Below are positions 1 through 64,000 of a stretch of 64,000 nt of DNA, piece after piece (within the stretch, counting starts at the first letter, position 1; every line of letters begins with the position of its first letter). The position numbers and the translations under genes are program-made. Source of the DNA: Asanoa ferruginea (GTDB lineage Bacteria > Actinomycetota > Actinomycetes > Mycobacteriales > Micromonosporaceae); contig NZ_QUMQ01000001.1 of the NCBI RefSeq assembly GCF_003387075.1, positions 5,766,001 through 5,830,000 on the forward strand, in the 5' to 3' direction. A model generated the notes under the pieces. That model did no database searches. It had not been told where the DNA came from and saw only the letters and a list, made by a program, of their open reading frames with translations.

Positions 1-36
1 GCCGGCGTCGGCGAACTCCAGCACGGGTTCCGGCAT
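1..36 (-). CDS. ABC transporter ATP-binding protein, N-terminal 12 codons (partial)
   Basis: Reading leftward from an ATG at 36-34 gives MPEPVLEFADAG, the usual opening of an ABC ATPase (a short beta-strand motif such as VLEFxDAG before the Walker A region). The ATG overlaps the TGA stop of the upstream binding-protein gene (ATGA), so the two are translationally coupled. The gene runs off the left edge. Context makes it the ATPase of a Zn/Mn-type ABC importer, but no catalytic motif lies inside the window. Confidence 0.6.
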   Translation of the reverse strand, partial: MPEPVLEFADAG

Positions 37-959
37 CAGCCGAGGGCGGTCTTGATCGCGGCGAGGTTTCCGCTCATCCACGCCACGTAGTCCTTGCCGG
101 CGGGCAGCGTCTCGGTCACCGGCACCACGCCGACCTGGTTGTCCTTGGCCGCCTGGAGCACCTTCTCGGTCTCCGGCCCGGCCGTCTGCTCGTTGTAGGC
201 GAGCAGCTTGACCTGCTTGCCGGTGAACAGGCCGAGGGTCTCGTTGAGCACGCTGGCCGGCACGTCGGTGCCTTCCTCGATCGCCTCGCTGAACTCGCCG
301 GGCGTCTTGTTGACCAGCCCGCACGCGGCGAGCAGGTAGAGCGGCACCGGCTCGGTGATCGCGACGCCGGCGCCGGAGTGGGCCGACTTGACCTCGGTCG
401 CGGTCTTCTCAAGGTCCTGGAGCTTCTGCTTGAACGTCGCCGCGTTGGCGGTGAACGTCGTGGCGTCGCCGGGATCCGCGGTCGACAGGGCGCCGACGAT
501 CTGGTCCGCCAGCGTGCTCATCGAGGGCAGGTCGTACCAGACGTGTTCGTTGAGCTCGGCGCCGCCGGTGGCCTTCTTACCCGACAGGTCGACGGCGTTG
601 AGCACCTTCGCGTCGCTGTTGGCCGCCTTGAGCATGGTGTCGACGAAGTCGTCGTAGCCGCCGCCGTTCTCGATCACCAGGTCGGCCTGGGACAACTCGA
701 GTTGGGTGCGGGTGTTGGCCTCGTAGGAGTGTGGGTCGGCGGCCGGGTCACTGATGATCGACGTGATCGTCACCTTGTCGCCGGCGATCTGCCGGACGAT
801 GTCGCCGTAGACGTTGGTCGACGCGACCACCGAGACGTCTTCGGCGGTCGTTCCGGCCGGCTCGGGGGCGGCGCCGTCAGCACTGTTGCCGCACGCCGAT
901 GCCAGCAGACCTATCGACAGCAGGGCGGCACCAACAAGACCTGCGCGGTAATGACGCAC
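36..959 (-). CDS. Zn/Mn-type metal ABC transporter substrate-binding lipoprotein
   Basis: This is an extracytoplasmic metal-binding lipoprotein of the ZnuA/PsaA (cluster A-I) family that feeds a zinc or manganese importer. From a GTG at 959 it opens with VRHYRAG, a hydrophobic signal and the lipobox LASAC (Cys about 23). A Shine-Dalgarno AAAGGTGG sits about 8 bases upstream. A longer reading from a TTG at 992 would put the start inside a Zur-like box, so it is disfavoured. Ligand candidates are the His in DPHSYE, the His in NEHVWYD, a Glu in ITEPVP and the acidic stretch YNEQTAG. The His-rich loop of many zinc-specific members is absent, so the metal is not settled by sequence. The stop overlaps the ATPase start. 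Zinc repression through the boxes at 987-1001 and 1048-1062 is inferred. Confidence 0.88.
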   Translation of the reverse strand: MRHYRAGLVGAALLSIGLLASACGNSADGAAPEPAGTTAEDVSVVASTNVYGDIVRQIAGDKVTITSIISDPAADPHSYEANTRTQLELSQADLVIENGGGYDDFVDTMLKAANSDAKVLNAVDLSGKKATGGAELNEHVWYDLPSMSTLADQIVGALSTADPGDATTFTANAATFKQKLQDLEKTATEVKSAHSGAGVAITEPVPLYLLAACGLVNKTPGEFSEAIEEGTDVPASVLNETLGLFTGKQVKLLAYNEQTAGPETEKVLQAAKDNQVGVVPVTETLPAGKDYVAWMSGNLAAIKTALG

Positions 960-986
960 CGGAGTCGCCACCTTTCGTATCCGTAT

Positions 987-1001
987 TGACAATGAATTTC
1001 A
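987..1001. promoter_or_regulatory. Zur-box-like palindrome
   Basis: TGACAATGAATTTCA matches 12 of 15 positions of the actinobacterial Zur consensus TGAAAATCATTTTCA. It lies just upstream of the GTG start of the metal-binding lipoprotein. A second similar site is at 1048-1062. Zur control is inferred from the match and the gene function. Confidence 0.55.
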
Positions 1002-1047
1002 CTACCGGGGGACGCTAATGGCGTTGCGCTGGCGTACACAAGCGAGT

Positions 1048-1062
1048 TGGAAGTGATTTTCA
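1048..1062. promoter_or_regulatory. Zur-box-like palindrome between divergent genes
   Basis: TGGAAGTGATTTTCA, on the opposite strand TGAAAATCACTTCCA, matches the Zur consensus TGAAAATCATTTTCA at 13 of 15 positions. It is the best match in this intergenic region and could serve both the leftward transporter and the rightward gene at 1119. Confidence 0.6.
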
Positions 1063-1118
1063 TTATGATTGCGGTATTGTCATGTCCGCATGATTGGCGA
1101 CGGGTTGGGAGTCGACGC

Positions 1119-2204
1119 GTGGTCGTTGAGCGGGTCCGCTGGACCGGGCTGTTCGCCGCCCTGGTCGCCGGCACGTGGTTGCTGACGCTCTCGCCGGCCA
1201 GCGACTCGCGGTCTGCGACGCCGACGCTGGAGTCCGTGTGGGCGCGGGCGACCCGCGGCTCGGTGTCCGGCACCCTGCCCGACGGGACGACCTACACGCC
1301 CGCCTTCTTCCTCGACGCGGGCACGTCGGTCGGGTCGGCGCTCAGCACCGACGGCGGCTCGGTCCGGCTGGTCGTCGTGCGGGGGTCCGGCAACGTCCGG
1401 GAGCTGCGGCGGCTACCGGCCGAAGCCGCTCCGCAGTTCCACGGCTTCGTCGCCGGCGAGGGTCGGCTGGCATGGGCCGAGTCGGTGGCCGACGCGCGCG
1501 GCACGCTGACGACGTCGATGTGGGTCATGGCGGCCGACGGCACGGGTGCCGGCCGGCGGATCGCCGCGGACGCCGGCGACGTGCGGCAGACCGATTCGGC
1601 CTACGAGTTGAGCATCGCCGATGGTCGCCTGCACTGGACCGCGGTCGCCGGCGAGTCGACCGAGGTCAGATCGGTCTCGCTCGACGGCACCGGCGCCAGG
1701 ACGACCTCGGTGCCCGGGCTCTGGTCGCCGGTCGCCTGGCCCTGGCTGCTCGACAGCAGCGACGTGATCGGCGGCGGCCGGGTGCGCCTGATGGATCGCG
1801 TGCGCAACGTGACCCAGCAGTTCGTCGCCGGTCAGACCGAGTTCCCGGAGTGCGGTGCCACCTGGTGCCGGGCCATCGTGATGGACGACGACCAGGGCAA
1901 CGGCCGCATCGACCTCATGCGGATCGACGGCACGCAGCGCCGCGAGATCGCCCGGGCCGATGCCGGCTTCCCGGTCTCGGACGTCGCCGTGCTCGACCGG
2001 TTCGAGTTCCTGACCGACCTCACGCCCGCGACGCGGGCCCAGCGCGGCCGGCCACTGTCCATCTACGACATTGCCCGCGGTGGTGCCGTGCGGGTCGCGT
2101 CCGACGCGGTCAGCGTGCTCTGCCGCGGCGGATACCTGTGGTGGTCGAGCGGGTTCGACGACCGGTTGGCCTGGCACGTGATCGACCTGCGGACGCTGTC
2201 GTGA
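1119..2204 (+). CDS. Exported propeller-like protein of unknown function
   Basis: About 361 residues from a GTG at 1119, with GGGAG about 8 bases upstream. The protein opens with a single hydrophobic segment (TGLFAALVAGTWLLTL), probably a signal peptide or anchor. The remainder is a run of short repeats of the type xxADGTGAxRRIA and SLDGTGARTTS, which resemble TolB-like beta-propeller blades. A pair of cysteines (ECGATWC) may form a disulphide. I do not recognise a named family. It diverges from the metal-binding lipoprotein across two Zur-like boxes, which suggests a link with metal supply. It lacks the His-rich region of the zinc chaperone AztD, so I do not call it AztD. It converges on the gene ending at 2208. 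Confidence 0.6.
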   Translation: MVVERVRWTGLFAALVAGTWLLTLSPASDSRSATPTLESVWARATRGSVSGTLPDGTTYTPAFFLDAGTSVGSALSTDGGSVRLVVVRGSGNVRELRRLPAEAAPQFHGFVAGEGRLAWAESVADARGTLTTSMWVMAADGTGAGRRIAADAGDVRQTDSAYELSIADGRLHWTAVAGESTEVRSVSLDGTGARTTSVPGLWSPVAWPWLLDSSDVIGGGRVRLMDRVRNVTQQFVAGQTEFPECGATWCRAIVMDDDQGNGRIDLMRIDGTQRREIARADAGFPVSDVAVLDRFEFLTDLTPATRAQRGRPLSIYDIARGGAVRVASDAVSVLCRGGYLWWSSGFDDRLAWHVIDLRTLS

Positions 2205-2207
2205 GCC

Positions 2208-2921
2208 TCACTGGTATTGGTTGCGCGGTGGGTCGATCTGGTTCCAGGTCTGCACGTCGACGTAGGGGATCCGCTCGCCGTTGACGGGGTCGGCGCCGGC
2301 CTTGTCGGTAAAGCGGCCGGTGACCTCGATCCAGGTGTCGGCGGCCAGGTCGTGTGGTGCGTTGCCAGTCATGCCGAGCTTGATCGGCCGGCCGTCGGCG
2401 GCACAGCAGGACATGATCATCCGGGCGAGGAGGAGCTCGCCGGCCTGGCCGCGGATGACGAAGCCCGACATCCGCACCGTGCGGCCGCCGATGGACGCGC
2501 CGTTGTCGTAGACCGCGCGGGACACGTACTCCAGAATGCTGATGGTGGCGGGGTCGCCGGGCGGCAGCGGCGGATATTCGGAGGCGGCCTTGGAGGGCAC
2601 CGCGGTGCCGGCCTGGCCGGCCGCGAACGCGCCGAGCGCGGGTGGTGCGACCAGCAGCAGGCCGATCACCGGGAGCACGAGCAGCCAGCCGACCGCCGGG
2701 CCGTGCGCGTGGTGGTGGCCGTCGTGATTGTCTTCTTTGGACTGTGACCGCAGGTCGTGCACCAGCGTCATCACGGCCGTCACGACCAGCAGCGCGCCGG
2801 CGCCGATCAGGAACGGCTGGAGTCCCTCCTTGACGTAGCGCAGGTAGATGTCGGTCAGGCTCGCCTTGAGCACCGCGCCGCCGAGCAGCAGCAGCACCAC
2901 TCCTTGCGCTTGCCGGTTCAC
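2208..2921 (-). CDS. TIGR03943-family putative permease subunit (YcgQ-like, DUF1980)
   Basis: About 237 residues from a GTG at 2921 that overlaps the stop of the upstream permease (GTGA). Two N-terminal membrane segments (GVVLLLLGGAVLKASL and FLIGAGALLVVTAVM) are followed by a His-rich cytoplasmic loop (HDGHHHAH), a third hydrophobic segment and a C-terminal OB-like domain with the conserved CC pair in MSCCAADGRPIKL (about residue 172). The family is paired with UPF0718/YcgR-type permeases, as seen here. The substrate is not proven. The His-rich loop and the Zur-like sites upstream suggest a metal or metal complex. Confidence 0.85.
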   Translation of the reverse strand: MNRQAQGVVLLLLGGAVLKASLTDIYLRYVKEGLQPFLIGAGALLVVTAVMTLVHDLRSQSKEDNHDGHHHAHGPAVGWLLVLPVIGLLLVAPPALGAFAAGQAGTAVPSKAASEYPPLPPGDPATISILEYVSRAVYDNGASIGGRTVRMSGFVIRGQAGELLLARMIMSCCAADGRPIKLGMTGNAPHDLAADTWIEVTGRFTDKAGADPVNGERIPYVDVQTWNQIDPPRNQYQ

Positions 2922-3910
2922 AGCAGCACCGCTCCCACTCCGACCGCGACGAGCACCCCGACCGCGAACGTGGCCGGGGAGAAGCGCGTCGCGAACCGCC
3001 GACCGAACACGCCGGTCTGCATCGAGATCAGTTTGAGGTCGACCATGGGCCCGACCACGAGGAACGCCAACCGGGCGGTCAGCGAGAACTGCGACAGCGA
3101 CGCCGCGACGAACGCGTCGGCCTCCGAGCAGATGGACAGCAGCACGGCCAGCATCGCGAGGGCGAGCACCGACACCACCGGATTGCCGGCCAGGGTGAGC
3201 AGCCAGCGCTCCGGCACGAGGACGTTGATCGTGGCCGCGGCCATCGCGCCCAGGGCCAGGAAGCCGCCGGCGTGGATGACGTCGTGACGGACCGCCGTCC
3301 AGAAGGCGACCATCTTCGGGAGACCCTCGTCGTCGCGGTGCGGCAGCTTGATCCATTCGGCCTTGCCGAGCCGCAGCCAGAGCCAGCCCATGATCATGGC
3401 GACGATGAGGCTGGCGACGCCCCGGCCGACGACCATCTCGGGGTTGTTGGGGAACGCGACCGCGGTCGCCGTCAGCACGATCGGGTTGATCGCCGGAGCG
3501 GCGAGCAGAAATGCGAGGGCGGCGGCGGGTGTGACACCGCGCCGGATCAGCGACCCGGCGATCGGCACCGAACCGCACTCGCAGCCGGGCAGCACGACGC
3601 CCGCGACCGACGCGACCGGCACGGCCAGCGCCGGGTGGCGGGGGAGGGCGCGGGCCCAGAACGAGCGGGGCACGAACACGGCGATCACCGCGGAGAGGAC
3701 GACGCCGAAGACCAGGAACGGCACCGCCTGCACCATGACCGAGACGAACACCGTCGTCCAGGTCTGCAGGCGCGGGCTGGAGATCGCCGACGACACGGGG
3801 TTGCGGAACACGACGAGCACGATCAGCAGGGCGGCGAGGATCTCCACCGACCCGACCCGGTCGCCGAACAGCCGCCGCTGCGGCTCCGTGGGGGCGGTCA
3901 CGCCGGACAC
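2918..3910 (-). CDS. UPF0718 (YraQ/YcgR-like) permease
   Basis: A 330-residue polytopic membrane protein of family PF03773. It shows the family hallmarks CECGSVPIAGSLI (about residues 104-117) with the conserved Cys-Glu-Cys-Gly, and CSEADAFVAAS in the second half, as expected from the internal two-fold repeat. The start is a GTG at 3910 preceded by a weak GGAAA. It overlaps the following TIGR03943 gene by four bases, so the pair should be made together. The transported substrate is unknown. Location beside a metal importer and a His-repeat protein favours a role in metal homeostasis (inference). Confidence 0.85.
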   Translation of the reverse strand: MSGVTAPTEPQRRLFGDRVGSVEILAALLIVLVVFRNPVSSAISSPRLQTWTTVFVSVMVQAVPFLVFGVVLSAVIAVFVPRSFWARALPRHPALAVPVASVAGVVLPGCECGSVPIAGSLIRRGVTPAAALAFLLAAPAINPIVLTATAVAFPNNPEMVVGRGVASLIVAMIMGWLWLRLGKAEWIKLPHRDDEGLPKMVAFWTAVRHDVIHAGGFLALGAMAAATINVLVPERWLLTLAGNPVVSVLALAMLAVLLSICSEADAFVAASLSQFSLTARLAFLVVGPMVDLKLISMQTGVFGRRFATRFSPATFAVGVLVAVGVGAVLL

Positions 3911-3985
3911 GGTAATCGTTTCCAGGTGTGTGCGCGAGAGGCGCGCTGTGGCGCGTCAGGAAAGGCCAGGCGGTAACGGTTTTCA
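3910..3985. promoter_or_regulatory. Repeated Zur-like half-palindromes upstream of the permease and His-repeat genes
   Basis: Two related 15-mers, CGGTAATCGTTTCCA at 3910-3924 and CGGTAACGGTTTTCA at 3971-3985, agree at 12 of 15 positions. Each keeps the right half of a Zur-type box (the second ends in TTTTCA). The left halves are degenerate, so the regulator is uncertain. They lie between the divergent permease gene and the His-repeat gene at 4068. Confidence 0.35.
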
Positions 3986-4039
3986 ACTTCGGGTGCGCGG
4001 TCAAGATGCGGAACCGCCGGATCGGTCCCGTTCGGGTGG

Positions 4040-4045
4040 GATAAT
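4040..4045 (+). promoter_or_regulatory. Possible -10 element for the His-repeat gene
   Basis: GATAAT matches TATAAT at 5 of 6 positions and sits 22 bases before the ATG. No good -35 element is visible at the expected distance. Confidence 0.3.
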
Positions 4046-4067
4046 TGGCTCATTGGGGGGTGGAGCC

Positions 4068-4520
4068 ATGTCGATCGACACCGAGCACCACACGCACGTC
4101 AAAGCCCATGAGCACATCCACGGCATCGACTGCGGCCACGAGGCCTTCGAACACGTCGGCCACATCGACTATCTGCACGACGGGCATCGCCACCACGCGC
4201 ACGACGGCCACTATGACGAGTGCTCCGCCGCGGCGCACGCCGACTCCGAGCCGCACCAGCACCAGCACAGCGAGAGCTGCGGCCACATCGGACTAGCGCA
4301 CGACGGGCACACCGACTATCTGCACGACGGCCACGCGCACAGCAAACACGGCGACCACTACGACGAATGCTCCGTCAGCGACCACGTCGAGGCGGAAACA
4401 CACACCCACATCCACGGCGACGGGTGCGGGCACGCCTCAGTGGCCCACGACGGGCACGTCGACTATCTCCACGAGGATCACCGACACGCTGCCCACGAGG
4501 GCCACTACGACGAGCACTGA
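4068..4520 (+). CDS. Histidine-rich three-repeat protein, putative metal-binding
   Basis: A 150-residue soluble protein starting at ATG 4068 with a strong GGGGGGTGGAG ribosome-binding site. About 40 residues are His. It is built from three tandem units of roughly 48 residues, each with the order CGH, then HDGHxDYLHDGH (a variant in unit three), then GHYDEC (unit two DHYDEC, unit three GHYDEH). It also has His-rich N-terminal HxH clusters. Short actinobacterial relatives with a single GHxDYLHDGH unit exist and are often loosely labelled zinc transporter permease, although this protein has no membrane segment. A role as a cytosolic zinc or nickel buffer or chaperone is inferred from composition and from the neighbouring metal transport genes. 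Confidence 0.75.
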   Translation: MSIDTEHHTHVKAHEHIHGIDCGHEAFEHVGHIDYLHDGHRHHAHDGHYDECSAAAHADSEPHQHQHSESCGHIGLAHDGHTDYLHDGHAHSKHGDHYDECSVSDHVEAETHTHIHGDGCGHASVAHDGHVDYLHEDHRHAAHEGHYDEH

Positions 4521-4528
4521 GCTGCTTC

Positions 4529-5230
4529 TCAGAGGCCCGCGGGGAACGTGAAGCTCGCGGGCGGGTTGGCCTGCTGCGCCGCGGTGCCGTAGACGAGTGC
4601 GATCTCGTCGTGCGCGTGCAGCAGGATCGCGGCCGGGTCACCCTGGTAGGGCTTGCCGTTCACGTAGGCGTGAAGCTCCTCGCCGTTGCCCGCCTTGAGG
4701 CCACCGATGTGGTCGCCCGAGAGCGACACCTGCCACTCGGTGAAGACCTGGCCGAGGCTGAAGTCGGCCTGGACCGGCGACTCGACGTGGATCACGCCGG
4801 ACGTGTCGTGGGTGTGCAACGGGCTCAGCTCGCCGGTCGCCTCGTCGATGCCGATGCCCGCGGGCACGACGACCGGCTGGCCGTTGACGACGACGTCGAC
4901 GTGCGCGTGGATGTGCTCGGTGGTGCCCTCGGTGCCCAACATCGGCAGCCCGGCGGCCTTCACCTGCGCGGCGGTATCCGCTGGCACCGCCCACGGCGGC
5001 GGGTCGGTGCGACCTTGAGCGGTGGTCGCGGGCGAGGCCGGAATCGCGGCCGCGGCGGCGGCCGAGTCCGACTTGTGCAACGTGAGCGCAAGAACCACAC
5101 CGACCACAACGAGCACAACGAACCCGACGATCCCGCCGGTGAACAGATGCTTCCGCCGGCGGTCGCGCTTCCGCGCGGTCTCCATGGCCTTCCGGGCCGC
5201 AGCGGCACGAGCCTTGCTTTCACCGGACAT
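4529..5230 (-). CDS. Membrane-anchored His-rich exported protein of unknown function
   Basis: A 233-residue protein starting at ATG 5230. It has a basic N-terminus (residues 1-27), one membrane segment (HLFTGGIVGFVVLVVVGVVL), an Ala/Pro-rich linker, and then an extracytoplasmic domain carrying EHIHAHVDVVVNG, LHTHDTSGVIHVESP, GDHIGGL and LLHAHDEIALVYG. The spaced His/Asp/Glu clusters suggest a metal site. The topology is N-in with the domain outside. It converges on the His-repeat gene and closes the metal block. The family appears widely in actinobacteria as hypothetical protein, and I cannot name its function. Confidence 0.65.
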   Translation of the reverse strand: MSGESKARAAAARKAMETARKRDRRRKHLFTGGIVGFVVLVVVGVVLALTLHKSDSAAAAAAIPASPATTAQGRTDPPPWAVPADTAAQVKAAGLPMLGTEGTTEHIHAHVDVVVNGQPVVVPAGIGIDEATGELSPLHTHDTSGVIHVESPVQADFSLGQVFTEWQVSLSGDHIGGLKAGNGEELHAYVNGKPYQGDPAAILLHAHDEIALVYGTAAQQANPPASFTFPAGL

Positions 5231-5391
5231 GGGCGACGTTCCTCCTCGTGCGCATACCCGCGCCCGGGGCGGCGGGCGCGGCGCTCAACGATGCGTCGCG
5301 CAGTTGGGAAAACCCGGTTAGCTTGCTGAGCATTCGTTGTGTGACCTGGAAGACTGTGTCGGGCGCAAGTCCGAGTCGCAGGAGGGTCCGG

Positions 5392-6537
5392 TTGAGCACT
5401 GAGACGAGCACCGACTATCGCGCCGCGTTGGAAGCTGTCATCGCGGGCACCATCGCGCCGGCGGCGGCCGAAGTGGACCGCGCGGGCACCTACCCGCGTG
5501 CCGCCCTCGACGCGCTCGGGGCGGCGGGCATCCTCGGCCTGCTGTCGGCGACCGAGGTAGGCGGCGGTGGTGGCACGCTCGGCGACGCGGCCGAGGTCAT
5601 CGAGCAGATCGCCGCGGCCTGCGGCTCGACCGCGATGGTCGTGTTGATGCACTACGCCGCGACCTGTGTGCTCGAGGCGCACGGCCCGCGCGAGGTGCGC
5701 GAGGCCATCGCTCGCGGTGAGCATGTCAGCAGTCTGGCGTTCTCCGAGGCCGGCTCGCGTAGCCACTTCTGGGCGCCGGTGAGCACGGCGACCGGCGACG
5801 GTGCCGTCGTCCGCCTCGACGCCCGCAAGAGTTGGATCACGTCGGCCGGCGAGGCCGACAGCTACGTGTGGTCGAGCCGGCCGCTGGCCGCCGACGGCCC
5901 GATGACGCTGTGGCTCGTCCCGGCGGATGCCGACGGGCTGCGGGTGGCCGGGCAGTTCGACGGGGTCGGCCTGCGCGGCAACGCGTCCAGGCCGGTGGTT
6001 GCCGAGGGCGTCGAGGTGCCGCGCGAGGCCATGCTCGGCGACGACGGAGCCGGCCTCGACATCGCGCTCGGCACGGCGCTGCCCGCCTTCCTGACCGGGA
6101 ACGCGGCGTTCTCCGTGGGGCTGACCACCGCGCTGCTCGACGAGGCGGCGACGCACCTGACCAACACGCGCCTGGAGCACCTCGACCAGACGCTCGCGGA
6201 GCAGCCGGTGGCGCGCGCCGAATACGCGCGGCTGCGTACCCGTGGGGATGAAGCCCGGGCCTTTCTCGCCGACACCCTCGGAGCGCTGGCCAGCGGTCGC
6301 GCCGACGCCACGTTGCGGGTGCTCCAGGTCAAGGCCGTCGCGTCGGAGGTCTCCTCCGAGGTCGCCGATGGCGTGATGCGCCTGTGTGGCGGTGCCGCCT
6401 TCCGCAAGGAACTCGGTGTCGAACGGCGCTTCCGCGACACGCTCGCCGCCCGGGTGATGGCACCGACGACGCCCGCGCTGCGCGACTTCGTCGGCCGGGC
6501 CACGCTCGGCCTGCCGCTGTTCGGAGGCCCACGGTGA
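5392..6537 (+). CDS. Acyl-CoA-dehydrogenase-like flavoprotein lacking the usual catalytic Glu motif
   Basis: A 381-residue protein of the acyl-CoA dehydrogenase superfamily (FAD-binding, N-terminal helical, middle beta and C-terminal helical domains). The start is a TTG at 5392, chosen because AGGAGG lies 7 bases upstream. The middle domain has SLAFSEAGSRSHF and the KSWITSAGEAD strand typical of the fold, and the C-terminal domain has RLCGGAAFRKELGVERRFRD. Where dehydrogenases normally read YxGTxE or MxGTxE, this protein reads VMAPTTPALRDF, so the usual base is missing. That pattern is seen in oxygenase-like or SfnB/DszC-like members. It is first in an operon whose next two genes overlap by four bases each. 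Activity on a sulphur compound is inference from the operon. Confidence 0.75.
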   Translation: MSTETSTDYRAALEAVIAGTIAPAAAEVDRAGTYPRAALDALGAAGILGLLSATEVGGGGGTLGDAAEVIEQIAAACGSTAMVVLMHYAATCVLEAHGPREVREAIARGEHVSSLAFSEAGSRSHFWAPVSTATGDGAVVRLDARKSWITSAGEADSYVWSSRPLAADGPMTLWLVPADADGLRVAGQFDGVGLRGNASRPVVAEGVEVPREAMLGDDGAGLDIALGTALPAFLTGNAAFSVGLTTALLDEAATHLTNTRLEHLDQTLAEQPVARAEYARLRTRGDEARAFLADTLGALASGRADATLRVLQVKAVASEVSSEVADGVMRLCGGAAFRKELGVERRFRDTLAARVMAPTTPALRDFVGRATLGLPLFGGPR

Positions 6538-7376
6538 CGCTGCTGATGGGTGCCGTCGCCTACGACCCGAAGGTCGTCACCATCTGGGAGGGCTTCCGGC
6601 GCTGGCTGCGCGACCGCGGGCTGCCCTTCGACTACCTGCTCTACTCCAACTACGAGCGGCAGGTCGAAGACCTGGTCGCCGGCCGCATCCACGCGGCGTG
6701 GAACTCACCGCTGGCGTGGGTGCGCGCCGAGCGCCTGGCCGCCGCGGAAGGCCGAGCGGTGCGGGCCGCCGTCATGCGCGACACCGACCGCGACCTGACG
6801 TCGGTGGTCGTGGTGCGCTCCGACTCGGATGTGCACTCGGCGACCGACCTGCGCGGCCGCACGGTCGCCGTGGGGGCGGTCGACTCGCCGCAGGCCACCC
6901 TGATCCCGCTGGCCCACCTGCGGGCGGCCGGGGCAGCCGACCTGACCGTCCGCCGGTTCGACATCGGCGTCGGGTTGCACGGCGACCATGTCGGTGGCGA
7001 GCGGGAGGCGGCCCGGGCGCTGGCGGCCGGCGAGGTCGACGCGGCGTGCATGATCGACGCCAACCACCTCGTGTTCTCGCGAGAGGGCACCCTCCCGCCG
7101 GGCAGCACCCGGATCGTGGCCCAGACGGCACCGTTCGACCACTGCAACATGACGCTCGTCGACACGGCACCCGCCGCGCTCGCGGACCGGTTCGTCGCAC
7201 TGCTGCTGTCCATGTCCTACGCCGACGAGGCTGTCCGCCCGCTGCTCGACCTCGAAGGGCTGAAGGTCTGGGAGCCGGGCCGGACCAGCGGCTACGCCCA
7301 GCTGGCCGACGCCGTCGACCAGGAGGGCTTCTACGACGCCAAGGGCCAGGTGACCGCGGCCGACTACACGCCATGA
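6534..7376 (+). CDS. PhnD/SsuA-like substrate-binding protein without a signal peptide
   Basis: A 280-residue protein starting at GTG 6534, which overlaps the stop of the flavoprotein (GTGA). It belongs to the PF12974-like (phosphonate, sulphonate or transferrin-type) periplasmic binding fold. Recognisable elements are YEROV-like YSNYERQVEDLVAGRIHAAW, the hinge strand DLRGRTVAVGAVDSPQA, and ALAAGEVDAACMID. It begins directly with the first strand of the fold (VTLLMGAVAYDP), with neither signal peptide nor lipobox, and no permease or ATPase lies nearby. It may therefore act in the cytosol as a sensor or enzyme-partner binding protein. The ligand is unknown. Its stop overlaps the next ATG. Confidence 0.75.
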   Translation: MTLLMGAVAYDPKVVTIWEGFRRWLRDRGLPFDYLLYSNYERQVEDLVAGRIHAAWNSPLAWVRAERLAAAEGRAVRAAVMRDTDRDLTSVVVVRSDSDVHSATDLRGRTVAVGAVDSPQATLIPLAHLRAAGAADLTVRRFDIGVGLHGDHVGGEREAARALAAGEVDAACMIDANHLVFSREGTLPPGSTRIVAQTAPFDHCNMTLVDTAPAALADRFVALLLSMSYADEAVRPLLDLEGLKVWEPGRTSGYAQLADAVDQEGFYDAKGQVTAADYTP

Positions 7377-8559
7377 CCGACGCGGGGCTCGACCTCGACC
7401 GGCTCGGCTTCGAAGCGGGCGCCCACATCCTGCTCGAACGCGCCCTGCGGGCCCTGCCGCCCGGTGGGCGACTGCGGGTCACCGGGCACGATCCGGCGCT
7501 GGCCGTGCACCTGCGCGGCTGGTGCCGGAGCCGGGGTCACGGGTTCGCCGTCGAGTCCGACGGCTGCGTGGTCTCGCTCGGCCAAGCCGCCGGCCTGCGG
7601 TGGATCGGCGCGCAACGGGCCGGCGGGCCGCGCCCAGACGGCATCGTCCGGCGGCCGCCGGCTCATTGGGGACTGGCGGCCCGTGGCGCGCTGGTCGAGG
7701 CCGGCGGGCCGACACCGCCCTGGTTCGACATCGCCGACCGCGACGTGGTCTGGGCCGACCTCGCGCCCCGGCTCTACGCGCACGCCGCGGCGGCACAGTG
7801 GGACCCGGCCGTCGCGGTCGACTGGTCGGCCGGCACCGACCTGCCCGCTGACATCGACGCGGCGGTCGTGCAGGTGATGACCTATCTCGTCGAGAACGAG
7901 CAGGCCGCCCTGGTCATCCCGGCCAGGCTGCTGGCCCGGATCCACCCGCACTTCCGCGAGGTGCAGCAGTTGCTCGCCGTGCAGGCGGCCGACGAGGCCC
8001 GGCACATCGAGGTCTTCACCCGGCGGGCGTTGCTGTCCGGCACCGAGCTGGGCACTTCGTCGGCGGGTGGGCGGGCATCGCTGACCAGCCTGCTCGCCGA
8101 GACCGACTTCTCGTTGGCGTCGTTCCTGCTCTCGGTCCTCGGCGAGGGCAGCTTCCTGGCGCTGCTCGGCTTTCTCGACGAGCACGCGCCGGACCCGGTC
8201 ACCCGCCAGGTCACCCGGTTGGCCCGGGTCGACGAGGCCCGCCACGTCGCCTTCGGGGTCGCCCACCTCGAGCACCAGGCGGCGCTGGACCCGACGCTGC
8301 GCGGTCGGCTGCGGGCCGCGGTCGAACGCCGCCACGACGCCCTGGTCGACACCGCCGGCCTCAACGCCGACGTCTTCGACGCCCTCGTCGTGCTCGCGGC
8401 AGGGGAGTGGACCGCGGCCGGGTCGCCCGCGGTTACCGCGCCGTGCAACGACTCCAGGCGGCGATGGACGACGGCCGCCGGCAGCGCCTCGAGCGGCTCG
8501 GCTTCCCGGCCGACGAGGCGGCGGAGCTGTCCGCACTGCACACCCGCAACTTCATGTGA
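7373..8559 (+). pseudogene. TusA-like domain fused to a ferritin-like diiron protein, one-base frameshift near the 3' end
   Basis: Starts at ATG 7373 (ATGA overlap). Residues about 8-70 align with TusA: LDRLG, then ALPPGGRLRVTGHDPA, then GWCRSRGHGF and the final beta strand. However, the LRCPEP motif reads FEAGAH, so the sulphur-carrying Cys is missing. Residues about 155-350 form a ferritin-like four-helix diiron bundle with Glu in ENEQAALV, EARH in ADEARHIEVF, Glu in LGEGSF and EARH in VDEARHVAFG. The reading frame leaves the conserved C-terminus at a GGG run (8420-8422). Adding one G restores VARGYRAVQ through to the terminal HTRNFM and a TGA at 8557. As written, the frame continues about 25 codons past that TGA, to 8635, with unrelated residues. 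Sequence error and real mutation are both possible. An oxidoreductase role is inferred. Confidence 0.7.
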
Positions 8560-8644
8560 CCAAGATCCGCCACTTCATGCGGTGTACGGCCGGTCCAGCG
8601 TCTCTTATGGTCTGGAGTTGCGGGGCTTAGCGTGAGGGGTCGAA

Positions 8645-9616
8645 GTGTCCAGTGAGGACGATCGCCTGGTCAAGTCCTACACCTATCTGCGCACCGCGAT
8701 GGTCGCTCTGCTGGTCGGCCTGGCGGTCGCGGTGTTCTGGCAGACGGCGCGTCAACACTGGCACCTGCTCGGCTCGGTGAGCGCCTACTACTACACCGCG
8801 GCGCAGACCATCTTCGTCGGCGCGCTCATCGGTCTGGGCGCTTGCATGATCGCTCTCAAAGGGACCCGACGGAGCGAGGAGATCCTGCTCAACCTCGGCG
8901 GCGTGTTCGCGGCCGTGGTCGCGGTCGTTCCCACGGCGCGCAGCGAAGACTATCGCCGGGCGCTGGTCGTCTGCCGTCAGGCCGACGTCGCGGTCCTCAA
9001 CGAACAGACCGCGAACCCAGACTGCGACGCGGTCTGGCCGCTGGCCGACGCCGCTCGGGCGAGCGTCGAGAACGGCATCGCCGCCCTGCTGGTCGTGGGA
9101 GCCTTGGCGCTCGTCGCCACGCTGTTCTTCGCGGCCCGGGACGGGTCGACCGACAAGCCCTTCTGGTGGGGCTTCGGCGCGGCGGTGCTCCTCTGGGTGG
9201 CCGGCCTGATCGCAATGCTGACCAGCCTCACCGCGCTCATCGACAACGCGCACTATCTGGCCGCCCTCGGCCTGTTCGCCTGCATCCTCGGCGTCGTGCT
9301 CGTCAACGCGCGCCGATTCCGCGACGAGCCGCCCACCCAGGGAAAGCGGCCGTCGTCGGCATCGGCAGCCCTCCAGAACGTGACCGCCAACGCGAAGCGA
9401 CACCGCTACAACGTCATCGCGCTGGCGATGCTGGTCGTCACGCCCGTCCTGGCGGTGCTGTGGCTGACCGACCAGATGAGCCTCTTCTGGCTCGAGATCT
9501 TCGTGGCCGCCATCTTCATCGTCTTCTGGATGGTGCAGACCGTCGAGATGCTGCCACCGCGCGGCGCCGCGACGATCCGGGCCCAGCAACCCGACCGGGC
9601 CGTCGTCGGGAAATAA
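8645..9616 (+). CDS. Multi-pass membrane protein of unknown function
   Basis: 323 residues from GTG 8645, with GAGGGG 5 to 6 bases upstream. Seven to eight hydrophobic segments are visible, including MVALLVGLAVAVFW, IFVGALIGLGACMIAL, a C-terminal NVIALAMLVVTPVLAVLW and the next segment. The loop between early segments carries the Cys pair CRQ...DCDAVW, which could form a disulphide outside. The sequence GSVSAYYYTAAQTIFVGAL is a recognisable conserved stretch of an uncharacterised actinobacterial membrane family. No transporter or enzyme motif was seen. It stands alone on the plus strand between the diiron operon and the convergent TauE/SafE gene. Confidence 0.65.
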   Translation: MSSEDDRLVKSYTYLRTAMVALLVGLAVAVFWQTARQHWHLLGSVSAYYYTAAQTIFVGALIGLGACMIALKGTRRSEEILLNLGGVFAAVVAVVPTARSEDYRRALVVCRQADVAVLNEQTANPDCDAVWPLADAARASVENGIAALLVVGALALVATLFFAARDGSTDKPFWWGFGAAVLLWVAGLIAMLTSLTALIDNAHYLAALGLFACILGVVLVNARRFRDEPPTQGKRPSSASAALQNVTANAKRHRYNVIALAMLVVTPVLAVLWLTDQMSLFWLEIFVAAIFIVFWMVQTVEMLPPRGAATIRAQQPDRAVVGK

Positions 9617-9621
9617 CCGGA

Positions 9622-10341
9622 TCAGGCGATCCCGGTCAGGAACAGCAGGGCGGCGGCGATCAGGCCGGCCTCGACGAGGATGACGAAGACCCGGTCGCTG
9701 ATCCGGGCGACCACCTTCTTGCCCGCCCACGCGCCGGCCAGCGTTGCCGGGGTCAGCGCCGCGCCCAACAGCAGCACCCGGCCGGTGAGCAGGTTCGCCG
9801 TGCCGTACGCGCCGATCTTCGCCGCGTGCATGAGCAGCGCGCACGCCGCCTCGGTGCCGATGAACACCGCGCGGGTGAGGCCCTTGGCCAGGAAGAAGGG
9901 TGCGGTCAGCGGGCCGACCGAGCCCAGCAGGGCCGAGCCGAGCCCGGAGGCGGCGCCCACGGCGATGAACGCGTTGTCCGACGGAGGTTTGGGCTGCCGG
10001 CGCAGGTGCCGCCAGAGCACGACGGCGATCAGGAAGACCCCGAGCAACCGTTTGAGCGGCTCCAGCGGGGCGTGGGCGAGCAGCAGCCCGCCGACGATCG
10101 CCAACGGGACGGCGCCGACGCTGAACCGGGCGATGAGGTGCCAGCGCAGGTGCTCGCGGTTGAACCAGACCCGGCCGCCGTTGCTGGCGATCTGGGTGAG
10201 GGTGAGCACCGGCACCGCCACCCGCAGGCCGAAGATGGCGGTGAACACCGGCAGCAGCAGCGCACCGCCGCCGAACCCGGCCACGGCCGACAGCAACGCC
10301 AGCAGGAACGCGGCCACCGTGGAGATGGCCAGCGCCGCCAT
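9622..10341 (-). CDS. TSUP (TauE/SafE) family membrane transporter
   Basis: A 239-residue polytopic membrane protein of the TauE/SafE family, which includes exporters of sulphite, sulphoacetate and related organosulphur anions. The N-terminal AGFGGGALLLPVF is the hallmark glycine-rich motif, repeated more weakly in the second half (ASGLGSALLGSVGPLTAPFFL). Its ATG at 10341 overlaps the TGA of the upstream TetR gene (TGATG), so the two are coupled. The substrate is not shown. Proximity to the possibly sulphur-related operon at 5392-8559 may be coincidental. Confidence 0.85.
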   Translation of the reverse strand: MAALAISTVAAFLLALLSAVAGFGGGALLLPVFTAIFGLRVAVPVLTLTQIASNGGRVWFNREHLRWHLIARFSVGAVPLAIVGGLLLAHAPLEPLKRLLGVFLIAVVLWRHLRRQPKPPSDNAFIAVGAASGLGSALLGSVGPLTAPFFLAKGLTRAVFIGTEAACALLMHAAKIGAYGTANLLTGRVLLLGAALTPATLAGAWAGKKVVARISDRVFVILVEAGLIAAALLFLTGIA

Positions 10342-10904
10342 CAGAGCACGGCGTCCCGGATCGCGGTGACCGCCGCGACCACGACGGCGCGGTGGGCCTG
10401 CTGGCGCTTGTCGGTGTCTTCGCCGCCGACCGCGCGCAGTTCCGCGGGCACGCTGACCCAGGTGCTGGCGATGGCGATCACGATCTCCAGCACATCGATC
10501 GCGGTGGCGTCGTCGGGCAGGCCGGTCGCGGCCCGCAACTCCTGGGCCTTGGACAGGTGGGACTCGACCCAGCCGGGCCCGGTGTCGTTGCGCTCCAGGG
10601 CCCGCCAGTTGGTCAGGCGCAGCAACTCGGGGGTGGCGTTGAGGGCGTCGAACATCGCACCGGCATACCCGGGCAGGTCATCGGGGTCGAAGGGGACCGT
10701 GTCCGACAGCACGCTGAGCCGCTCGGTCAGCACCGCGTCGAAGAGGTTCTCCTTCGAGCCGTAGTAGGCGTAGATCGCCTGCTTGTTGGCCCGCGCGGCG
10801 GCCGCGATGCGGTCGACCCGGGCGCCGGCCAGGCCGCGTTCCGAGAACTCCCGGTAGGCCGCCTCGAGCAGGCGGGCCCGGGTGGCGGCCGAGTCGTAGG
10901 ACAT
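10341..10904 (-). CDS. TetR family transcriptional regulator
   Basis: A 187-residue repressor-type protein. Residues 7-52 form the TetR DNA-binding domain, with RARLLEAAYREFSERG, the recognition region DRIAAAARANKQAIYAYYGSK and NLFDAVL following. The C-terminal ligand domain resembles TetR_C subfamilies with a conserved LTNWRALE segment. It is coupled to the TauE/SafE gene and diverges from the aldo/keto reductase at 11015. Two AACC-N-GGTT palindromes lie in the shared region, so it probably controls itself, the transporter and the reductase. Confidence 0.88.
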   Translation of the reverse strand: MSYDSAATRARLLEAAYREFSERGLAGARVDRIAAAARANKQAIYAYYGSKENLFDAVLTERLSVLSDTVPFDPDDLPGYAGAMFDALNATPELLRLTNWRALERNDTGPGWVESHLSKAQELRAATGLPDDATAIDVLEIVIAIASTWVSVPAELRAVGGEDTDKRQQAHRAVVVAAVTAIRDAVL

Positions 10905-10923
10905 GGACCGAGGCTAACAATTC

Positions 10924-10935
10924 AACCGTTTGGTT
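10924..10935. promoter_or_regulatory. Palindromic operator candidate, site 1 (TetR / aldo-keto reductase)
   Basis: AACCGTTTGGTT has matching arms AACC/GGTT and lies 20 bases upstream of the TetR start. It resembles site 2 at 10965-10980. Confidence 0.5.
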
Positions 10936-10964
10936 TCCATGCTGAGGCGCAGGTCACCGAATGA

Positions 10965-10980
10965 AACCAACTAGATGGTT
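10965..10980. promoter_or_regulatory. Palindromic operator candidate, site 2 (TetR / aldo-keto reductase)
   Basis: AACCAACTAGATGGTT has perfect 5-base arms (AACCA/TGGTT) around a 6-base centre and lies 35 bases before the reductase start. Together with site 1 it is the likely target of the divergent TetR protein. Confidence 0.5.
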
Positions 10981-11014
10981 GCATTCGCCGCCGGGCCTGC
11001 TTAGCGTGAGAACC

Positions 11015-12064
11015 ATGAACCTGACCGATTTTCGTACGCTCGGCCGCACCGGCCTGCGGGTCAGCCCCCTGGCCCTGGGCACGATGACCTTCGGCGACGC
11101 GTCCTGGGGCGCCGATGACGACACGTCCAACGAGATCCTGTCGCGCTACCTGGACGCGGGCGGCAACCTGGTCGACACCGCCAACGCCTACATGGGCGGC
11201 CGCGCCGAGGAAGTGCTCGGCAACTACCTCGGCAAGCGCCCGGGCCTGCGCGACCGGTTGGTCATCTCCACCAAGTTCGCGCTGAGCATGGACCCGGCCG
11301 ACCCCAACAACGGCGGCACCGGCCGCAAGGCGATCCGCCGGCGCGTCGAAGAGTCGCTGGGTCGCCTCGGCACCGACTATCTCGACCTCTACTGGCAGCA
11401 CAACTGGGACCCGCACACGCCGCTCGAGGAAACAATCTCCACATTGGACGATCTGGTCCGTGAAGGCAAGGTGCGCTACATCGGCCTGTCCGACACGCCC
11501 GCGTGGGCCGTGGCCCGGATGGCCACCCTCGCGCAATGGCGCGGCTGGAGCCCGGTCGCCGCGATCCAGGTCGAATACAACCTGCTGGAGCGTACGTCCG
11601 AGGGTGAGCTCTTCGGTGTCGCCCGCGAGCTCGGCCTCGGCGTCATGCCCTGGAGCCCGCTGGCCAACGGCATGCTGACCGGGAAATACACCCGCGACAA
11701 CCAGAGCCCCGATGGCGCCGGCCGCGGGATGTTCGTCGGCCGCCACCTCCACGAGCGCACCTTCCAGGTGCTCGACGCGCTCGGCCGGATCGCCGACAGC
11801 CTCGGCACGACCCGGGCGGCCGCGGCGCTGGCCTGGGTCCGCCAGCAGCCGCTGGTCAGCGCCACGATCCTCGGCGCCCGCAGCCTGCGCCAGCTCGAGG
11901 CCAACCTGGCCTCGCTCGACGTCGACCTGGCGCCGGAACACCTGGCCGAACTCGACCGCTTGACCGCGCCGGACCTCAACTTCCCGGCCACGTTCCTGAA
12001 GACCATCGGTTTCCCGGCACAGCAGGGCAACACCACGATCAATGGGGTACGCGCGAGCGCCTGA
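11015..12064 (+). CDS. Aldo/keto reductase
   Basis: A 349-residue NADPH-dependent oxidoreductase of the aldo/keto reductase superfamily (YghZ/Tas-like group). The (beta/alpha)8 barrel begins with LGRTGLRVSPLALGTMTFG. The catalytic tetrad is visible as Asp in VDTANAY, Tyr in the same motif, Lys in ISTKFAL and His in YWQHNWDPH. The C-terminal AILGARSLRQLEANL carries the phosphate-binding residues of the cofactor site. ATG 11015 is chosen because the barrel starts there; the ribosome-binding site is weak. It is transcribed away from a TetR gene through two palindromes, which suggests substrate- or stress-induced expression. Confidence 0.9.
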   Translation: MNLTDFRTLGRTGLRVSPLALGTMTFGDASWGADDDTSNEILSRYLDAGGNLVDTANAYMGGRAEEVLGNYLGKRPGLRDRLVISTKFALSMDPADPNNGGTGRKAIRRRVEESLGRLGTDYLDLYWQHNWDPHTPLEETISTLDDLVREGKVRYIGLSDTPAWAVARMATLAQWRGWSPVAAIQVEYNLLERTSEGELFGVARELGLGVMPWSPLANGMLTGKYTRDNQSPDGAGRGMFVGRHLHERTFQVLDALGRIADSLGTTRAAAALAWVRQQPLVSATILGARSLRQLEANLASLDVDLAPEHLAELDRLTAPDLNFPATFLKTIGFPAQQGNTTINGVRASA

Positions 12065-12067
12065 CGG

Positions 12068-12658
12068 TCAACCGATCGCCGCCGGCCTGGTGCCGATGAA
12101 GGCGTCGGCGAGCCGGGCTACGCCGTATTCGAAGGCCACGTCGAGGTCGCCGCCGAGGTTGAAGGCACCGGCCAACTCCATGCTGAGGAACCCGTTGGCC
12201 CAGGCGGTGATCGTGCGGGCGGCCTCCAGCGCGTGTTCCGGCCCGGCGAGGTCGGCGGCGATCCGCAGCAGGGGAGCGGCGGCGAGCGCGAACGAGGCCT
12301 GATCGGGCTTGGCCGTGTCGGGACCCCAGTCGAAGATCAACCGGTAGCCGACCGGATGCGCGTGCGCGAACGCGCGGAACGCCCGGGCCAGCTCGGTCAG
12401 GTCCTTGCGGGGATCGGTGCCGGTCAAGATCGCCTCGAGCCGCGCAGCCAGGTCGGCAACGGTGGCCTCGGCGACCAGCCCGATCAGGTCGCCGCGGCTG
12501 CGCACCCGCTTGTAGAGCGACGGCGCCCGCACACCGACCCGGTCGGCGACCGCCTGCATCGTCAGCCCGGCCATGCCGGCCGACTCCAGAATCTCGCGGG
12601 CGGCCTCGACGATCTGTGCGAGCGAGGTCCGATCGGGCGTCGGCATCCCATCCTCCAT
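12068..12658 (-). CDS. TetR family regulator with WHG-type C-terminal domain
   Basis: 196 residues. The N-terminal helix-turn-helix covers about residues 10-58 (SLAQIVEAAREILESAG, then TMQAVADRVGVRAPSLYKRV). The C-terminal half matches the TetR_C WHG type (RAFRAFAHAHPVGYRLIF, TITAWANGFLSMELAGAFNLGG). It diverges from the metallo-beta-lactamase-fold gene at 12766, with a long perfect palindrome between them, and converges on the aldo/keto reductase. It probably represses itself and the neighbouring hydrolase; the inducer is unknown. Confidence 0.88.
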   Translation of the reverse strand: MEDGMPTPDRTSLAQIVEAAREILESAGMAGLTMQAVADRVGVRAPSLYKRVRSRGDLIGLVAEATVADLAARLEAILTGTDPRKDLTELARAFRAFAHAHPVGYRLIFDWGPDTAKPDQASFALAAAPLLRIAADLAGPEHALEAARTITAWANGFLSMELAGAFNLGGDLDVAFEYGVARLADAFIGTRPAAIG

Positions 12659-12683
12659 CCATCGAGACGCGGCTCACGTCACG

Positions 12684-12713
12684 ATAGCTATTGCCAATAG
12701 CCATGATGGCTAT
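12684..12713. promoter_or_regulatory. Overlapping palindromes, probable TetR operator
   Basis: ATAGCCATGATGGCTAT at 12697-12713 is a perfect 8-base inverted repeat around one central base. The self-complementary ATAGCTAT at 12684-12691 precedes it. The pair lies between the divergent TetR (start 12658) and hydrolase (start 12766) genes. Confidence 0.65.
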
Positions 12714-12765
12714 GTACCGTAGCCATCGTAGACGACGACGGCTTTCCCGTGGAGAGGGCAACATC

Positions 12766-13494
12766 ATGAAGCTCGGACCGCACCTGCACCGCATCGGCAA
12801 CGACATCGTGGCGGTCTACCTGATCGACACCGACGAGGGCGTGACCCTCGTCGATGCTGGGCTGGCCGGTCACTGGGGCGAGCTCACCACGGAACTCGCC
12901 GGCATGGGCAAGTCGCTGGGCGACATCCGTGGCGTGATCCTCACCCACGGCGACACCGACCACATCGGCTTCGCCGAGCGACTCCGGCGCGAGCAGGGCG
13001 TCCCGATCTACGTCCACGCCGCCGACGCCGCCCGCGCCCGCGGCGAGGAGAAGACCAAGCCGAGCTGGGGCAAGGTCAAGATCGGCGCGCTGAGCCAATT
13101 CCTCTGGTACGCGACCACGCACGGCGGCATGCGCACCACCTACCTCACCGACGTGGTCGAGATCCACGAGGGCCAGGTGCTCGACCTCCCCGGCGCGCCG
13201 GAGATCATCGGCCTCCCGGGCCACTCGCCGGGCAGCATCGCCGTCTACTCGCCGATCGCCGACGCGGTCTTCGTGGGCGACGGCCTGACCACCCGCCACG
13301 TGCTGACCGGCAAGGGCGGCCCGCAGCCGGCCCCGTTCACCGACGAGCCGCAGGAGGCGATCGCTTCGCTCCGCCGGCTCGAAAAGATCAACGCGACCTG
13401 GGTGCTGCCCGGCCACGGCACGCCCTGGAACGGCGGCGTCGCCGAGGCGATCCGCCAGGTCGACCTCGCCGCCTCGGCCGCCGGCAAGAAGTAG
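12766..13494 (+). CDS. Metallo-beta-lactamase-fold hydrolase
   Basis: 242 residues from ATG 12766 with GGAGAGGG upstream. It has the MBL fold: the metal motif LTHGDTDHIGF (HxDxDH, with Asp in place of the second His of HxHxDH, a known variant), the distal His in GLPGHSPGS, the bridging Asp in FVGDGLT, and the final His in LPGHGTPW. The family includes lactonases and thioesterases as well as many enzymes of unknown substrate. Control by the divergent TetR is inferred from the palindrome at 12697-12713. A strong hairpin follows the stop. Confidence 0.85.
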   Translation: MKLGPHLHRIGNDIVAVYLIDTDEGVTLVDAGLAGHWGELTTELAGMGKSLGDIRGVILTHGDTDHIGFAERLRREQGVPIYVHAADAARARGEEKTKPSWGKVKIGALSQFLWYATTHGGMRTTYLTDVVEIHEGQVLDLPGAPEIIGLPGHSPGSIAVYSPIADAVFVGDGLTTRHVLTGKGGPQPAPFTDEPQEAIASLRRLEKINATWVLPGHGTPWNGGVAEAIRQVDLAASAAGKK

Positions 13495-13497
13495 TCC

Positions 13498-13545
13498 GTG
13501 AGCCGGTCGACGACGCGGCCGCAGCCGCCTCGTCGACCGGCTCAC
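13498..13545 (+). terminator. Long hairpin after the MBL gene
   Basis: Arms GTGAGCCGGTCGACGA and TCGTCGACCGGCTCAC pair perfectly over 16 bases. An inner GCGGC/GCCGC stem adds to the structure. There is no U-tract, which is common for actinobacterial terminators. It starts 3 bases after the MBL stop codon. Confidence 0.7.
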
Positions 13546-13793
13546 GTTCGTGCCGCGGGGGCGAGACGACGCGCGCTCATCGCGCCGCCGACGAGGACGT
13601 CGACCTAGCGTTCCGGTGCCATGGTGCGGGTGCCTCATATACCAAGCGACGATGAATTACCCGTCTCGGTCGGAAGCTCGTCATACCCACGGTTATCCCT
13701 GCGGCAGTGCAACCCGATCAAGCTCTCCCACGTCTGACGTGTGTAAAGCCGCTCGATCTGATGAGCGCGCCGGCGGGCCGGGGGGAAACCGCG
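13546..13793 (+). promoter_or_regulatory. Leader region of the O-antigen-ligase-like gene
   Basis: This 248-base stretch has no convincing gene. It holds the palindrome CACGTCTGACGTG (13729-13741, one central mismatch) and a GGGGGAAA ribosome-binding site at 13781-13788. I looked for cyclic-di-GMP and c-di-AMP riboswitch motifs and did not find them. The palindrome may be an operator. Confidence 0.3.
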
Positions 13794-15146
13794 ATGATCG
13801 ATGCACAGCCGTCCACTCTGGACGAGCGAGTCACTGGCCTGTCGGCGTCGTCAGCCGTGTTGCTCGCGGCGGTGGCGGCCGGCGTGCTCGCCCAGGGCGG
13901 GTTCTACCTCGGTGGCCGGCTGGTCGTTTGCGGCCTGGTCGCCGTTGCCGTGGTGATCGCCGCGACCACTGGGAGCCGGATCGACCGCCAGCTCGTGCCA
14001 TTGGCGGCGGCCGCCGCCGGGCTCGCGGTGTGGACGGTCGCGCGAGGGTTGACCGCGGGTGGTCACTGGCCGACGGTGCTCGGCACGGTCGGCACCCTGG
14101 CCGTCTTCGTCAGCGCGGCCGCGCTGACGGTGCGGGCCGACGCCGGGGAGCGCGAGACGCTGGTGCGGTGGCTCACCGGTGTGGGCGCGCTGGTCGCCGT
14201 GACCGGGTGGATCGGCGCGGCGTTCCGGGTGCCGATCTGGGCGGTCGCTGTCGAAGGCCGGCTGTGGCGAGCGTCGTCGACGCTGACCTACCCCAACGCC
14301 GCGGCCGCGGTGTTGGGCGGGCTGGCCCTGCTGGCGCTCGCCTCGCTCGCGGCCCGGCCAGCCTCGACACCCCGCGCGCTGACCGCGTTCGTGCTCGTCA
14401 CCGGCCTCGGCGCGACGCAGAGCCGGGCCGGCCTGATCGCGTTCGCCGCCGGCCTGGCCGTGCTCTGCGGGCTGCTCCGCCGGTTCTTCGCCGGGCCGTT
14501 GCTCGGTGCCGCCGTCGCGGTCGGTGCGCTCCTGCCGACGACGGCTGTCGATGCCGAGCCCAGGCCGTGGGTCGCGGCCGCAGGACTGGTGGTCGGTGCG
14601 CTCATCGCGCTGGTCCGCCACCGCGGTGCGCTCGTCGCCGTCCTTGCCGCGCTGGTGACGGTGACGGCGCTGGCGCACGCGCACTGGAGCGCGGTCGTCG
14701 CCAACCGAGGCACCCTCGCTTCGTGGGGCCGGAGCCACGCGACCTCTGCCGCGCTCGACCTGGTGGCCGCGCATCCCTGGGTGGGCACCGGACCCGGGCT
14801 GGCGCGTTTCGTCTGGCTCGACGACGCCGGTGACGCGGTCATCGCGCGCTTCGTGCACAACGAATACCTACAGCTGACCGTCGAACTTGGCCTGGTCGGC
14901 ACCGCGCTGCTCGGCGTGCTGATCGCCGCCGCCGGGGCGATCGTCCTCCGCGCACGCGGCGGCTCGAGCCTGACGTGGGCCGGGAGCACCGCCGCGCTGG
15001 TCGGCTTCGCCGTGCACAGCGCCTTTGACTTCCTGTGGCAGCCGGCGGCACTGCCGCTGCTGGCCGGCCTGCTCATCGGACTGGCTGGTCAGACCGTCCG
15101 CAGTGAAGAGGTAGCACCATCCATCACAGGGGAGGAAGAAGAGTGA
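13794..15146 (+). CDS. O-antigen ligase-like polytopic membrane protein
   Basis: 450 residues from ATG 13794, chosen for the GGGGGAAA site 6 bases upstream. An in-frame ATG at 13761 lacks one. About ten to twelve membrane segments are visible. The Wzy_C/O-antigen ligase signature lies in the middle and C-terminal part: TYPNAAAAVLGGLALL, TQSRAGLIAFAAGLAVL, AAHPWVGTGPGLARF and the conserved HNEYLQLTVELGLVGTALL. The family ligates or polymerises cell-surface glycans. In an actinobacterium the acceptor is unknown and would not be lipid A. The stop overlaps the GTG of a small exported protein. Confidence 0.8.
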   Translation: MIDAQPSTLDERVTGLSASSAVLLAAVAAGVLAQGGFYLGGRLVVCGLVAVAVVIAATTGSRIDRQLVPLAAAAAGLAVWTVARGLTAGGHWPTVLGTVGTLAVFVSAAALTVRADAGERETLVRWLTGVGALVAVTGWIGAAFRVPIWAVAVEGRLWRASSTLTYPNAAAAVLGGLALLALASLAARPASTPRALTAFVLVTGLGATQSRAGLIAFAAGLAVLCGLLRRFFAGPLLGAAVAVGALLPTTAVDAEPRPWVAAAGLVVGALIALVRHRGALVAVLAALVTVTALAHAHWSAVVANRGTLASWGRSHATSAALDLVAAHPWVGTGPGLARFVWLDDAGDAVIARFVHNEYLQLTVELGLVGTALLGVLIAAAGAIVLRARGGSSLTWAGSTAALVGFAVHSAFDFLWQPAALPLLAGLLIGLAGQTVRSEEVAPSITGEEEE

Positions 15147-15580
15147 CCAAACACAAGAGAGCACGTCTGCTGGTCGCCGGGGCGATCGCCGTGGGCGGGG
15201 CCCTCGCGATCGCGGTGCCGGCCGGCGCCGCCGTGCAACTGCAGTCGGAGTCGCCGGCCCGTGGCATCGCCAAAATCAACAAGACCGCGCAGATCAAGGC
15301 CAACGGTGCCGCCGGCGTGGTGACCATCCAGGTCAACTGCGTGCCGCAGCGGTCGTTCGACTCGCAGGTCACCGTCAGCCAGCGCGTGGGCGGGCAGGTG
15401 ACCAGCGGCGTGACCTACCTCTACAACATTCGTTGCGAGGCCGACGGCACCAACAAGGTGAAGGCCTCGGTGGTTCCGGGCCCGAAGCCGTTCAAGCCGG
15501 GCGTCGCGTTCGCGACCGCTCGGGTCGACTTCTACCCGCAGAGCGACAGCGCGTCCCGCGAGATCACGTTCGTTCGCTGA
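15143..15580 (+). CDS. Small exported protein of unknown function
   Basis: 145 residues, starting at GTG 15143 within the stop of the ligase-like gene (GTGA), with GGGGAGGAAGAA upstream. A Sec signal peptide ends near AVPAGAAVQ. The mature part has one Cys pair (NCVPQ and IRCEAD), likely a disulphide, and a beta-rich composition. No family was recognised. Strict coupling to a glycan ligase-like protein suggests a role at the cell surface, but this is inference. A strong terminator follows. Confidence 0.6.
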   Translation: MTKHKRARLLVAGAIAVGGALAIAVPAGAAVQLQSESPARGIAKINKTAQIKANGAAGVVTIQVNCVPQRSFDSQVTVSQRVGGQVTSGVTYLYNIRCEADGTNKVKASVVPGPKPFKPGVAFATARVDFYPQSDSASREITFVR

Positions 15581-15588
15581 TCCAGACC

Positions 15589-15616
15589 GTGGGTCTCCGG
15601 GACGCCGGAGACCCAC
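15589..15616 (+). terminator. Perfect 12-bp stem terminator
   Basis: GTGGGTCTCCGG and CCGGAGACCCAC pair perfectly around a GACG loop. The hairpin starts 8 bases after the exported-protein stop and separates it from pstS. Confidence 0.8.
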
Positions 15617-15790
15617 GCCGCGGTGCAGTCCAGAGTATCGCCCGTTTTGTGGTCTACCGCCTATTTCGCCTGAACAGTCACGAAGCCGGACGTTGTGGTT
15701 TTAACTCGTGCTGGTGGCTGGACTTCGTCCTGGCGCCCGGGGAGGCGGCTTCACGTCCCCTCAGGAAGCGACTCGAAGGGATCTCGTCAG

Positions 15791-16894
15791 GTGAAGCTCC
15801 AGCGGAACGGCTCGATCGCCTGTCTCGCACTGACGGCCGCGCTCACGCTGAGCGCGTGCGGAACCGACAGCAACGACACCGCCGCGACCGTGGCGGGCCC
15901 GCCCGCGGCGGCGATCAACTGCGCCACCGGCACGCTCAACGCGCAGGGCTCCTCCGCGCAGAAGAACGCCATGGACGAGTGGCGTAAGAACTACCAGCAG
16001 CAGTGCTCGGGGTCGACGATCAACTACGAGCCGACGGGGTCGGGCGCCGGCGTGCAGGCGTTCATCTCGGGCACCGCCGACTTCGCGGGCTCGGACACGG
16101 CGCTCACCTCGGCGCAGCAGCCGCAGGCCAACGCCCGCTGTGGTGGCAACCCCGCGGTCAACCTGCCGATGGTCGTCGGTCCGATCGCGGTCGCGTACAA
16201 CCTCTCGGGTGTCGATAATCTTCAGCTCTCGCCCGGCACGCTTGCCAAGATCTTCGCCGGTGGCATCACGCAATGGGACGACGACGCGATCAAGGCCGAC
16301 AACCCCGGTGCGTCGCTGCCGTCGACCACCATCCAGAGCGTGCACCGCTCCGACGAGTCGGGCACGACCGGCAACTTCACCGGCTATCTGACGGCCGCCG
16401 CCGGCGCTGACTGGACCTTCGGCCAGGGCCAGGCGTGGAAGGCACCGGGCGGCACGGGTTCCAAGGGTTCCGACGGTGTCGCGCAGTCGGTGAAGTCGAC
16501 CGACGGTTCGATCGGCTACATGGAGTTGTCGTTCGCCGAGAACGCCGGGCTCAACATGGCAAAGATCAAGAACGGCGCCGGTCAGTTCCAGGAGTTGACG
16601 CCCGAGGCGGCCAGCAAGACGATCGAGGGCGCCCAGATCACCGGCGCCGGCAACGACGTCACGCTGAACATCAACTACGCCACGGCGGCGCCGGGTGCCT
16701 ACCCGATCGTGCTGGTCACCTACGAGATCGTGTGCAGCAAGGGCGGCCCGTCCGGCAAGACCGCGCTGATCAAGGGCTTCCTCGGCTACACCGCGAGCTC
16801 CGAGGGCCAGGGCATCCTCAATGGACTGGGCTACGCGCCGCTGCCGGGCAACGTCCAGAGCCGGGTCCAGACCTCCGTCAACAACATCGCCTGA
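15791..16894 (+). CDS. pstS: Phosphate ABC transporter substrate-binding lipoprotein PstS
   Basis: 367 residues from GTG 15791. The lipobox LSAC is at Cys 23, so the protein is a lipoprotein outside the membrane. Phosphate-site motifs are present: TLNAQGSSAQ near the mature N-terminus, TADFAGSDTALT, and HRSDESGTTGNF, where the Ser/Thr/Arg/Asp residues contact phosphate. It delivers phosphate to PstCA. It is the first gene of pstSCAB in the order usual for actinobacteria. No clear PhoP box was found in the 15617-15790 leader, although phosphate control is expected for the family. Confidence 0.95.
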   Translation: MKLQRNGSIACLALTAALTLSACGTDSNDTAATVAGPPAAAINCATGTLNAQGSSAQKNAMDEWRKNYQQQCSGSTINYEPTGSGAGVQAFISGTADFAGSDTALTSAQQPQANARCGGNPAVNLPMVVGPIAVAYNLSGVDNLQLSPGTLAKIFAGGITQWDDDAIKADNPGASLPSTTIQSVHRSDESGTTGNFTGYLTAAAGADWTFGQGQAWKAPGGTGSKGSDGVAQSVKSTDGSIGYMELSFAENAGLNMAKIKNGAGQFQELTPEAASKTIEGAQITGAGNDVTLNINYATAAPGAYPIVLVTYEIVCSKGGPSGKTALIKGFLGYTASSEGQGILNGLGYAPLPGNVQSRVQTSVNNIA

Positions 16895-16918
16895 TCCGAC
16901 CAGCAGCGGAGCGAGCAG

Positions 16919-17902
16919 ATGGTCAAGCCTGACCTGACGCCCGACGGTGGTCAGGTCAGTGGATGGCTGCCACGCCGCAAGGGTTTCGGTGCCGAACGCG
17001 CGTTCGGCACCCTTACCTTGCTCGCGGGCCTGATGGTCCTGGTGATCATCGTTGCGATCACCGTCTTCCTGATCGCGAAAGCGATCCCCGCCCTGCAAGC
17101 CGACACCGCCAACTTCATCACCGAGACCGACTGGTTCCCCAACCAGACCCCGCCCGAGTTCGGCATCGCCGCGCTCGCCTGGGGCACGCTGGTCACCTCG
17201 GTCATCGCGCTCGTCGTCGCCGTGCCGATCGCCCTCGGGATCGCGCTCTACCTCTCGCACTACGCGCACCGGCGGATCGCGACCACGTTCGGTTTCCTCA
17301 TCGACCTGCTGGCGGCCGTGCCGAGTGTTGTGTTCGGACTGTGGGGCTTCACCGTCTTCATCGAGCCGGTGCGGACGTTCTCGGTCTGGCTCAACAAATA
17401 CTTCGGGTGGCTGCCATTCTTCGACGGCATCGGCCCGTTCGGTCGCTCGTTCCTGCTGGGCGGCCTCGTGCTCGCCATCATGGTGCTGCCGATCGTCACC
17501 GCGCTCTCCCGCGAGGTCTTCATCCAGACACCCACCGCCAACGAGGAGGCGGCGCTGTCGCTGGGCGCGACCAGGTGGGAGATGCTCCGCACCGCGGTGC
17601 TGCCCTACGGCCGGCCCGGTGTCATCGCCGCGGTGATGCTCGGCCTCGGCCGCGCGCTCGGCGAGACCATCGCGCTCGCGCTGACCCTCGGCTTCATCAA
17701 CGAGGTCACGCTCAACATCATCAAGAACGGCGGCAACTCGATCGCGGCCAACATCGCCAACGGATTCGGCGAGGCCGGCGAGGTCGGCCGCGGCGCACTG
17801 ATCGCGTCGGGTCTCGTGCTGTTCGCCATCACGCTCGTCGTCAACATCGCGGCCCGCGCGGTCATCTACCGCCGGCGCGATTTCACGGAGTCCGCGGCAT
17901 GA
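16919..17902 (+). CDS. pstC: Phosphate ABC transporter permease PstC
   Basis: A 327-residue inner-membrane permease with six membrane segments and a long periplasmic loop after the first. The family coupling loop is EEAALSLGATRWEMLRTAVLP. The AVPSVVFGLWG segment and the GRALGETIALAL motif near the C-terminus are typical of PstC. It starts at ATG 16919, 24 bases after pstS, and overlaps pstA by four bases (ATGA). It pairs with PstA to form the phosphate channel. Confidence 0.95.
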   Translation: MVKPDLTPDGGQVSGWLPRRKGFGAERAFGTLTLLAGLMVLVIIVAITVFLIAKAIPALQADTANFITETDWFPNQTPPEFGIAALAWGTLVTSVIALVVAVPIALGIALYLSHYAHRRIATTFGFLIDLLAAVPSVVFGLWGFTVFIEPVRTFSVWLNKYFGWLPFFDGIGPFGRSFLLGGLVLAIMVLPIVTALSREVFIQTPTANEEAALSLGATRWEMLRTAVLPYGRPGVIAAVMLGLGRALGETIALALTLGFINEVTLNIIKNGGNSIAANIANGFGEAGEVGRGALIASGLVLFAITLVVNIAARAVIYRRRDFTESAA

Positions 17903-18975
17903 CCGCTCCCGCACAGGCCCCGACAGGCCAGAACCAAGCACTTCGCGGCCGGCGTACGCCGCTGGTGGTGTTTGCCGTCATCGCCGTCATCGCGTTCGGG
18001 GTCTCGGCCGCGCTCTGTTACGGCGCCGGGATCGGCGGCTGGGTCCTCACGATCGTCATCGGCCTGATCCTCTACCTGGCGGGCGTGTTCGTCGCCGTCA
18101 ATCGCGTCGAAGGTCGCCGGGCCGCCCGCAACCGCATCTGGAGCACGCTGATCCAGTTGGCGTTCGTACTCGCGCTGCTCCCGCTCGTCTCGGTGATCTG
18201 GACCTTGATCTCCAAGGGCACCGAGCGCTTCGACCTCAACTTCTTCACCACGTCGTTGAACAACACCGGCGCCCGCGACCCCGACGGCGGCGCCGTGCAC
18301 GCGATCATCGGCACGCTGCAGCAGGTCGCCCTGGCGGCGTTCCTCACGATCCCGCTCGGTGTGCTGGCCGCTATCTACATCGTCGAGTACGGCCGCGGCC
18401 GACTGGCCCTGACGATCCGGTTCTTCGTCGACGTGATGACCGGCATCCCGTCGATCGTCGCCGGCCTGTTCATCCTGTCGTTCTGGGTGCTGATCGTGTC
18501 GCCCTGGTACAACAACGGCCAGCCCGCCTTCTCGGGTTTCGCCGCGGCACTGGCGTTGAGCGTGTTGATGCTGCCGACAATTGTGCGATCGACCGAGGAA
18601 ATGCTGCGGTTGGTGCCGGCACCGCTGCGCGAGGGCGCCTATGCGCTGGGCGTACCCAAATGGAAGACCATCCTGAAGGTGGTCATTCCGACCGCCCTGC
18701 CCGGCATCGTCACCGGGATCATGTTGGCCATCGCGCGTGCGGCGGGGGAGACCGCGCCGGTACTTTTAGTAGCAGGCGGCACCGCCGCCGTAAATATCAA
18801 CCCATTCAACAACAACCAGTCGTCGCTGTCCCTTTTCGTGTTCCAGCAAGCGAGCGACGCATCCCGATTCTCACCGGCGCGAGCCTGGACGGCGGCGCTC
18901 ACTCTGGTGGCGCTAGTGCTCATCCTCACCATTGCCGCCAAGCTCATAGCCGGGCGCAACCGCATTCGCCGTTGA
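17899..18975 (+). CDS. pstA: Phosphate ABC transporter permease PstA
   Basis: 358 residues from ATG 17899 (ATGA overlap with pstC). After an N-terminal extension with two membrane segments (LVVFAVIAVIAFGVSAALCY and the next), the standard PstA core follows, with IPLGVLAAIYIVEYGRG, MTGIPSIVAGLFI, the coupling loop REGAYALGVPKWKTILKVV and RAAGETAPVLLVAG. The extended N-terminus is usual in actinobacteria. It forms the phosphate channel with PstC and is energised by PstB. Confidence 0.95.
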   Translation: MTAPAQAPTGQNQALRGRRTPLVVFAVIAVIAFGVSAALCYGAGIGGWVLTIVIGLILYLAGVFVAVNRVEGRRAARNRIWSTLIQLAFVLALLPLVSVIWTLISKGTERFDLNFFTTSLNNTGARDPDGGAVHAIIGTLQQVALAAFLTIPLGVLAAIYIVEYGRGRLALTIRFFVDVMTGIPSIVAGLFILSFWVLIVSPWYNNGQPAFSGFAAALALSVLMLPTIVRSTEEMLRLVPAPLREGAYALGVPKWKTILKVVIPTALPGIVTGIMLAIARAAGETAPVLLVAGGTAAVNINPFNNNQSSLSLFVFQQASDASRFSPARAWTAALTLVALVLILTIAAKLIAGRNRIRR

Positions 18976-18996
18976 TCCGGCAGGGGACTGACAGAT

Positions 18997-19773
18997 ATGG
19001 CCAAGCGCGTCGAAGCGTCCGGTGTCACCGCCTACTACGGGGCGTTCAAAGCGATCGACGACATCAACCTCATAGTCGATCCGAAGACGGTCACCGCCAT
19101 CATCGGCCCGTCGGGCTGCGGCAAGTCGACGTTCCTGCGCGCCATCAATCGGTTGCACGAGGTCCTCCCCGGTGCCCGGGTCGAGGGCAAGCTGACGATC
19201 GACGACGAGAACATCTACGAGAAAGACGTCGACGTCACCGCCGTACGCCGGATGATCGGCATGGTCTTCCAACGCCCCAACCCGTTCCCGACGATGTCGA
19301 TCTTCGACAACGTCGTGGCCGGCTTGCGCCTCAACGGTATGCGCCGCAAATCCGTGCTCCACGAAGCGGCCGAGAAGGCGCTGCGCTCGGCCAACCTGTG
19401 GGACGAGGTCAAGGACCGGCTGAACAAGCCCGGCGCGGGCCTGTCAGGTGGTCAGCAGCAGCGGTTGTGCATCGCCCGGACGATCGCGGTCGAGCCGCAG
19501 GTCGTGTTGATGGACGAGCCCTGCTCGGCGCTCGACCCGATCTCCACGCTGGCGATCGAAGACCTGATGTTCAAGCTGAAGGACAGCTTCACCATCATCA
19601 TCGTGACGCACAACATGCAGCAGGCGGCCCGCGTCTCCGACCGCACAGCGTTCTTCTCGATCGAGAAAACCGGCGACCCCGGCCGGCTCATCGAATACGA
19701 CACGACACAGAAGATCTTCAACAGCCCGGGCGAGCGGAAGACCGAGGACTACATCACGGGCCGGTTCGGCTGA
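18997..19773 (+). CDS. pstB: Phosphate ABC transporter ATP-binding protein PstB
   Basis: 258 residues, 21 bases after pstA. Walker A is GPSGCGKST (near residue 35), the Q-loop region is [10 protein letters not shown], the signature is LSGGQQQR, Walker B is VVLMDEP and the switch His is in VTHNMQQA. The [15 protein letters not shown] stretch is diagnostic of PstB over other ABC ATPases. No phoU follows; the next gene is on the other strand. Confidence 0.96.
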
Positions 19774-19780
19774 CGGCGTC

Positions 19781-20560
19781 CTATGAAAACGGGCCGCGCA
19801 CGGTGACCCCGCCGTCGACGCCGAGGCTCTGCCCGGTCACGTAGGACGACAGCGGCGAGGCCAGGTAGACGGCGGCCGCGGCGGCGTCGTCGGGAACGCC
19901 GAGCCGGCGCAGCGGGATCTCTGGCACGTCGTCGGCGGCCTGACCGGTGTTGGCCACCGCGGTCGAGATGGCGCCGCAGGCCACGACGTTCATCCGGATC
20001 CCATCCGCGGCGTATTCCGCGGCGACGGTCTTGGCCAGACTCACCAGCCCGGCCTTGGCGGCGCCGTAGCTGGCCTGCATCGGCGCGGCCATCGTCCCGG
20101 TGACCGAACCGACGCTGACGATCGACCCACCCTGACCCTGGGCCAGGAACGCGCGGATCGCCGCCCGGACCGCGCGGGCCACATAACCAAGGTTCATCTC
20201 GTAGGCGAGGTCCCAGTCGTCGTCGCTCATCTCGTGCAGCCGGACGGCCGGCACGAACGCGACCTGCCCACCCACAACGGTGACGAGCGTGTCGAGCCGA
20301 CCGAACTCGGCGACGGTGGCGCCGACGAACTCGTCCGCGGCCGACCGCGACCGCACGTCACCGGCGAGCGCGAGCGCGCGGGCGCCCGACCCGGTCAACT
20401 CGGCGACGGCAGCTTCTGCCCGGCCCGGGTCGATATCAGCGACGGCGACGGCCGCACCGGCAGCGGCGAACGCCCGCGAGATCGCCCGCCCGATCCCGTC
20501 ACCCCCACCCCCGATGACCAGCGCATTCCTGCCATCAAGGGGCCGAGTCCAGTTGATCAT
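19781..20560 (-). CDS. SDR family oxidoreductase
   Basis: About 259 residues from ATG 20560; an upstream ATG at 20578 is also possible. It is a classical short-chain dehydrogenase/reductase: the cofactor motif is GGGGDGIGRA (a Gly-rich variant of TGxxxGIG), ADIDPGR suggests an NAD preference, and the active site has Ser in VSVGSVTG with YGAAK. The C-terminal YVTGQSLGVDGG is typical. It converges on pstB with a 7-base gap. The substrate cannot be told from sequence. Confidence 0.87.
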   Translation of the reverse strand: MINWTRPLDGRNALVIGGGGDGIGRAISRAFAAAGAAVAVADIDPGRAEAAVAELTGSGARALALAGDVRSRSAADEFVGATVAEFGRLDTLVTVVGGQVAFVPAVRLHEMSDDDWDLAYEMNLGYVARAVRAAIRAFLAQGQGGSIVSVGSVTGTMAAPMQASYGAAKAGLVSLAKTVAAEYAADGIRMNVVACGAISTAVANTGQAADDVPEIPLRRLGVPDDAAAAAVYLASPLSSYVTGQSLGVDGGVTVRGPFS

Positions 20561-20584
20561 GGATGAATCATTCCACATCGCGCG

Positions 20585-21115
20585 TCAACGGATCTCCGCG
20601 AAGCCGTGCCCCGCCATCCGGGCGACGACCGCCTCGATGGCCTCCTTCGAAACGGTCGGGACGACAACCAGAGTCCGCTCGGCGAAGTAACCGGGCCCTG
20701 CTAGTGCGCTCTGGATCTCCTGCGCCAGCCGGGTCGGGTCGTAGAAGGTGACCACCTTGTCGCCGCCGGCCCAACGGACCGTTACCTCGATCCACCCCTT
20801 GGCCTCGGTCATCGTCCAGTCGTATTCGTCCAGGTCGTGGGGATAGCCGACCTGCACGGCGGCGGCGGCTTCGGTGCCGTGTTCCCGGAGCGTCCGCAGG
20901 ACCTCGCCGGGGTCCCGTCCGGTCGCGGCGGCCAGGGCGGTTACCGCGTCTGCCGCCAGAGCCGTGAGGTTGAACGCCGCCGCGGCCGCATCCTCCTTGG
21001 TCGCGGCGTCGGTGACGTTGTAGAGCTCCGCGTCGTCGTCCGCAAGGTAGGCGGCCACACCATCGAGGGCAGCCTGGCGCAGCCGGGCGCTGCGCTGTCG
21101 GTTGAGCTTCCTCAT
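20585..21115 (-). CDS. Hypothetical protein
   Basis: About 176 residues from ATG 21115 (MRKLNRQRS). This start leaves a 4-base gap after the acetyltransferase gene, whereas an upstream start would overlap it. The sequence is acidic and Ala-rich, with ALDGVAAYLADDDAELYNVTDAATKEDA near the start region and the beta-rich WIEVTVRWAGGDKVVTFYDPTRLAQEI later. No signal peptide or membrane segment is seen. I do not recognise the family. It is probably transcribed with the upstream GNAT gene. Confidence 0.5.
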   Translation of the reverse strand: MRKLNRQRSARLRQAALDGVAAYLADDDAELYNVTDAATKEDAAAAAFNLTALAADAVTALAAATGRDPGEVLRTLREHGTEAAAAVQVGYPHDLDEYDWTMTEAKGWIEVTVRWAGGDKVVTFYDPTRLAQEIQSALAGPGYFAERTLVVVPTVSKEAIEAVVARMAGHGFAEIR

Positions 21116-21119
21116 CGAT

Positions 21120-21629
21120 TCAGTGTCTCGTGTCAGCCGGAGCGTCCAGGAGAAGCTCGTATAGGTAGTGGTCTCCGTCGGTGCCGGTTTGGCGGAATCC
21201 GGCACGTTCGAGGGTTCGTTGTGAAGCGACGTTGTCCGCGGTGGTGTCGGCGACGACCCGGTCCAACCCTTGGCCGGCCGCGACGGTTAACAGCGCGGCG
21301 AGGGCCTCCGCGGCGTAGCCGTTGCCGCGGGCCGATGGGGACAGGCCGTAGCCGACCTCGACCGACCCGTCGGCAGGCTGGCCCTTGAAGCCGATCCCGC
21401 CGATGGCCTGACCATCGGCGGCCCGGGTGATCTGGTAATGCCCGAACGGCCGCTGGTCTCCGTGGGCAGCCGTAGCGCGGAGAAACGCCGTGATGCCCAT
21501 GACGTCGCCGTCGAACGGGTAGTCGTCGGCCCAGGTGTCGCCGGCACCGGCCCGCCGCGCGACGATGCGTTCACCCTCCGCGGTGTCGATGGCGTGCAGG
21601 TGCAGGCGCTGCGTTTCGATGTCGGTCAC
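21120..21629 (-). CDS. GNAT family N-acetyltransferase
   Basis: About 169 residues from GTG 21629 (VTDIETQRLHL); a GTG at 21662 would add 11 residues. It is the RimJ/RimL-like type: the fold starts with IETQRLHLHAI, the acetyl-CoA pyrophosphate loop is the SARGNGYAAEAL segment, and the late motif is NVASQRTLERAGF. It transfers an acetyl group from acetyl-CoA to an amine on an unknown acceptor. Confidence 0.85.
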   Translation of the reverse strand: MTDIETQRLHLHAIDTAEGERIVARRAGAGDTWADDYPFDGDVMGITAFLRATAAHGDQRPFGHYQITRAADGQAIGGIGFKGQPADGSVEVGYGLSPSARGNGYAAEALAALLTVAAGQGLDRVVADTTADNVASQRTLERAGFRQTGTDGDHYLYELLLDAPADTRH

Positions 21630-21669
21630 GGCAACAGCGAAGCAGCCGCCGACCCCGCCCACAATCCGA

Positions 21670-22467
21670 TTACGGCTTGCCTACGACGGCCTCCAGGTAG
21701 TCCATCCGCAGCACCAGCGTGGCGTCGTCGGAGACGTTGAAGCGCTTGACCACCTCGACCATCTCGGCCCTCAGGTCGGCCGCGCGGTCCGCCTCCAGCG
21801 CGTTGAGCGCCTTGTGGGTCGGGCCGTAGAAAGCGCCGAAGAACTCGGCCTGGTGTTCCGGCGACGGGAACCGCCACAGGAACTCGCGCGCCGGCGCCGA
21901 GATGGTCACCTCGGGGCCGAACAGCTCCCGCAGGCGGTCGGCGCTGCCCCAGAGCGCCGGCGGCAGCAGCCCGGGCGGCGGCGGCACGTAGCGGCCGAGG
22001 GTCTGGAAGAGCTGGCCGACGTAGCTGTCGGGGGTCCAGTTGACCATGCCGATCCGGCCGCCGGGGCGGCACACCCGCAGCAGTTCGGCCGCCGTTTTCT
22101 CCTGGTCGGGTGCGAACATGGCGCCGCACGTCGACAGGACCACGTCGAAGGAGTCGTCGGCGAAGGGCAGGACCTCGGCGTCGGCCTCCTGGAACGACGC
22201 CTCCAGGCCTTCGGCCCGGGCCCGCTGCCGGGCGCGTTCCAGCAGCGCGGGCACGTAGTCGACGCCGACGACCTGGCAGAAGCGGCGGGCGGCGGCGAGG
22301 CTGGCGTTTCCGTTGCCACACGCCACGTCGAGCACCCGCTCGCCGGCGCGCAGGTCGACGGCCTCGCACAACAGCTCCGCCGTGAGCAGCAGGCGGGTGC
22401 CCACCGCCGAATAGTCGCCCGAGGCCCAGGTCGCCTGCTGCCGCTGCTTGATGATGGTGGTGTCCAC
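21670..22467 (-). CDS. SAM-dependent class I methyltransferase
   Basis: 265 residues from GTG 22467, chosen for GGGAGGAAG 5 bases upstream. The Rossmann-like SAM fold has motif I LDVACGNGNASL, the acidic loop VGVDYVP, EADAEVLPFADDSFD (motif II region) and LLRVCRPGGRIGMVNW (motif III region). It belongs to the Methyltransf_11/UbiE-like group. The substrate is unknown. It lies 88 bases downstream of the large LuxR-family regulator and may be cotranscribed. Confidence 0.87.
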   Translation of the reverse strand: MDTTIIKQRQQATWASGDYSAVGTRLLLTAELLCEAVDLRAGERVLDVACGNGNASLAAARRFCQVVGVDYVPALLERARQRARAEGLEASFQEADAEVLPFADDSFDVVLSTCGAMFAPDQEKTAAELLRVCRPGGRIGMVNWTPDSYVGQLFQTLGRYVPPPPGLLPPALWGSADRLRELFGPEVTISAPAREFLWRFPSPEHQAEFFGAFYGPTHKALNALEADRAADLRAEMVEVVKRFNVSDDATLVLRMDYLEAVVGKP

Positions 22468-22555
22468 TGTGCTTCCTCCCGGTCGCGACCTGCCGTCCAG
22501 GTCGGTCAGGGAAACGCTAGGAGGCATCCGGCGTCGACGGATCGGGGTCGCGTCC

Positions 22556-25183
22556 TCAACTCCCGCCTGCCGGCTCCCCATCTTTCGCCCGGGCGATCCC
22601 CAGTCCACCGGCGAGCGCGGCGGCCTCACGACGAGACCCGACACCGAGCTTCGCGAGTACGGCGGAGACGTGGTGCCCGACCGTCTTGGCCGACAACGAC
22701 AGCCGCGCGGCGATCTCGGCGTCGCTTAGGCCGTCGGTCAGCAGGACGAGCACCTCGACCTGGCGGCCGGTGAGGCCGGCCGGGTTGGCGGCGGTGGCCC
22801 GGATCGGCCCGCGGGGAACACGCAGGTTGCCGCGGGTCCGCAGCTCGCGCCGCAGCCGCTGACCCGTCTGGTGTGCGCCGAGCGCATCGAGCAGCCCCAG
22901 GCCCTCCAGCGCGGCTTCGTCGTCGTCACCGAGACCCAGGGCCAGAGCGCGGTGGTACGGGCAGCCGAGCGCCTGCCACGCCTCGGCGGCCGCGCCCCAG
23001 TCGCCGTTCAGCAGGAAACGGTACGGCTCCGCTACCGTGAGGCCGGCCGGCAACGACGCGAGCGCTCCCGCTCGTCGCAGCCAGAACGCCAACTCTCCGG
23101 CGAACCACGGCTGGTCGGCTTCGACGGAAAGCTCGTACACCTCGGCGGTCTGCTCGATGCCCAGGTCGGCTGCGCCGGCCAGCCAGAGGTATTCGGCGCG
23201 GGCCGCGACCGCAGGCCCCATCCACTGTAGATCTCCGGTCGCGAAGGCCCGCTCGGTGGCCTCCTCCAGCGTGGCGCCGGCGTCCGGGTCACCGCGGCGG
23301 GCCCGCAGCAGGCCCAGTGGCACCAGCGCGTCGACCATCCGCGCGCCGCCGTGGACCTGCTCGGCCAGCGCCGCGTGCGCGTCGCGCTCCGCACCGGCCC
23401 AATCACCTTTGTCCAGGCGGAAGCGGGCCCGGTGGCCGAGCAGGTGCTGGGTGTATCCGGCCAGCTCGCGAGCCTGGGTGAAGGCGAGCGCCCGCTCCAG
23501 GTCGTCGTGGGCGTGCCGATAGTCGCGCAGCTCCGCCGACGTGGTGGCCAGGTTGGTCAGGGCCCGGGCGGCATGGTCGTCCAGCCCGGACGCGAGCGCG
23601 ACCTGCACACCCTCCTCGAGGTCGGCTCGTCCCCGCTCGTCGCCGCGTTGGAGCAGGGCGGTGCCGATGTTGGTCAGGGCGTGGCTCAGCGTCTCCTGGT
23701 CGGCGAACTGCCGGGCCAGCGCGATGGCCTGGGTCGCCCACCCCGCCGCCGATTCGGTGCGGTAGGCGAGCATGTCCAACTGGGCCTGGTTGCTGTAGGC
23801 CATCGCGAGGGGCCGGCCGGGTGGCTCGTCACGCAGCACGGCGATGGCCTTGGCCGCCGCGTCTTCCGCCTCCCGCCGGTTGCCGTCCCACCAATGCAGC
23901 CGCGACAGCCAGCGCAGGCCGTCGCCGACCTTCTCCCGGTCGCCGGCCGCCTCGCGGAGGCGCAGCGCCGACCGGCGGGCCGAGACCGCCTCGGCGGACA
24001 GCCCCGACAGGTAGCACTCGACCGAATAGCCCTCCAGCAACTCCGCGGGCACCGGCGCACCGAGCCGCTCGGAATGGGTGAGCACCGCGCGGTAATGCCC
24101 GACGGCTTCCCGGTGGGCGGCGACCGCGGCCGCCTGCCGGGCCGCTTCCGGGCCGTAGCGCAGGACGGCGCCGTCGTCACCGGCCTCCCGGGCGTGGTGC
24201 ATCAGCCTGGCCACGTCGACCGGCCGGTCGAGGCCGCCCGTCAACACGGTCAGGATCCGCCTGTTGAGCTCCCGGCGGCGCAGCACGGACAGCGATCCCT
24301 CGACCGCCCGCCGCAGCAGCTCGTGGCGGTAGCCGATCGTGTCGTCGCCGACGACGAGCAGCCCGGCCGACACCGCCGCGTCGACCGCCTCGGTCGGCAC
24401 GTCGAGCGCCCGCTCCAACAGCCAGAGCTCGGTCGAGCTGGGTATGACGGCGACGAGTTGGAGGACCGCACGCGCGTCGTCGCGCAGACCGCCGACCCGC
24501 GCCAGGACCAGGTCGGCGATGGTCATCGGCACGTCGGCGTCGGCGGCGGCCAGCACCTCGGTCACCAGCAGCGGGTTTCCGCCGGTCAGCGCCAGCAGCC
24601 CGGCGGCGGGGCGGCCGGCCCGCCGGGCCAGCACCGCGACCGCCGCCTCGGACAGGGCTTCGAGCGGCAGTCGCCGCACCACGTCCGCGGGCATCCTGCC
24701 GACGACGGCACGCAGGGGATGGTCAACGGCGAGTTCGTCGTCGCGGTAGGTGACGATCAGCAGCGCGTTCGTGCTCGCGATCCGCCGGCCGAGGAACACC
24801 AGCAGGTCCAGCGTCGCCTCGTCGGCCCAATGGGCGTCTTCGACCACCACCACCTGCGGGCGATCGCCTCCGCCGAGCTCGTCGAGCACCGCCGCGAAGA
24901 GCTGTTCGCGGGAGCCGCCGGCCGTCAGCAGCGCGGCCAGCCGGCCACCCGTCTGGCGTCCGAGATCGTGCAGCGGACCCAACGCCCGGGGCGTGAGCAG
25001 CGGGTCACAGGCACCGAGCAGGAACCGCGCGTCGGCGGCGTGCCGCTCGGTGAAGCCGCGGACGAGTGTCGACTTGCCGATCCCGGCCTCGCCGGTGACC
25101 AGCACGACGCGGCCCCGCACCGCGGTCGCGGCCAGCGCCTCGTCGAGCTCGGCCAACAGGGCAGAGCGTTCGAGCAGTTCCAT
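22556..25183 (-). CDS. LuxR family ATPase regulator (LAL-type)
   Basis: About 875 residues from ATG 25183 (MELLERSALLAEL). An N-terminal AAA/STAND ATPase has Walker A GEAGIGKST (residues about 31-39) and Walker B VVVVEDAHWAD (about residue 110). A long middle region of helical repeats is TPR-like. The C-terminal LuxR helix-turn-helix (about 805-860) reads LTGRQVEVLVLLTDGLSDAEIAARL then KTVGHHVSAVLAKLGV. This is the LAL (MalT-like) architecture used for pathway-specific activation. It precedes the methyltransferase on the same strand and diverges from the AraC gene. Confidence 0.9.
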   Translation of the reverse strand: MELLERSALLAELDEALAATAVRGRVVLVTGEAGIGKSTLVRGFTERHAADARFLLGACDPLLTPRALGPLHDLGRQTGGRLAALLTAGGSREQLFAAVLDELGGGDRPQVVVVEDAHWADEATLDLLVFLGRRIASTNALLIVTYRDDELAVDHPLRAVVGRMPADVVRRLPLEALSEAAVAVLARRAGRPAAGLLALTGGNPLLVTEVLAAADADVPMTIADLVLARVGGLRDDARAVLQLVAVIPSSTELWLLERALDVPTEAVDAAVSAGLLVVGDDTIGYRHELLRRAVEGSLSVLRRRELNRRILTVLTGGLDRPVDVARLMHHAREAGDDGAVLRYGPEAARQAAAVAAHREAVGHYRAVLTHSERLGAPVPAELLEGYSVECYLSGLSAEAVSARRSALRLREAAGDREKVGDGLRWLSRLHWWDGNRREAEDAAAKAIAVLRDEPPGRPLAMAYSNQAQLDMLAYRTESAAGWATQAIALARQFADQETLSHALTNIGTALLQRGDERGRADLEEGVQVALASGLDDHAARALTNLATTSAELRDYRHAHDDLERALAFTQARELAGYTQHLLGHRARFRLDKGDWAGAERDAHAALAEQVHGGARMVDALVPLGLLRARRGDPDAGATLEEATERAFATGDLQWMGPAVAARAEYLWLAGAADLGIEQTAEVYELSVEADQPWFAGELAFWLRRAGALASLPAGLTVAEPYRFLLNGDWGAAAEAWQALGCPYHRALALGLGDDDEAALEGLGLLDALGAHQTGQRLRRELRTRGNLRVPRGPIRATAANPAGLTGRQVEVLVLLTDGLSDAEIAARLSLSAKTVGHHVSAVLAKLGVGSRREAAALAGGLGIARAKDGEPAGGS

Positions 25184-25287
25184 CACGGCGACGCTACGCG
25201 GCGCGGCCCGCAACCCGCGACGGCCCGGATGCGTCATGGAGGCATGGGGATCGATGGGAGGTCCCTCGGGGGCGAGGAGATCCAGCC

Positions 25288-26247
25288 GTGTTGGTGGCCA
25301 GGTTTGACACGACTGATGTGCCGGCGGAGCTGCGGTTCGCCGCCTGGCACGAGCTGACGTCAACTGCTCTGATCAGCACCGCCGTCGCAGCGGATCACGT
25401 CGACGACTTCGACGCGTCGATCGAGGTTGTCGACCTGGGCCGCGTTCAACTGTCCAAGATCTGCTATCCGCCGTTGCGGGTCACCCGGTCGAGCCGGCAC
25501 ATCCGCCAGTCCAATCCCGATGTTCTCTACCTGACCGTGCCCGTGCGCGGCGTGCTGACCGTCGACCACGCCGACCGTGATCCCACTGTCGGTTCGGGCG
25601 AGTTCACCATGATCGACACCTCGCTGCCGGGCGTGGTCGCCAATCGCGAGCCGGTCGAGCAGTTCATCATCCACGTCCCGCGCGCCGAGATGCCGATGCG
25701 GCCCGCCGACCTCCCGGCCCTGCTGGCGCGGCCCTTCCCGGTCGGTGAGGGGCTGGGCGGTCTGCTGCTCACGGCGGTGCGGCACATCATCGGCACGGGT
25801 GACCGCTACGCACCCGAAGACGGCGCGCGGCTGGCCTCCGTGCTCATCGACCTGGTCGCGGCGCTGCTGGCGGAGACCGTCCGCGAGGTCGCCGCCGCCC
25901 GCGACGCCCAGCAGCGGCTTCTCCAACACCGGATCCTCGACTTCATCGAACGACACCTGACGGACCCCGCGCTGTCGCCATCGGTCATCGCCGCGGCGCA
26001 CAACATCTCCCTGCGTTACCTGCATCTGCTGTTCCAGAGCCAGGCCCTGACGGCCGCCGCCTGGATCCGCCAGCGCCGGCTCGACCGGTGCCGTCGCGAC
26101 CTGCGCAACCCCGGGCTGGCGCGCCAGTCCGTCGCCGCGGTCGGCGCCCGCTGGGGCTTCACCGACGCGACCGCGTTCAGCCGGGCGTTCAAGCAGACCT
26201 TCGGGATGCCGCCCGGCGAATACCGCCAGCTTCACGTGCAGTGCTGA
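25288..26247 (+). CDS. AraC family transcriptional regulator
   Basis: 319 residues from GTG 25288 with GAGGAG about 8 bases before. The N-terminal half resembles the AraC-binding-like domain (PF14525: ELRFAAWHELTS, then HIRQSNPDVLYLTVPVRG). The C-terminal pair of helix-turn-helix motifs has SVIAAAHNISLRYLHLLFQ and RWGFTDATAFSRAFKQTFGMPPGEYRQ. It diverges from the LuxR-family gene. The target genes are unknown. Confidence 0.9.
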   Translation: MLVARFDTTDVPAELRFAAWHELTSTALISTAVAADHVDDFDASIEVVDLGRVQLSKICYPPLRVTRSSRHIRQSNPDVLYLTVPVRGVLTVDHADRDPTVGSGEFTMIDTSLPGVVANREPVEQFIIHVPRAEMPMRPADLPALLARPFPVGEGLGGLLLTAVRHIIGTGDRYAPEDGARLASVLIDLVAALLAETVREVAAARDAQQRLLQHRILDFIERHLTDPALSPSVIAAAHNISLRYLHLLFQSQALTAAAWIRQRRLDRCRRDLRNPGLARQSVAAVGARWGFTDATAFSRAFKQTFGMPPGEYRQLHVQC

Positions 26248-26250
26248 GGC

Positions 26251-26547
26251 TCAGGCGGGGTCAGGGAGGTAGCTTGACAGGGTCCTTTTGATCAGCGCGT
26301 TGAAGGCATATCCCCAGAGGCGGGTGCCGCGGAAGATGTGTGACCTCCCGGCCGCGAGGTCGACGATGGCGGGCTGCGCCATGACCGCGAAGCCACCCAG
26401 GTTGAGCCGGTGAGGGCGTTGGCTGATCGCGACGGCGCCCGCGTCGGCACTCTCCGCCACCAGGACCGGCAGCACGATCACGCCCGACTGCATGCCGCGC
26501 CACTGGCCCTTGCGCTCGACGGCCAGATAGGTGTCCGCGTCAATCAT
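26251..26547 (-). CDS. Small hypothetical protein
   Basis: 98 residues from ATG 26547, supported by an excellent GGGAGGA site 6 bases upstream. It opens MIDADTYLAVERKGQWRG and ends KRTLSSYLPDPA. No membrane segment, signal peptide or known motif is evident. It converges on the AraC gene (3-base gap) and diverges from the MBL gene at 26606. Family unknown. Confidence 0.6.
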   Translation of the reverse strand: MIDADTYLAVERKGQWRGMQSGVIVLPVLVAESADAGAVAISQRPHRLNLGGFAVMAQPAIVDLAAGRSHIFRGTRLWGYAFNALIKRTLSSYLPDPA

Positions 26548-26605
26548 CCGGGGTCCTCCCATCGATGACGCGAGGGTACGCTTCGACCGCAATGAGTGAG
26601 GTCCC

Positions 26606-27358
26606 GTGGAGATGAGCGGCTGGTATCGGCAAACGCCGGTGGGTGACAACCTGATCCGGGTGTCGGAACCACACGTCCACGCGCTGTTGGCGGCCAACCT
26701 GTGGTGGCTGCGCGGCACCGACCGCGACATCGTCATCGACAGCGGCCTGGGAGTCGTCGCCCTGCGCGACGAGATCCCGGCGATGTTCGAGCGCGACCCG
26801 ATGGTGGTGCTCACCCACTCGCACCTCGACCACGCGGGCGGGGCCCACGAGTTCCGGGAGCGGGCCGCGCACGCCACCGAGGCACCGACGCTGGCGGCCG
26901 GGCCGCCGGCAAGCCTGTACGGCGCGGAGCTTTACCAGAAAATGGGCATCCCGGACGACGAACCCGCGCCGGAGTTGTTGATCGATGAGCTGCCACACAA
27001 CGACTACGACCCGCGCGGCTATCGCGTCGAGCCGGCACCCCTGACCCGCCTGCTCGATGACCAGGACCGGATCGACCTGGGCGGCCGCACGCTCACCGTG
27101 CTGCATCTGCCCGGCCACTCGCCGGGAAGCATCGCCCTGCTGGAAGAGCACACCGGGGTGTTGTTCTCCGGCGACGTCATCTACGACGACGACGAGCTGA
27201 TCGACTTTCTCCCGGACTCCTCCATACCGTCCTACCGGCAGAGCATGAAGCTCCTCGCGGGCCTGGCCGTTTCCGTCGTGCACCCGGGGCACGACCACTC
27301 CTTCGACCAGGCCCGACTGCACCAGTTGGCCACCAACTATCTGGAGCGCACGAACTGA
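26606..27358 (+). CDS. Metallo-beta-lactamase-fold hydrolase
   Basis: 250 residues from GTG 26606; an ATG two codons in is an alternative. It has the full MBL motif set: THSHLDHAGG (HxHxDH), the distal His in LPGHSPGS, the Asp in FSGDVIYDD and the His in VHPGHDHSF. Residues between the motifs are typical of the glyoxalase II/lactonase-like branch. The substrate is unknown. A perfect 16-bp hairpin starts at its stop codon. Confidence 0.87.
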   Translation: MEMSGWYRQTPVGDNLIRVSEPHVHALLAANLWWLRGTDRDIVIDSGLGVVALRDEIPAMFERDPMVVLTHSHLDHAGGAHEFRERAAHATEAPTLAAGPPASLYGAELYQKMGIPDDEPAPELLIDELPHNDYDPRGYRVEPAPLTRLLDDQDRIDLGGRTLTVLHLPGHSPGSIALLEEHTGVLFSGDVIYDDDELIDFLPDSSIPSYRQSMKLLAGLAVSVVHPGHDHSFDQARLHQLATNYLERTN

Positions 27359-27396
27359 CCGCGCGGGCCCGGCAGGAGTCGCCGGGCCCGCGCGGT
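27358..27396. terminator. Bidirectional terminator hairpin between convergent genes
   Basis: ACCGCGCGGGCCCGGC and GCCGGGCCCGCGCGGT pair perfectly over 16 bases around a 7-base loop, between the stop codons of the MBL gene and the SGNH hydrolase gene. Confidence 0.85.
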
Positions 27397-27400
27397 CCCT

Positions 27401-30400
27401 TCACCAGCGGTAGTTGACGGTCGCCAGCAGGGCACCGACGGCGTTGGCGTAGGCGCGGTAGCCGGCGGCGTTCGGGTGGAACGATCCCGCGCCCGTGTTG
27501 CTGTCGTTGGGCTCGCTGTCGTCGTCGTCCGGGCGGAACAGGTCGCCGGCGATCCAGCCGTTGAGCCAGTTCTCGTTGCTGTCGACCGTGCCGAGCTCGT
27601 GGCTGGCGAAGTCGTCGGTCACGTCGACGCCGTAGATCCCCGGGCCGTAGTCGTCGTAGATCAGCTCGGCCGTGGCCACCCCGCTCATCTCGTTGAGCCA
27701 GTCCACCTCGTCCGCGGTGATCCCGATGGCCACGCCCGGGAACGGGTTGAGGTCGTAGGTGGTGCCGTCGCGGAACAGCTGCGGATAGCCGGCCAGCACG
27801 ATCACCGCGTTGGGTGCCCGCTCTCTGACCTCCTGGAGCACCCGGCGGACGTCGGTCTTGATGCTGCCGCGCAACCGCGTCTCCGTGGCCTCGGTCACCG
27901 GTGCGGTGTCACCGTCGAGCCGATAGCCGTCGAGGCAGTCGTGGAACGCGCAGGCCTTGACGATGTCGGCCCACCGGGTGTCGTTGGCGCCGACGGTGAG
28001 CAGCGCCAGCGTGGTGTTCTCGTCGAGGAAGCCCTGGTCGAGCTGGGCCAGCTCGCGATCGTCCATCGGCCCCGGCAACTCCATCGACGCCGCTCGCGGC
28101 GCCGGTGCGCCGGACATCGTACGCGTGGCCATGACGTTGTGGGTCCTGGCTCCGGCGCAGGCGATGTGGTGGAAGTCGACGTTCGGCTGGAACGCGTCGT
28201 CGAGGTCACCGATCGATCCGAGTCCCGGGGTGCCGGGGATCGAGACTCCGCGTGACCACGCTCCCGGGCTCCGCTTGCAGCCGTCCTTCGCCGACGAACC
28301 CGCGTATTGGTCGGAGACCCTGGCGTAGTTGCCCACGCCCTCGCCCGACGAGATCGAGTCGCCCAGCGCGACCACGAAATGCCGGGGTTCGGCGGTGAGC
28401 GGCTGCACCGCCACAGCGTCCCAGGCGATGTCCTCCAGGAAGGCACCGTCGGCCGTGACGTTGGAGAGCTGGATGCGGGCGTTGCCGTTGCCCCGGAAGT
28501 CGAAGACGCCGATGTCGAGCCACTTGTTGGCCTCCCACCGGGTCGGGATCGCGCGGTGGTGGTTGCTGGTCGCCTGTCCTGGCAGGTAGACCTTGTAGTC
28601 GGCCTGCCGGGTGTGCGCGCCGTGGTCGGGCACGTGCACGAAGACCCGGGTCCAGGCGTTCACCGGACCCACCGTCCAGGTTCCGGTGATCTTCAGCGGG
28701 GCGTTCCCGCCGTCGCCCGACATCGTGTGTGCGAACCAGAAATGCCCGCCGAACCCGCCACCGATCTGATGGAGGTCCACTTTGGAAGGATAGATAGGCT
28801 GGCCCTGCACGCCCGTCATGGAGCCGAACGTCCAGTCGAACGAGCCGGTTCTGTTGAATGTCGGTGTGCAGCCCTCCGGCCCGAGCGCGAACTCCGTGTT
28901 GATGTCGTCGACGATCTTCGAGCCCGATGGCAGGCCGTGCAGGGAGCAGGTGCCGTCGGCGTTGACCGGCGTGGCATACATGTTGTCGGCGAACGGCCGC
29001 GGCTCGACCGAGGTGTAGACCCGGCGCTCGACGCCGCACGAGATCGAGCAGTCGACCCACGTCACCGGCCCGTGCCACTTGCACATCAGGTCGTCGCGCA
29101 GGCAGGCGCCGGCGGCGGTGCCGGGGAAGTCACCGGGCACGTGCTGCGCCGCGGGGTCGCACTCGTTGACGCTCGGCGCGCAGAACGTGAACCGGCCCGG
29201 CTGCGAGAAGAACGTGCCCCGGTTGAGCGCGGGCGTGTAGGTCGGTTCCCACGACTGCGAGCCATAGTCGAACCGGCGCACCGACGTGTAGGCGAACCCG
29301 ACGACCCGCTCCGGGTAGGACCAGTGGTTGGGGTGTTTCGCGTTGTCGTAGCCGATGTCGTCGTCGACGGCCGGCTGGCCGTCGTGCGCCGGCACGTCCA
29401 GCGGCGCGGTCAGGAACATCTGACGATCCGCGGGGTAGTCCTGATTGGCGACGTTGTTAGCCCAACCCACACCCCACGGCGCGCCGCCCGACTGGGGATA
29501 GAAGCCGGTGTTGTAGGCCCAGATCGCGAACCACCAGTTCTCGATGTAGCCGGGATCGCCGTTGTTGGCCACCAGCCCGGCCGACCGCGTCTGGTTCCAC
29601 TTGTCCTGGAGGATCCGCAGCGCGGCCGAGACGTTGGTCGCGTAGTCGAGCGCGACGGCCTTCTGCTTCGTGGCGTCCCAGGTGATGCCGGCGGCGGTCG
29701 TGCCGGTGTCGGCCGCGCGCATGCCGGTCGTCACCTGTCCGACGCCGTAGCCGCAGTCGGCGTGCGACCAGTCGATGTCGCGCGGGTCGGCCTGGCCGGA
29801 GGCCTCGATGCCGTAGTAGCCCGAGGAGGTCAGCGGGTTGCCGGCCGAACCGTCGACGACGTGGAAGCTGGCCTGCCACAGGTTGGACTCCTGGGCGAGG
29901 ATGCCCAGCAGCACCTGGGCCGGCACCGAGCCGCCGCCGACCAGGGGCAGAGACGGGAAGAGCCCTTGCGGTGAGTACGCGGGCAGGCCGTTGTTGGCCC
30001 AGTTGCCCGCTCGCTGGAAGGTGAGCTGGCCGCGTACCGCCAGGTCGGCCGCCCACTCCACCTGCGCCGGTGTCGGCTGGTAGACCTGGATCTCGGGATC
30101 GTTGCGCGGCACGGCGCAGGTCCGGTCGGGATCGTAGGGGACGGTCGAATAGTCCGGTGCCGACAGCCGTGCGCCGGACCGTTCGCCGGCCGGTTGCCGC
30201 CCGGCCGGTGACAGCACCCGGCCGGCGCCGGTCACCGTGGGCTTCACCGAGAAATCCACCTTCGCGCCGCTCGCGAGCTCCGCGGAGATCTGCACGCGCT
30301 CGGCGCCCTCACCGGACTCGGCGTCCTGCCCCCGGGAGACACCGGGCGTGCCGGCAGCCGCCTCCCGTCCGGTCGCCGACCCGGTGACGACGAGCGCTCC

Positions 30401-31378
30401 GGTGGTCGAGGGCTCGCTGTCGGGCTCGGCGTCGACGGCGCGCCACCCGGACGGCAACCGCCCGGCGGTCCGCTCGCGTGCCTTCCCGCCGATCGCGTAG
30501 ACGTGGCCGCCGGCGCCCGGCCGCAGCCGGACCGTTCCGGGCGGCACTGTCGCCACGGTGCTGACCTTGCCGGCCGCGTACCGGCTGAGCTGGATGTCGT
30601 TGCCGTGTTTGACCTGGAACGCGAGCGCGCCCGTCCCGTCGGCCATCAGTCGGTGCGGGCTCCCGCTGGTGCGGGCCAATTCCGAGACGGCGCCGTTGCC
30701 CCCGATGGACACCAACGCGTCGCCCTTCACGCCCGCCAGGCCGCTCCGGTAGGGCAGCGCCGACGTCACCTGCCCCACGGCGCGGACGGCGCGCACCGTC
30801 GCCCTGGCCGCGTCGACAGTGCCGAGCCAGGTGCTGGCCGGCCCGGCGCCGGTCGCCTCGAGCCGCGACAGCACCGCCGTCTCGGACGTGCCGCAGCCGG
30901 GGTTGTAGTAGGCCAGCGAGACGCGTTCGGCCAGTTTGGTCACGGTCCCGTCGGCCAGGTCGACGACGGCGGCGAACCCGCCCGCACGCATCGACTCCTC
31001 GTGGTTGACGAACTGCCGCGGCGCGTAGACGACCACCGCGCGGCGGCCCGAACCGGTCACGCAGAGCTGGCCGATCCACTGGTCGGTCTCGAAGCCGGGC
31101 TCGGCCAGCGTCGCGACGGTGCGCCAGCGGTAGGCCTGGTTGGCGTTGGCAACGAGCACGTGCAGGCCGGTCTCGTCGCTGGAGGTCGTCACCGCCCGGT
31201 CCGGCGACCTCCGCCAGCCGGAGGCGAGCGTCTTGTCCGGGGTGGGCACGCGGTCAGGGCTGGGTTCGGCCGGGGCGGTCGCGCCGGCGTTGGGTGGCTC
31301 GGCGGCCGAGGCGGCCGGAGCCACCAGCAACGCCGCGGCGCAGAGCAGCGCGGCGGCCGCCGCCAGGGAGGTTCTCAT
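27401..31378 (-). CDS. Large exported transglycosylase-like / SGNH hydrolase multidomain protein
   Basis: 1325 residues with a Sec signal peptide (cut near ASAAEPP) and no lipobox or cell-wall anchor. A propeller-like N-terminal region spans about 50-350. A lysozyme-like/lytic transglycosylase domain spans about 450-660, with the catalytic Glu in LLGILAQESNLW and YGVGQVTTGM. A golvesin-type carbohydrate- or peptidoglycan-binding segment spans about 885-995 (WTRVFVHVPDHGAHT). A C-terminal SGNH hydrolase spans about 1000-1325, with block I ALGDSISSGEG, block II CAGARTHNV, block III VGANDTRW and the late SFHPNAAGY. This suggests attack on both the glycan and ester groups of a polymer, perhaps peptidoglycan; inferred. 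Two DUF2690-like genes lie directly upstream on the same strand. Confidence 0.82.
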   Translation of the reverse strand: MRTSLAAAAALLCAAALLVAPAASAAEPPNAGATAPAEPSPDRVPTPDKTLASGWRRSPDRAVTTSSDETGLHVLVANANQAYRWRTVATLAEPGFETDQWIGQLCVTGSGRRAVVVYAPRQFVNHEESMRAGGFAAVVDLADGTVTKLAERVSLAYYNPGCGTSETAVLSRLEATGAGPASTWLGTVDAARATVRAVRAVGQVTSALPYRSGLAGVKGDALVSIGGNGAVSELARTSGSPHRLMADGTGALAFQVKHGNDIQLSRYAAGKVSTVATVPPGTVRLRPGAGGHVYAIGGKARERTAGRLPSGWRAVDAEPDSEPSTTGALVVTGSATGREAAAGTPGVSRGQDAESGEGAERVQISAELASGAKVDFSVKPTVTGAGRVLSPAGRQPAGERSGARLSAPDYSTVPYDPDRTCAVPRNDPEIQVYQPTPAQVEWAADLAVRGQLTFQRAGNWANNGLPAYSPQGLFPSLPLVGGGSVPAQVLLGILAQESNLWQASFHVVDGSAGNPLTSSGYYGIEASGQADPRDIDWSHADCGYGVGQVTTGMRAADTGTTAAGITWDATKQKAVALDYATNVSAALRILQDKWNQTRSAGLVANNGDPGYIENWWFAIWAYNTGFYPQSGGAPWGVGWANNVANQDYPADRQMFLTAPLDVPAHDGQPAVDDDIGYDNAKHPNHWSYPERVVGFAYTSVRRFDYGSQSWEPTYTPALNRGTFFSQPGRFTFCAPSVNECDPAAQHVPGDFPGTAAGACLRDDLMCKWHGPVTWVDCSISCGVERRVYTSVEPRPFADNMYATPVNADGTCSLHGLPSGSKIVDDINTEFALGPEGCTPTFNRTGSFDWTFGSMTGVQGQPIYPSKVDLHQIGGGFGGHFWFAHTMSGDGGNAPLKITGTWTVGPVNAWTRVFVHVPDHGAHTRQADYKVYLPGQATSNHHRAIPTRWEANKWLDIGVFDFRGNGNARIQLSNVTADGAFLEDIAWDAVAVQPLTAEPRHFVVALGDSISSGEGVGNYARVSDQYAGSSAKDGCKRSPGAWSRGVSIPGTPGLGSIGDLDDAFQPNVDFHHIACAGARTHNVMATRTMSGAPAPRAASMELPGPMDDRELAQLDQGFLDENTTLALLTVGANDTRWADIVKACAFHDCLDGYRLDGDTAPVTEATETRLRGSIKTDVRRVLQEVRERAPNAVIVLAGYPQLFRDGTTYDLNPFPGVAIGITADEVDWLNEMSGVATAELIYDDYGPGIYGVDVTDDFASHELGTVDSNENWLNGWIAGDLFRPDDDDSEPNDSNTGAGSFHPNAAGYRAYANAVGALLATVNYRW

Positions 31379-31466
31379 GGACTATGCACCTCGCACAGGT
31401 TTCGGGTCAGGAAGGCGGCGGACCTGCCCGGCGCCCGGACAGGTCCGCTCGAAGGTTGACGACGTG

Positions 31467-31925
31467 CTAGAAGCGGCCGGTGCACCAGCCGAAGTCGCTG
31501 GCGTTCTTCATGCACGCCTGCACGTAGTGCCCGTAGGTGTGCATGGCGGTCCATTGGCTCTGTCCGGCGACCGTCTGCTCGACATACTTGGTCTCCACCC
31601 GCAGCAGGGTCCCGCCGCTGGCCGCGCTCCACGCCTGGAGCTTGAGGTAGTGATACTGCGGGTAGCCGGTCAGGCCGCCGGTCACCCGCGCCCACGCCGC
31701 GAAGCAGGTTGGCGAATAGCGCAATTCGACGGTGTACGGGCTTTCGGGATTGATCGCCTGGAGCGTGCGGGCGTCGGCGTTGCATCCGTTGGTCTGCGGG
31801 TCGAGGTAGTTGCACGAGGTGCCGTAGCAGCTGGCGGCCATGGCCGGGGTCGCGACCACGAGCGTCCCGGATATGCCGGCCACGAGCATCGCGAGGACAG
31901 CGACCAGTCGTCGGGTTCTGGACAT
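31467..31925 (-). CDS. DUF2690-like small exported protein (copy 2)
   Basis: 152 residues from ATG 31925, with AAGGAGGA upstream. The signal peptide ends near TPAMAASC. The mature protein has five to six Cys and the DUF2690 pattern: CNYLDPQTNGC, then VELRYSPTCFAAWARV, ending ACMKNASDFGWCTGRF. It is a close paralogue of the gene at 31956. Function is unknown. The family is secreted and actinobacterial. Confidence 0.8.
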   Translation of the reverse strand: MSRTRRLVAVLAMLVAGISGTLVVATPAMAASCYGTSCNYLDPQTNGCNADARTLQAINPESPYTVELRYSPTCFAAWARVTGGLTGYPQYHYLKLQAWSAASGGTLLRVETKYVEQTVAGQSQWTAMHTYGHYVQACMKNASDFGWCTGRF

Positions 31926-31955
31926 GTCTCCTCCTTGGATCACTGACGCGGGGTT

Positions 31956-32423
31956 CTAGAACCGGCCGGTGCACCAGCCGAAGTCGTTGGCGTCCTTGAT
32001 GCACGCCTGCACGTAGTTGCCGTAGCTGTGCATGGCCGTCCAGACGCTCTGGCCGGCGGGCGGCAGCTCGTCGATGTGCCGGGTCTCCACCCGCAGCAGG
32101 GTGCCGCCCGACGCCGCGCTCCAGACCTGGAGCTTCAGGTAGTGGTAGCGGGGACCGCCGCCGCCACCCAACCGGCTCTTGGCCCGCGCCCACGCCGCGT
32201 AGCAGCTGGGGGAGTAGCGCAGCTCGACGTCATACCAGCCCTCGGGATCGATGGCCTGGATGTTGCCCGCGTCGGAGCTGCACCCGTTGGTCTGCGGGTC
32301 GAGGTAGTTGCACGAGTCGGCCCAGCAGCTGGCGGCCAGGGCCGGGCTGGCGACGACGAGGGTGGAGGACATCGCGGCCACGAGCATGGCGAGGACAGCG
32401 ACCAATCGGCGGGTTCTGGACAT
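31956..32423 (-). CDS. DUF2690-like small exported protein (copy 1)
   Basis: 155 residues from ATG 32423 with CAGGAGGA upstream. The leader (MSRTRRLVAVLAMLVA) is nearly the same as in the paralogue at 31467, and the end (FGWCTGRF) is identical. The middle has the Gly-rich insert RLGGGGG. The two genes are a tandem duplication. It diverges from the SARP-type regulator, and the shared promoter region holds an 11-base-spaced repeat (32483-32501). Confidence 0.8.
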   Translation of the reverse strand: MSRTRRLVAVLAMLVAAMSSTLVVASPALAASCWADSCNYLDPQTNGCSSDAGNIQAIDPEGWYDVELRYSPSCYAAWARAKSRLGGGGGPRYHYLKLQVWSAASGGTLLRVETRHIDELPPAGQSVWTAMHSYGNYVQACIKDANDFGWCTGRF

Positions 32424-32482
32424 GTCTCCTCCTGTGTCCATGGATTGCTGTGAATCAGCCTCGACGCCGGGGGCACTACGGC

Positions 32483-32501
32483 CGCTATGCGTTCGCTATG
32501 C
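32483..32501 (+). promoter_or_regulatory. Direct heptamer repeat, possible SARP operator
   Basis: CGCTATGC occurs at 32483-32490 and again at 32494-32501, start-to-start 11 bases. SARP regulators bind heptamer direct repeats with this helical spacing. It lies between the divergent SARP gene and the DUF2690 genes. The second copy also resembles a -10 element (TATGCT), so it could be plain promoter sequence. Confidence 0.4.
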
Positions 32502-32548
32502 TCATCCCGATCGATCTCTCTCGGTCGTTTGCCCATTTGGGAGACGGC

Positions 32549-35500
32549 ATGCGCTACCGCATCCTCGGCGCCATCGAGGTGGCCATCCGCGATCGTCCCG
32601 TCCCCATCGACCGGCCACGCAGCCGTGCGCTGCTGGGCTATCTCGTGCTCCACGCCGACCAGACGATCTCCTCCGACCGGCTCAGCGACGCGCTCTGGGG
32701 CGGCGCCGCTCCGGCCAGTGCCCGGGCGCAGGTGCAGGCCGACGTCTCGGCGATCCGGCGGGCGTTCCGGGCCTCCGGCGCTCCCGACGCGTTGGTCAGC
32801 CGGCCTGGCGGCTACGCACTGCACACCGAGGTCGGCCAGTCCGACTACGCCGAGTTCACCGCGCTGGTCGAGGCCGCGCGGCACGGCGACGACCACGAGG
32901 AGCGCGTGCGGCTCCTGCGGTCAGCGCTGGCCCTGTGGTCGGGCACGCCGCTGACCGGCGCCACCGCCGCGTTCGTCGAGGGTGCCCAGGCCCGCCTCGA
33001 AGAGCAGCACCTGTCCACCTACGAGCGGTTGGCCGAGGCCGAGCTGGCCCTCGGTCACCATGCCGACGTGGTGGCCGACCTGACCAGGGTCGCCGAGCAC
33101 GCGCCGTTGCGGGAACGGCTGCACGGGCAGCTCATGCTGGCATTGCACCGCTGCGGCCGGCGCGCCGACGCCCTGGCCGTGGCGCGCGACCTGCGCCGCC
33201 GGCTCGCCGACCAGCAGGGGCTCGATCCCGATCCGGTGATCGTCGAGCTCGAGCAACGGATCCTGCGGGGTGACGCCGCGCTCGGCGCCCCCGCACCGAC
33301 CCGGCGCGCGCCGGCACCGTCGGGTGGGCTCGATGCGCTGACCCGGTGGACGGTGCCCAACCAGTTGCCGCCCGACATTCCCGACTTCACCGGCCGCTAC
33401 GCCGAGGCCGAGACGCTGGAGACGCTGCTGACGAGGGCCCGTGGCGCCCTGCGGGTCGTCGCCATCTCGGGGATGGGGGGAGTGGGCAAGACGGTGCTCG
33501 CCGTGCGCGCGGCACACGCCGCGGCATCGTCCTATCCCGACGGTCAGCTTTACGTCAACCTGCGCGGCGCCGAACCGTCCGCTTTGGACCCGGGCGACGT
33601 GCTCGGCCGGTTCCTGCGCGCGACCGGCCTCGACAGCCAGGCGGTGCCCGACGACACCGTCGAGCGCGCCGAGCTGTTCCGCAGTCGCCTCAACGGCCGC
33701 CGGGTGCTGATCGTGCTCGACAACGCCGCGTCCGAGGAGCAGATCCGGCTCCTGCTACCCGGCACGCCGGGCTGCGCGGTGGTGGTGACGAGCCGGGTCC
33801 GCCTCACCGGCGTCGAGGGTGCCCGCTGGGTCGACCTCGACGTCCTCGCACCCGAGGAGGCGGTCCACCTGCTGGCCCAGATCGTCGACGTCGGCGGGTG
33901 GCGAAGGAGGCCGGCGACGCGGCGGTGATCGTGCGGCTGTGTGGCCGGCTGCCCCTCGCCGTGCGCATCGCGGGTGCCCGGCTGGCGGCCCGCCCACAGT
34001 GGAGTCTCGACCATCTCGTCCGGGTGCTCACCGACGAACGTCAGCGGCTCAACGGGCTGGTCACCGGTGATCTCGGCGTCCGCGCGTCGATCGCGTCGAG
34101 CTACCGCGCGCTCGGCGGGGAGGTGGCGCGGCTGTTCCGGCTGCTGGGCACCCTCGACGTCCCCGATTTCGCCGGGTGGGTGGCCGCGGCGGTGCTCGAC
34201 AGCTCGCTGGACGACGGCGTCGCCGCGCTGGAGGCCCTGGTCGACGCGCACCTGCTCGCGGTCACGCCGGCCACCGCTCCCGGTCAATACCGCTACCGCT
34301 TCCACGACCTGGTCCGGCTCTACGCGCGTGAGCGGGCCGAGGCGGAGGAGCTACCCGAGGAGCGGATCACCTCGGTGAGCCGTGCCCTGGGAGCCTGGTT
34401 GGGCATGGCGGAGGTGATGTCCGACCAGACGCCGGGGCCGTGCTACGCGCCGATCCGCGGCGCGGCGGCACGCCTGCGGGTCGACCCCGCCGATGTCTCC
34501 GATGTGGACCCGGTGGCCTGGTTCGACGCCGAATGCGCGGCGTTGATGCGGGCGGTCAGCCAGGCGTGCGCGCTCGGCCTCGACGAGCTGGCCTACGAGC
34601 TGGCCGGCTGCCTGGAACGCTATTTCGACCTCCGCGGCATGTATGCCGAATGGTCGGAGACCAACTCGCGGGTGCTGCGACTGTGCGAGGACACGGGCAA
34701 CCTGCGCGGGCAGGCCACGATGCTGCGCGGCCTGATCGAGGTGCGCACCTGGAACAACCCGGAGCAAGACGCCGACGCGATGGCCGCGCTGCTGGCCGAC
34801 GCCACCCGGCTGCGCGACACGTTCGCGGCGGTCGGCGAGGAGCGGGGCGTGGCCGACGCGCTGGTGCTCTGCTCCTGGGCACACACCGCGAAAGGCGGCT
34901 ATGACCAGGCCAGGGCCGCGGGCACCGAATCGCTGCGGCTCGCGACCTCGACCGGCCATCTGGGCGGGCAGGCACGCGCTCTCGTCGCGCTCGCCCTCGC
35001 CGCCGCGGAGACCGGGCAGATCGCCGAGGCCGTCGGGAAACTCGATCAGGCCCTGGTCGCCAGCCGCGAGCTGGGCAACCCGCGCCACGAGGCCACCGTC
35101 CTCCAGTTCCTCGGCATCGCACACTGCCAGATCGGCAACACCGACGTCAGCCAACGCCTGCTCGACGCCGCGCTGGCGATCTCCCGCGGCTGCGGCGACC
35201 GCTATGCCGAGGTGCTCACCATGCTCGCGCTGGCCCGCCTCGACCTGCGGCGCGGTGACCCGTCGGCCCGCGCCGCCGCGGAGGCCGCGCTGGCGTGGGG
35301 CCGGCACTACAACATGCGCCACCACGTCGCCGACGCGCTCTCGATCCTTGGCGAGATCAGCGTCGCGGAGGGCCGGCCCGCGAGCGCGGTGCCCTATCTC
35401 GTCGAGTCCGTGGCGATGTGGCGCAAGCGGGGCTGGTTGTCCTTCCTCGCGTCAGCGCTGGTGAGTCTCGGGCTGGCGTTCGCGTCGAGTGACCAGCAGG

Positions 35501-35628
35501 CCGCCCGGGCGGCGCTCACCGAGGCACGCGAGATCTACACCCAGCTCGGCGACCATCCGACCGCGCTCGCCGTCACCCGACACGTGACCGGCCTGCGCCG
35601 CGCGCGGCGAACGGGCACCGACGGCTGA
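32549..35628 (+). pseudogene. AfsR/SARP-type regulator with NB-ARC and TPR domains, one-base frameshift
   Basis: Starts at ATG 32549 with GGGAG upstream. The order is an OmpR-like winged helix (MRYRILGAIEV, RALLGYLVLHADQTIS), a BTAD domain to about residue 245, then an NB-ARC ATPase with P-loop ISGMGGVGKT (about residue 307). The first frame stops at 33928. The C-terminal part of the NB-ARC domain (RLCGRLPLAVRIAGARLA) and the TPR region continue in the next frame to 35628. Restoring one G to the GGG run at 33896-33898 joins them (VDVGGVAKEAGDAA) and gives about 1026 residues, normal for an AfsR-like protein. If the shift is real, only SARP-BTAD plus half the ATPase is made, which may still be active. 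Its likely targets include the divergent DUF2690 genes (inference). Confidence 0.75.
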
Positions 35629-35633
35629 GCCCG

Positions 35634-36452
35634 TCACTCGCCGTGGCGGGCCTCGTGGTTGGGGTCGGCCGAGGTGGTGCTGTGCGTGGGGCGGCGGGTC
35701 AAGACCTGGTGGCCGTCGGCCATGACGGCGACGGTGTGCTCGGAGTGTGCGGTGCGGGAGCCGTCCGCGGAGCGGATCGTCCAGCCGTCCTTGTCATACC
35801 TGATCTTGTCGGTGGAGGCGCAGAGCCAGGGCTCGATGGCGATGGTGAGGCCGGGCTCGAGCTTGATGCCGCGGCCGGGGCGGCCGTCGTTGGAGACGTG
35901 CGGTGCCTCGTGCATGGTGCGACCGATGCCGTGGCCGCCGAACTCGGCGTTGACGCTGTAGCCGTAGGAGTGTGCGACCTTGCCGATCGCGGCGGAGACG
36001 TCGCCGAGCCGGCCGCCGGGCTGCACGGCGGCGATGCCGGCCGCCAGCGCGACCTCGGTGGCCTCGATCAGCTTCAGGTCGGCCGGGTCGGGAGAGCCGA
36101 CGATGACGGAGAGCGCGGAGTCGGCGGCCCAGCCGTCGATGCTCGCCGCCATGTCGATGCTGAGCAGGTCACCGTCGCGCAGCACATAGTCGTGCGGCAG
36201 GCCGTGCAGCACCGCGTCGTTGACCGACAGGCACAGCACGTTGCGGAACGGGCCGCGGCCGAACGACGGTGCGTAGTCCCAGTAGCAGGACTCGGCGCCG
36301 CGCTCCTTGATCCGCCGGCGGGCGTGGTGCTCGATGTCCATCAGGTTGACGCCGACCGCGGCGACACCGCGCAGCTCGGCGAGCAGCTCGCCGACGAACT
36401 GGCCGGTCACCGCCATCCGGGCGATCTCCTCGGCGGACTTGAGCTCGATCAC
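35634..36452 (-). CDS. map: Methionine aminopeptidase, type I
   Basis: 272 residues from GTG 36452 with GGGAGGCTGTC before it. It removes the N-terminal Met from nascent proteins. The pita-bread fold is marked by LLSIDMAASIDGWAADSAL (two metal Asp), FGGHGIGRTMHE (metal His, then the second-shell His), ITIAIEPWL (metal Glu) and TAHSEHTVAV (metal Glu). Actinobacteria often carry several map copies, and this one, opposite a small XRE gene, is a recurring arrangement. Confidence 0.95.
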   Translation of the reverse strand: MIELKSAEEIARMAVTGQFVGELLAELRGVAAVGVNLMDIEHHARRRIKERGAESCYWDYAPSFGRGPFRNVLCLSVNDAVLHGLPHDYVLRDGDLLSIDMAASIDGWAADSALSVIVGSPDPADLKLIEATEVALAAGIAAVQPGGRLGDVSAAIGKVAHSYGYSVNAEFGGHGIGRTMHEAPHVSNDGRPGRGIKLEPGLTIAIEPWLCASTDKIRYDKDGWTIRSADGSRTAHSEHTVAVMADGHQVLTRRPTHSTTSADPNHEARHGE

Positions 36453-36472
36453 GACAGCCTCCCTCTCCTACC

Positions 36473-36488
36473 TGGTATTTTTATACCA
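36473..36488. promoter_or_regulatory. Perfect palindrome between map and the XRE gene
   Basis: TGGTATTTTTATACCA has 6-base perfect arms around TTTT. It lies 20 bases upstream of the map start and 39 bases upstream of the XRE start, is AT-rich in a GC-rich genome, and is the likely operator of the XRE protein. Confidence 0.65.
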
Positions 36489-36527
36489 CGGCAGTTCGAG
36501 GCCCATCAGGAGGGATATCCTGCTGGC

Positions 36528-36794
36528 ATGGTTCGCCAACCACTCACCCCCGAACAGATCGCAGCGGGCCAGCGCGTCGGAGCCGCCCTCCGGGCGGCGC
36601 GGGCAGGTCGCAGCCTCGTCGAGGTGGCCCTGGCGGCCGGAATTTCCCCCGAGACGCTACGCAAGATCGAGGCGGGCCGCCTGCCGGCACCCGCGTTCGG
36701 CACGGTGGTCTGCCTCAGCCAGGCCCTTGACCTCCCGCTCAGCGACCTGGCCGACATCTGGCTGGCCGACCTGCCCATCCGCCAGGCCTCCTAG
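36528..36794 (+). CDS. Small XRE-family helix-turn-helix regulator
   Basis: 88 residues from ATG 36528 (MVRQPLTPEQIAAGQ). Nearly the whole protein is a lambda-repressor-like helix-turn-helix: GAALRAARAGRSLVEVALAAG, the recognition helix in SPETLRKIEAGRLPAPAF, and ALDLPLSDLADIW. The nearest good ribosome-binding site (AGGAGGG) is rather far, about 13 bases. The divergent position beside map with a palindrome between suggests it controls map and itself. Confidence 0.85.
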   Translation: MVRQPLTPEQIAAGQRVGAALRAARAGRSLVEVALAAGISPETLRKIEAGRLPAPAFGTVVCLSQALDLPLSDLADIWLADLPIRQAS

Positions 36795-36822
36795 CGCGCT
36801 GCCTCGATCCACGAGACAGGCC

Positions 36823-37404
36823 CTAACGGCACGCCGTGGCGTAGTCGGCCTTGGCGGCCCGGCGCAGCTCGAAGCGGATGGTCGGGGTGTCCGAGGTGGT
36901 GATGCCCGTCCGCGTATCGGTCGAGGTGGTCGAGTGGGAAACGCCCCCCGAATCGATCCGGATCAGCTCGGTGGACACGGTGAGGCCGTCCCGCCCGTCC
37001 CAGGTGCCCACGAGCTGGCCCAGGTAGAGGCCGGCCGCGTCACCGGAACGCCGGGCGTGCAACGAGAAGCGGGTGCCCCGGTAGTTCGTGGCGTCGCCGT
37101 AGATCTCGTAGGCCTGGCTCTGCCCGCCGGCGCACACCTTGGCGCCGCCGTCGATTTCGGGGCCTTCATCGCCGCCGCCGACCTGGTCGGTCAGGTGCAG
37201 AACCATCGTCCGCGTGTCCGCCGAACCGTAGGTGACCTCGCCCTGCCAGTAACCGACCAGGTCGGGTCTCCCCGGCGCGGACCACGGATTCAACAACCAA
37301 TGCAGCGGGTAGATGACGCCGATCCCGCCCACGAGAAGACAGCCGACGAGAACGAGACGCAGTCCCTTGCGCCGTGATCGCCGCGGACGTTGCTCGATAA
37401 CCAT
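36823..37404 (-). CDS. Membrane-anchored exported protein of unknown function
   Basis: 193 residues from ATG 37404 with GGAGGGG before it. A basic N-terminus (RPRRSRRKGLR) and one membrane segment (LVLVGCLLVGGIGVIYPLHWLL) precede an extracytoplasmic beta-rich domain beginning near DLVGYWQGEVTYGSADTRTM. A Cys pair (VCAGG and the terminal ACR) is possible. The lipocalin-like opening GYWQGEV recalls small-ligand or sensor domains, but no family is recognised. It stands alone on the minus strand. Confidence 0.55.
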   Translation of the reverse strand: MVIEQRPRRSRRKGLRLVLVGCLLVGGIGVIYPLHWLLNPWSAPGRPDLVGYWQGEVTYGSADTRTMVLHLTDQVGGGDEGPEIDGGAKVCAGGQSQAYEIYGDATNYRGTRFSLHARRSGDAAGLYLGQLVGTWDGRDGLTVSTELIRIDSGGVSHSTTSTDTRTGITTSDTPTIRFELRRAAKADYATACR

Positions 37405-37498
37405 GAACCCCTCCAAGACGCCCTGACGCTAAGGGCCCGCGATGCACGGGCCGATGAACAGCGGGGCGCGATTGCCAGAAGAGGCGATGTCGATCTTG

Positions 37499-38314
37499 CT
37501 AGGCCGTTCGCTTCCTCGCCGCTTGTGCGGTCCAGCGGCCGTCGCGGTGCCCGACCTCGATGGGGTGGTCGAACGCCGCGGACACGTTGGCGGTGGTGAG
37601 CACCGCGCGGGCCGGACCGGCGGCGACGACCCGCCCGGCCCGCAGCAGCAGCGCGTGCGTGGTCGTCGCGGGCAGCTCCTCGAGGTGGTGGGTGACCACG
37701 ATCGACGCGGTATCCGGATGGGTCTCGTCGAGCAGGTCGATGGTCTCGAGGAGCTGCTCCCGGGCCGCGACGTCGAGCCCCGTCGACGGTTCGTCGAGCA
37801 GCAACAGGCGCGGTCGGCTGATGAGGGCACGGGCGATCAGCAGGCGCCCGCGCTCGCCCTGCGACAGGGTCGGCCAGAGCTCGTCGGCCATGCCGGCCAG
37901 CCCGAGCGTGTCGAGCAGCGCGTCGGCCTGGTCGAGGTCGTCGCCGCTGGGTTGCCAGCGCGGCGGCAGCTCGACCGATCCGGTCAGCCCGGTCAACACG
38001 ACGTCGCGGGCGCGCAGCGGCGACCGCAGCGGGTGCCGCGGGTTGACGTGGCCGATCGTCCGGCGCAATGCCTGGAGCTCGACCCGCCCGAGTCGGCTGC
38101 CGAGGACGTGGACGGCACCGGTCGTCGGGTGGGTGAGGGCACCGCAGAGGCCGAGGATCGTGCTCTTGCCCGCTCCGTTGGGCCCGAGCAGGGCCCAATG
38201 CTCACCGGCGCGCACGGTGAAGGTGACCTGCTGAAGGATCTCCTTGCCCGCACGGCGAAATGTCGCATCCGACAGCTCGATGACCGGTTGTGGGCGGGTC
38301 TGGGTCACGGCCAT
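37499..38314 (-). CDS. ABC transporter ATP-binding protein
   Basis: 271 residues from ATG 38314, overlapping the stop of the upstream GntR gene (TGATG). Walker A is GPNGAGKST, the signature is LSQGERGR (an LSGGQ variant), Walker B is LLLLDEPS and the switch His is in VVTHHLEELP. The sequence is of the YlmA/ModF-like lone-ATPase type, and no permease gene is adjacent. It may serve a distant permease or have a non-transport role. Coupling to the regulator suggests the two respond to the same ligand. Confidence 0.82.
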   Translation of the reverse strand: MAVTQTRPQPVIELSDATFRRAGKEILQQVTFTVRAGEHWALLGPNGAGKSTILGLCGALTHPTTGAVHVLGSRLGRVELQALRRTIGHVNPRHPLRSPLRARDVVLTGLTGSVELPPRWQPSGDDLDQADALLDTLGLAGMADELWPTLSQGERGRLLIARALISRPRLLLLDEPSTGLDVAAREQLLETIDLLDETHPDTASIVVTHHLEELPATTTHALLLRAGRVVAAGPARAVLTTANVSAAFDHPIEVGHRDGRWTAQAARKRTA

Positions 38315-38985
38315 CAGGCGAACGCCCCCTTCAACGCCGTCAGGTGGGCCCGGCTGCGCTCGGCGGCTGCGCGGGGGTCGCGATCGGCGATCGCCTGCAC
38401 CAGCGCCGCGTGGGCGGCGTGGTCGGCCTCCGGCGCGGCGAGCGGGCGGATCCGCAACAGGTCGACCATCGCCGTGCGCACCCGAGGAACAAAACCATCG
38501 AACAATTCCGTGAGTACGGGGTTGTGCGCGGCGACCACCACCAGCCGGTGCAGCGCCATGTCGGCGTCGACATGTTCCTCGCGGGTCTGCCCGTCGGTGA
38601 TCCTGTTCGCGAGCGCGCGGCGGATGGCGCGCAGGTCCGCCGGCGTACGCCGGTCGGCCGCGAGCCCGGCCGCCTCCGCCTCGATCCCGATCCGGGCTTC
38701 GATGACCGAGACGATGGAGGCCCGGCGGAGCACGACGTCCCAGTCTTCGGCGACGTCGAGCGAGGTGACGAACACGCCGGCGCCCTGGCGAGGATCCAGC
38801 ACGCCCTTGCCGGCGAGCTCCCGGATGGCCTCCCGCACGGTCGACCGGCCGACGCCGAGCTGGGCCGCGAGGGTGGTCTCGCTCGGCAGCTTGTGCCCGA
38901 GCGACCACTCGCCGTCGCGGATGCGCCCCAGCAGAAGCTCCGCGGTCTGTGCCGCCAGGGGCCGGCGTTGGACCGTCGCTGTCAC
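38314..38985 (-). CDS. GntR/FadR family regulator with FCD domain
   Basis: 223 residues from GTG 38985. The N-terminal winged helix (about 15-75) reads RDGEWSLGHKLPSETTLAAQ and GRSTVREAIRELAGKGVL. The C-terminal FCD domain has candidate metal or ligand residues in DADMALHRLV, HAALVQAI and RSRAHL. FCD regulators sense organic acids. It is coupled to the ABC ATPase and diverges from the mut operon; a CCTCAG/CTGAGG palindrome lies just upstream. Confidence 0.88.
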   Translation of the reverse strand: MTATVQRRPLAAQTAELLLGRIRDGEWSLGHKLPSETTLAAQLGVGRSTVREAIRELAGKGVLDPRQGAGVFVTSLDVAEDWDVVLRRASIVSVIEARIGIEAEAAGLAADRRTPADLRAIRRALANRITDGQTREEHVDADMALHRLVVVAAHNPVLTELFDGFVPRVRTAMVDLLRIRPLAAPEADHAAHAALVQAIADRDPRAAAERSRAHLTALKGAFA

Positions 38986-39008
38986 GGTTGGCCACGATAG
39001 CGCGAAAT

Positions 39009-39025
39009 CCTCAGCTTGTCTGAGG
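39009..39025. promoter_or_regulatory. Palindrome, possible FadR-type operator
   Basis: CCTCAGCTTGTCTGAGG has perfect 6-base arms around a 5-base centre, 24 bases upstream of the GntR/FadR start. It could also affect the divergent mut operon. Confidence 0.45.
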
Positions 39026-39045
39026 AGTTGTGGCGGCTGTAACAA

Positions 39046-39131
39046 CCTTCGCAACCGTGGGCCGGGCGGAGCGGCAAAATCCACATCCGCTCGACTTGAA
39101 ACCCGCCCGCGCCGAGTGCAGTTTGTAAAGG
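39046..39131. promoter_or_regulatory. Inverted pair of CCTTYRCAAMC sites before mutA, candidate PrpR/RamB sites
   Basis: CCTTCGCAACC at 39046-39056 is identical to a site before the PrpR-like gene (45880-45890). GTTTGTAAAGG at 39121-39131 is a related site in the opposite direction and matches the TTTGCAAA core of RamB/PrpR sites at 7 of 8 positions. The pattern of one forward and one inverted site recurs at 45880-45929. Confidence 0.45.
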
Positions 39132-39189
39132 TGAGCCGCACCGACCAGGAGGGCGTGTCTTCAGCCATGCCGGCAGCGTTCAACCGATC

Positions 39190-41114
39190 ATGACGTCCCC
39201 CACCGACGAGCTGCCGCTGGCGGCCGACTTCCCGGCCGCGACGCACGCCCAGTGGCAGGCGCTCGCCCTCGGCGTCGCACGCAAGCTCGGCCTGGCCGGC
39301 GACGACACCGCCGCGGGCGAGGTCGACCACCTGCTGGCCACCACGACCTACGACGGCATCGAGGTGCCCCCGCTGCACACCAGGCCGGCCCGCCCGGCCG
39401 CGGTGGGTGCGCCGGGTCTGGCCCCGTTCACCCGGGGCGCCAGCGCCGCCGGCCCGGTCGTGGGCGGCTGGGACATCCGGCAACGGCACGACGACCCCGA
39501 CCCCGAGGCCACCAACGCGGCGGTGCTCGACGACCTGGAAAACGGCGCCACCTCCGTCTGGCTGCGGGTCGGCGGCTCGGGCATGCCCGCGGCCGGCCTC
39601 GCCGCCGCGCTGCGGGGCGTCTATCTCGACCTCGCCGGCGTCGTGCTCGACGCGGGCGCCGAGTTCGGCCCGGCCGCCGACGCCTGGTGGCACCTCGTCG
39701 AGTCGAGCGGCGTCGCCCTCGACCAGGTCTCGGGCAACCTCGGCGCGGACCCGATCGGCTGGCGAGCCCGCACCGGCGGCCGCTGCGGCGGCGGCATGGG
39801 GCCTACTGCCCGCGACGGCGGCGATAGCGGCCCTGCCGCTCACGAAGACAGCGACGGCAACGCTGGCGACAGCGGCGCTGGCAACGGCAATGGCGCAGGC
39901 GCCAACCTGACGGCCGACCTGGCGCTCGCCGCGCGTTGGGCTGCCCGATGTGCCGCGGCCACACCGCGGGTGCGGGCGGTCACCGTCGACGCGACCGTCT
40001 ATCACGACGCCGGTGGCAGCGACGCGCAGGAGCTTGGCTGCGCCGTGGCGACCGGCGTCGCCTACCTGCGGGCCTTCACCGACGCGGGCCTCGATCTCGC
40101 CGACGCGTTCAACCAGCTCGAGTTCCGCTATGCCGTCAACGCCGACCAGTTCCTCGGGATCGCCAAGCTGCGGGCCGCCCGCCGGCTGTGGGCCCGGGTC
40201 GCCGAGGCCTGTGGACTGCCCGAAGCCGGCGCACAGCGCCAGCACGCGGTCACGTCCGCGGCGATGATGACCGGGCGGGACCCCTGGGTCAATCTGCTCC
40301 GCACGACGCTGGCCGGGTTCGCCGCGAGTGTCGGCGGCGCCCAGGCCGTGACGATCCTGCCGTTCGACCACCGGCTGGGCCGGCCCGACCGGCTCGCCCG
40401 GCGGATGGCCCGCAACACCCAGTCGCTGCTGCTCGAAGAGGCCAGCCTGGGCCGGGTCGTCGATCCGGCCGGCGGCTCCTGGTATGTCGAGTCGCTCACC
40501 GACGCCCTGGCCGAGCGGGCCTGGGACTGGTTCACCGAGCTGGAACGCGCCGGTGGCATCACCGCCGCCCTCGACGCCGGGTTGGTCGCCGCCCAGCTCG
40601 ACGCCACCTGGCAGCGCCGCGCCGCCAACCTCGCGCACCGGCGCGATCCGATCACCGGCGTCAGCGAGTTCCCCAACCTGGGCGAGCAGCTACCGACCCG
40701 AGCGCCCCGGCCGCCGGAGCCGAGCGGCGGGTTACCCCGGCACCATTACGCCGAGCCGTTTGAGGAGCTGCGGGCCCGGGCTGACGGGGCACGCGTCCTG
40801 CTGGCCACGATCGGGCCGGTCGCGCAGCACAGCGCCCGGGCGGGCTTCGCCGCCAACCTCTTCGCCGCCGGCGGGATCGAAACCGTCCGCGCGAGCGACA
40901 ACTTCAGCGGCCGGGTCGCTTGCATTTGCGGCTCTGACAAGGCGTACGCCGAATCGGTTGTCGATGTTGTGCAAGCCCTGCGCGCGGCCGGTGTGCGAAC
41001 GATCTGGCTGGCCGGCAAGCCCGCCGACATCCCCGGCGTCGACGGTTACCTCTACGCCGGATGCGACGCGGCCGCTGTGATCCGATCCGTTCTGCACGAC
41101 CTCGAGGTGTCACA

Positions 41115-41118
<4 letters not shown>
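39190..41118 (+). CDS. mutA: Methylmalonyl-CoA mutase small subunit
   Basis: 642 residues from ATG 39190. It is the non-catalytic partner subunit of heterodimeric methylmalonyl-CoA mutase, which interconverts succinyl-CoA and (R)-methylmalonyl-CoA. The barrel region includes [26 protein letters not shown] and [20 protein letters not shown]. The C-terminal domain has lost the cobalamin His motif ([13 protein letters not shown]), as expected for this subunit. Between about residues 195 and 240 there is a low-complexity Gly/Ala/Asp stretch. The start has a weak ribosome-binding site, and a short upstream reading frame ends inside it (ATGA). The stop overlaps the mutB GTG. Confidence 0.93.
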
Positions 41119-43325
<2,207 letters not shown>

Positions 43326-43333
43326 GCGGCCGC

Positions 43334-43470
43334 GAGCGCGGTCAGCTCGGTCGCTTGCGGTCTTGCCGGGGCTCGCGAAGCGGGGTCCGGGCGTGAGCGA
43401 GCGGAGCGAGCGCGGTCAGCTCGGTCGCTTGCCGTCTTGCCGGGCCTCGCGAAGCGGGGCCCGGGCATGA
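43334..43470 (+). repeat. 63-base imperfect tandem repeat between mutB and meaB
   Basis: Two copies, 43334-43396 and 43408-43470, each open with GAGCGCGGTCAGCTCGGTCG and end in GGGCRTGA. They differ at only a few bases. The spacer carries GAGCGAGCGGAGCGAGCG-type sequence. The second copy supplies the ATG of meaB; the first ends GCGTGA instead. Confidence 0.85.
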
Positions 43471-44471
43471 CCGCTCCCGCGGTCGACGTGGAGAAGCTGG
43501 CCGCCGGCGTGCGGGCCGGGGCCACCGCATCGGTCGCTCGGGCGATCACCCTGGTCGAGTCGACGCGGCAGGACCATCGGGCTCGCGCCCAGGAGCTGCT
43601 GACGCTGCTGATGCCCGACGCCGGTGGCGCGCGGCGGCTCGGTGTCAGCGGCGTGCCCGGCGTCGGGAAGTCCACCTTCATCGACGCGCTCGGTAGCCAG
43701 CTCACCGGCGCCGGCCACCGGGTCGCCGTGCTCGCCGTCGACCCCTCGTCGACCCGCAGCGGCGGCAGCATCCTCGGCGACAAGACCCGGATGGCGCGGC
43801 TGGCCGTCGACGAGGCCGCGTTCGTCCGCCCGTCGCCGACCGCCGGCACGCTCGGCGGCGTCGCCAACGCCACCCGCGAGGCGATCGTCGTCGTCGAGGC
43901 GGCCGGCTATGACGTGGTCATCGTCGAGACGGTCGGCGTCGGCCAGTCCGAGGTCACCGTCGCCGAGATGGTCGACACGTTCCTGTTGCTCACGCTCGCC
44001 CGCACCGGCGACCAGCTCCAGGGCATCAAGAAGGGCGTGCTCGAACTCGCCGACGTCATCGCGGTCAACAAGGCCGACGGTCCACATGCGACCGAAGCGG
44101 CCAAGGCGGCCCGCGAGCTGTCCTCGGCGCTGCGGCTGCTGAGACAACCCGACGACGCCTGGCAACCGCCCGTGCTCACCTGCAGCGGCCTCGATGGTGA
44201 CGGCATCGCCGAGCTGTGGGAACAGGTCGGCCGGCACCACGAATGGCTGGCCGCTTCCGGCGACCTCGACCGGCGCCGAGGTGCGCAGCAGGTGGCCTGG
44301 ATGTGGTCGACGATAAGGGCGCGACTGCTCGACCAACTGCGCCACCACGCCGACGTCGCCACCCTCGCACCCGCCCTGGAAGCCAAGGTCCGCGACGGCG
44401 GCCTCACCCCGGCCGCAGCCGCCGACGAGATCCTCGCGGTCTTCACGAAGCCGGGCCACCCTGTCCCATAG
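43467..44471 (+). CDS. meaB: MeaB, methylmalonyl-CoA mutase-associated GTPase chaperone
   Basis: 334 residues from ATG 43467, which lies at the end of the second 63-base repeat. G3E-family P-loop GTPase: Walker A is GVPGVGKST, the Mg/switch region has DPSSTRSGG and ETVGVGQSE, and the base-specificity motif is NKADG. It protects and reloads the B12 cofactor of MutB. The C-terminal dimerisation helix region (LLDQLRHHADVATLAPALEAKV) is intact. Its position directly after mutAB fits this role. Confidence 0.95.
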   Translation: MTAPAVDVEKLAAGVRAGATASVARAITLVESTRQDHRARAQELLTLLMPDAGGARRLGVSGVPGVGKSTFIDALGSQLTGAGHRVAVLAVDPSSTRSGGSILGDKTRMARLAVDEAAFVRPSPTAGTLGGVANATREAIVVVEAAGYDVVIVETVGVGQSEVTVAEMVDTFLLLTLARTGDQLQGIKKGVLELADVIAVNKADGPHATEAAKAARELSSALRLLRQPDDAWQPPVLTCSGLDGDGIAELWEQVGRHHEWLAASGDLDRRRGAQQVAWMWSTIRARLLDQLRHHADVATLAPALEAKVRDGGLTPAAAADEILAVFTKPGHPVP

Positions 44472-44483
44472 CCACCTACCCAG

Positions 44484-45869
44484 TTACTCCATCGCGTAGG
44501 GCGCGAACCGGGACCGGCCCGGATCTGCACGCAGCGACGCTCCGATCGCCGGGAACGCCCGTTGCGGGCACGCCGGGCGTTCGCAGACCTTGCAACCGGG
44601 CCCGATCGGTGTTCGGGCGGCGGGGTTGTTGAGGTCGAGACCGTCGGCATAAACCAGCCGCGACGCGTGCCGCAGGTCGCAGCCGAGCCCGATCGCGAAG
44701 GCCTGGGTGGGCGAACCGTAGCCGCCGGTGTGCCGGGACACCGTGCGGGCCACCCACAGATATCCCCGCCCGTCCGGCATCTCCGCGAGCTGCGCGCGAA
44801 TCGTGCCCGGCTCCGCGAACGCGGCGTAGATATTCCACAGTGGACACGAACCGCCCACCTTGGAGAAGTGGAAGTCGGTCGCCGACTGCCGCTTGGAGAT
44901 GTTGCCCGCACGGTCGACCCGCACGAAGAAGAACGGCACGCCCCGGGCCTGCGGCCGTTGCAGCGTGCTGAGCCGGTGCGCGATGGTCTCGAAACCGACC
45001 CGGAACCGCCGCCGCAGCAGGTCGATGTCGTAGCGCAGCTCCTCGGCCGCGTCCCGGAACTGTTGGTAGGGCAGGATCGTCGCGCCGGCGAAATAGCTGG
45101 ACAGCCCGATCCGGGCCAACTTCCTGGTGTCGTCGTCGACCAAGTCCGCGTCCGCGACGATCCGGTCGATCTCGTCTGCCGCCTCGATGGTGGCCAGGTG
45201 GGCCGCGAGCTGGAACGCCCGCTGACCGGGCGACAGCAGGGGCGACAACGACAGCGTCCGGGTCCCCGGGTCGAAGCGGCGCTTGAGCTCGGCGCCGTCC
45301 CCCTCCGGCAACTCCTCGACACCGATCCGGTGCCGGTCGGCCAGATAGGCGACCAGCTCGCGCGTGGTCAGGCCGGCCCGGGCGAACAGCGCCTCGGCCG
45401 CGGTGTCGAGCAGGTCGAAGTAGTTGCGGTTGGCATAGAACAGATCGCGGACCTCTTCGTACGCCGTCGGTGGTGCGCCAGAAAAGATCTGCCCGGCGAT
45501 CGACTCGCTGCGCGCCAGTTCGCGACGGTAGCGGCTGTGCAACTCGACGACGAAGCGGGCGACGGCCGGCATCGTGGTGGTCAGCTCGCGCGCCTCGGCG
45601 AGAGTGACCGGCTCGCCGGCGCCAGGGTCACCGAAGACGTCGCGCAGTTGCGCCACGAGCCGGTCGGCGGCTTCGGCGGAGAACTCCCGAGGATCGACGC
45701 CATACGCCGAAACCAGCCGCAACAGCACCGGGGAGGTCAGCGGCCGCTGATCGGACTCGATCTGGTTGACATAGCTGGCCGAGATACCGAGCGCCCGCGC
45801 GAGCGCGGCCTGGGTGAGCGCCCGCTGCTCGCGGAAGCGCCGCAGCCGAACGCCCATCCGCGGTGCCAC
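44484..45869 (-). CDS. PrpR/RamB-like short-chain acyl regulator
   Basis: 461 residues from GTG 45869 with AAGGAGGG upstream. The N-terminal XRE helix-turn-helix (about 8-62) reads RRFREQRALTQAALARALGIS and VNQIESDQRPLT. The middle IrrE/ImmA-like and DUF2083 regions (ILPYQQFRDAAEELRYDID) are typical of PrpR and RamB, which sense acyl-CoA and control the methylcitrate, glyoxylate and methylmalonyl routes. The C-terminus has Cys in GGSCPLW, GLGCDLR and GPGCKVCERPAC. Mycobacterial PrpR binds an iron-sulphur cluster through such cysteines. Convergent with meaB. Its likely targets are itself and mutAB. Confidence 0.88.
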   Translation of the reverse strand: MAPRMGVRLRRFREQRALTQAALARALGISASYVNQIESDQRPLTSPVLLRLVSAYGVDPREFSAEAADRLVAQLRDVFGDPGAGEPVTLAEARELTTTMPAVARFVVELHSRYRRELARSESIAGQIFSGAPPTAYEEVRDLFYANRNYFDLLDTAAEALFARAGLTTRELVAYLADRHRIGVEELPEGDGAELKRRFDPGTRTLSLSPLLSPGQRAFQLAAHLATIEAADEIDRIVADADLVDDDTRKLARIGLSSYFAGATILPYQQFRDAAEELRYDIDLLRRRFRVGFETIAHRLSTLQRPQARGVPFFFVRVDRAGNISKRQSATDFHFSKVGGSCPLWNIYAAFAEPGTIRAQLAEMPDGRGYLWVARTVSRHTGGYGSPTQAFAIGLGCDLRHASRLVYADGLDLNNPAARTPIGPGCKVCERPACPQRAFPAIGASLRADPGRSRFAPYAME

Positions 45870-45879
45870 CGATCGCCCT

Positions 45880-45929
45880 CCTTCGCAACCAACACACGAC
45901 CTGACATGGGCCTGTGCGCGTTGTGAAGG
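45880..45929. promoter_or_regulatory. Inverted pair of CCTTYRCAAC sites before the PrpR-like gene
   Basis: CCTTCGCAACC at 45880-45890 is identical to the site at 39046 upstream of mutA. GTTGTGAAGG at 45920-45929 is an inverted near-copy. The first overlaps the ribosome-binding site of the regulator gene, so part of the match may reflect that. Confidence 0.4.
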
Positions 45930-45983
45930 CTAGCCGTCGGCGGCGGAGACACGGAAGGTGACGTGACCCACCGCGACACGCCG

Positions 45984-45999
45984 ACACATCATCTGGTGT
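45984..45999. promoter_or_regulatory. NrdR box 1
   Basis: ACACATCATCTGGTGT fits the NrdR consensus ACACWATATATWGTGT with perfect outer arms. It is exactly 32 bases, about three helical turns, from box 2, the usual spacing of paired NrdR sites. Confidence 0.75.
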
Positions 46000-46027
46000 T
46001 GGTGTTTCGCAGTGGCACCCATATATG
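45999..46027 (+). promoter_or_regulatory. Predicted nrdAB promoter
   Basis: A -35 element TTGGTG (45999-46004) and a -10 element TATATG (46022-46027) are 17 bases apart. The -10 lies inside NrdR box 2, so NrdR binding would block RNA polymerase. Confidence 0.5.
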
Positions 46028-46031
46028 GTGT
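46016..46031. promoter_or_regulatory. NrdR box 2
   Basis: CACCCATATATGGTGT has a perfect CCATATATGG core and a consensus right half (ATATxGGTGT). It overlaps the predicted -10 element of nrdAB. Confidence 0.78.
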
Positions 46032-46039
46032 CTCTCGCA

Positions 46040-46222
46040 GCTGGTTCGCCCCGCAAGGGTCGAGGCAACAGGGAACCCGGTGTGAAACCGGGACTGCCCC
46101 GCAGCGGTGAGTGGGAACGACCGCCGTCAACGAAGCACTGGGCCCGGGCCTGGGAAGCGACGGTCAGTAGGAAGCGCCGGCAACGCCGCCGGTGACGCCC
46201 GCGAGTCCGAAGACCTGCCAGC
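46040..46222 (+). ncRNA. Cobalamin riboswitch upstream of nrdA
   Basis: The RNA has the conserved cobalamin aptamer blocks in order: GGGAACCCGGTGTGAAACCGG, in its usual place after a GC-rich P1/P2 part, then GACTGCCCCGCAGCGGT, the long P6-P10 region with AAGCACTGG and CCTGGGAAG, and the 3' B12 box GCGAGTCCGAAGACCTGCC. It sits between the nrd promoter and the nrdA start, leaving about 130 bases for an expression platform. Binding of adenosylcobalamin should lower class Ia reductase expression, as known for Streptomyces nrdABS, so that a B12-dependent class II enzyme is used when B12 is present. Confidence 0.95.
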
Positions 46223-46352
46223 GCGCCGCACGCCAACCGCGTGTGGCGGTCGAAGGCCGCGTGGGACGGTCGACGCCGAAGGCTGGCCCGGACAGGGCCG
46301 GCGGCGTCTCCCTGCGCGTCCGACGACCATCTGGGCGTGAGGAGGGGGACCG

Positions 46353-48722
46353 ATGACGGTCACGCAGGAAAAGACGGCCGTGCCGGAGCAGCGCCGGCAC
46401 GTGATGCAGGTGCGCAAGCGCAACGGCGATCTGGAAGCGGTCGACGTCAACAAGATCGTCAGAGCCGTCGAGCGCTGGGTGGGCGACCTCGACGAGGTTG
46501 ACCCGATGCGGGTGGCGACCAAGACGATCAGCGGGCTCTACGACGGTGCCACCACCGCCGAGCTCGACAAGCTGTCGATCCAGACCGCCGCCGAGCTGAT
46601 CGGCGAGGAGCCGCAGTATTCGCGGCTGGCCGCGCGGTTGCTGGCCGCCTATGTGGACAAAGAGGTGCGCGGCCAGGGTGTCGCGAGCTTCAGCCAGTCG
46701 ATCCGCTACGCCTTTGACCAGGGGCTGATCGGCGACGAGACCGCCGCGTTCGTCGCCGCCAACGCGCGCAAGCTGGACGACGCCGTCGACCCGGCCGGTG
46801 ACCAGCGCTTCGAATACTTCGGCCTGCGTACGGTCGCCGACCGCTATCTGCTCCGCCACCCGCAGACCCGCCTCAATGTCGAGACCCCGCAGTATTGGCT
46901 GCTGCGCGTCGCGTGTGGCCTGTCCACCACGCCGGCCGAGGCGATCGGGTTCTACCGCCTGATGTCGAGCCTGGCCTACCTGCCCAGCTCGCCGACACTG
47001 TTCAACTCGGGCACCCGGCACACCCAGATGTCGTCGTGCTTCCTGGTCGACTCGCCGCGCGACGAGCTCGACTCCATCTACGAGCGCTACCACCAGGTGG
47101 CGAAGCTCTCGAAGTTTTCCGGCGGGATCGGCATTTCGTGGAGCAGGGTGCGCGGCCGGGGCGCGCTGATCCGGGGCACCAACGGCAAGTCCAACGGGAT
47201 CGTGCCGTTCCTGAAGACCCTCGACGCCGGCGTCGCCGCGGTCAACCAGGGCGGCCGGCGCAAGGGCGCCGCGTGCGTCTACCTCGAGCCGTGGCACCCC
47301 GACGTCGAGGAGTTCCTGGAGCTGCGCGACAACACCGGTGAGGACTCCCGGCGTACGCACAACCTCAACCTCGCCAACTGGATCCCCGACGAGTTCATGC
47401 GCCGCGTCGAGGCCGACGAGGACTGGTCGCTGATCGACCCATCCGACGCGCCGGAGCTGCCCGACCTGTTCGGCGAGGCGTTCGACGACGCCTACCGGGC
47501 CGCCGAGAAGAAGGCCGTCAAGACGGTCAAGGCCCGCGACCTCTACGGCCGGATGATGCGCACGCTCGCGCAGACCGGCAACGGCTGGATCACCTTCAAG
47601 GACCGGTCGAACGAGCTGTCCAATCAGACCGGCGCGCCGGGCAACAGCATCCACCTGTCCAACCTGTGCACCGAGATCCTCGAGGTCAACTCCGACGAGG
47701 AGACCGCGGTCTGCAACCTCGGCTCGATCAACGTGGGCGCCCACCTCGACGCCGATGGGATCGACTGGGAGCGGCTGCGCGCCACGGTCCGCACCGCGGT
47801 GGTGTTCCTCGACCGGGTCATCGACATCAACTACTACCCGTCGGCGCAGGCGGCGGCGTCGAACCCGCGCTGGCGTCCGGTCGGCCTCGGGCTGATGGGC
47901 CTGCAGGACGTGTTCTTCGCGCGGCGGCTGCCGTTCGACTCCGACGCGGCCAAGGAGCTGTCGACCCGGATCCAGGAGGAGATCCTGCTGACCGCGCTGG
48001 AGACCTCCGCCGGCCTGGCCGAGGAGTTCGGCGCGCACCCGGCCTTCGCGGAGACCCGCGCGGCGCAGGGCGACCTGCACCCGGACCTGTGGGGCGCGAC
48101 GCCCACCCAGACCGAGCGGTGGGCGGCCTTGAAAACGCGGATCGCGGCGAACGGCTTGCGCAACTCGCTGCTGGTCGCGATCGCGCCGACGGCCACCATC
48201 GCGTCGATCGCCGGCTGCTACGAGTGCATCGAGCCGCAGGTGTCCAACCTCTTCAAGCGCGAGACCATTTCCGGCGAGTTCATGCAGATCAACACCTATC
48301 TGGTACGTGAACTGAAGGCGCTCGGCCTGTGGACCGCACCGATCCGCGAGCGGATCAAGCGCGCCGAAGGCTCGGTGCAGGACATCGCCGAACTGCCGGC
48401 CGACGTCCGCGACCTGTTCCGCACCGCGTGGGAGTTGCCGCAGCGGGCGCTGATCGACCTGGCCGCCGCCCGGGCGCCCTTCATCGACCAGTCGCAGTCG
48501 CTCAACCTGTTCCTGAGCGCGCCGACCATCGGCAAGCTCTCCTCGATGTATCTCTACGCCTGGAAAGCCGGGCTGAAGACCACCTATTACCTCCGGTCGC
48601 GCCCCGCGACCCGGATTCAGCAGGCCACCGTGGCGATCACGACGCTGCCGACCGTCGTCACCGATGCCGAGGCGTTGGCCTGCTCCCTGGAAAACCCCGA
48701 AAGCTGCGAGGCCTGCCAGTGA
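46353..48722 (+). CDS. nrdA: Ribonucleoside-diphosphate reductase class Ia, alpha subunit
   Basis: 789 residues from ATG 46353 with GAGGGGG before it. It reduces ribonucleotides to deoxyribonucleotides with NrdB. An N-terminal ATP-cone (about 18-110; VRKRNGDLEAVDVNKIVRAVE) gives overall activity control. The catalytic residues are Cys in MSSCFLVDS, Asn/Cys/Glu in SNLCTEIL, Cys in TAVCNLGS and the Tyr pair in KTTYYLRS. The C-terminal redox pair is CEAC. Its stop overlaps the nrdB GTG. It is controlled at two levels: NrdR boxes at the promoter and a cobalamin riboswitch in the leader. Confidence 0.95.
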   Translation: MTVTQEKTAVPEQRRHVMQVRKRNGDLEAVDVNKIVRAVERWVGDLDEVDPMRVATKTISGLYDGATTAELDKLSIQTAAELIGEEPQYSRLAARLLAAYVDKEVRGQGVASFSQSIRYAFDQGLIGDETAAFVAANARKLDDAVDPAGDQRFEYFGLRTVADRYLLRHPQTRLNVETPQYWLLRVACGLSTTPAEAIGFYRLMSSLAYLPSSPTLFNSGTRHTQMSSCFLVDSPRDELDSIYERYHQVAKLSKFSGGIGISWSRVRGRGALIRGTNGKSNGIVPFLKTLDAGVAAVNQGGRRKGAACVYLEPWHPDVEEFLELRDNTGEDSRRTHNLNLANWIPDEFMRRVEADEDWSLIDPSDAPELPDLFGEAFDDAYRAAEKKAVKTVKARDLYGRMMRTLAQTGNGWITFKDRSNELSNQTGAPGNSIHLSNLCTEILEVNSDEETAVCNLGSINVGAHLDADGIDWERLRATVRTAVVFLDRVIDINYYPSAQAAASNPRWRPVGLGLMGLQDVFFARRLPFDSDAAKELSTRIQEEILLTALETSAGLAEEFGAHPAFAETRAAQGDLHPDLWGATPTQTERWAALKTRIAANGLRNSLLVAIAPTATIASIAGCYECIEPQVSNLFKRETISGEFMQINTYLVRELKALGLWTAPIRERIKRAEGSVQDIAELPADVRDLFRTAWELPQRALIDLAAARAPFIDQSQSLNLFLSAPTIGKLSSMYLYAWKAGLKTTYYLRSRPATRIQQATVAITTLPTVVTDAEALACSLENPESCEACQ

Positions 48723-49717
48723 CTCTGCTCGACCCCGGTATGGATCTGACCCTGCGACCCATGCGCTACCCGGCGTTCTTCGACCGCTTCAGGGACGCCA
48801 TCAAGAACACCTGGACGGTTGAAGAGGTCGACCTGCACACCGACCTCGCCGACCTGGCCAAGCTGTCACCGGCCGAGCGGCACCTGGTCTCGCGGCTGGT
48901 CGCCTTCTTCGCGACCGGTGACACGATCGTGGCCAACAACCTGGTGCTCAACCTCTACCAGCACGTCAACTCGCCCGAAGGGCGGCTCTACCTGTCGCGG
49001 CAGCTCTTCGAAGAAGCCGTACACGTGCAGTTTTATCTCAATCTGCTGGACACCTATGTGCCCGACGAGCAGGAGCGGTTCGAAGCGTTCGCCGCGGTGG
49101 AGAACATTCCGTCGATCCGGCGCAAGGCGGAGTTCTGTTTCCAGTGGATCGACTCGGTCTTCGCGTTGCGCGAGCTGAAGACCCGCGACGACCGCCGGGC
49201 GTTCCTGCTCAACCTGATCTGCTTCGCCGCCTGCATCGAGGGGCTGTTCTTCTACGGCGCTTTCGCGTACGTGTATTTCCTGCGCTCACGCGGGTTGCTG
49301 CACGGGCTGGCGTCGGGCACCAACTGGGTGTTCCGCGACGAGTCGATGCACATGGCGTTCGCGTTCGACGTGGTCGACGTCGTGCGCGCCGAGGAGCCGG
49401 ACCTCTTCGACGACGAGATGGCCGCGTCGGTGCGGCGGATGCTGGCCGAGGCGGTCGACTGCGAGGCGCAGTTCGCCGAGGATCTGCTGGGCGGGGGAGT
49501 GCCCGGCCTGTCCGCCACCGACATGCGCACCTATCTCGAGCACGTGGCCGACCGGCGGCTGGCCCAGCTCGGCCTGCCCGAGCTCTACGGCGCGAAGAAT
49601 CCGTTCGACTTCATGGCGTTGCAGGACGTGCAGGAGCTGTCGAACTTCTTCGAGCGCAAGGTTTCGGCCTATCAGGTCGGGGTGACCGGCTCGGTCACCT
49701 TCGACGACGATTTCTAG
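48719..49717 (+). CDS. nrdB: Ribonucleoside-diphosphate reductase class Ia, beta subunit
   Basis: 332 residues from GTG 48719 (GTGA overlap). It holds the diiron-tyrosyl radical. The ligand set is visible: Asp in ATGDTIVAN, Glu and His in EEAVHVQFY, Glu in CIEGLFFYG, and Glu/His in RDESMHMAF. The radical Tyr is four residues after the His in AVHVQFY, as in E. coli NrdB, so this is a class Ia rather than a Tyr-less class Ic subunit. No nrdS-like regulator follows; the next gene is on the other strand and overlaps by four bases at the stops. Confidence 0.95.
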   Translation: MTLLDPGMDLTLRPMRYPAFFDRFRDAIKNTWTVEEVDLHTDLADLAKLSPAERHLVSRLVAFFATGDTIVANNLVLNLYQHVNSPEGRLYLSRQLFEEAVHVQFYLNLLDTYVPDEQERFEAFAAVENIPSIRRKAEFCFQWIDSVFALRELKTRDDRRAFLLNLICFAACIEGLFFYGAFAYVYFLRSRGLLHGLASGTNWVFRDESMHMAFAFDVVDVVRAEEPDLFDDEMAASVRRMLAEAVDCEAQFAEDLLGGGVPGLSATDMRTYLEHVADRRLAQLGLPELYGAKNPFDFMALQDVQELSNFFERKVSAYQVGVTGSVTFDDDF

Positions 49718-50955
49718 TCGATCGGTTCGTTCTTGACCCTGCTGACGAGTGGGAGCGTGGCTTCGACGACGCGGTCCCACTCGTGGCAGGTGCCGGCGTC
49801 GAAGGTGGCGTCGCCGGTCGGGTGCCGGCGCTGCCGGGCGAAGACGCCGCTGCCGTAGTGGGTGCCGACCAGCAGGGTGGTCCGCTCCTCGCGCAGCGGG
49901 TCGTCGGCGGCGAGCGGGATGCCGCGCACCCGGCCGCCGGGGCTGAACGGCACGCCGTGGCCGATCAGGAAGACCTCGATGCCGCGGCTGGTCAGGAACG
50001 CGTAGGTGATCGGGCTGTCGGGGGCCAGGAAGCGCAGGTCGCCGATGTTGACGACCAGAATCGCCGGCCCAGTGGCGCGCGCCGCCTGTTCCTCGATGCC
50101 GGCCAACATCGCTTGGAGTTGGCTCGCGCTGGTCCGGTCCACCGGTTCGATCAGCGCGAGCACGTCGTAGGGCGTCGCCCGGGCGACCGGCCGCGGGCCC
50201 ACCCGGGCGAGCGGCTGGTCCGACGGGCGGATGTCGCGCGGCAGCGGTCCCGGCCGGCCGAACAGCCAACCCTGCGCGTACGTCGCGCCGAGCGAGCGCG
50301 CCACGTCGACGTGCTCGGGTCGCTCGACGCCCTCGGCCACGATCTGCGCACCGCGCCGGCGCGCGTCGTCGAGGACGGCGTTGACCACGTGCGAGTCGGG
50401 TGAGGTGCTCTGGATGATCGACCGGTCCAGCTTGATCACGTCGGGGTTGATCAGCGGCATCGCGGCCAGGCTGGCCGGGTCGACGCCGATGTCGTCGAGC
50501 GCGATCCGGGCGGTCTTGCGGCGGGCGTCGCCCACGGCGTCGAGCAACCCGGCGGGCCGGCGGGTGACGGCCTTCTCGGTGATCTCTATGACGACGTTGT
50601 TGTCGGCCATCAGCTCGGCGTACGCCGGAGCGACTCCGTCGGTTTCGTTGGTGAGGGTGTCCGGGTTGAGGTTGACGAACAGCGCCAGCCCGGGCATCGC
50701 CGCTTCGCGGAACGCCTCGGTCGCCGCCGTCGCGCACAGCTCGTCGAACTCGGCCGACCGGCCCGCTTCGGCGGCGGCCTCGAACAGCGCGGCCGGGGTG
50801 CGCAGCCGACCCTCGGGCCCGCGGGCGAACGCCTCGTAACCGACCGGTCGCTGGTCGACGAGGGAGACCACCGGCTGAAACTCCGGCTCGATCAGGTGCT
50901 CCCGCATGATGTCGTCGAACTCTTCGTCGGGTGGCAGCTCAACCTCGAAGCCCAT
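49714..50955 (-). CDS. EAL-domain cyclic-di-GMP phosphodiesterase with C-terminal DICT domain
   Basis: About 413 residues from ATG 50955; a GTG at 50976 would add seven. An EAL domain (about 20-240) cleaves cyclic di-GMP. The motif is YEAFARG (EAL as EAF), but the metal and catalytic residues are kept: Asn in VNLNPDT, Glu in EITEKA, the Asp pair in LDDIG, Lys in IKLDRS, Glu in VAEGVE and Gln in AQGWL. The C-terminal half is a DICT-type sensor domain (TPYDVLALIEP, VVNIGDLRFLA, VRGIPLAADDPLREER) known to join EAL or GGDEF domains. No membrane segment was seen. Probably active in the cytosol. Confidence 0.85.
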   Translation of the reverse strand: MGFEVELPPDEEFDDIMREHLIEPEFQPVVSLVDQRPVGYEAFARGPEGRLRTPAALFEAAAEAGRSAEFDELCATAATEAFREAAMPGLALFVNLNPDTLTNETDGVAPAYAELMADNNVVIEITEKAVTRRPAGLLDAVGDARRKTARIALDDIGVDPASLAAMPLINPDVIKLDRSIIQSTSPDSHVVNAVLDDARRRGAQIVAEGVERPEHVDVARSLGATYAQGWLFGRPGPLPRDIRPSDQPLARVGPRPVARATPYDVLALIEPVDRTSASQLQAMLAGIEEQAARATGPAILVVNIGDLRFLAPDSPITYAFLTSRGIEVFLIGHGVPFSPGGRVRGIPLAADDPLREERTTLLVGTHYGSGVFARQRRHPTGDATFDAGTCHEWDRVVEATLPLVSRVKNEPID

Positions 50956-51034
50956 ACCTTCGAGCCTGCTCGGCACGGTCGCCGGATAGCCACCGAATCG
51001 ACCGAACCGAATCCTCTGATATCGCGATCAAACG

Positions 51035-51889
51035 CTAAGGAGGCGACATTTCGGTCGGGGCTCGCCGGAAATGCCGGCGATACTCGCGCGGGCTCATGCC
51101 GGTCTGGGCGCGGAACCGGCGGTTGAAGTGGGACAGGTTGGGATAGCCGCTGGCGACCGCGATCGCGCTGACCGCCGCGTCCGACTCGAGCAGCCGCCGC
51201 GCCGCCTCGGCCAACCGCACGTCGTTGACGTAGTCGGTGAACGTGCGGCCGACCTGCCGCCGGAAGAACCGGCTGAACGCGTCGGGCGTCATCGCGACCA
51301 ACTCGGCGGCCCGGCCGACCGAGACCTCGTCGGCGTAGTCGCGGCGGATCATCCCGATCACCCGGTCGAGCCGGCCCCGGGCGGTGGCGTCGACCCCGGT
51401 CACCAGCGACCGGGTCGCGAGGGTCTCGGCGGGCTGCTCGGCCAGCGACACCAGGATGTCGAGCAGCGCGAGGGTGCGCCGGGCGGGTCGCAGGCCGGCG
51501 ATCGCCACCATCGCGCCGGCCGCGGCCTCGGCGCCCGCGCCGCTGAAAGCCAGCCCGTGCCGTGCGGCGGCGAGCATCCGGGCCGTGCCGTGGAACTCGG
51601 GGCGCTCGAAGAACGCGTCGTGCTGGAACTGGAGGGTCACCGCCTCGTGCCAGCCGGCCGCCGCCGACTCCCAGGTGTGCGGCGTGTCGCCGCCGACCAG
51701 CACGAGGTCGCCCGGGCCGTAGTCGGCGACCCGGTCACCCACATACCGGCGGCCTTCGCCGGCCACGATCAGGGTGAGCTCGTACTCCGGGTGGTAGTGC
51801 CAGTCGAAGCCGAAGCGGGGCTCCGCGCGGACGCCGAGGTGCCACGACTGTGTCGGCGACGACGGGATCCGTTCCAGGGACGGACGCAT
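51035..51889 (-). CDS. AraC family regulator with cupin sensor domain
   Basis: 284 residues from ATG 51889. The N-terminal cupin (FDWHYHPEYELTLIVAGEGRR, then YGPGDLVLVGGDTPHTW) may bind a small ligand or metal. The C-terminal AraC DNA-binding domain has VGRAAELVAMTPDAFSRFFR, then VASGYPNLSHFNRRFRAQTG and SPREYRR. It diverges from the phytanoyl-CoA dioxygenase-family gene and is the likely regulator of it. The metabolite is unknown. Confidence 0.9.
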   Translation of the reverse strand: MRPSLERIPSSPTQSWHLGVRAEPRFGFDWHYHPEYELTLIVAGEGRRYVGDRVADYGPGDLVLVGGDTPHTWESAAAGWHEAVTLQFQHDAFFERPEFHGTARMLAAARHGLAFSGAGAEAAAGAMVAIAGLRPARRTLALLDILVSLAEQPAETLATRSLVTGVDATARGRLDRVIGMIRRDYADEVSVGRAAELVAMTPDAFSRFFRRQVGRTFTDYVNDVRLAEAARRLLESDAAVSAIAVASGYPNLSHFNRRFRAQTGMSPREYRRHFRRAPTEMSPP

Positions 51890-52021
51890 ACGCTGCCGGC
51901 CGCCTTTCTCTGCGATGCGACCTGGGTCGGTCGGCAGAGTACCGGCACCGGCCGCCCCAGTCGTGGCGCGGCGCAGCCCGCGACGCCGACACTGGTCGGC
52001 AACCGCTGATGGGAGGCTTCG

Positions 52022-52831
52022 ATGACCACCGCCGCCACCGAACTCGACCGGCCCTACGCCGTGGCCCCGTCCGACGTCGAGCGCTACGCCGCCGACGGCT
52101 ACGTCAAGCTGCGCGGCGTCCTCGACGCCGGTGTGGTCGCGCGCTACGAGCCGGAGATTACCGAGCAGGTCATCCGGCTCAACACCCAGCATCTGCCACA
52201 GTCCGAACGCGACACCTACAGCCGGGCCTTCCTCCAGGTGACCAACCTGTGGCAGCAGAGCGAGAAGGTGCGCGAGTTCGTCTTCTCCCGCCGGCTCGCC
52301 GGGATCGCCGCCCAGTTGCTCGGTGTGCCGTCGGTGCGGCTCTACCACGACCAGGCGCTCTACAAGGAGGCCGGCGGCGGGTTCACGCCCTGGCACGTCG
52401 ACCAGCACTACTGGCCGCTGTCCACCGACCGCACGATCACCGTCTGGGTGCCGTTGCAGGACACCCCGGCCGAACTCGGCCCGCTGACGTTCGCCGCGGG
52501 CAGCCACCGGTCTGGCTACGGCCGCGAGTTGGAGATCAGCGACGAGTCGGAGGCCCGGCTCGACGAGTTCGTGACGTCGTCGGGCTTCCTGGTCGACGAC
52601 GCGCCGTTCGCCGTCGGTGACGTCAGCTTCCACTCCGGCTGGACCATCCACCGCGCGCCGGCCAACGGCAGCGAAACGCCGCGCCGGGTGATGACCGTCA
52701 TCTACATGGACGCCGCGATCGAGATCGCCCAGCCGATCAACCGCTACCAGGAGGCCGACCTGGCGTCGTGGCTCGGCAGTCGCCCGGTCGGCGGTGTCGC
52801 CGACGGTCCGCTCAACCCGGTGCTCTTCTAG
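52022..52831 (+). CDS. Phytanoyl-CoA dioxygenase (PhyH) family enzyme
   Basis: 269 residues from ATG 52022 with GGGAGG before it. It is an Fe(II)/2-oxoglutarate-dependent oxygenase. The iron triad is the His/Asp in PWHVDQHYW and the His in WTIHRAP. A later Arg (TPRRVMTVIY) should bind 2-oxoglutarate. The family hydroxylates many substrates, including secondary-metabolite and quaternary-amine compounds, and the one here is unknown. It diverges from an AraC/cupin regulator, which suggests catabolic induction. Confidence 0.88.
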   Translation: MTTAATELDRPYAVAPSDVERYAADGYVKLRGVLDAGVVARYEPEITEQVIRLNTQHLPQSERDTYSRAFLQVTNLWQQSEKVREFVFSRRLAGIAAQLLGVPSVRLYHDQALYKEAGGGFTPWHVDQHYWPLSTDRTITVWVPLQDTPAELGPLTFAAGSHRSGYGRELEISDESEARLDEFVTSSGFLVDDAPFAVGDVSFHSGWTIHRAPANGSETPRRVMTVIYMDAAIEIAQPINRYQEADLASWLGSRPVGGVADGPLNPVLF

Positions 52832-53187
52832 CGGAGCCAGCGGCGGGCCGCGTCGGCGCAGTCGTCCGGGCTGCTGTTGAACGCGATCGCCGCGTCCGGC
52901 TGGTGTTGCCGCACCAGGTTGACGACCCGCTCGAACAGCGGCAGCAACGGCTCGTGGTCGCGGATGCCACCCCCGATCACCACGCAGGCGTACGTCCGGC
53001 CGGTCAAGGCGGCCGCGATCGCACCCTCGGCCGTGTCGTCGGGTGTCACCAGGCAGTAGTCGGCCTCGATGCCCTGCTCGTCGAACCGCGTCCGGCCCCG
53101 GGCGATGGCCGCCTGCACCGGGGCCGGGTCCCAGCCGTCGATAGTGGCCGGATCGAGGCCGATCACCAGTACCCGTTGCTCTGTCAC
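52828..53187 (-). CDS. Hypothetical protein, Rossmann-like
   Basis: 119 residues from GTG 53187 (VTEQRVLVIGLDP). A longer frame to 53226 is less likely. It has alternating beta strands and helices, with VLVIGLDP, the loop VTPDDTAE, ACVVIGGGIRD and IAFNSSPDD. No classical catalytic motif is seen. It overlaps the dioxygenase stop by four bases and diverges from the flavoprotein at 53241 across 53 bases. The family is widespread but uncharacterised, as far as I can tell. Confidence 0.55.
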   Translation of the reverse strand: MTEQRVLVIGLDPATIDGWDPAPVQAAIARGRTRFDEQGIEADYCLVTPDDTAEGAIAAALTGRTYACVVIGGGIRDHEPLLPLFERVVNLVRQHQPDAAIAFNSSPDDCADAARRWLR

Positions 53188-53240
53188 AAATGCGAACGTA
53201 CGCCCTCGACACCGGCGGACGAACACACCATCATGATCGG

Positions 53241-54443
53241 GTGGCGGATCATGCGTACGACGTCATCGTGGTTGGCGCGCGCTGTGCGGGCTCGCCGCTC
53301 GCGCTGTTGCTGGCCCGCCAGGGCCACCGGGTGCTGTTGGTCGACCGGGCGACGTTCCCCAGCGACACGGTGTCCACCCACGTCATCCACCCGCCGGGCG
53401 CGGCCGCCCTGGCCCGCTGGGGGTTGCTCGACCAGGTGGTGGCCACCGGCTGCCCGCCGGTCGGCCGCTACTCGTTCGACTTCGGCCCGATCGCGCTGGC
53501 CGGTGCGCCGGGCAGCGCCGAGTCGCCCTACGCCTACGCACCGCGCCGCACCCTGCTCGACAAGATCCTGGTCGACGCGGCCGCGGCCGCCGGCGCCGAG
53601 GTCCGCGAAGGCTTCACCGTCGAAGAGGTGCTGGTCGCCGACGGCCGGGTGACCGGGATCCGCGGGCGCGACGACAGCGGAGCCGCCGTCGAAGAGCGGG
53701 CCCGCGTGGTGGTCGGCGCCGACGGTCGCAACTCGGTGGTCGCCAAGACGGTGCAGCCGGCCGTCTACGAGGAGCAGGCGCCGCTGACGGTCGGCTACTA
53801 CTCCTACTGGAGCGGCCTGCCGACCGACACGTTCGAGGCCTACAGCCGGCCCGGCCGCGGCTGGGCGGTGTGCCCGACCAACGACGGCCTGACGCTGGTG
53901 ATCGGCGGCTGGCCGCACGCCGAACTCGCCGAGCACCGCAACGATGTCGAGGCCACCCTGCTGGCCATGTTCGACACCTCGCCGGCGTTCGCCGAGCGGA
54001 TCCGATCCGCCAAGCGCGAGGAGCGGCTGGTCGGCACGTCGGTGCCCAACTACTTCCGGACTCCCTACGGCCCCGGCTGGGCGCTGGTCGGTGACGCGGG
54101 TTACAGCAGGGACTTCATCACCGCCCAGGGCATCACGGACGCGTTCCTCGACGCCGAGGCCTGCGCGAGGGCGCTCGACACGGCCCTTGCCGGCGCGGCG
54201 CCCTACGCCGAGGCGCTGGCCGGATATCAGACAGGCCGGGACGCCCGGGCGATGCCGGTCTACCAGATGACGTTGCAGATCGCTTCGCTGCGACCACCGG
54301 ACCCGCAGATGATCCAACTCGTCTCCGCCATGGCCGGAAATCAGGACGCGATGGACGCATTCGCCCGGCTCAACTCCGGGGTGACGTCGCCGACCGAGTT
54401 CTTCGCGCCAGACAACATCGGCGGAATCCTCAGCAATCGGTAG
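53241..54443 (+). CDS. FAD-dependent monooxygenase/reductase-like flavoprotein
   Basis: 400 residues from GTG 53241. The FAD-binding Rossmann motif is VVGARCAGSPLALLLARQG (the GxGxxG variant GARCAG) with LVDRATFPSDTVSTH. The second FAD motif is ALVGDAGYSRDFITAQG. The overall pattern is of the p-hydroxybenzoate hydroxylase/geranylgeranyl reductase superfamily. The exact substrate, and whether it is a monooxygenase or a reductase, cannot be decided from sequence. Confidence 0.85.
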   Translation: MADHAYDVIVVGARCAGSPLALLLARQGHRVLLVDRATFPSDTVSTHVIHPPGAAALARWGLLDQVVATGCPPVGRYSFDFGPIALAGAPGSAESPYAYAPRRTLLDKILVDAAAAAGAEVREGFTVEEVLVADGRVTGIRGRDDSGAAVEERARVVVGADGRNSVVAKTVQPAVYEEQAPLTVGYYSYWSGLPTDTFEAYSRPGRGWAVCPTNDGLTLVIGGWPHAELAEHRNDVEATLLAMFDTSPAFAERIRSAKREERLVGTSVPNYFRTPYGPGWALVGDAGYSRDFITAQGITDAFLDAEACARALDTALAGAAPYAEALAGYQTGRDARAMPVYQMTLQIASLRPPDPQMIQLVSAMAGNQDAMDAFARLNSGVTSPTEFFAPDNIGGILSNR

Positions 54444-54496
54444 GTGAAAAGGGGGGCCGGACTGACAGATGCGGCGCCGGGCTGAATACTGCCCAG

Positions 54497-56164
54497 GTGA
54501 CGAGCACGGTGACCGGGGAGAAGCCGGCTGATCTGACGCCGGGCGACCACCCCACCCCTCGCCTCGGCGACTGGTCCTACCGGATCCTCCTGGCCCTGCT
54601 GCTGGGCACCGGGATCGCCGGTGTCACCCGCGTGTGGTGGGCGGGCATGGGGATGTGGAAGGACGAGGCCGGCATTGCCAACAACCTGCTTCGTTCTTAC
54701 ACCCAGCTGACCGCGCACCTCACCTACGACCAGGTGGCGCCGGTCGGTTGGCTCTGGCTGGAGAAGACGCTGCTCGAGCAGATCGGGTCCGACGACCGGG
54801 TGCTCCGCGTGCCGGCCTACCTCGGCACGCTCACGGTGTTCTGCCTGGGCACCTGGATCGCGCGGCGGGCGATCGGCCGGGCCGGTGCGGTCGTGGTCGC
54901 GGCCCTGCTCGTGCTGTCGCCGATGCTGTGGGTCTACGCCGCCGAGGTCAAGCAATACGCCTGGGAAGCCGGCATCGCGCTGTGCCTGCTCGTCCTGGCC
55001 GCCTGGGCACACGAAGCCCTGCGGTGGACCGGAATCCAGGCCGCCATCCGCGGCTGGTGGCGGCCCGTGCTCTGGGTGGCGGTCACCGCCGTGGCGGTGT
55101 GCGTCTCGTTCAGCGCGATCCTCGTGGTGGCCGCGATCACCGTGGCCCTGGCGGGCCTACACCTGCTGCGCCGGGCCCGGGCCGACGCCGGCTGGCTGGC
55201 CCTGCTCTCCGCCCCGGCCGGTGTCGCCGCGGCGTATCTGGTCTACCGCCGCCACCAGTACTCGTTCTACCCCCACCAGACCGATTACTTCATCGGCGGC
55301 ACCGCTCCGGCGGGCGCGGGCCCGGGGGAGTTCCTCCGGTGGTTCCCATTCATGTGGGGCAAGTTCGTCACGGCCCCGATGAGCTGGCAACTGCCGGCCC
55401 TGGTCCTGGTCTTCATGCTGGTCGGCGTGGTCGCCCTGTGGCGACGCGACCGGCTGTGGTCGGCGTTGCTCGTCATGGTCTTCCTGGCGGGCGTCGGCGG
55501 CGGCGCCGTCCGCGGCTTTCCGGTGGTGGCGCGCCCCGCGATGTATCTGATCGCCCCGGCGGTGCTGCTGGTCGTGGCCGGGCTCGACGGGCTCGTCCGG
55601 GCGAGCGTCGCGCTGTTCCGCCGGCGCCGCGCGCTCGTGGCCACCGTGACCTCGCTCGTGCTCCTCACCGGTGTCGCGGCGATCGCCCGCCCGGGCGCCG
55701 AACTCGTGCCGCAGGAGTTCGCCCACCCGCTCGGCAAGGACGGCCTGGCGGCCGGGCTGGCCGACATCGCCCCGCTGATCCAGCCGGGCGACAAGGTGCT
55801 CGTCTACTACTTCGGCAACGCCGTGACGACCTGGTATAAGCCGTTGCTCGGCATCGATACCGGCGTCTACCACGTGCGGGTGTGCCAGGTGGACAAGCCC
55901 GACGCCAAGGAGCGGCAGCTCTACGACCTGATCGGCGATGCCAAGCGGGTGTTCTACCTGCAGGGCCAGCTCAGCAACGTCAGCCCGAAGGACCAGTTCG
56001 AGATCAGCATGCGGGCCCTCGGCGCGATGGGCACGGTCAAGGAGCGGCACGAAAGCCCGAACGACCGCATCGGCCCCCACTCGTGGGCCCTCGTCGAGCT
56101 GCACCAGGTCCCACCGGTCCCGCGCCCCACGCGCACCGGCGACCCCTGCCTGGAGATCTACTGA
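54497..56164 (+). CDS. GT-C-like polytopic membrane protein
   Basis: 555 residues from GTG 54497. About ten membrane segments precede a C-terminal extracytoplasmic domain (from about residue 420). The first extracytoplasmic loop holds GMWKDEAGIANNLLRS. The Asp-Glu pair is the catalytic or metal motif of the GT-C glycosyltransferase fold (lipid-linked sugar donors), and PVGWLWLEKTLLEQ follows. The acceptor is unknown. The C-terminal domain shows QPGDKVLVYYFGNAVTTWY. A perfect 14-bp terminator follows. Confidence 0.72.
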   Translation: MTSTVTGEKPADLTPGDHPTPRLGDWSYRILLALLLGTGIAGVTRVWWAGMGMWKDEAGIANNLLRSYTQLTAHLTYDQVAPVGWLWLEKTLLEQIGSDDRVLRVPAYLGTLTVFCLGTWIARRAIGRAGAVVVAALLVLSPMLWVYAAEVKQYAWEAGIALCLLVLAAWAHEALRWTGIQAAIRGWWRPVLWVAVTAVAVCVSFSAILVVAAITVALAGLHLLRRARADAGWLALLSAPAGVAAAYLVYRRHQYSFYPHQTDYFIGGTAPAGAGPGEFLRWFPFMWGKFVTAPMSWQLPALVLVFMLVGVVALWRRDRLWSALLVMVFLAGVGGGAVRGFPVVARPAMYLIAPAVLLVVAGLDGLVRASVALFRRRRALVATVTSLVLLTGVAAIARPGAELVPQEFAHPLGKDGLAAGLADIAPLIQPGDKVLVYYFGNAVTTWYKPLLGIDTGVYHVRVCQVDKPDAKERQLYDLIGDAKRVFYLQGQLSNVSPKDQFEISMRALGAMGTVKERHESPNDRIGPHSWALVELHQVPPVPRPTRTGDPCLEIY

Positions 56165-56174
56165 TCGTCTAAAG

Positions 56175-56221
56175 AGGAAAGGCCAACGATGATCACCTAA
56201 GTGTTCACGTTGGCCTTTCCT
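56175..56221 (+). terminator. Terminator hairpin after the GT-C gene
   Basis: AGGAAAGGCCAACG and CGTTGGCCTTTCCT pair perfectly over 14 bases around a 19-base loop, just after the stop codon. Confidence 0.85.
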
Positions 56222-56310
56222 GCTGATCACTGCTCCGAGCCCCGCAGTTTCACCCCGCTGGCACAGACTCAGGCGCTGTCCGAACTCCATCGAGCTGGAG
56301 CGCTGTCCTC

Positions 56311-56997
56311 GTGCCCCTCCGCGGCCGTCTGATCGGCCTGACGTGTGCCCTCGCCTGCGCTGCCGCCGTGTTCGGCGGGTCCACACCGGCCAGCGCGCAT
56401 CCGTTCGGTGACCCGCAGACCGTGGCGATCGCCGCCGACCCGGCCCGACCCGACGTCGTGCGGGTGCGCTGGAAGGTCGGCGGGCTCGACGACCTGACCG
56501 TGCTCGGCGTCGCGCTCGGTGTGCTGCCGCAGGACCGGGTGCTGCTCGACGGCGCCGTGTTCTACGAGGACTCCGACGCGGCCGCGATCGGTCCGTCGCC
56601 GGCCTTCGCGGCCTATCTGCTCAAGCAGGTCACCGTCACCAGCGACGGGCAGGAGTGCACCGGCACCGTCGCGCCGCCCGACGACCTGGCCCGGGCCGGC
56701 GCCTCGATCGACTACACCTGCCCGGCGGCGGTCGGGGTGGCCACCGTGGCCGTCCGGACGCTCACCGATCTGAACCCCGCCTACCGCACGCTGGCCGCCG
56801 GTCCCGGCGGGGCCCGCGCGGTCTACACCTCCGACGCGTCGTCGCACGACTGGACGCTCAGCGCCGGGAGCGCGGGCACCGGCCGCAGCGCCACCCTCCA
56901 GATCGGCGCCGTCGTCGCCGCGCTGCTGGTGCTCGCTGCTGCCGTGTTCCTGCTGGTACGTCGATCCAACTCACCGCATAAAGAGAGGCCTTCATGA
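56311..56997 (+). CDS. Exported, C-terminally anchored protein of unknown function
   Basis: 228 residues from GTG 56311. A signal peptide ends near PASAHPFG. The mature domain (about 30-195) has alternating beta strands, a Cys pair (QECTGT and YTCPAA), and starts HPFGDPQTVAIAADPARP, which recalls the exported N-terminal region of HupE-type proteins. A membrane segment (AVVAALLVLAAAVFLLV) and a short basic tail follow, so it is anchored with the domain outside. Its stop overlaps the start of the metallophosphoesterase (ATGA), so the two probably work together. Confidence 0.62.
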   Translation: MPLRGRLIGLTCALACAAAVFGGSTPASAHPFGDPQTVAIAADPARPDVVRVRWKVGGLDDLTVLGVALGVLPQDRVLLDGAVFYEDSDAAAIGPSPAFAAYLLKQVTVTSDGQECTGTVAPPDDLARAGASIDYTCPAAVGVATVAVRTLTDLNPAYRTLAAGPGGARAVYTSDASSHDWTLSAGSAGTGRSATLQIGAVVAALLVLAAAVFLLVRRSNSPHKERPS

Positions 56998-59900
56998 CGC
57001 GCCGAGTACGTGCGCTGGCACTGGCCCTGGTGGTCGTCGCCGCCAGCACGGTCGTGCCGAACCCAGCCGGTGCCGCGGAGGCACCGCCGGTCGTCGGCGG
57101 TGCACCGACCCTCAACCTCCGTGACGGCCAGGCGCTCGACGGCACCGTGACCGTCAAGGCCGAGCCCAGCGCCGAGAACGACTCGGTCGCGAAGATCACG
57201 GTCGACGACGAGAAGGTCGACGCGGACACCACCGCCGGCACCGCGCACTTCGCGTTCGACATGGGTGGCAACGGCACCGAGGCCCGCTACCACAACTACC
57301 TCACCGTCAACGGTCACACGGCCGAGGCCGAGAAGGTCTACTTCCCCGACATCCCCGGCGGCAACTCGGGCGTGCTCGACTTCCCCGGCGAGTGGCTGAA
57401 GTCCGGCGCCAACACGATCACCGTGCAGGCCGGCGCCAACTGGGTCGACACCACCAACACCGCCGCGGTCGGCTACGAGCAACTGCCCAACGGCGAGGGC
57501 GGCCGCTGCCCCAACTTCGACGACTTCCCGCTGAGCAACATCGGCCTGAGCCTGCTCGGCGTCGTGATCGACGGCGAGGCCAACCTGTTCAGCTACAGCT
57601 TCGGCGACGGCACCTGCGGCAGTTCGACGCCGCGACTGACCCAGACGCTGACCTTCGTGCTGTCGGGCGAGCCGGGCAACACGTCCGGGCTCAGCTTCGA
57701 GCTCGACACCCGGTCGCTGTCGAACGGCAGCCACACCGTCAAGGCCGTCACCGCCTCCGGCGCCACGACCAGCGTGCCGGTCACCGTGAACAACCCGCCC
57801 GCCGGCTCCGCCAAGGTCACGCCGGTCGAGGGCGCACTGGTCCGGCGGACCCAGCCGATCATCGCGGCCGCACCGCTCGACGGTGACACCGGCGTCGACG
57901 CGATCGCCGTCGACGGTGACCCGGCCCAGAACGCGGCGACCCTCGCCTCCGGCATCTCGACGTTCAGCTTCACCGTCGCGGCCGGCAACTCGATCGAGGC
58001 CCGCTACCAGAACTACCTGATGGTCAACGGCAACCGCGTCGACCTCGGCGGCGACTATGGCGCCACGGCGGCCGAAGCGGTCTCCATCAAGCTGCCGAAC
58101 AGCTACCTGCGCCCCGGCGACAACCTCATCCAGGTCGTCACCGGCGACTACAACTCGGGCAGCGGCGCCACCCTGTGCGCCAACCACGACGACTTCAAGA
58201 TCACCCGGAGCACGGTCGGCCTCGCGGTCAGCACCGGGACGGCGACGCTCGACAGCGTGTCCTATGTGACCGGTGGCACCCGCACGGTGACCGCCGACGC
58301 CACGCTCGCGCTCGGCGACGGCACCTGCGGCGCCAACAAGGACGCCGAGTTCGCGTTCACCATCGCGGGCGCGCAGGCCGCCCGCACGATCGCGACGCTC
58401 GGCAGTGGCAAGGACGCCAAGCTGCGCCTGTTCATCGGCGGCAACGGCACCGACGGCGGCTACCAGAACCAGGTGCTGATCAACGGCATCCCGCTCAACA
58501 TGGGCATCTGGGAGAAGGAGACCGCCGAGCTGTCGTTCCCCAACGAGTGGCTCGTGCCGGGCGTCAACGTGCTCGACTTCGTGGCCGGCATCAACCCGAC
58601 GACGATCGCGGCGGACTGCCCGACCGGCAACTTCGACGACTTCACGATGCGCGACTTCGAGTTGCTGCCGGCCGGTGGCACCGCGAAGCCGCTGAGCCGG
58701 TCGCTCGCACAGACGACCGTGACGATCGGATCCTCGTCCTACCCGGCGGGCTCGCAGGTCACCACGTTCATCGGCGACGGCACCTGCGGCAGCACCTACA
58801 ACAGCGTGCTGCGCAAGGAGATCCTCTTCGAGGTCGACAGCACCGCCAAGGGCCTGCGCGCCGACGTCGACACCACCACGCTCGCCGACGGGCCGCACAC
58901 GGTCACCGCGAAAAGCGGCGACCGCAACGCGACCCGGACGTTCACCGTCGACAACGCGGCGCCGGTCGTGGAGAGCAGCGTGCCCGCCGAGGGCCAGCGG
59001 CTGACCGCGACGGTCGCGCTGGACATCAGGGTCAAGGACGCGACCGGCGTCGCGGGTACGCCGGCCATCACGCTCGACGGCAAGGCGGTCAAGCAGGGCG
59101 ACCAGATCGGTCACGGCCTGCCGGCCGGCGCGCACACGCTGACCGTCACCGCCACCGACACGCTCGGCAACACCGCCGCCCGTGAGGTGCACTTCAGCAG
59201 CGCCAGCATCCCGGACGTGCCGACCGGTCTCGACGCGGCCGTCACCGGCACCAACGCACCGTCGGCCACGCTCTCGGCGAAGGTGCCCGGCGAAGACGGC
59301 GTGCCGCTCACCGCGACCTTCACCAAGGCCGACGTCGTCGCACCGTCCGCGGGCTACCAGGGCATCGCGGCCGCGGTGCCGACCACCTTGGACGTGCAGC
59401 ACGGGCCGGGCGTCGAGCTCGACTCGCTGCGCCCGCTGGACGGCCGCACGATCGACACCTCGTCGAGCCGCGACGTGGTTTTCCAGCGCTACGACGTGCC
59501 GCTCACCGCGGCGCAGAAGACCCCGACGCTGCGCTGGGAAGGCACCATCGACCCGGCCCGCGTCGTCGCGCTGCGGGTCTGGGACCCGGCGCGCAAGAAG
59601 TGGGACGTGCTGACCAGCGCCCGCGGCACCTCGGGCCAGAACACCGTGCTCACCGCGCTGCTGACCGACGCTTACCGCGACGGCGGCGCCGTGCACGTGC
59701 TGGTCACCGGCGAGGACCCGTTCGCCGACGACCTGTCGCCGCACGACTCCTCGGCGCAGAACGACAAGGACCGCTTCGAGGACCCTTCGTCGTACGACTT
59801 CGCGCTCGCCCATTTCACCGACACCCAGTATCTGAGTGAGGGTGCGGCCGGCGGCACGAACAACGACTTCGACGGCAAGCAGGAGCCCTCCGACGTGCAG

Positions 59901-61916
59901 GCCGCCGAGGAGCAGGCCATCTTCGCGGCCGCCTACCGCGACCAGACACAGTGGATCGCGGACAACGCGGCCGGCCGGAAGATCGCCTACACCGCGCACA
60001 CCGGCGACGTGATCGAGAACGACTACTACGACCCGCTGGCCAGGAATGCGGACGGCTCGCTGCTGCGGCCCGGCCTCAACGAGCAGGTCGACAAGGAGTT
60101 CGCGCTCGCCTCGGGCTACCAGAAGGTGCTCGACGACCGCGGCGTGGTCAACCAGGTCATCGCCGGCAACCACGACAACCAGCTCGGCGCCGAGACCGGC
60201 CCGAACTCGCGGTTCAGCCGGACCTTCGGCGCCGACCGCTACTACCAGGTCGCGGACGCGTGGCCGGCGGGCACCGAATACCACGCCTGGGACGAGGTGA
60301 CCAACGCCGACGGCAGCGTCACCCCGGGCAAGGACAACCAGAACAACTACGTGCTGTTCTCGGCCGGTGGGCTCGACTTCGTCGCGGTCGGCCTGTCCTA
60401 CGGCGTCACGCCCGACGAGGCCAAGTGGGCCGACTCGGTGTTCAAGCGCTACAAGGACCGCAACGGCATTCTGCTCTCGCACGACTACCTGCGCCCGTCG
60501 AGCAACCCCGACGGCCGCGACGCGGGCTTCTCCGCACCGGACGGCTCGCCGCTCTACAAGCTGGTGGTGGAGAACAACTCCAACGTGTTCCTGGTGCTCG
60601 CCGGCCACGAGCACGGCGTCGGCACCAACCTGAAGTCGAAGGTCGGCGTCACGGTCTCGCACGACGTGGTCGAGCTGCTGGCCGACTACCAGTTCTACAC
60701 CGTGGCGGCCGGCGAGCTCTGGCCCAACCTGGTCGACGCCGCCGGCAACATCGACCTCAACGGCGACGGCACGATCGACCACAAGGCCAGCGACCGCCTC
60801 CAGTTCGGCGCCAGCTTCCTGCGGCTGCTCCAGTTCAACGTCGACCGGGCCGAGATGCACATCGACACCTACTCGCCGCTGCTCGACAACTTCGGCGCCA
60901 CCGAATATGACATCCGCCAGGACGGCAGCCAGCCGAAGCCGCGTTACAACGGCTCGGAGGACAACCTCACCCTGCCGGTCGACCTGACCACCCGGAAGAC
61001 CTCGTTCAGCACCGACTCGCTCGCCGCGTACGTGCCGGCCGGGGTGATCGGCACCGACGAGCTCACCGCCAACGGCACCGCCACGGTCAACTGGACGGGC
61101 CTGCGGCCGGGCACGTCGTACGGCTGGATCGTGGCGGCGCAGACCGCCGACGGCGGCATGGCCGTGGCCCAGCCCGCGGTCTTCCGCACCGGCAAGGGCG
61201 TCGCGACGATGACCGCCACCTCGACCCCGGTCGACTGGGGCAAGGCGGCGAAGGTGACCGTCAAGGTCGACGCCGCACCGGCCCCCGTCGCCGGCACGGT
61301 CACCCTGCGCGAGGGCGACCTGGTCCGCGGCACGGCGACCCTGGCCGCCGGGACGGCGACCTTCACCCTGCCGGTCGGCCTGGCCGGTGGAACGCACACG
61401 CTGACGGCCTCGTACGCCGGAAGCGATGTTCTCGATCCGGCCACCGCGACGGTCACGGTGACCGTCAACCTGCCGGCGGCGTGGGTCGCGTCGAAGGTCT
61501 ACAACAGCGGTGACCGGGTGGCCTACCAGGGCAAGGTCTTCGTCGCCTCCTGGTATGCGCAGAACAACAAGCCCGGCGATCCGACCGGCCCGTGGCAGGA
61601 ACTGGCCATGACCGAGGCGGGCGCCACGATCTGGACGCCGTCACGGATCTTCAACGGCGGCGACCTGGTGACGCACGACGGCCGGCAGTGGCGGGCCCGC
61701 TGGTATACCCGCAACCAGCAGCCGGGCGACCCGAACGGCCCGTGGGAGGAGCTCGTGCCGCCGCCGGCCGACGGCAGCCCGGCGGCCTGGGCCGCCAGCA
61801 CCATCTACAACGCCGGCGATCGGGTGACCTATCAGGGCAAGCGCTACGAGGCCAAGTGGTACACCCGCAACCAGGCACCGGGTGACCCCAACGGCCCCTG
61901 GAAGAAGATCAACTAG
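56994..61916 (+). CDS. Large exported metallophosphoesterase with beta-rich repeats and CBM5/12-like domains
   Basis: 1640 residues from ATG 56994, with a signal peptide ending near AGAAEAP. Three beta-rich modules carry the shared signatures ARYHNYLTVNG, a Cys-DDF segment and GDGTCG (near residues 204, 441 and 596), likely with disulphides, and Ig-like linkers. A calcineurin-type metallophosphoesterase domain spans about 935-1260 with FTDTQYLS, HTGDVIEND, AGNHDNQLG, LSHDYLRPS and LAGHEHGVG. A Big_3-like Ig domain spans about 1402-1490. Three CBM5/12-like domains close the protein (about 1493-1640; VYNSGDRVAYQGK, SRIFNGGDLV, TIYNAGDRVTYQGK). It is presumably exported to act on polymer-associated phosphate esters; the substrate is unknown. 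Confidence 0.88.
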   Translation: MTRRVRALALALVVVAASTVVPNPAGAAEAPPVVGGAPTLNLRDGQALDGTVTVKAEPSAENDSVAKITVDDEKVDADTTAGTAHFAFDMGGNGTEARYHNYLTVNGHTAEAEKVYFPDIPGGNSGVLDFPGEWLKSGANTITVQAGANWVDTTNTAAVGYEQLPNGEGGRCPNFDDFPLSNIGLSLLGVVIDGEANLFSYSFGDGTCGSSTPRLTQTLTFVLSGEPGNTSGLSFELDTRSLSNGSHTVKAVTASGATTSVPVTVNNPPAGSAKVTPVEGALVRRTQPIIAAAPLDGDTGVDAIAVDGDPAQNAATLASGISTFSFTVAAGNSIEARYQNYLMVNGNRVDLGGDYGATAAEAVSIKLPNSYLRPGDNLIQVVTGDYNSGSGATLCANHDDFKITRSTVGLAVSTGTATLDSVSYVTGGTRTVTADATLALGDGTCGANKDAEFAFTIAGAQAARTIATLGSGKDAKLRLFIGGNGTDGGYQNQVLINGIPLNMGIWEKETAELSFPNEWLVPGVNVLDFVAGINPTTIAADCPTGNFDDFTMRDFELLPAGGTAKPLSRSLAQTTVTIGSSSYPAGSQVTTFIGDGTCGSTYNSVLRKEILFEVDSTAKGLRADVDTTTLADGPHTVTAKSGDRNATRTFTVDNAAPVVESSVPAEGQRLTATVALDIRVKDATGVAGTPAITLDGKAVKQGDQIGHGLPAGAHTLTVTATDTLGNTAAREVHFSSASIPDVPTGLDAAVTGTNAPSATLSAKVPGEDGVPLTATFTKADVVAPSAGYQGIAAAVPTTLDVQHGPGVELDSLRPLDGRTIDTSSSRDVVFQRYDVPLTAAQKTPTLRWEGTIDPARVVALRVWDPARKKWDVLTSARGTSGQNTVLTALLTDAYRDGGAVHVLVTGEDPFADDLSPHDSSAQNDKDRFEDPSSYDFALAHFTDTQYLSEGAAGGTNNDFDGKQEPSDVQAAEEQAIFAAAYRDQTQWIADNAAGRKIAYTAHTGDVIENDYYDPLARNADGSLLRPGLNEQVDKEFALASGYQKVLDDRGVVNQVIAGNHDNQLGAETGPNSRFSRTFGADRYYQVADAWPAGTEYHAWDEVTNADGSVTPGKDNQNNYVLFSAGGLDFVAVGLSYGVTPDEAKWADSVFKRYKDRNGILLSHDYLRPSSNPDGRDAGFSAPDGSPLYKLVVENNSNVFLVLAGHEHGVGTNLKSKVGVTVSHDVVELLADYQFYTVAAGELWPNLVDAAGNIDLNGDGTIDHKASDRLQFGASFLRLLQFNVDRAEMHIDTYSPLLDNFGATEYDIRQDGSQPKPRYNGSEDNLTLPVDLTTRKTSFSTDSLAAYVPAGVIGTDELTANGTATVNWTGLRPGTSYGWIVAAQTADGGMAVAQPAVFRTGKGVATMTATSTPVDWGKAAKVTVKVDAAPAPVAGTVTLREGDLVRGTATLAAGTATFTLPVGLAGGTHTLTASYAGSDVLDPATATVTVTVNLPAAWVASKVYNSGDRVAYQGKVFVASWYAQNNKPGDPTGPWQELAMTEAGATIWTPSRIFNGGDLVTHDGRQWRARWYTRNQQPGDPNGPWEELVPPPADGSPAAWAASTIYNAGDRVTYQGKRYEAKWYTRNQAPGDPNGPWKKIN

Positions 61917-62559
61917 GTGGATGTTGGGCGGTCGAGGTGTCCACCTCGACCGCCCAACCACCGGGCAGGCTCAACCGGCCGGCGCGGGCCCCGGCGACCC
62001 ACCCGCGCAGGTCGGCCGTCGTCTGTCGCACCGTCCGCCCGGTGGTGTCGACCACCGTCACGATCCAGCGCGGGTCATCGCCCGCCCAGCCGCTCCACCG
62101 CTGCCACCGCATCGCCGGCCAGCCGCCCGTGGTGATCGCCTCCGGAACATGCCGGGGGTCGGCCGCGTGCCCGCGATGCCACGCCGCCCAGCCGATGAAC
62201 GACCGCGTCCGGTCGGGCGGCCACTTGCCCGGGTCGCGGCGGTCGAGCCGGCGCAGCCGTTCGTCGTCGGCGACGTCGAGCAGGCAGGCCGCGATGCCGT
62301 CGAGGTCGACCGCCGACGGGCAGGCCAGCACCTCACCGAGCGGCGACTGCCCGGTCAACAAGACGTCCAGGCCGGACTCCTGATAGCCCAGCGCCCGCCG
62401 CACCCAGTGCTCCATGCTCCGCTGCCGCCACTCGCGGTCCGCATCGCTCGGCACACCGATCTCGTCGAAGTCGTGCACCACCAGGCCGGGCAGCCCGGCA
62501 CACGCGCGCGCCGCGGTGGTCTTGCCCGAGCAACTGGATCCGGAGATCGTCAACAGCAC
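61909..62559 (-). CDS. P-loop kinase-like protein
   Basis: 216 residues from GTG 62559. The P-loop is SGSSCSGKTTAAR (residues 6-18), followed by HDFDEIGVPSDADREWRQ and DVLLTGQSPLGE. It resembles small AAA or zeta/chloramphenicol-phosphotransferase-like ATPases that act on small molecules. The C-terminal residues are encoded by a perfect palindrome and overlap the phosphoesterase stop, so the end may be altered by sequence that serves as a terminator. The substrate is unknown. It converges on the phosphoesterase. Confidence 0.65.
   Translation of the reverse strand: MLLTISGSSCSGKTTAARACAGLPGLVVHDFDEIGVPSDADREWRQRSMEHWVRRALGYQESGLDVLLTGQSPLGEVLACPSAVDLDGIAACLLDVADDERLRRLDRRDPGKWPPDRTRSFIGWAAWHRGHAADPRHVPEAITTGGWPAMRWQRWSGWAGDDPRWIVTVVDTTGRTVRQTTADLRGWVAGARAGRLSLPGGWAVEVDTSTAQHPPS
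61924..61957. terminator. 34-base perfect palindrome overlapping convergent gene ends
   Basis: TTGGGCGGTCGAGGTG and CACCTCGACCGCCCAA are exact reverse complements around a 2-base centre. It lies 7 bases after the phosphoesterase stop, inside the last codons of the kinase-like gene, and probably terminates in both directions. Confidence 0.75.
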
Positions 62560-62576
62560 CCGACCAGTGTGGCGGC

Positions 62577-63461
62577 CTAGATGCGGTCGAGGCCGGTCAA
62601 TTTCGCCGAGAGCTCCCAGAGGCGGGCCGCATCCGGGCCGTCGGTGGGAATGCCCTCGGTGACCGCGCAGTCCACGCAGTAGGCGCCGCCGTGCCCGTCG
62701 AGGTCGCTGGAGGTGGCGGCCCAGACCTGGGTCGCGGCGCCCTGCTCGGCCGTCCGGAACAGGCCCGGAGCCGACACCCCGGCCGCGTCGATCCAGCCGG
62801 CCGCGACCATCTCCTCGATCGCGAGGTGCCGTTGCAGGGGTGTCCGGATCCAGCCGGGGTTGACCGAGAACGCGTTCACGCCGTGCGGCCGGCCGAGCAG
62901 GTCGAGGTGCCGGGCGAAGAGGATGTTCGCGAGCTTCGACTGGGCGTACGCCGCCCATTTGTCGTATCCGTCCGCGAAGTGCACGTCGTCCCACCGGATG
63001 CCGGTGTCCGGGTTGCGGCCGGAGGCGACCGCGACGACCCGGGCCGTTCCGGCGGCGGTGAGCACCGGCCAGAGCAGGTTGGCCAGCGCGTAGTGACCGA
63101 GATGGTTGACCGCGAACTGGGCCTCCCAACCCGGTCCGACCCGGGTCTGCGCGCAGGCCATGATCCCGGCGTTCGCGATCAGGATGTCGAGGGCGGGGTG
63201 GCGGTCCCGGAACCGCTCGGCGAAGGCCCGAACCGAGGCGAGGTCGGCGAGGTCCAGTTCGTCGACCTCAACGCCGGGCATATCGGCCAGGGCCTGCCGC
63301 GCGAGGTCCGGACGGCGCGCCGGGACCACGACCCGGGCTCCGGCGTCGCGCAGCGCGCGGGTCGTCGCGAGACCGACACCGGAGTAGCCACCGGTGACGA
63401 CGGCCGTCCGGCCCGACAGGTCGATGCCGGCGAGCACCTGCGCGGCAGTGGGGTGCGTCAT
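62577..63461 (-). CDS. SDR family oxidoreductase (retinol-dehydrogenase-like)
   Basis: 294 residues from ATG 63461. Cofactor motif TGGYSGVGLATTRAL, LIANAGIMACAQT and the YAQSKLANI active-site Tyr/Lys. The length and C-terminal extension are typical of the extended retinol-dehydrogenase/protochlorophyllide-like SDR group. The substrate is unknown. It lies 17 bases upstream of the kinase-like gene and diverges from the VOC gene. Confidence 0.88.
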   Translation of the reverse strand: MTHPTAAQVLAGIDLSGRTAVVTGGYSGVGLATTRALRDAGARVVVPARRPDLARQALADMPGVEVDELDLADLASVRAFAERFRDRHPALDILIANAGIMACAQTRVGPGWEAQFAVNHLGHYALANLLWPVLTAAGTARVVAVASGRNPDTGIRWDDVHFADGYDKWAAYAQSKLANILFARHLDLLGRPHGVNAFSVNPGWIRTPLQRHLAIEEMVAAGWIDAAGVSAPGLFRTAEQGAATQVWAATSSDLDGHGGAYCVDCAVTEGIPTDGPDAARLWELSAKLTGLDRI

Positions 63462-63517
63462 GCCGATCGACGGTAGGTGCTAGAGCGAGGTCTAGGTCAA
63501 CACGGTAAATTTCGTTC

Positions 63518-63895
63518 ATGGCATGTCGTATTGGTGAGCTCGTGCTCGGTTGCCGCGACCCTGAGCTGCTGGCGCGGTTCTGGTGCGAGGTCCTCGACTT
63601 CGTCGTGCTCGATCGCGGAGACGGCTACGTGGAGGTCGGGCCGCGCGAAGGGTGGGGCGGTTCGCAGCCGACCCTCTTCTTCAGCCGCCGCGACGAGCCG
63701 GAGCCAGGAAAAACCCGGCTGCACATCGACGTCAACGCCACCGACCGCGACCAGGCCGCCGAGCTCGAACGCCTGCTGGCGCTCGGTGCGCGCCCGGCCG
63801 ACATCGGCCAGAGCGGTGCGGAGTCGTGGCACGTGCTGGCCGATCCCGAGGGCAATGTGTTCTGCCTCCTCAAGGACCGGATCAAGCCGATCTGA
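63518..63895 (+). CDS. VOC family (glyoxalase/dioxygenase fold) protein
   Basis: 125 residues from ATG 63518. It has the beta-alpha-beta-beta-beta repeat of the vicinal oxygen chelate fold: IGELVLGCRDPELLARFWCEVLDF, then GKTRLHIDVNATD and WHVLADPEGNVFCLL. The His in LHIDVN and the Glu in DPEGNVFCL are the usual metal positions. It may be a glyoxalase/bleomycin-resistance-like enzyme. Its 3' end overlaps the tail of the minus-strand gene at the right edge. Confidence 0.85.
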   Translation: MACRIGELVLGCRDPELLARFWCEVLDFVVLDRGDGYVEVGPREGWGGSQPTLFFSRRDEPEPGKTRLHIDVNATDRDQAAELERLLALGARPADIGQSGAESWHVLADPEGNVFCLLKDRIKPI

Positions 63896-64000
63896 AAACG
63901 GTCACGCTCCACTTGGGAACGTTGACGTAGACCCGGCCGTCGGGCTGGGTCGACGGCTCGTGGAAGGCGTTGCCCGCGCCGTCCCAGCCGCCGAAGGCCG
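63882..64000 (-). CDS. C-terminal fragment of an exported glycoside-hydrolase-like gene (partial)
   Basis: Reading leftward from 64000 in the open frame gives AFGGWDGAGNAFHEPSTQ, then PDGRVYVNVPKWSVTVFRSA and a TGA at 63884-63882. The pattern GWDGxGN...VYVNVPxWSVxV resembles the C-terminal beta-sandwich of alpha-amylase-like glycoside hydrolases, but too little is present for a firm call. The rest lies outside the window. Confidence 0.4.
   Translation of the reverse strand, partial: AFGGWDGAGNAFHEPSTQPDGRVYVNVPKWSVTVFRSA

What the first reader, a model, noticed from the sequence alone, without database searches (positions are those of the whole stretch)
5392..8559. Undescribed-looking three-gene operon: acyl-CoA-dehydrogenase-like flavoprotein, cytosolic PhnD-like protein, TusA-diiron fusion
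The genes overlap by four bases at each junction, so they are made together. The flavoprotein lacks the usual catalytic Glu motif (VMAPTTPALRDF). The binding protein has no signal peptide or transporter partners. The third protein joins a TusA-like domain to a ferritin-like diiron bundle. A flavin oxidase or oxygenase, a ligand-binding protein and a diiron oxidase together suggest oxidation of a sulphur- or phosphonate-containing metabolite. The TusA-like fold and the SfnB/DszC-like flavoprotein favour sulphur. Two-domain diiron oxidases with a lost TusA cysteine look like a repurposed sulphur-carrier or binding module.
Basis: partly seen in the sequence, partly recalled or inferred. Interest (0 to 1): 0.75.

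Follow-up and report, generated by a model that had tools for sequence, protein, structure and literature searches.

The report
Selenium-linked three-gene oxidase operon
Three overlapping genes for a flavin enzyme, a small-molecule-binding protein and an iron oxygenase form a widespread bacterial unit that often sits beside, and sometimes inside, selenium-use gene runs, so it is probably an undescribed oxygen-using step in how bacteria obtain or handle selenium.

Summary
The three overlapping genes are real, but gene 3 does not end at 8559 in its own frame: a frame break near 8415-8430 cuts off a tail kept by all 49 complete relatives aligned. The cassette occurs in several phyla; all three genes are neighbours in 69 of 76 loci. 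The sulphur/phosphonate reading is not supported. Selenium genes recur as neighbours: selA, selB, selD or tRNA-Sec lies within about 8 kb in 16 of 76 loci, some in runs such as selD-P1-P2-P3-selA-selB. SelD is found in 48 of 50 carrier genomes. In Streptomyces (genus inferred), 9 of 44 SelD-positive and 0 of 36 SelD-negative genomes carry gene 3. Most carriers have SelB; four without it have SelU, so the cassette tracks selenium use, not one end product. Best reading: an oxygen-dependent selenium supply or handling module upstream of SelD. The chemistry is inferred. Searches of an open-access library found no description. The window's own copy lies about 2.5 Mb from selD and may be broken.

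The parts
5392..6537 (+). Gene 1 (P1): acyl-CoA-dehydrogenase-like flavoprotein without the catalytic Glu (TTG start assumed)
   Evidence: Pfam Acyl-CoA_dh_N/M/1 above cut-off; NCBIfam Rv1679_FadE16 363.7 bits, below its cut-off of 600; MAP invariant 37/37; A356 aligned to the Glu of IYEGT
6534..7376 (+). Gene 2 (P2): cytosolic PhnD/PtxB-fold binding protein with invariant His203-Cys204
7373..8635 (+). Gene 3 (P3) reading frame as it stands: TusA-like domain joined to an AurF/VlmB/R2lox-like diiron domain; the last ~70 codons are out of the family's frame
   Evidence: AurF 4.1e-07 and TusA 7.2e-04 in Pfam
7391..7600 (+). TusA-like N-terminal domain of P3 without the sulphur-carrying Cys
   Evidence: 43-51% identity over about 40 residues to several TusA-type genes; CPxP absent; strand-helix-strand-helix-strand-strand order in the model of a relative
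7745..8422 (+). Diiron domain of P3: E176, E208xxH211, E258, E288xxH291
8415..8430 (.). Approximate place of the frame break in gene 3
   Evidence: Relatives continue in one frame; window does not
8423..8559 (+). Conserved C-terminal region (ending HTRNFM) lying in a different frame from the rest of gene 3
   Evidence: HTxNFM ends 49 of 49 complete members of A1

Best explanation
The three genes are a selenium-metabolism cassette, most likely on the supply side of SelD in bacteria that live with oxygen. Shown: the genes stay together across phyla, co-occur with SelD, lie in some lineages within sel gene runs, and keep the metal ligands and specific invariant residues. Inferred: the base-less flavoprotein (P1) and the diiron enzyme (P3) carry out oxygen-dependent steps that free or convert selenium from an organic or oxidised selenium compound; the cytosolic PhnD-fold protein (P2) binds the selenium-bearing anion (a selenium oxyanion or selenophosphate, which resembles the phosphite and phosphonates its relatives bind), possibly through the invariant His-Cys pair; the TusA-like domain of P3, having lost its Cys, is a docking module, and the conserved flexible C-terminal tail docks P3 to a partner, as the R2 tail does in ribonucleotide reductase (recalled). 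SelD then makes selenophosphate for whatever end product the host uses (selenocysteine or selenouridine).
For: Neighbours: of ten recurrent neighbour clusters scanned, seven had Pfam matches: SelD-type, SelA, SelB, three formate dehydrogenase subunit types and a generic ABC ATPase. tRNA-Sec in 12 of 80 loci; selA/selB/selD or tRNA-Sec in 16 of 76 family loci, 1.15 Mb in all. Same-strand runs: selD-P1-P2-P3-selA-selB (L133), selD-P1-P2-P3-selA (L055), selA-selB-selD-P1-P2-P3 (L045, L052), selD-selA-selB-P1-P2-P3 (L132), P1-P2-P3-selD (L079), selA-selB-P1-P2-P3-selD (L082). Co-occurrence: SelD in 48 of 50 carrier genomes; Streptomyces 9 of 44 SelD-positive against 0 of 36 SelD-negative (Fisher p 0.0035, relatedness ignored); in 7 of those 9 gene 3 lies within 15 kb of selD (positions). 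Independence of end product: SelB above cut-off in 42 of 55 and six more just below it near selD; SelU in 16 of 55, including four SelB-less genomes of Nitrosomonadaceae and Massilia. Chemistry: diiron ligands 50/50, P2 His-Cys 47/47, P3 tail 49/49; folds. All 47 P2 members also match the 'putative selenate' SBP model TIGR04553 (best 4.7e-30), though all 47 match Rv1680 better and PhnD-type models too.
Against: No substrate, product or expression datum. 60 of 76 loci show no sel gene in the stretch held (some stretches are short), and the window's own cassette is about 2.5 Mb from its selD. SelD is common anyway in the broad actinobacterial sample: 8 of 9 gene-3 carriers against 194 of 296 overall, not telling on its own. 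Most SelD-positive Streptomyces (35 of 44) lack the cassette. One carrier (Saccharothrix, L057) has no SelD, SelB or SelU match. Two of the four SelB-less carriers are MAGs, where absence is weak. Oxidation is an odd way to feed a pathway that needs selenide. P1 is missing from the stretch in 5 of 76 loci and about 1.5 kb off on the other strand in one, and a Miltoncostaea plasmid has P1-P2 near selD with no P3 match on that plasmid.
Confidence: 0.52

Rival explanations
1. Consumer, not supplier: the cassette uses selenophosphate made by SelD to build a new selenium metabolite or cofactor. P2 binds selenophosphate and the oxidases tailor the product.
For: Tracks SelD rather than SelB or SelU; P2 fold binds phosphite and phosphonates in its relatives; invariant His-Cys in P2.
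Against: Nearly every carrier also has a known selenium end product: of the 50, only the Saccharothrix genome (no SelD either) and one draft (G063, with fdhA next to selD on an 8.9-kb contig) lack both SelB and SelU, and one more (G082) shows only a SelB fragment; a consumer should often occur with SelD alone. Interleaving between selD and selA-selB fits supply better.
Confidence: 0.22
2. A module for the selenocysteine formate dehydrogenase or for protecting selenium enzymes from oxygen: the diiron protein removes oxygen or matures the enzyme.
For: Formate dehydrogenase genes lie next to the cassette in several loci.
Against: Four carriers with no SelB match, hence probably no selenocysteine enzymes, keep the cassette and have SelU (two of them are MAGs); several cassettes sit with sel genes and no fdh match in the stretch held (L055, L059, L060, L079).
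Confidence: 0.1
3. One reading: oxidation of an organosulphur or phosphonate compound, with the selenium link incidental.
For: P1 has weak similarity to SfnB, DszC and the sulfinopropanoyl-CoA desulfinase; P2 has a phosphonate-binding fold; TusA-like domain.
Against: None of the ten recurrent neighbour clusters scanned is a sulphur or phosphonate family; SelD co-occurrence within one genus; cassette in sel gene runs.
Confidence: 0.06

Closest known systems
YedE / YedF / DUF3343 / LysR_Se selenium candidates (Lin et al. 2015, PMC5322559; abstract, section 9 part 1 and passages read)
   Same: Predicted from gene neighbourhood and SelD co-occurrence to act in selenium transport, redox or trafficking; YedF also has a SirA/TusA-like domain.
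   Different: No flavoprotein, binding protein or diiron enzyme; YedF is said to hold a CPXP motif, P3 does not. A term count in the main text gave 0 for acyl-CoA, phosphonate, ferritin and TusA.
Mycobacterial Rv1679-Rv1680(-Rv1681) families (NCBIfam NF049984, NF049985, NF049973)
   Same: P1 and P2 belong to the same superfamilies (363.7 and 219 bits); the Rv1681 radical SAM model has an N-terminal stretch weakly similar to P3's TusA-like domain (best E 0.0035, 1 of 50 members; 2 of 10 N-terminal pieces at E 0.0098 and 0.17).
   Different: Well below the curated cut-offs (600 and 400); Rv1681 is named a radical SAM protein, not a diiron protein. That Rv1679-1681 are neighbours is recalled from gene numbering, not tested.
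AurF/VlmB N-oxygenases, aldehyde-deformylating oxygenases, R2-like ligand-binding oxidases
   Same: Diiron helical bundle and ligand pattern.
   Different: P3 adds a TusA-like domain and a conserved HTxNFM tail; about 15-20% identity in the structural alignments listed; far below the R2lox NCBIfam cut-offs where shown.
PhnD / PtxB / AioX / ArrX binding proteins
   Same: Fold and tetrahedral-anion-binding superfamily; S118 and H149 align with the first Ser of the STS loop and a His of PtxB (ligand roles recalled).
   Different: No signal peptide, no transporter partner seen, invariant His-Cys.
SenABC selenoneine pathway (recalled)
   Same: SelD-linked selenium chemistry in aerobes (recalled).
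   Different: None of the three proteins belongs to it as far as I recall; not searched for here.

Membership tests
TusA sulfurtransferase | CPxP motif with sulphur-carrying Cys | tested here: not met
   TusA-type hits read RCPLPV (window numbering GFEAGA in P3); no Cys column there in the 50 sequences of A1
TusA sulfurtransferase | Sequence similarity of the domain | tested here: met
   43-51% over about 40 residues in several TusA-type genes; 30 of 50 members match Pfam TusA at E<=0.01, below its cut-off in the two members shown individually
TusA sulfurtransferase | TusA fold | tested here: inconclusive
   Secondary-structure order fits; no separate fold search of the domain, and one search covers mainly residues 92-392
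AurF/VlmB/R2lox-type diiron oxygenases | E, ExxH, E, ExxH ligand set in a helical core | tested here: met
AurF/VlmB/R2lox-type diiron oxygenases | Family-level score and substrate | tested here: inconclusive
   AurF Pfam 29.9 bits against cut-off 29.6; R2lox model 25.5 against 315; substrate not testable here
Acyl-CoA dehydrogenase | Three-domain ACAD fold by profile | tested here: met
   N, middle and C-terminal Pfam domains over cut-off
Acyl-CoA dehydrogenase | Catalytic Glu in the YEGT loop | tested here: not met
   Ala at that place; MAP invariant 37/37. An alternative base elsewhere was not tested
SfnB or DszC sulphur flavoenzymes | NCBIfam equivalog cut-off | tested here: not met
   73.7 against 430.9 and 48.1 against 850 bits
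PhnD transporter binding protein | Signal peptide | tested here: not met
   Strand 1 of the model starts at residue 3; no signal-peptide predictor was run
PhnD transporter binding protein | ABC transporter partner genes | tested here: inconclusive
   No ABC domain in the three window neighbours scanned; a generic ABC ATPase family occurs in 13 of the 85 loci compared, not as a fixed neighbour
Selenium metabolism (SelD-dependent) | Co-occurrence with SelD | tested here: met
   48 of 50; 9/44 against 0/36 in Streptomyces; not significant in the broad actinobacterial sample
Selenium metabolism (SelD-dependent) | Shared gene runs with sel genes in unrelated lineages | tested here: met
   Actinomycetota and Betaproteobacteria; 16 of 76 loci
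Selenium metabolism (SelD-dependent) | Biochemical or genetic dependence on selenium | not testable with these tools
   No experiment possible
Rv1679 / Rv1680 NCBIfam families | Curated score cut-off | tested here: not met
   363.7 of 600 and 219.2 of 400 bits

The most novel reading that the evidence does not exclude
This is a previously undescribed oxygen-dependent selenium assimilation route: a flavin enzyme plus a diiron oxygenase release selenium from an organoselenium compound, and a cytosolic PhnD-fold protein with an invariant His-Cys pair serves as the dedicated carrier that hands the selenium anion to, or selenophosphate from, SelD. It would be the aerobic counterpart of the YedE/YedF set.
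Probability: 0.3. Interest if true: 0.92.

Novelty: categorically new. Interest (0 to 1): 0.8.

Why it matters
[quoted passage not shown] A conserved three-gene unit that follows SelD across phyla, irrespective of whether selenium ends in selenocysteine or selenouridine, is a concrete candidate for that missing step and makes the question testable by gene deletion and binding assays. It would also be, to my knowledge (recalled), the first flavin/diiron chemistry tied to selenium use.

Tried and rejected
Considered and set aside. (1) Sulphur or phosphonate metabolism: none of the ten recurrent neighbour clusters scanned (of 38 rows listed) is of that kind; the other rows were not scanned, several being antisense or shadow frames in my judgement. 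(2) Conserved local context of the window: ten window neighbours, among them the TauE-type permease at 9622, were compared with the ORFs of the 85 loci; apart from the window's own locus L006 there were hits only in L053 (two neighbours) and L091 (one). (3) Formate dehydrogenase maturation: carriers without a SelB match exist. (4) Selenouridine only: no SelU match in the actinobacterial carriers. (5) The broad actinobacterial sample gave no telling excess of SelD. Its one SelD-lacking carrier, G199, is a 33% relative with no P1 or P2 match in the 18 kb fetched, so I treat it as a paralogue; of the other seven non-window carriers only G208 was checked for P1 and P2. (6) Distant relatives L112-L115 (30-35%) have no P1 or P2 match and were left out of the 76. 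(7) HHalign of P3 against the radical SAM/SPASM and DUF2515 proteins of L136 found nothing. (8) P3 in plasmids: no match at 1e-20, two weak partial matches at 1e-3. (9) The ABC ATPase family seen in 13 loci is a common superfamily; taken as chance. (10) The TusA-like domain had no fold search of its own. (11) Literature: Rv1679/FadE16 gave seven papers (listing only, one of them plainly unrelated) and none with Rv1679 and Rv1680 together. (12) Fisher test of 48/50 against the actinobacterial sample was computed but is not used, as the two sets differ in make-up.
Full report
WHAT IS THERE. Window 5392-8635 (+) holds three genes overlapping by four bases at each junction: P1 (5392-6537; TTG start assumed), P2 (GTG, 6534-7376) and P3 (ATG, 7373-8635 as read). 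P1 matches acyl-CoA-dehydrogenase N, middle and C-terminal Pfam domains; P2 matches Phosphonate-bd (8.8e-32); P3 matches AurF (4.1e-07) and, weakly, TusA (7.2e-04). The host genome is one 9.07-Mb contig and the window is its bases 5,766,001-5,830,000.

THE FRAME BREAK. Relatives end in GFPxDEAAELSALHTRNFM or similar; the window has that ending in another frame, and its own frame runs on to 8635. Codon-position GC in the P3 frame is 0.81/0.52/0.93 for 7373-8410 and 0.50/0.89/0.80 for 8423-8560. The same-genus relative L007 and three further relatives (L008-L010) are unbroken. HTxNFM ends all 49 complete members of alignment A1; the window row, cut at 8422, is the fiftieth. So this copy is either a recent mutant or carries an assembly error.

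A CONSERVED UNIT. Leaving out four distant relatives (L112-L115), P2 is adjacent in 75 of 76 loci and both P1 and P2 in 69 of 76 (same strand, stops within 4.5 kb). Of the seven others, L068 begins inside P3, L057 has P1 about 1.5 kb beyond P3 on the other strand, and five (L040, L041, L073, L095, L110) have no P1 in the stretch held. Campylobacterota keep the trio in the order P3-P1-P2 at 29-35% identity. The cassette is patchy: among six genomes of the window's genus only the window's and one other have a near full-length match.

THE SELENIUM LINK: NEIGHBOURHOOD. Clustering all ORFs of the loci gave 38 recurrent clusters, the trio and shadow frames included. Of ten representatives scanned, seven had Pfam matches: AIR-synthase type (SelD), SelA, SelB, molybdopterin, 4Fe-4S and NrfD subunits of formate dehydrogenase type, and an ABC ATPase; three had none. 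tRNA-Sec lies in 12 of 80 loci. selA, selB, selD or tRNA-Sec lies in 16 of 76 family loci, which together hold 1.15 Mb; with formate dehydrogenase genes, 18 of 76.

THE SELENIUM LINK: CO-OCCURRENCE. SelD (TIGR00476 over cut-off) is found in 48 of 50 carrier genomes given to (50 of 76 loci were given). The two without are a deltaproteobacterial MAG (L070), which has SelB and SelU, and Saccharothrix (L057), which has none of the three. In a 61-genome set of relatives the five near full-length carriers all have SelD, against 38 of 61 overall. In an actinobacterial sample 8 of 9 carriers have SelD against 194 of 296, which is not telling by itself. The best-matched test is within Streptomyces (genus inferred): SelD in 44 of 246 genomes; P3 (E<=1e-40) in 9 of the 44 and in 0 of 36 of the 202 SelD-negative genomes (Fisher p 0.0035, ignoring relatedness). 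In 7 of those 9, P3 and selD lie on one contig within 15 kb; in the other two they are 158 kb apart and on different contigs (positions). Conversely 35 of the 44 SelD-positive genomes lack P3, so the cassette is an accessory, not a requirement, of selenium use.

WHICH SELENIUM TRAIT. SelB is over cut-off in 42 of 55 carriers (one genome counted twice); six more score 228-241.5 bits (cut-off 242.25) and lie within 9 kb of selD. One (G082) has only a fragment. Six have only EF-Tu-like scores: G063, G079, G094, G097, G105, G106. The last four, two Nitrosomonadaceae MAGs and two Massilia, all have SelU; SelU is present in 16 of 55. G063 is a draft with fdhA beside selD on an 8.9-kb contig. The cassette therefore follows SelD-dependent selenium use in general, not one end product. 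That favours a role upstream of, or at, SelD; it does not prove it.

WHAT IS KNOWN. Lin et al. 2015 (PMC5322559: abstract, section 9 part 1, passages) name YedE, YedF, LysR_Se and DUF3343. Peng et al. 2016 (PMC5029168: section 12, figures and tables section, passages) name an isochorismatase-like protein, an ABC ATPase and a cysteine-desulfurase-like protein beside orphan selD; its main text has 0 occurrences of acyl-CoA, phosphonate and ferritin. Term counts in the main texts of the 2022 review (PMC9312934: acyl-CoA 0, phosphonate 0), the 2026 review (PMC13188914: YedF 0, TusA 0) and the Epsilonproteobacteria paper (PMC4607533: acyl-CoA 0, phosphonate 0, TusA 0) give no sign of the trio; of these three only passages were read. 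PMC7176365 (passages) reports selenium-dependent formate oxidation in an aerobic actinobacterium; the trio is not mentioned in the passages shown. Ten full-text searches listed no paper that describes it; the library is open-access only, so absence is not proof. I rate the system categorically new because I know of no described flavin/binding-protein/diiron unit in selenium metabolism; each protein on its own belongs to a known superfamily.

VARIATION WORTH NOTING. A Miltoncostaea oceani megaplasmid carries selA-selD and, about 6 kb on and on the other strand, P1-P2 (P2 65.6% identical) followed by DUF2515 and a radical SAM/SPASM gene, with no P3 match in that record; an Rv1681-family radical SAM gene lies between. 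The Rv1681 model shows weak N-terminal similarity to P3's TusA-like domain. The flavoprotein/binding-protein pair may therefore work with different third partners.

VERDICT. Observation partly confirmed, first interpretation partly supported, selenium link strong, supply role probable, chemistry open.

Noticed in passing
window 8415-8430: Gene 3 loses the family's reading frame just before its conserved C-terminal region; the same-genus relative L007 is intact.
   Followed up: partly
L136:7844-11844 (Miltoncostaea oceani plasmid NZ_CP064357.1): P1-P2 near selA-selD but followed by DUF2515 and a radical SAM/SPASM gene instead of P3; an Rv1681-family radical SAM gene and glycosyltransferase genes, one of them close to an arsenosugar-type model, lie between.
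   Followed up: partly
L127:701-2878: SelD of a Nitrosomonas MAG is fused to an N-terminal pyridine-nucleotide-disulphide oxidoreductase.
   Followed up: no
window 3956-4520: Open frame with several His-rich near-repeats; looks like a metal-binding repeat protein. A lipoprotein resembling a zinc ABC binding protein lies at 36-992 (resemblance recalled, neither was scanned).
   Followed up: no
window 9622-10341 (-): TauE/SafE-family permease (Pfam 1.6e-28) downstream of the cassette; no match among the ORFs of the other cassette loci.
   Followed up: yes
G000:C1:8240355-8243096 (L131): The host has selB and selD side by side and formate dehydrogenase genes about 7 kb on, far from the window's cassette.
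   Followed up: partly
L135:8299-9420: Distant P3 relative (33-36%) in a genome without a SelD match, with no P1/P2 match in the stretch fetched and a 4Fe-4S protein gene next to it: probably a paralogue with another role.
   Followed up: partly
L037:9356-9949: A second stretch similar to P1 (30%) just downstream of the cassette in Actinomadura litoris.
   Followed up: no
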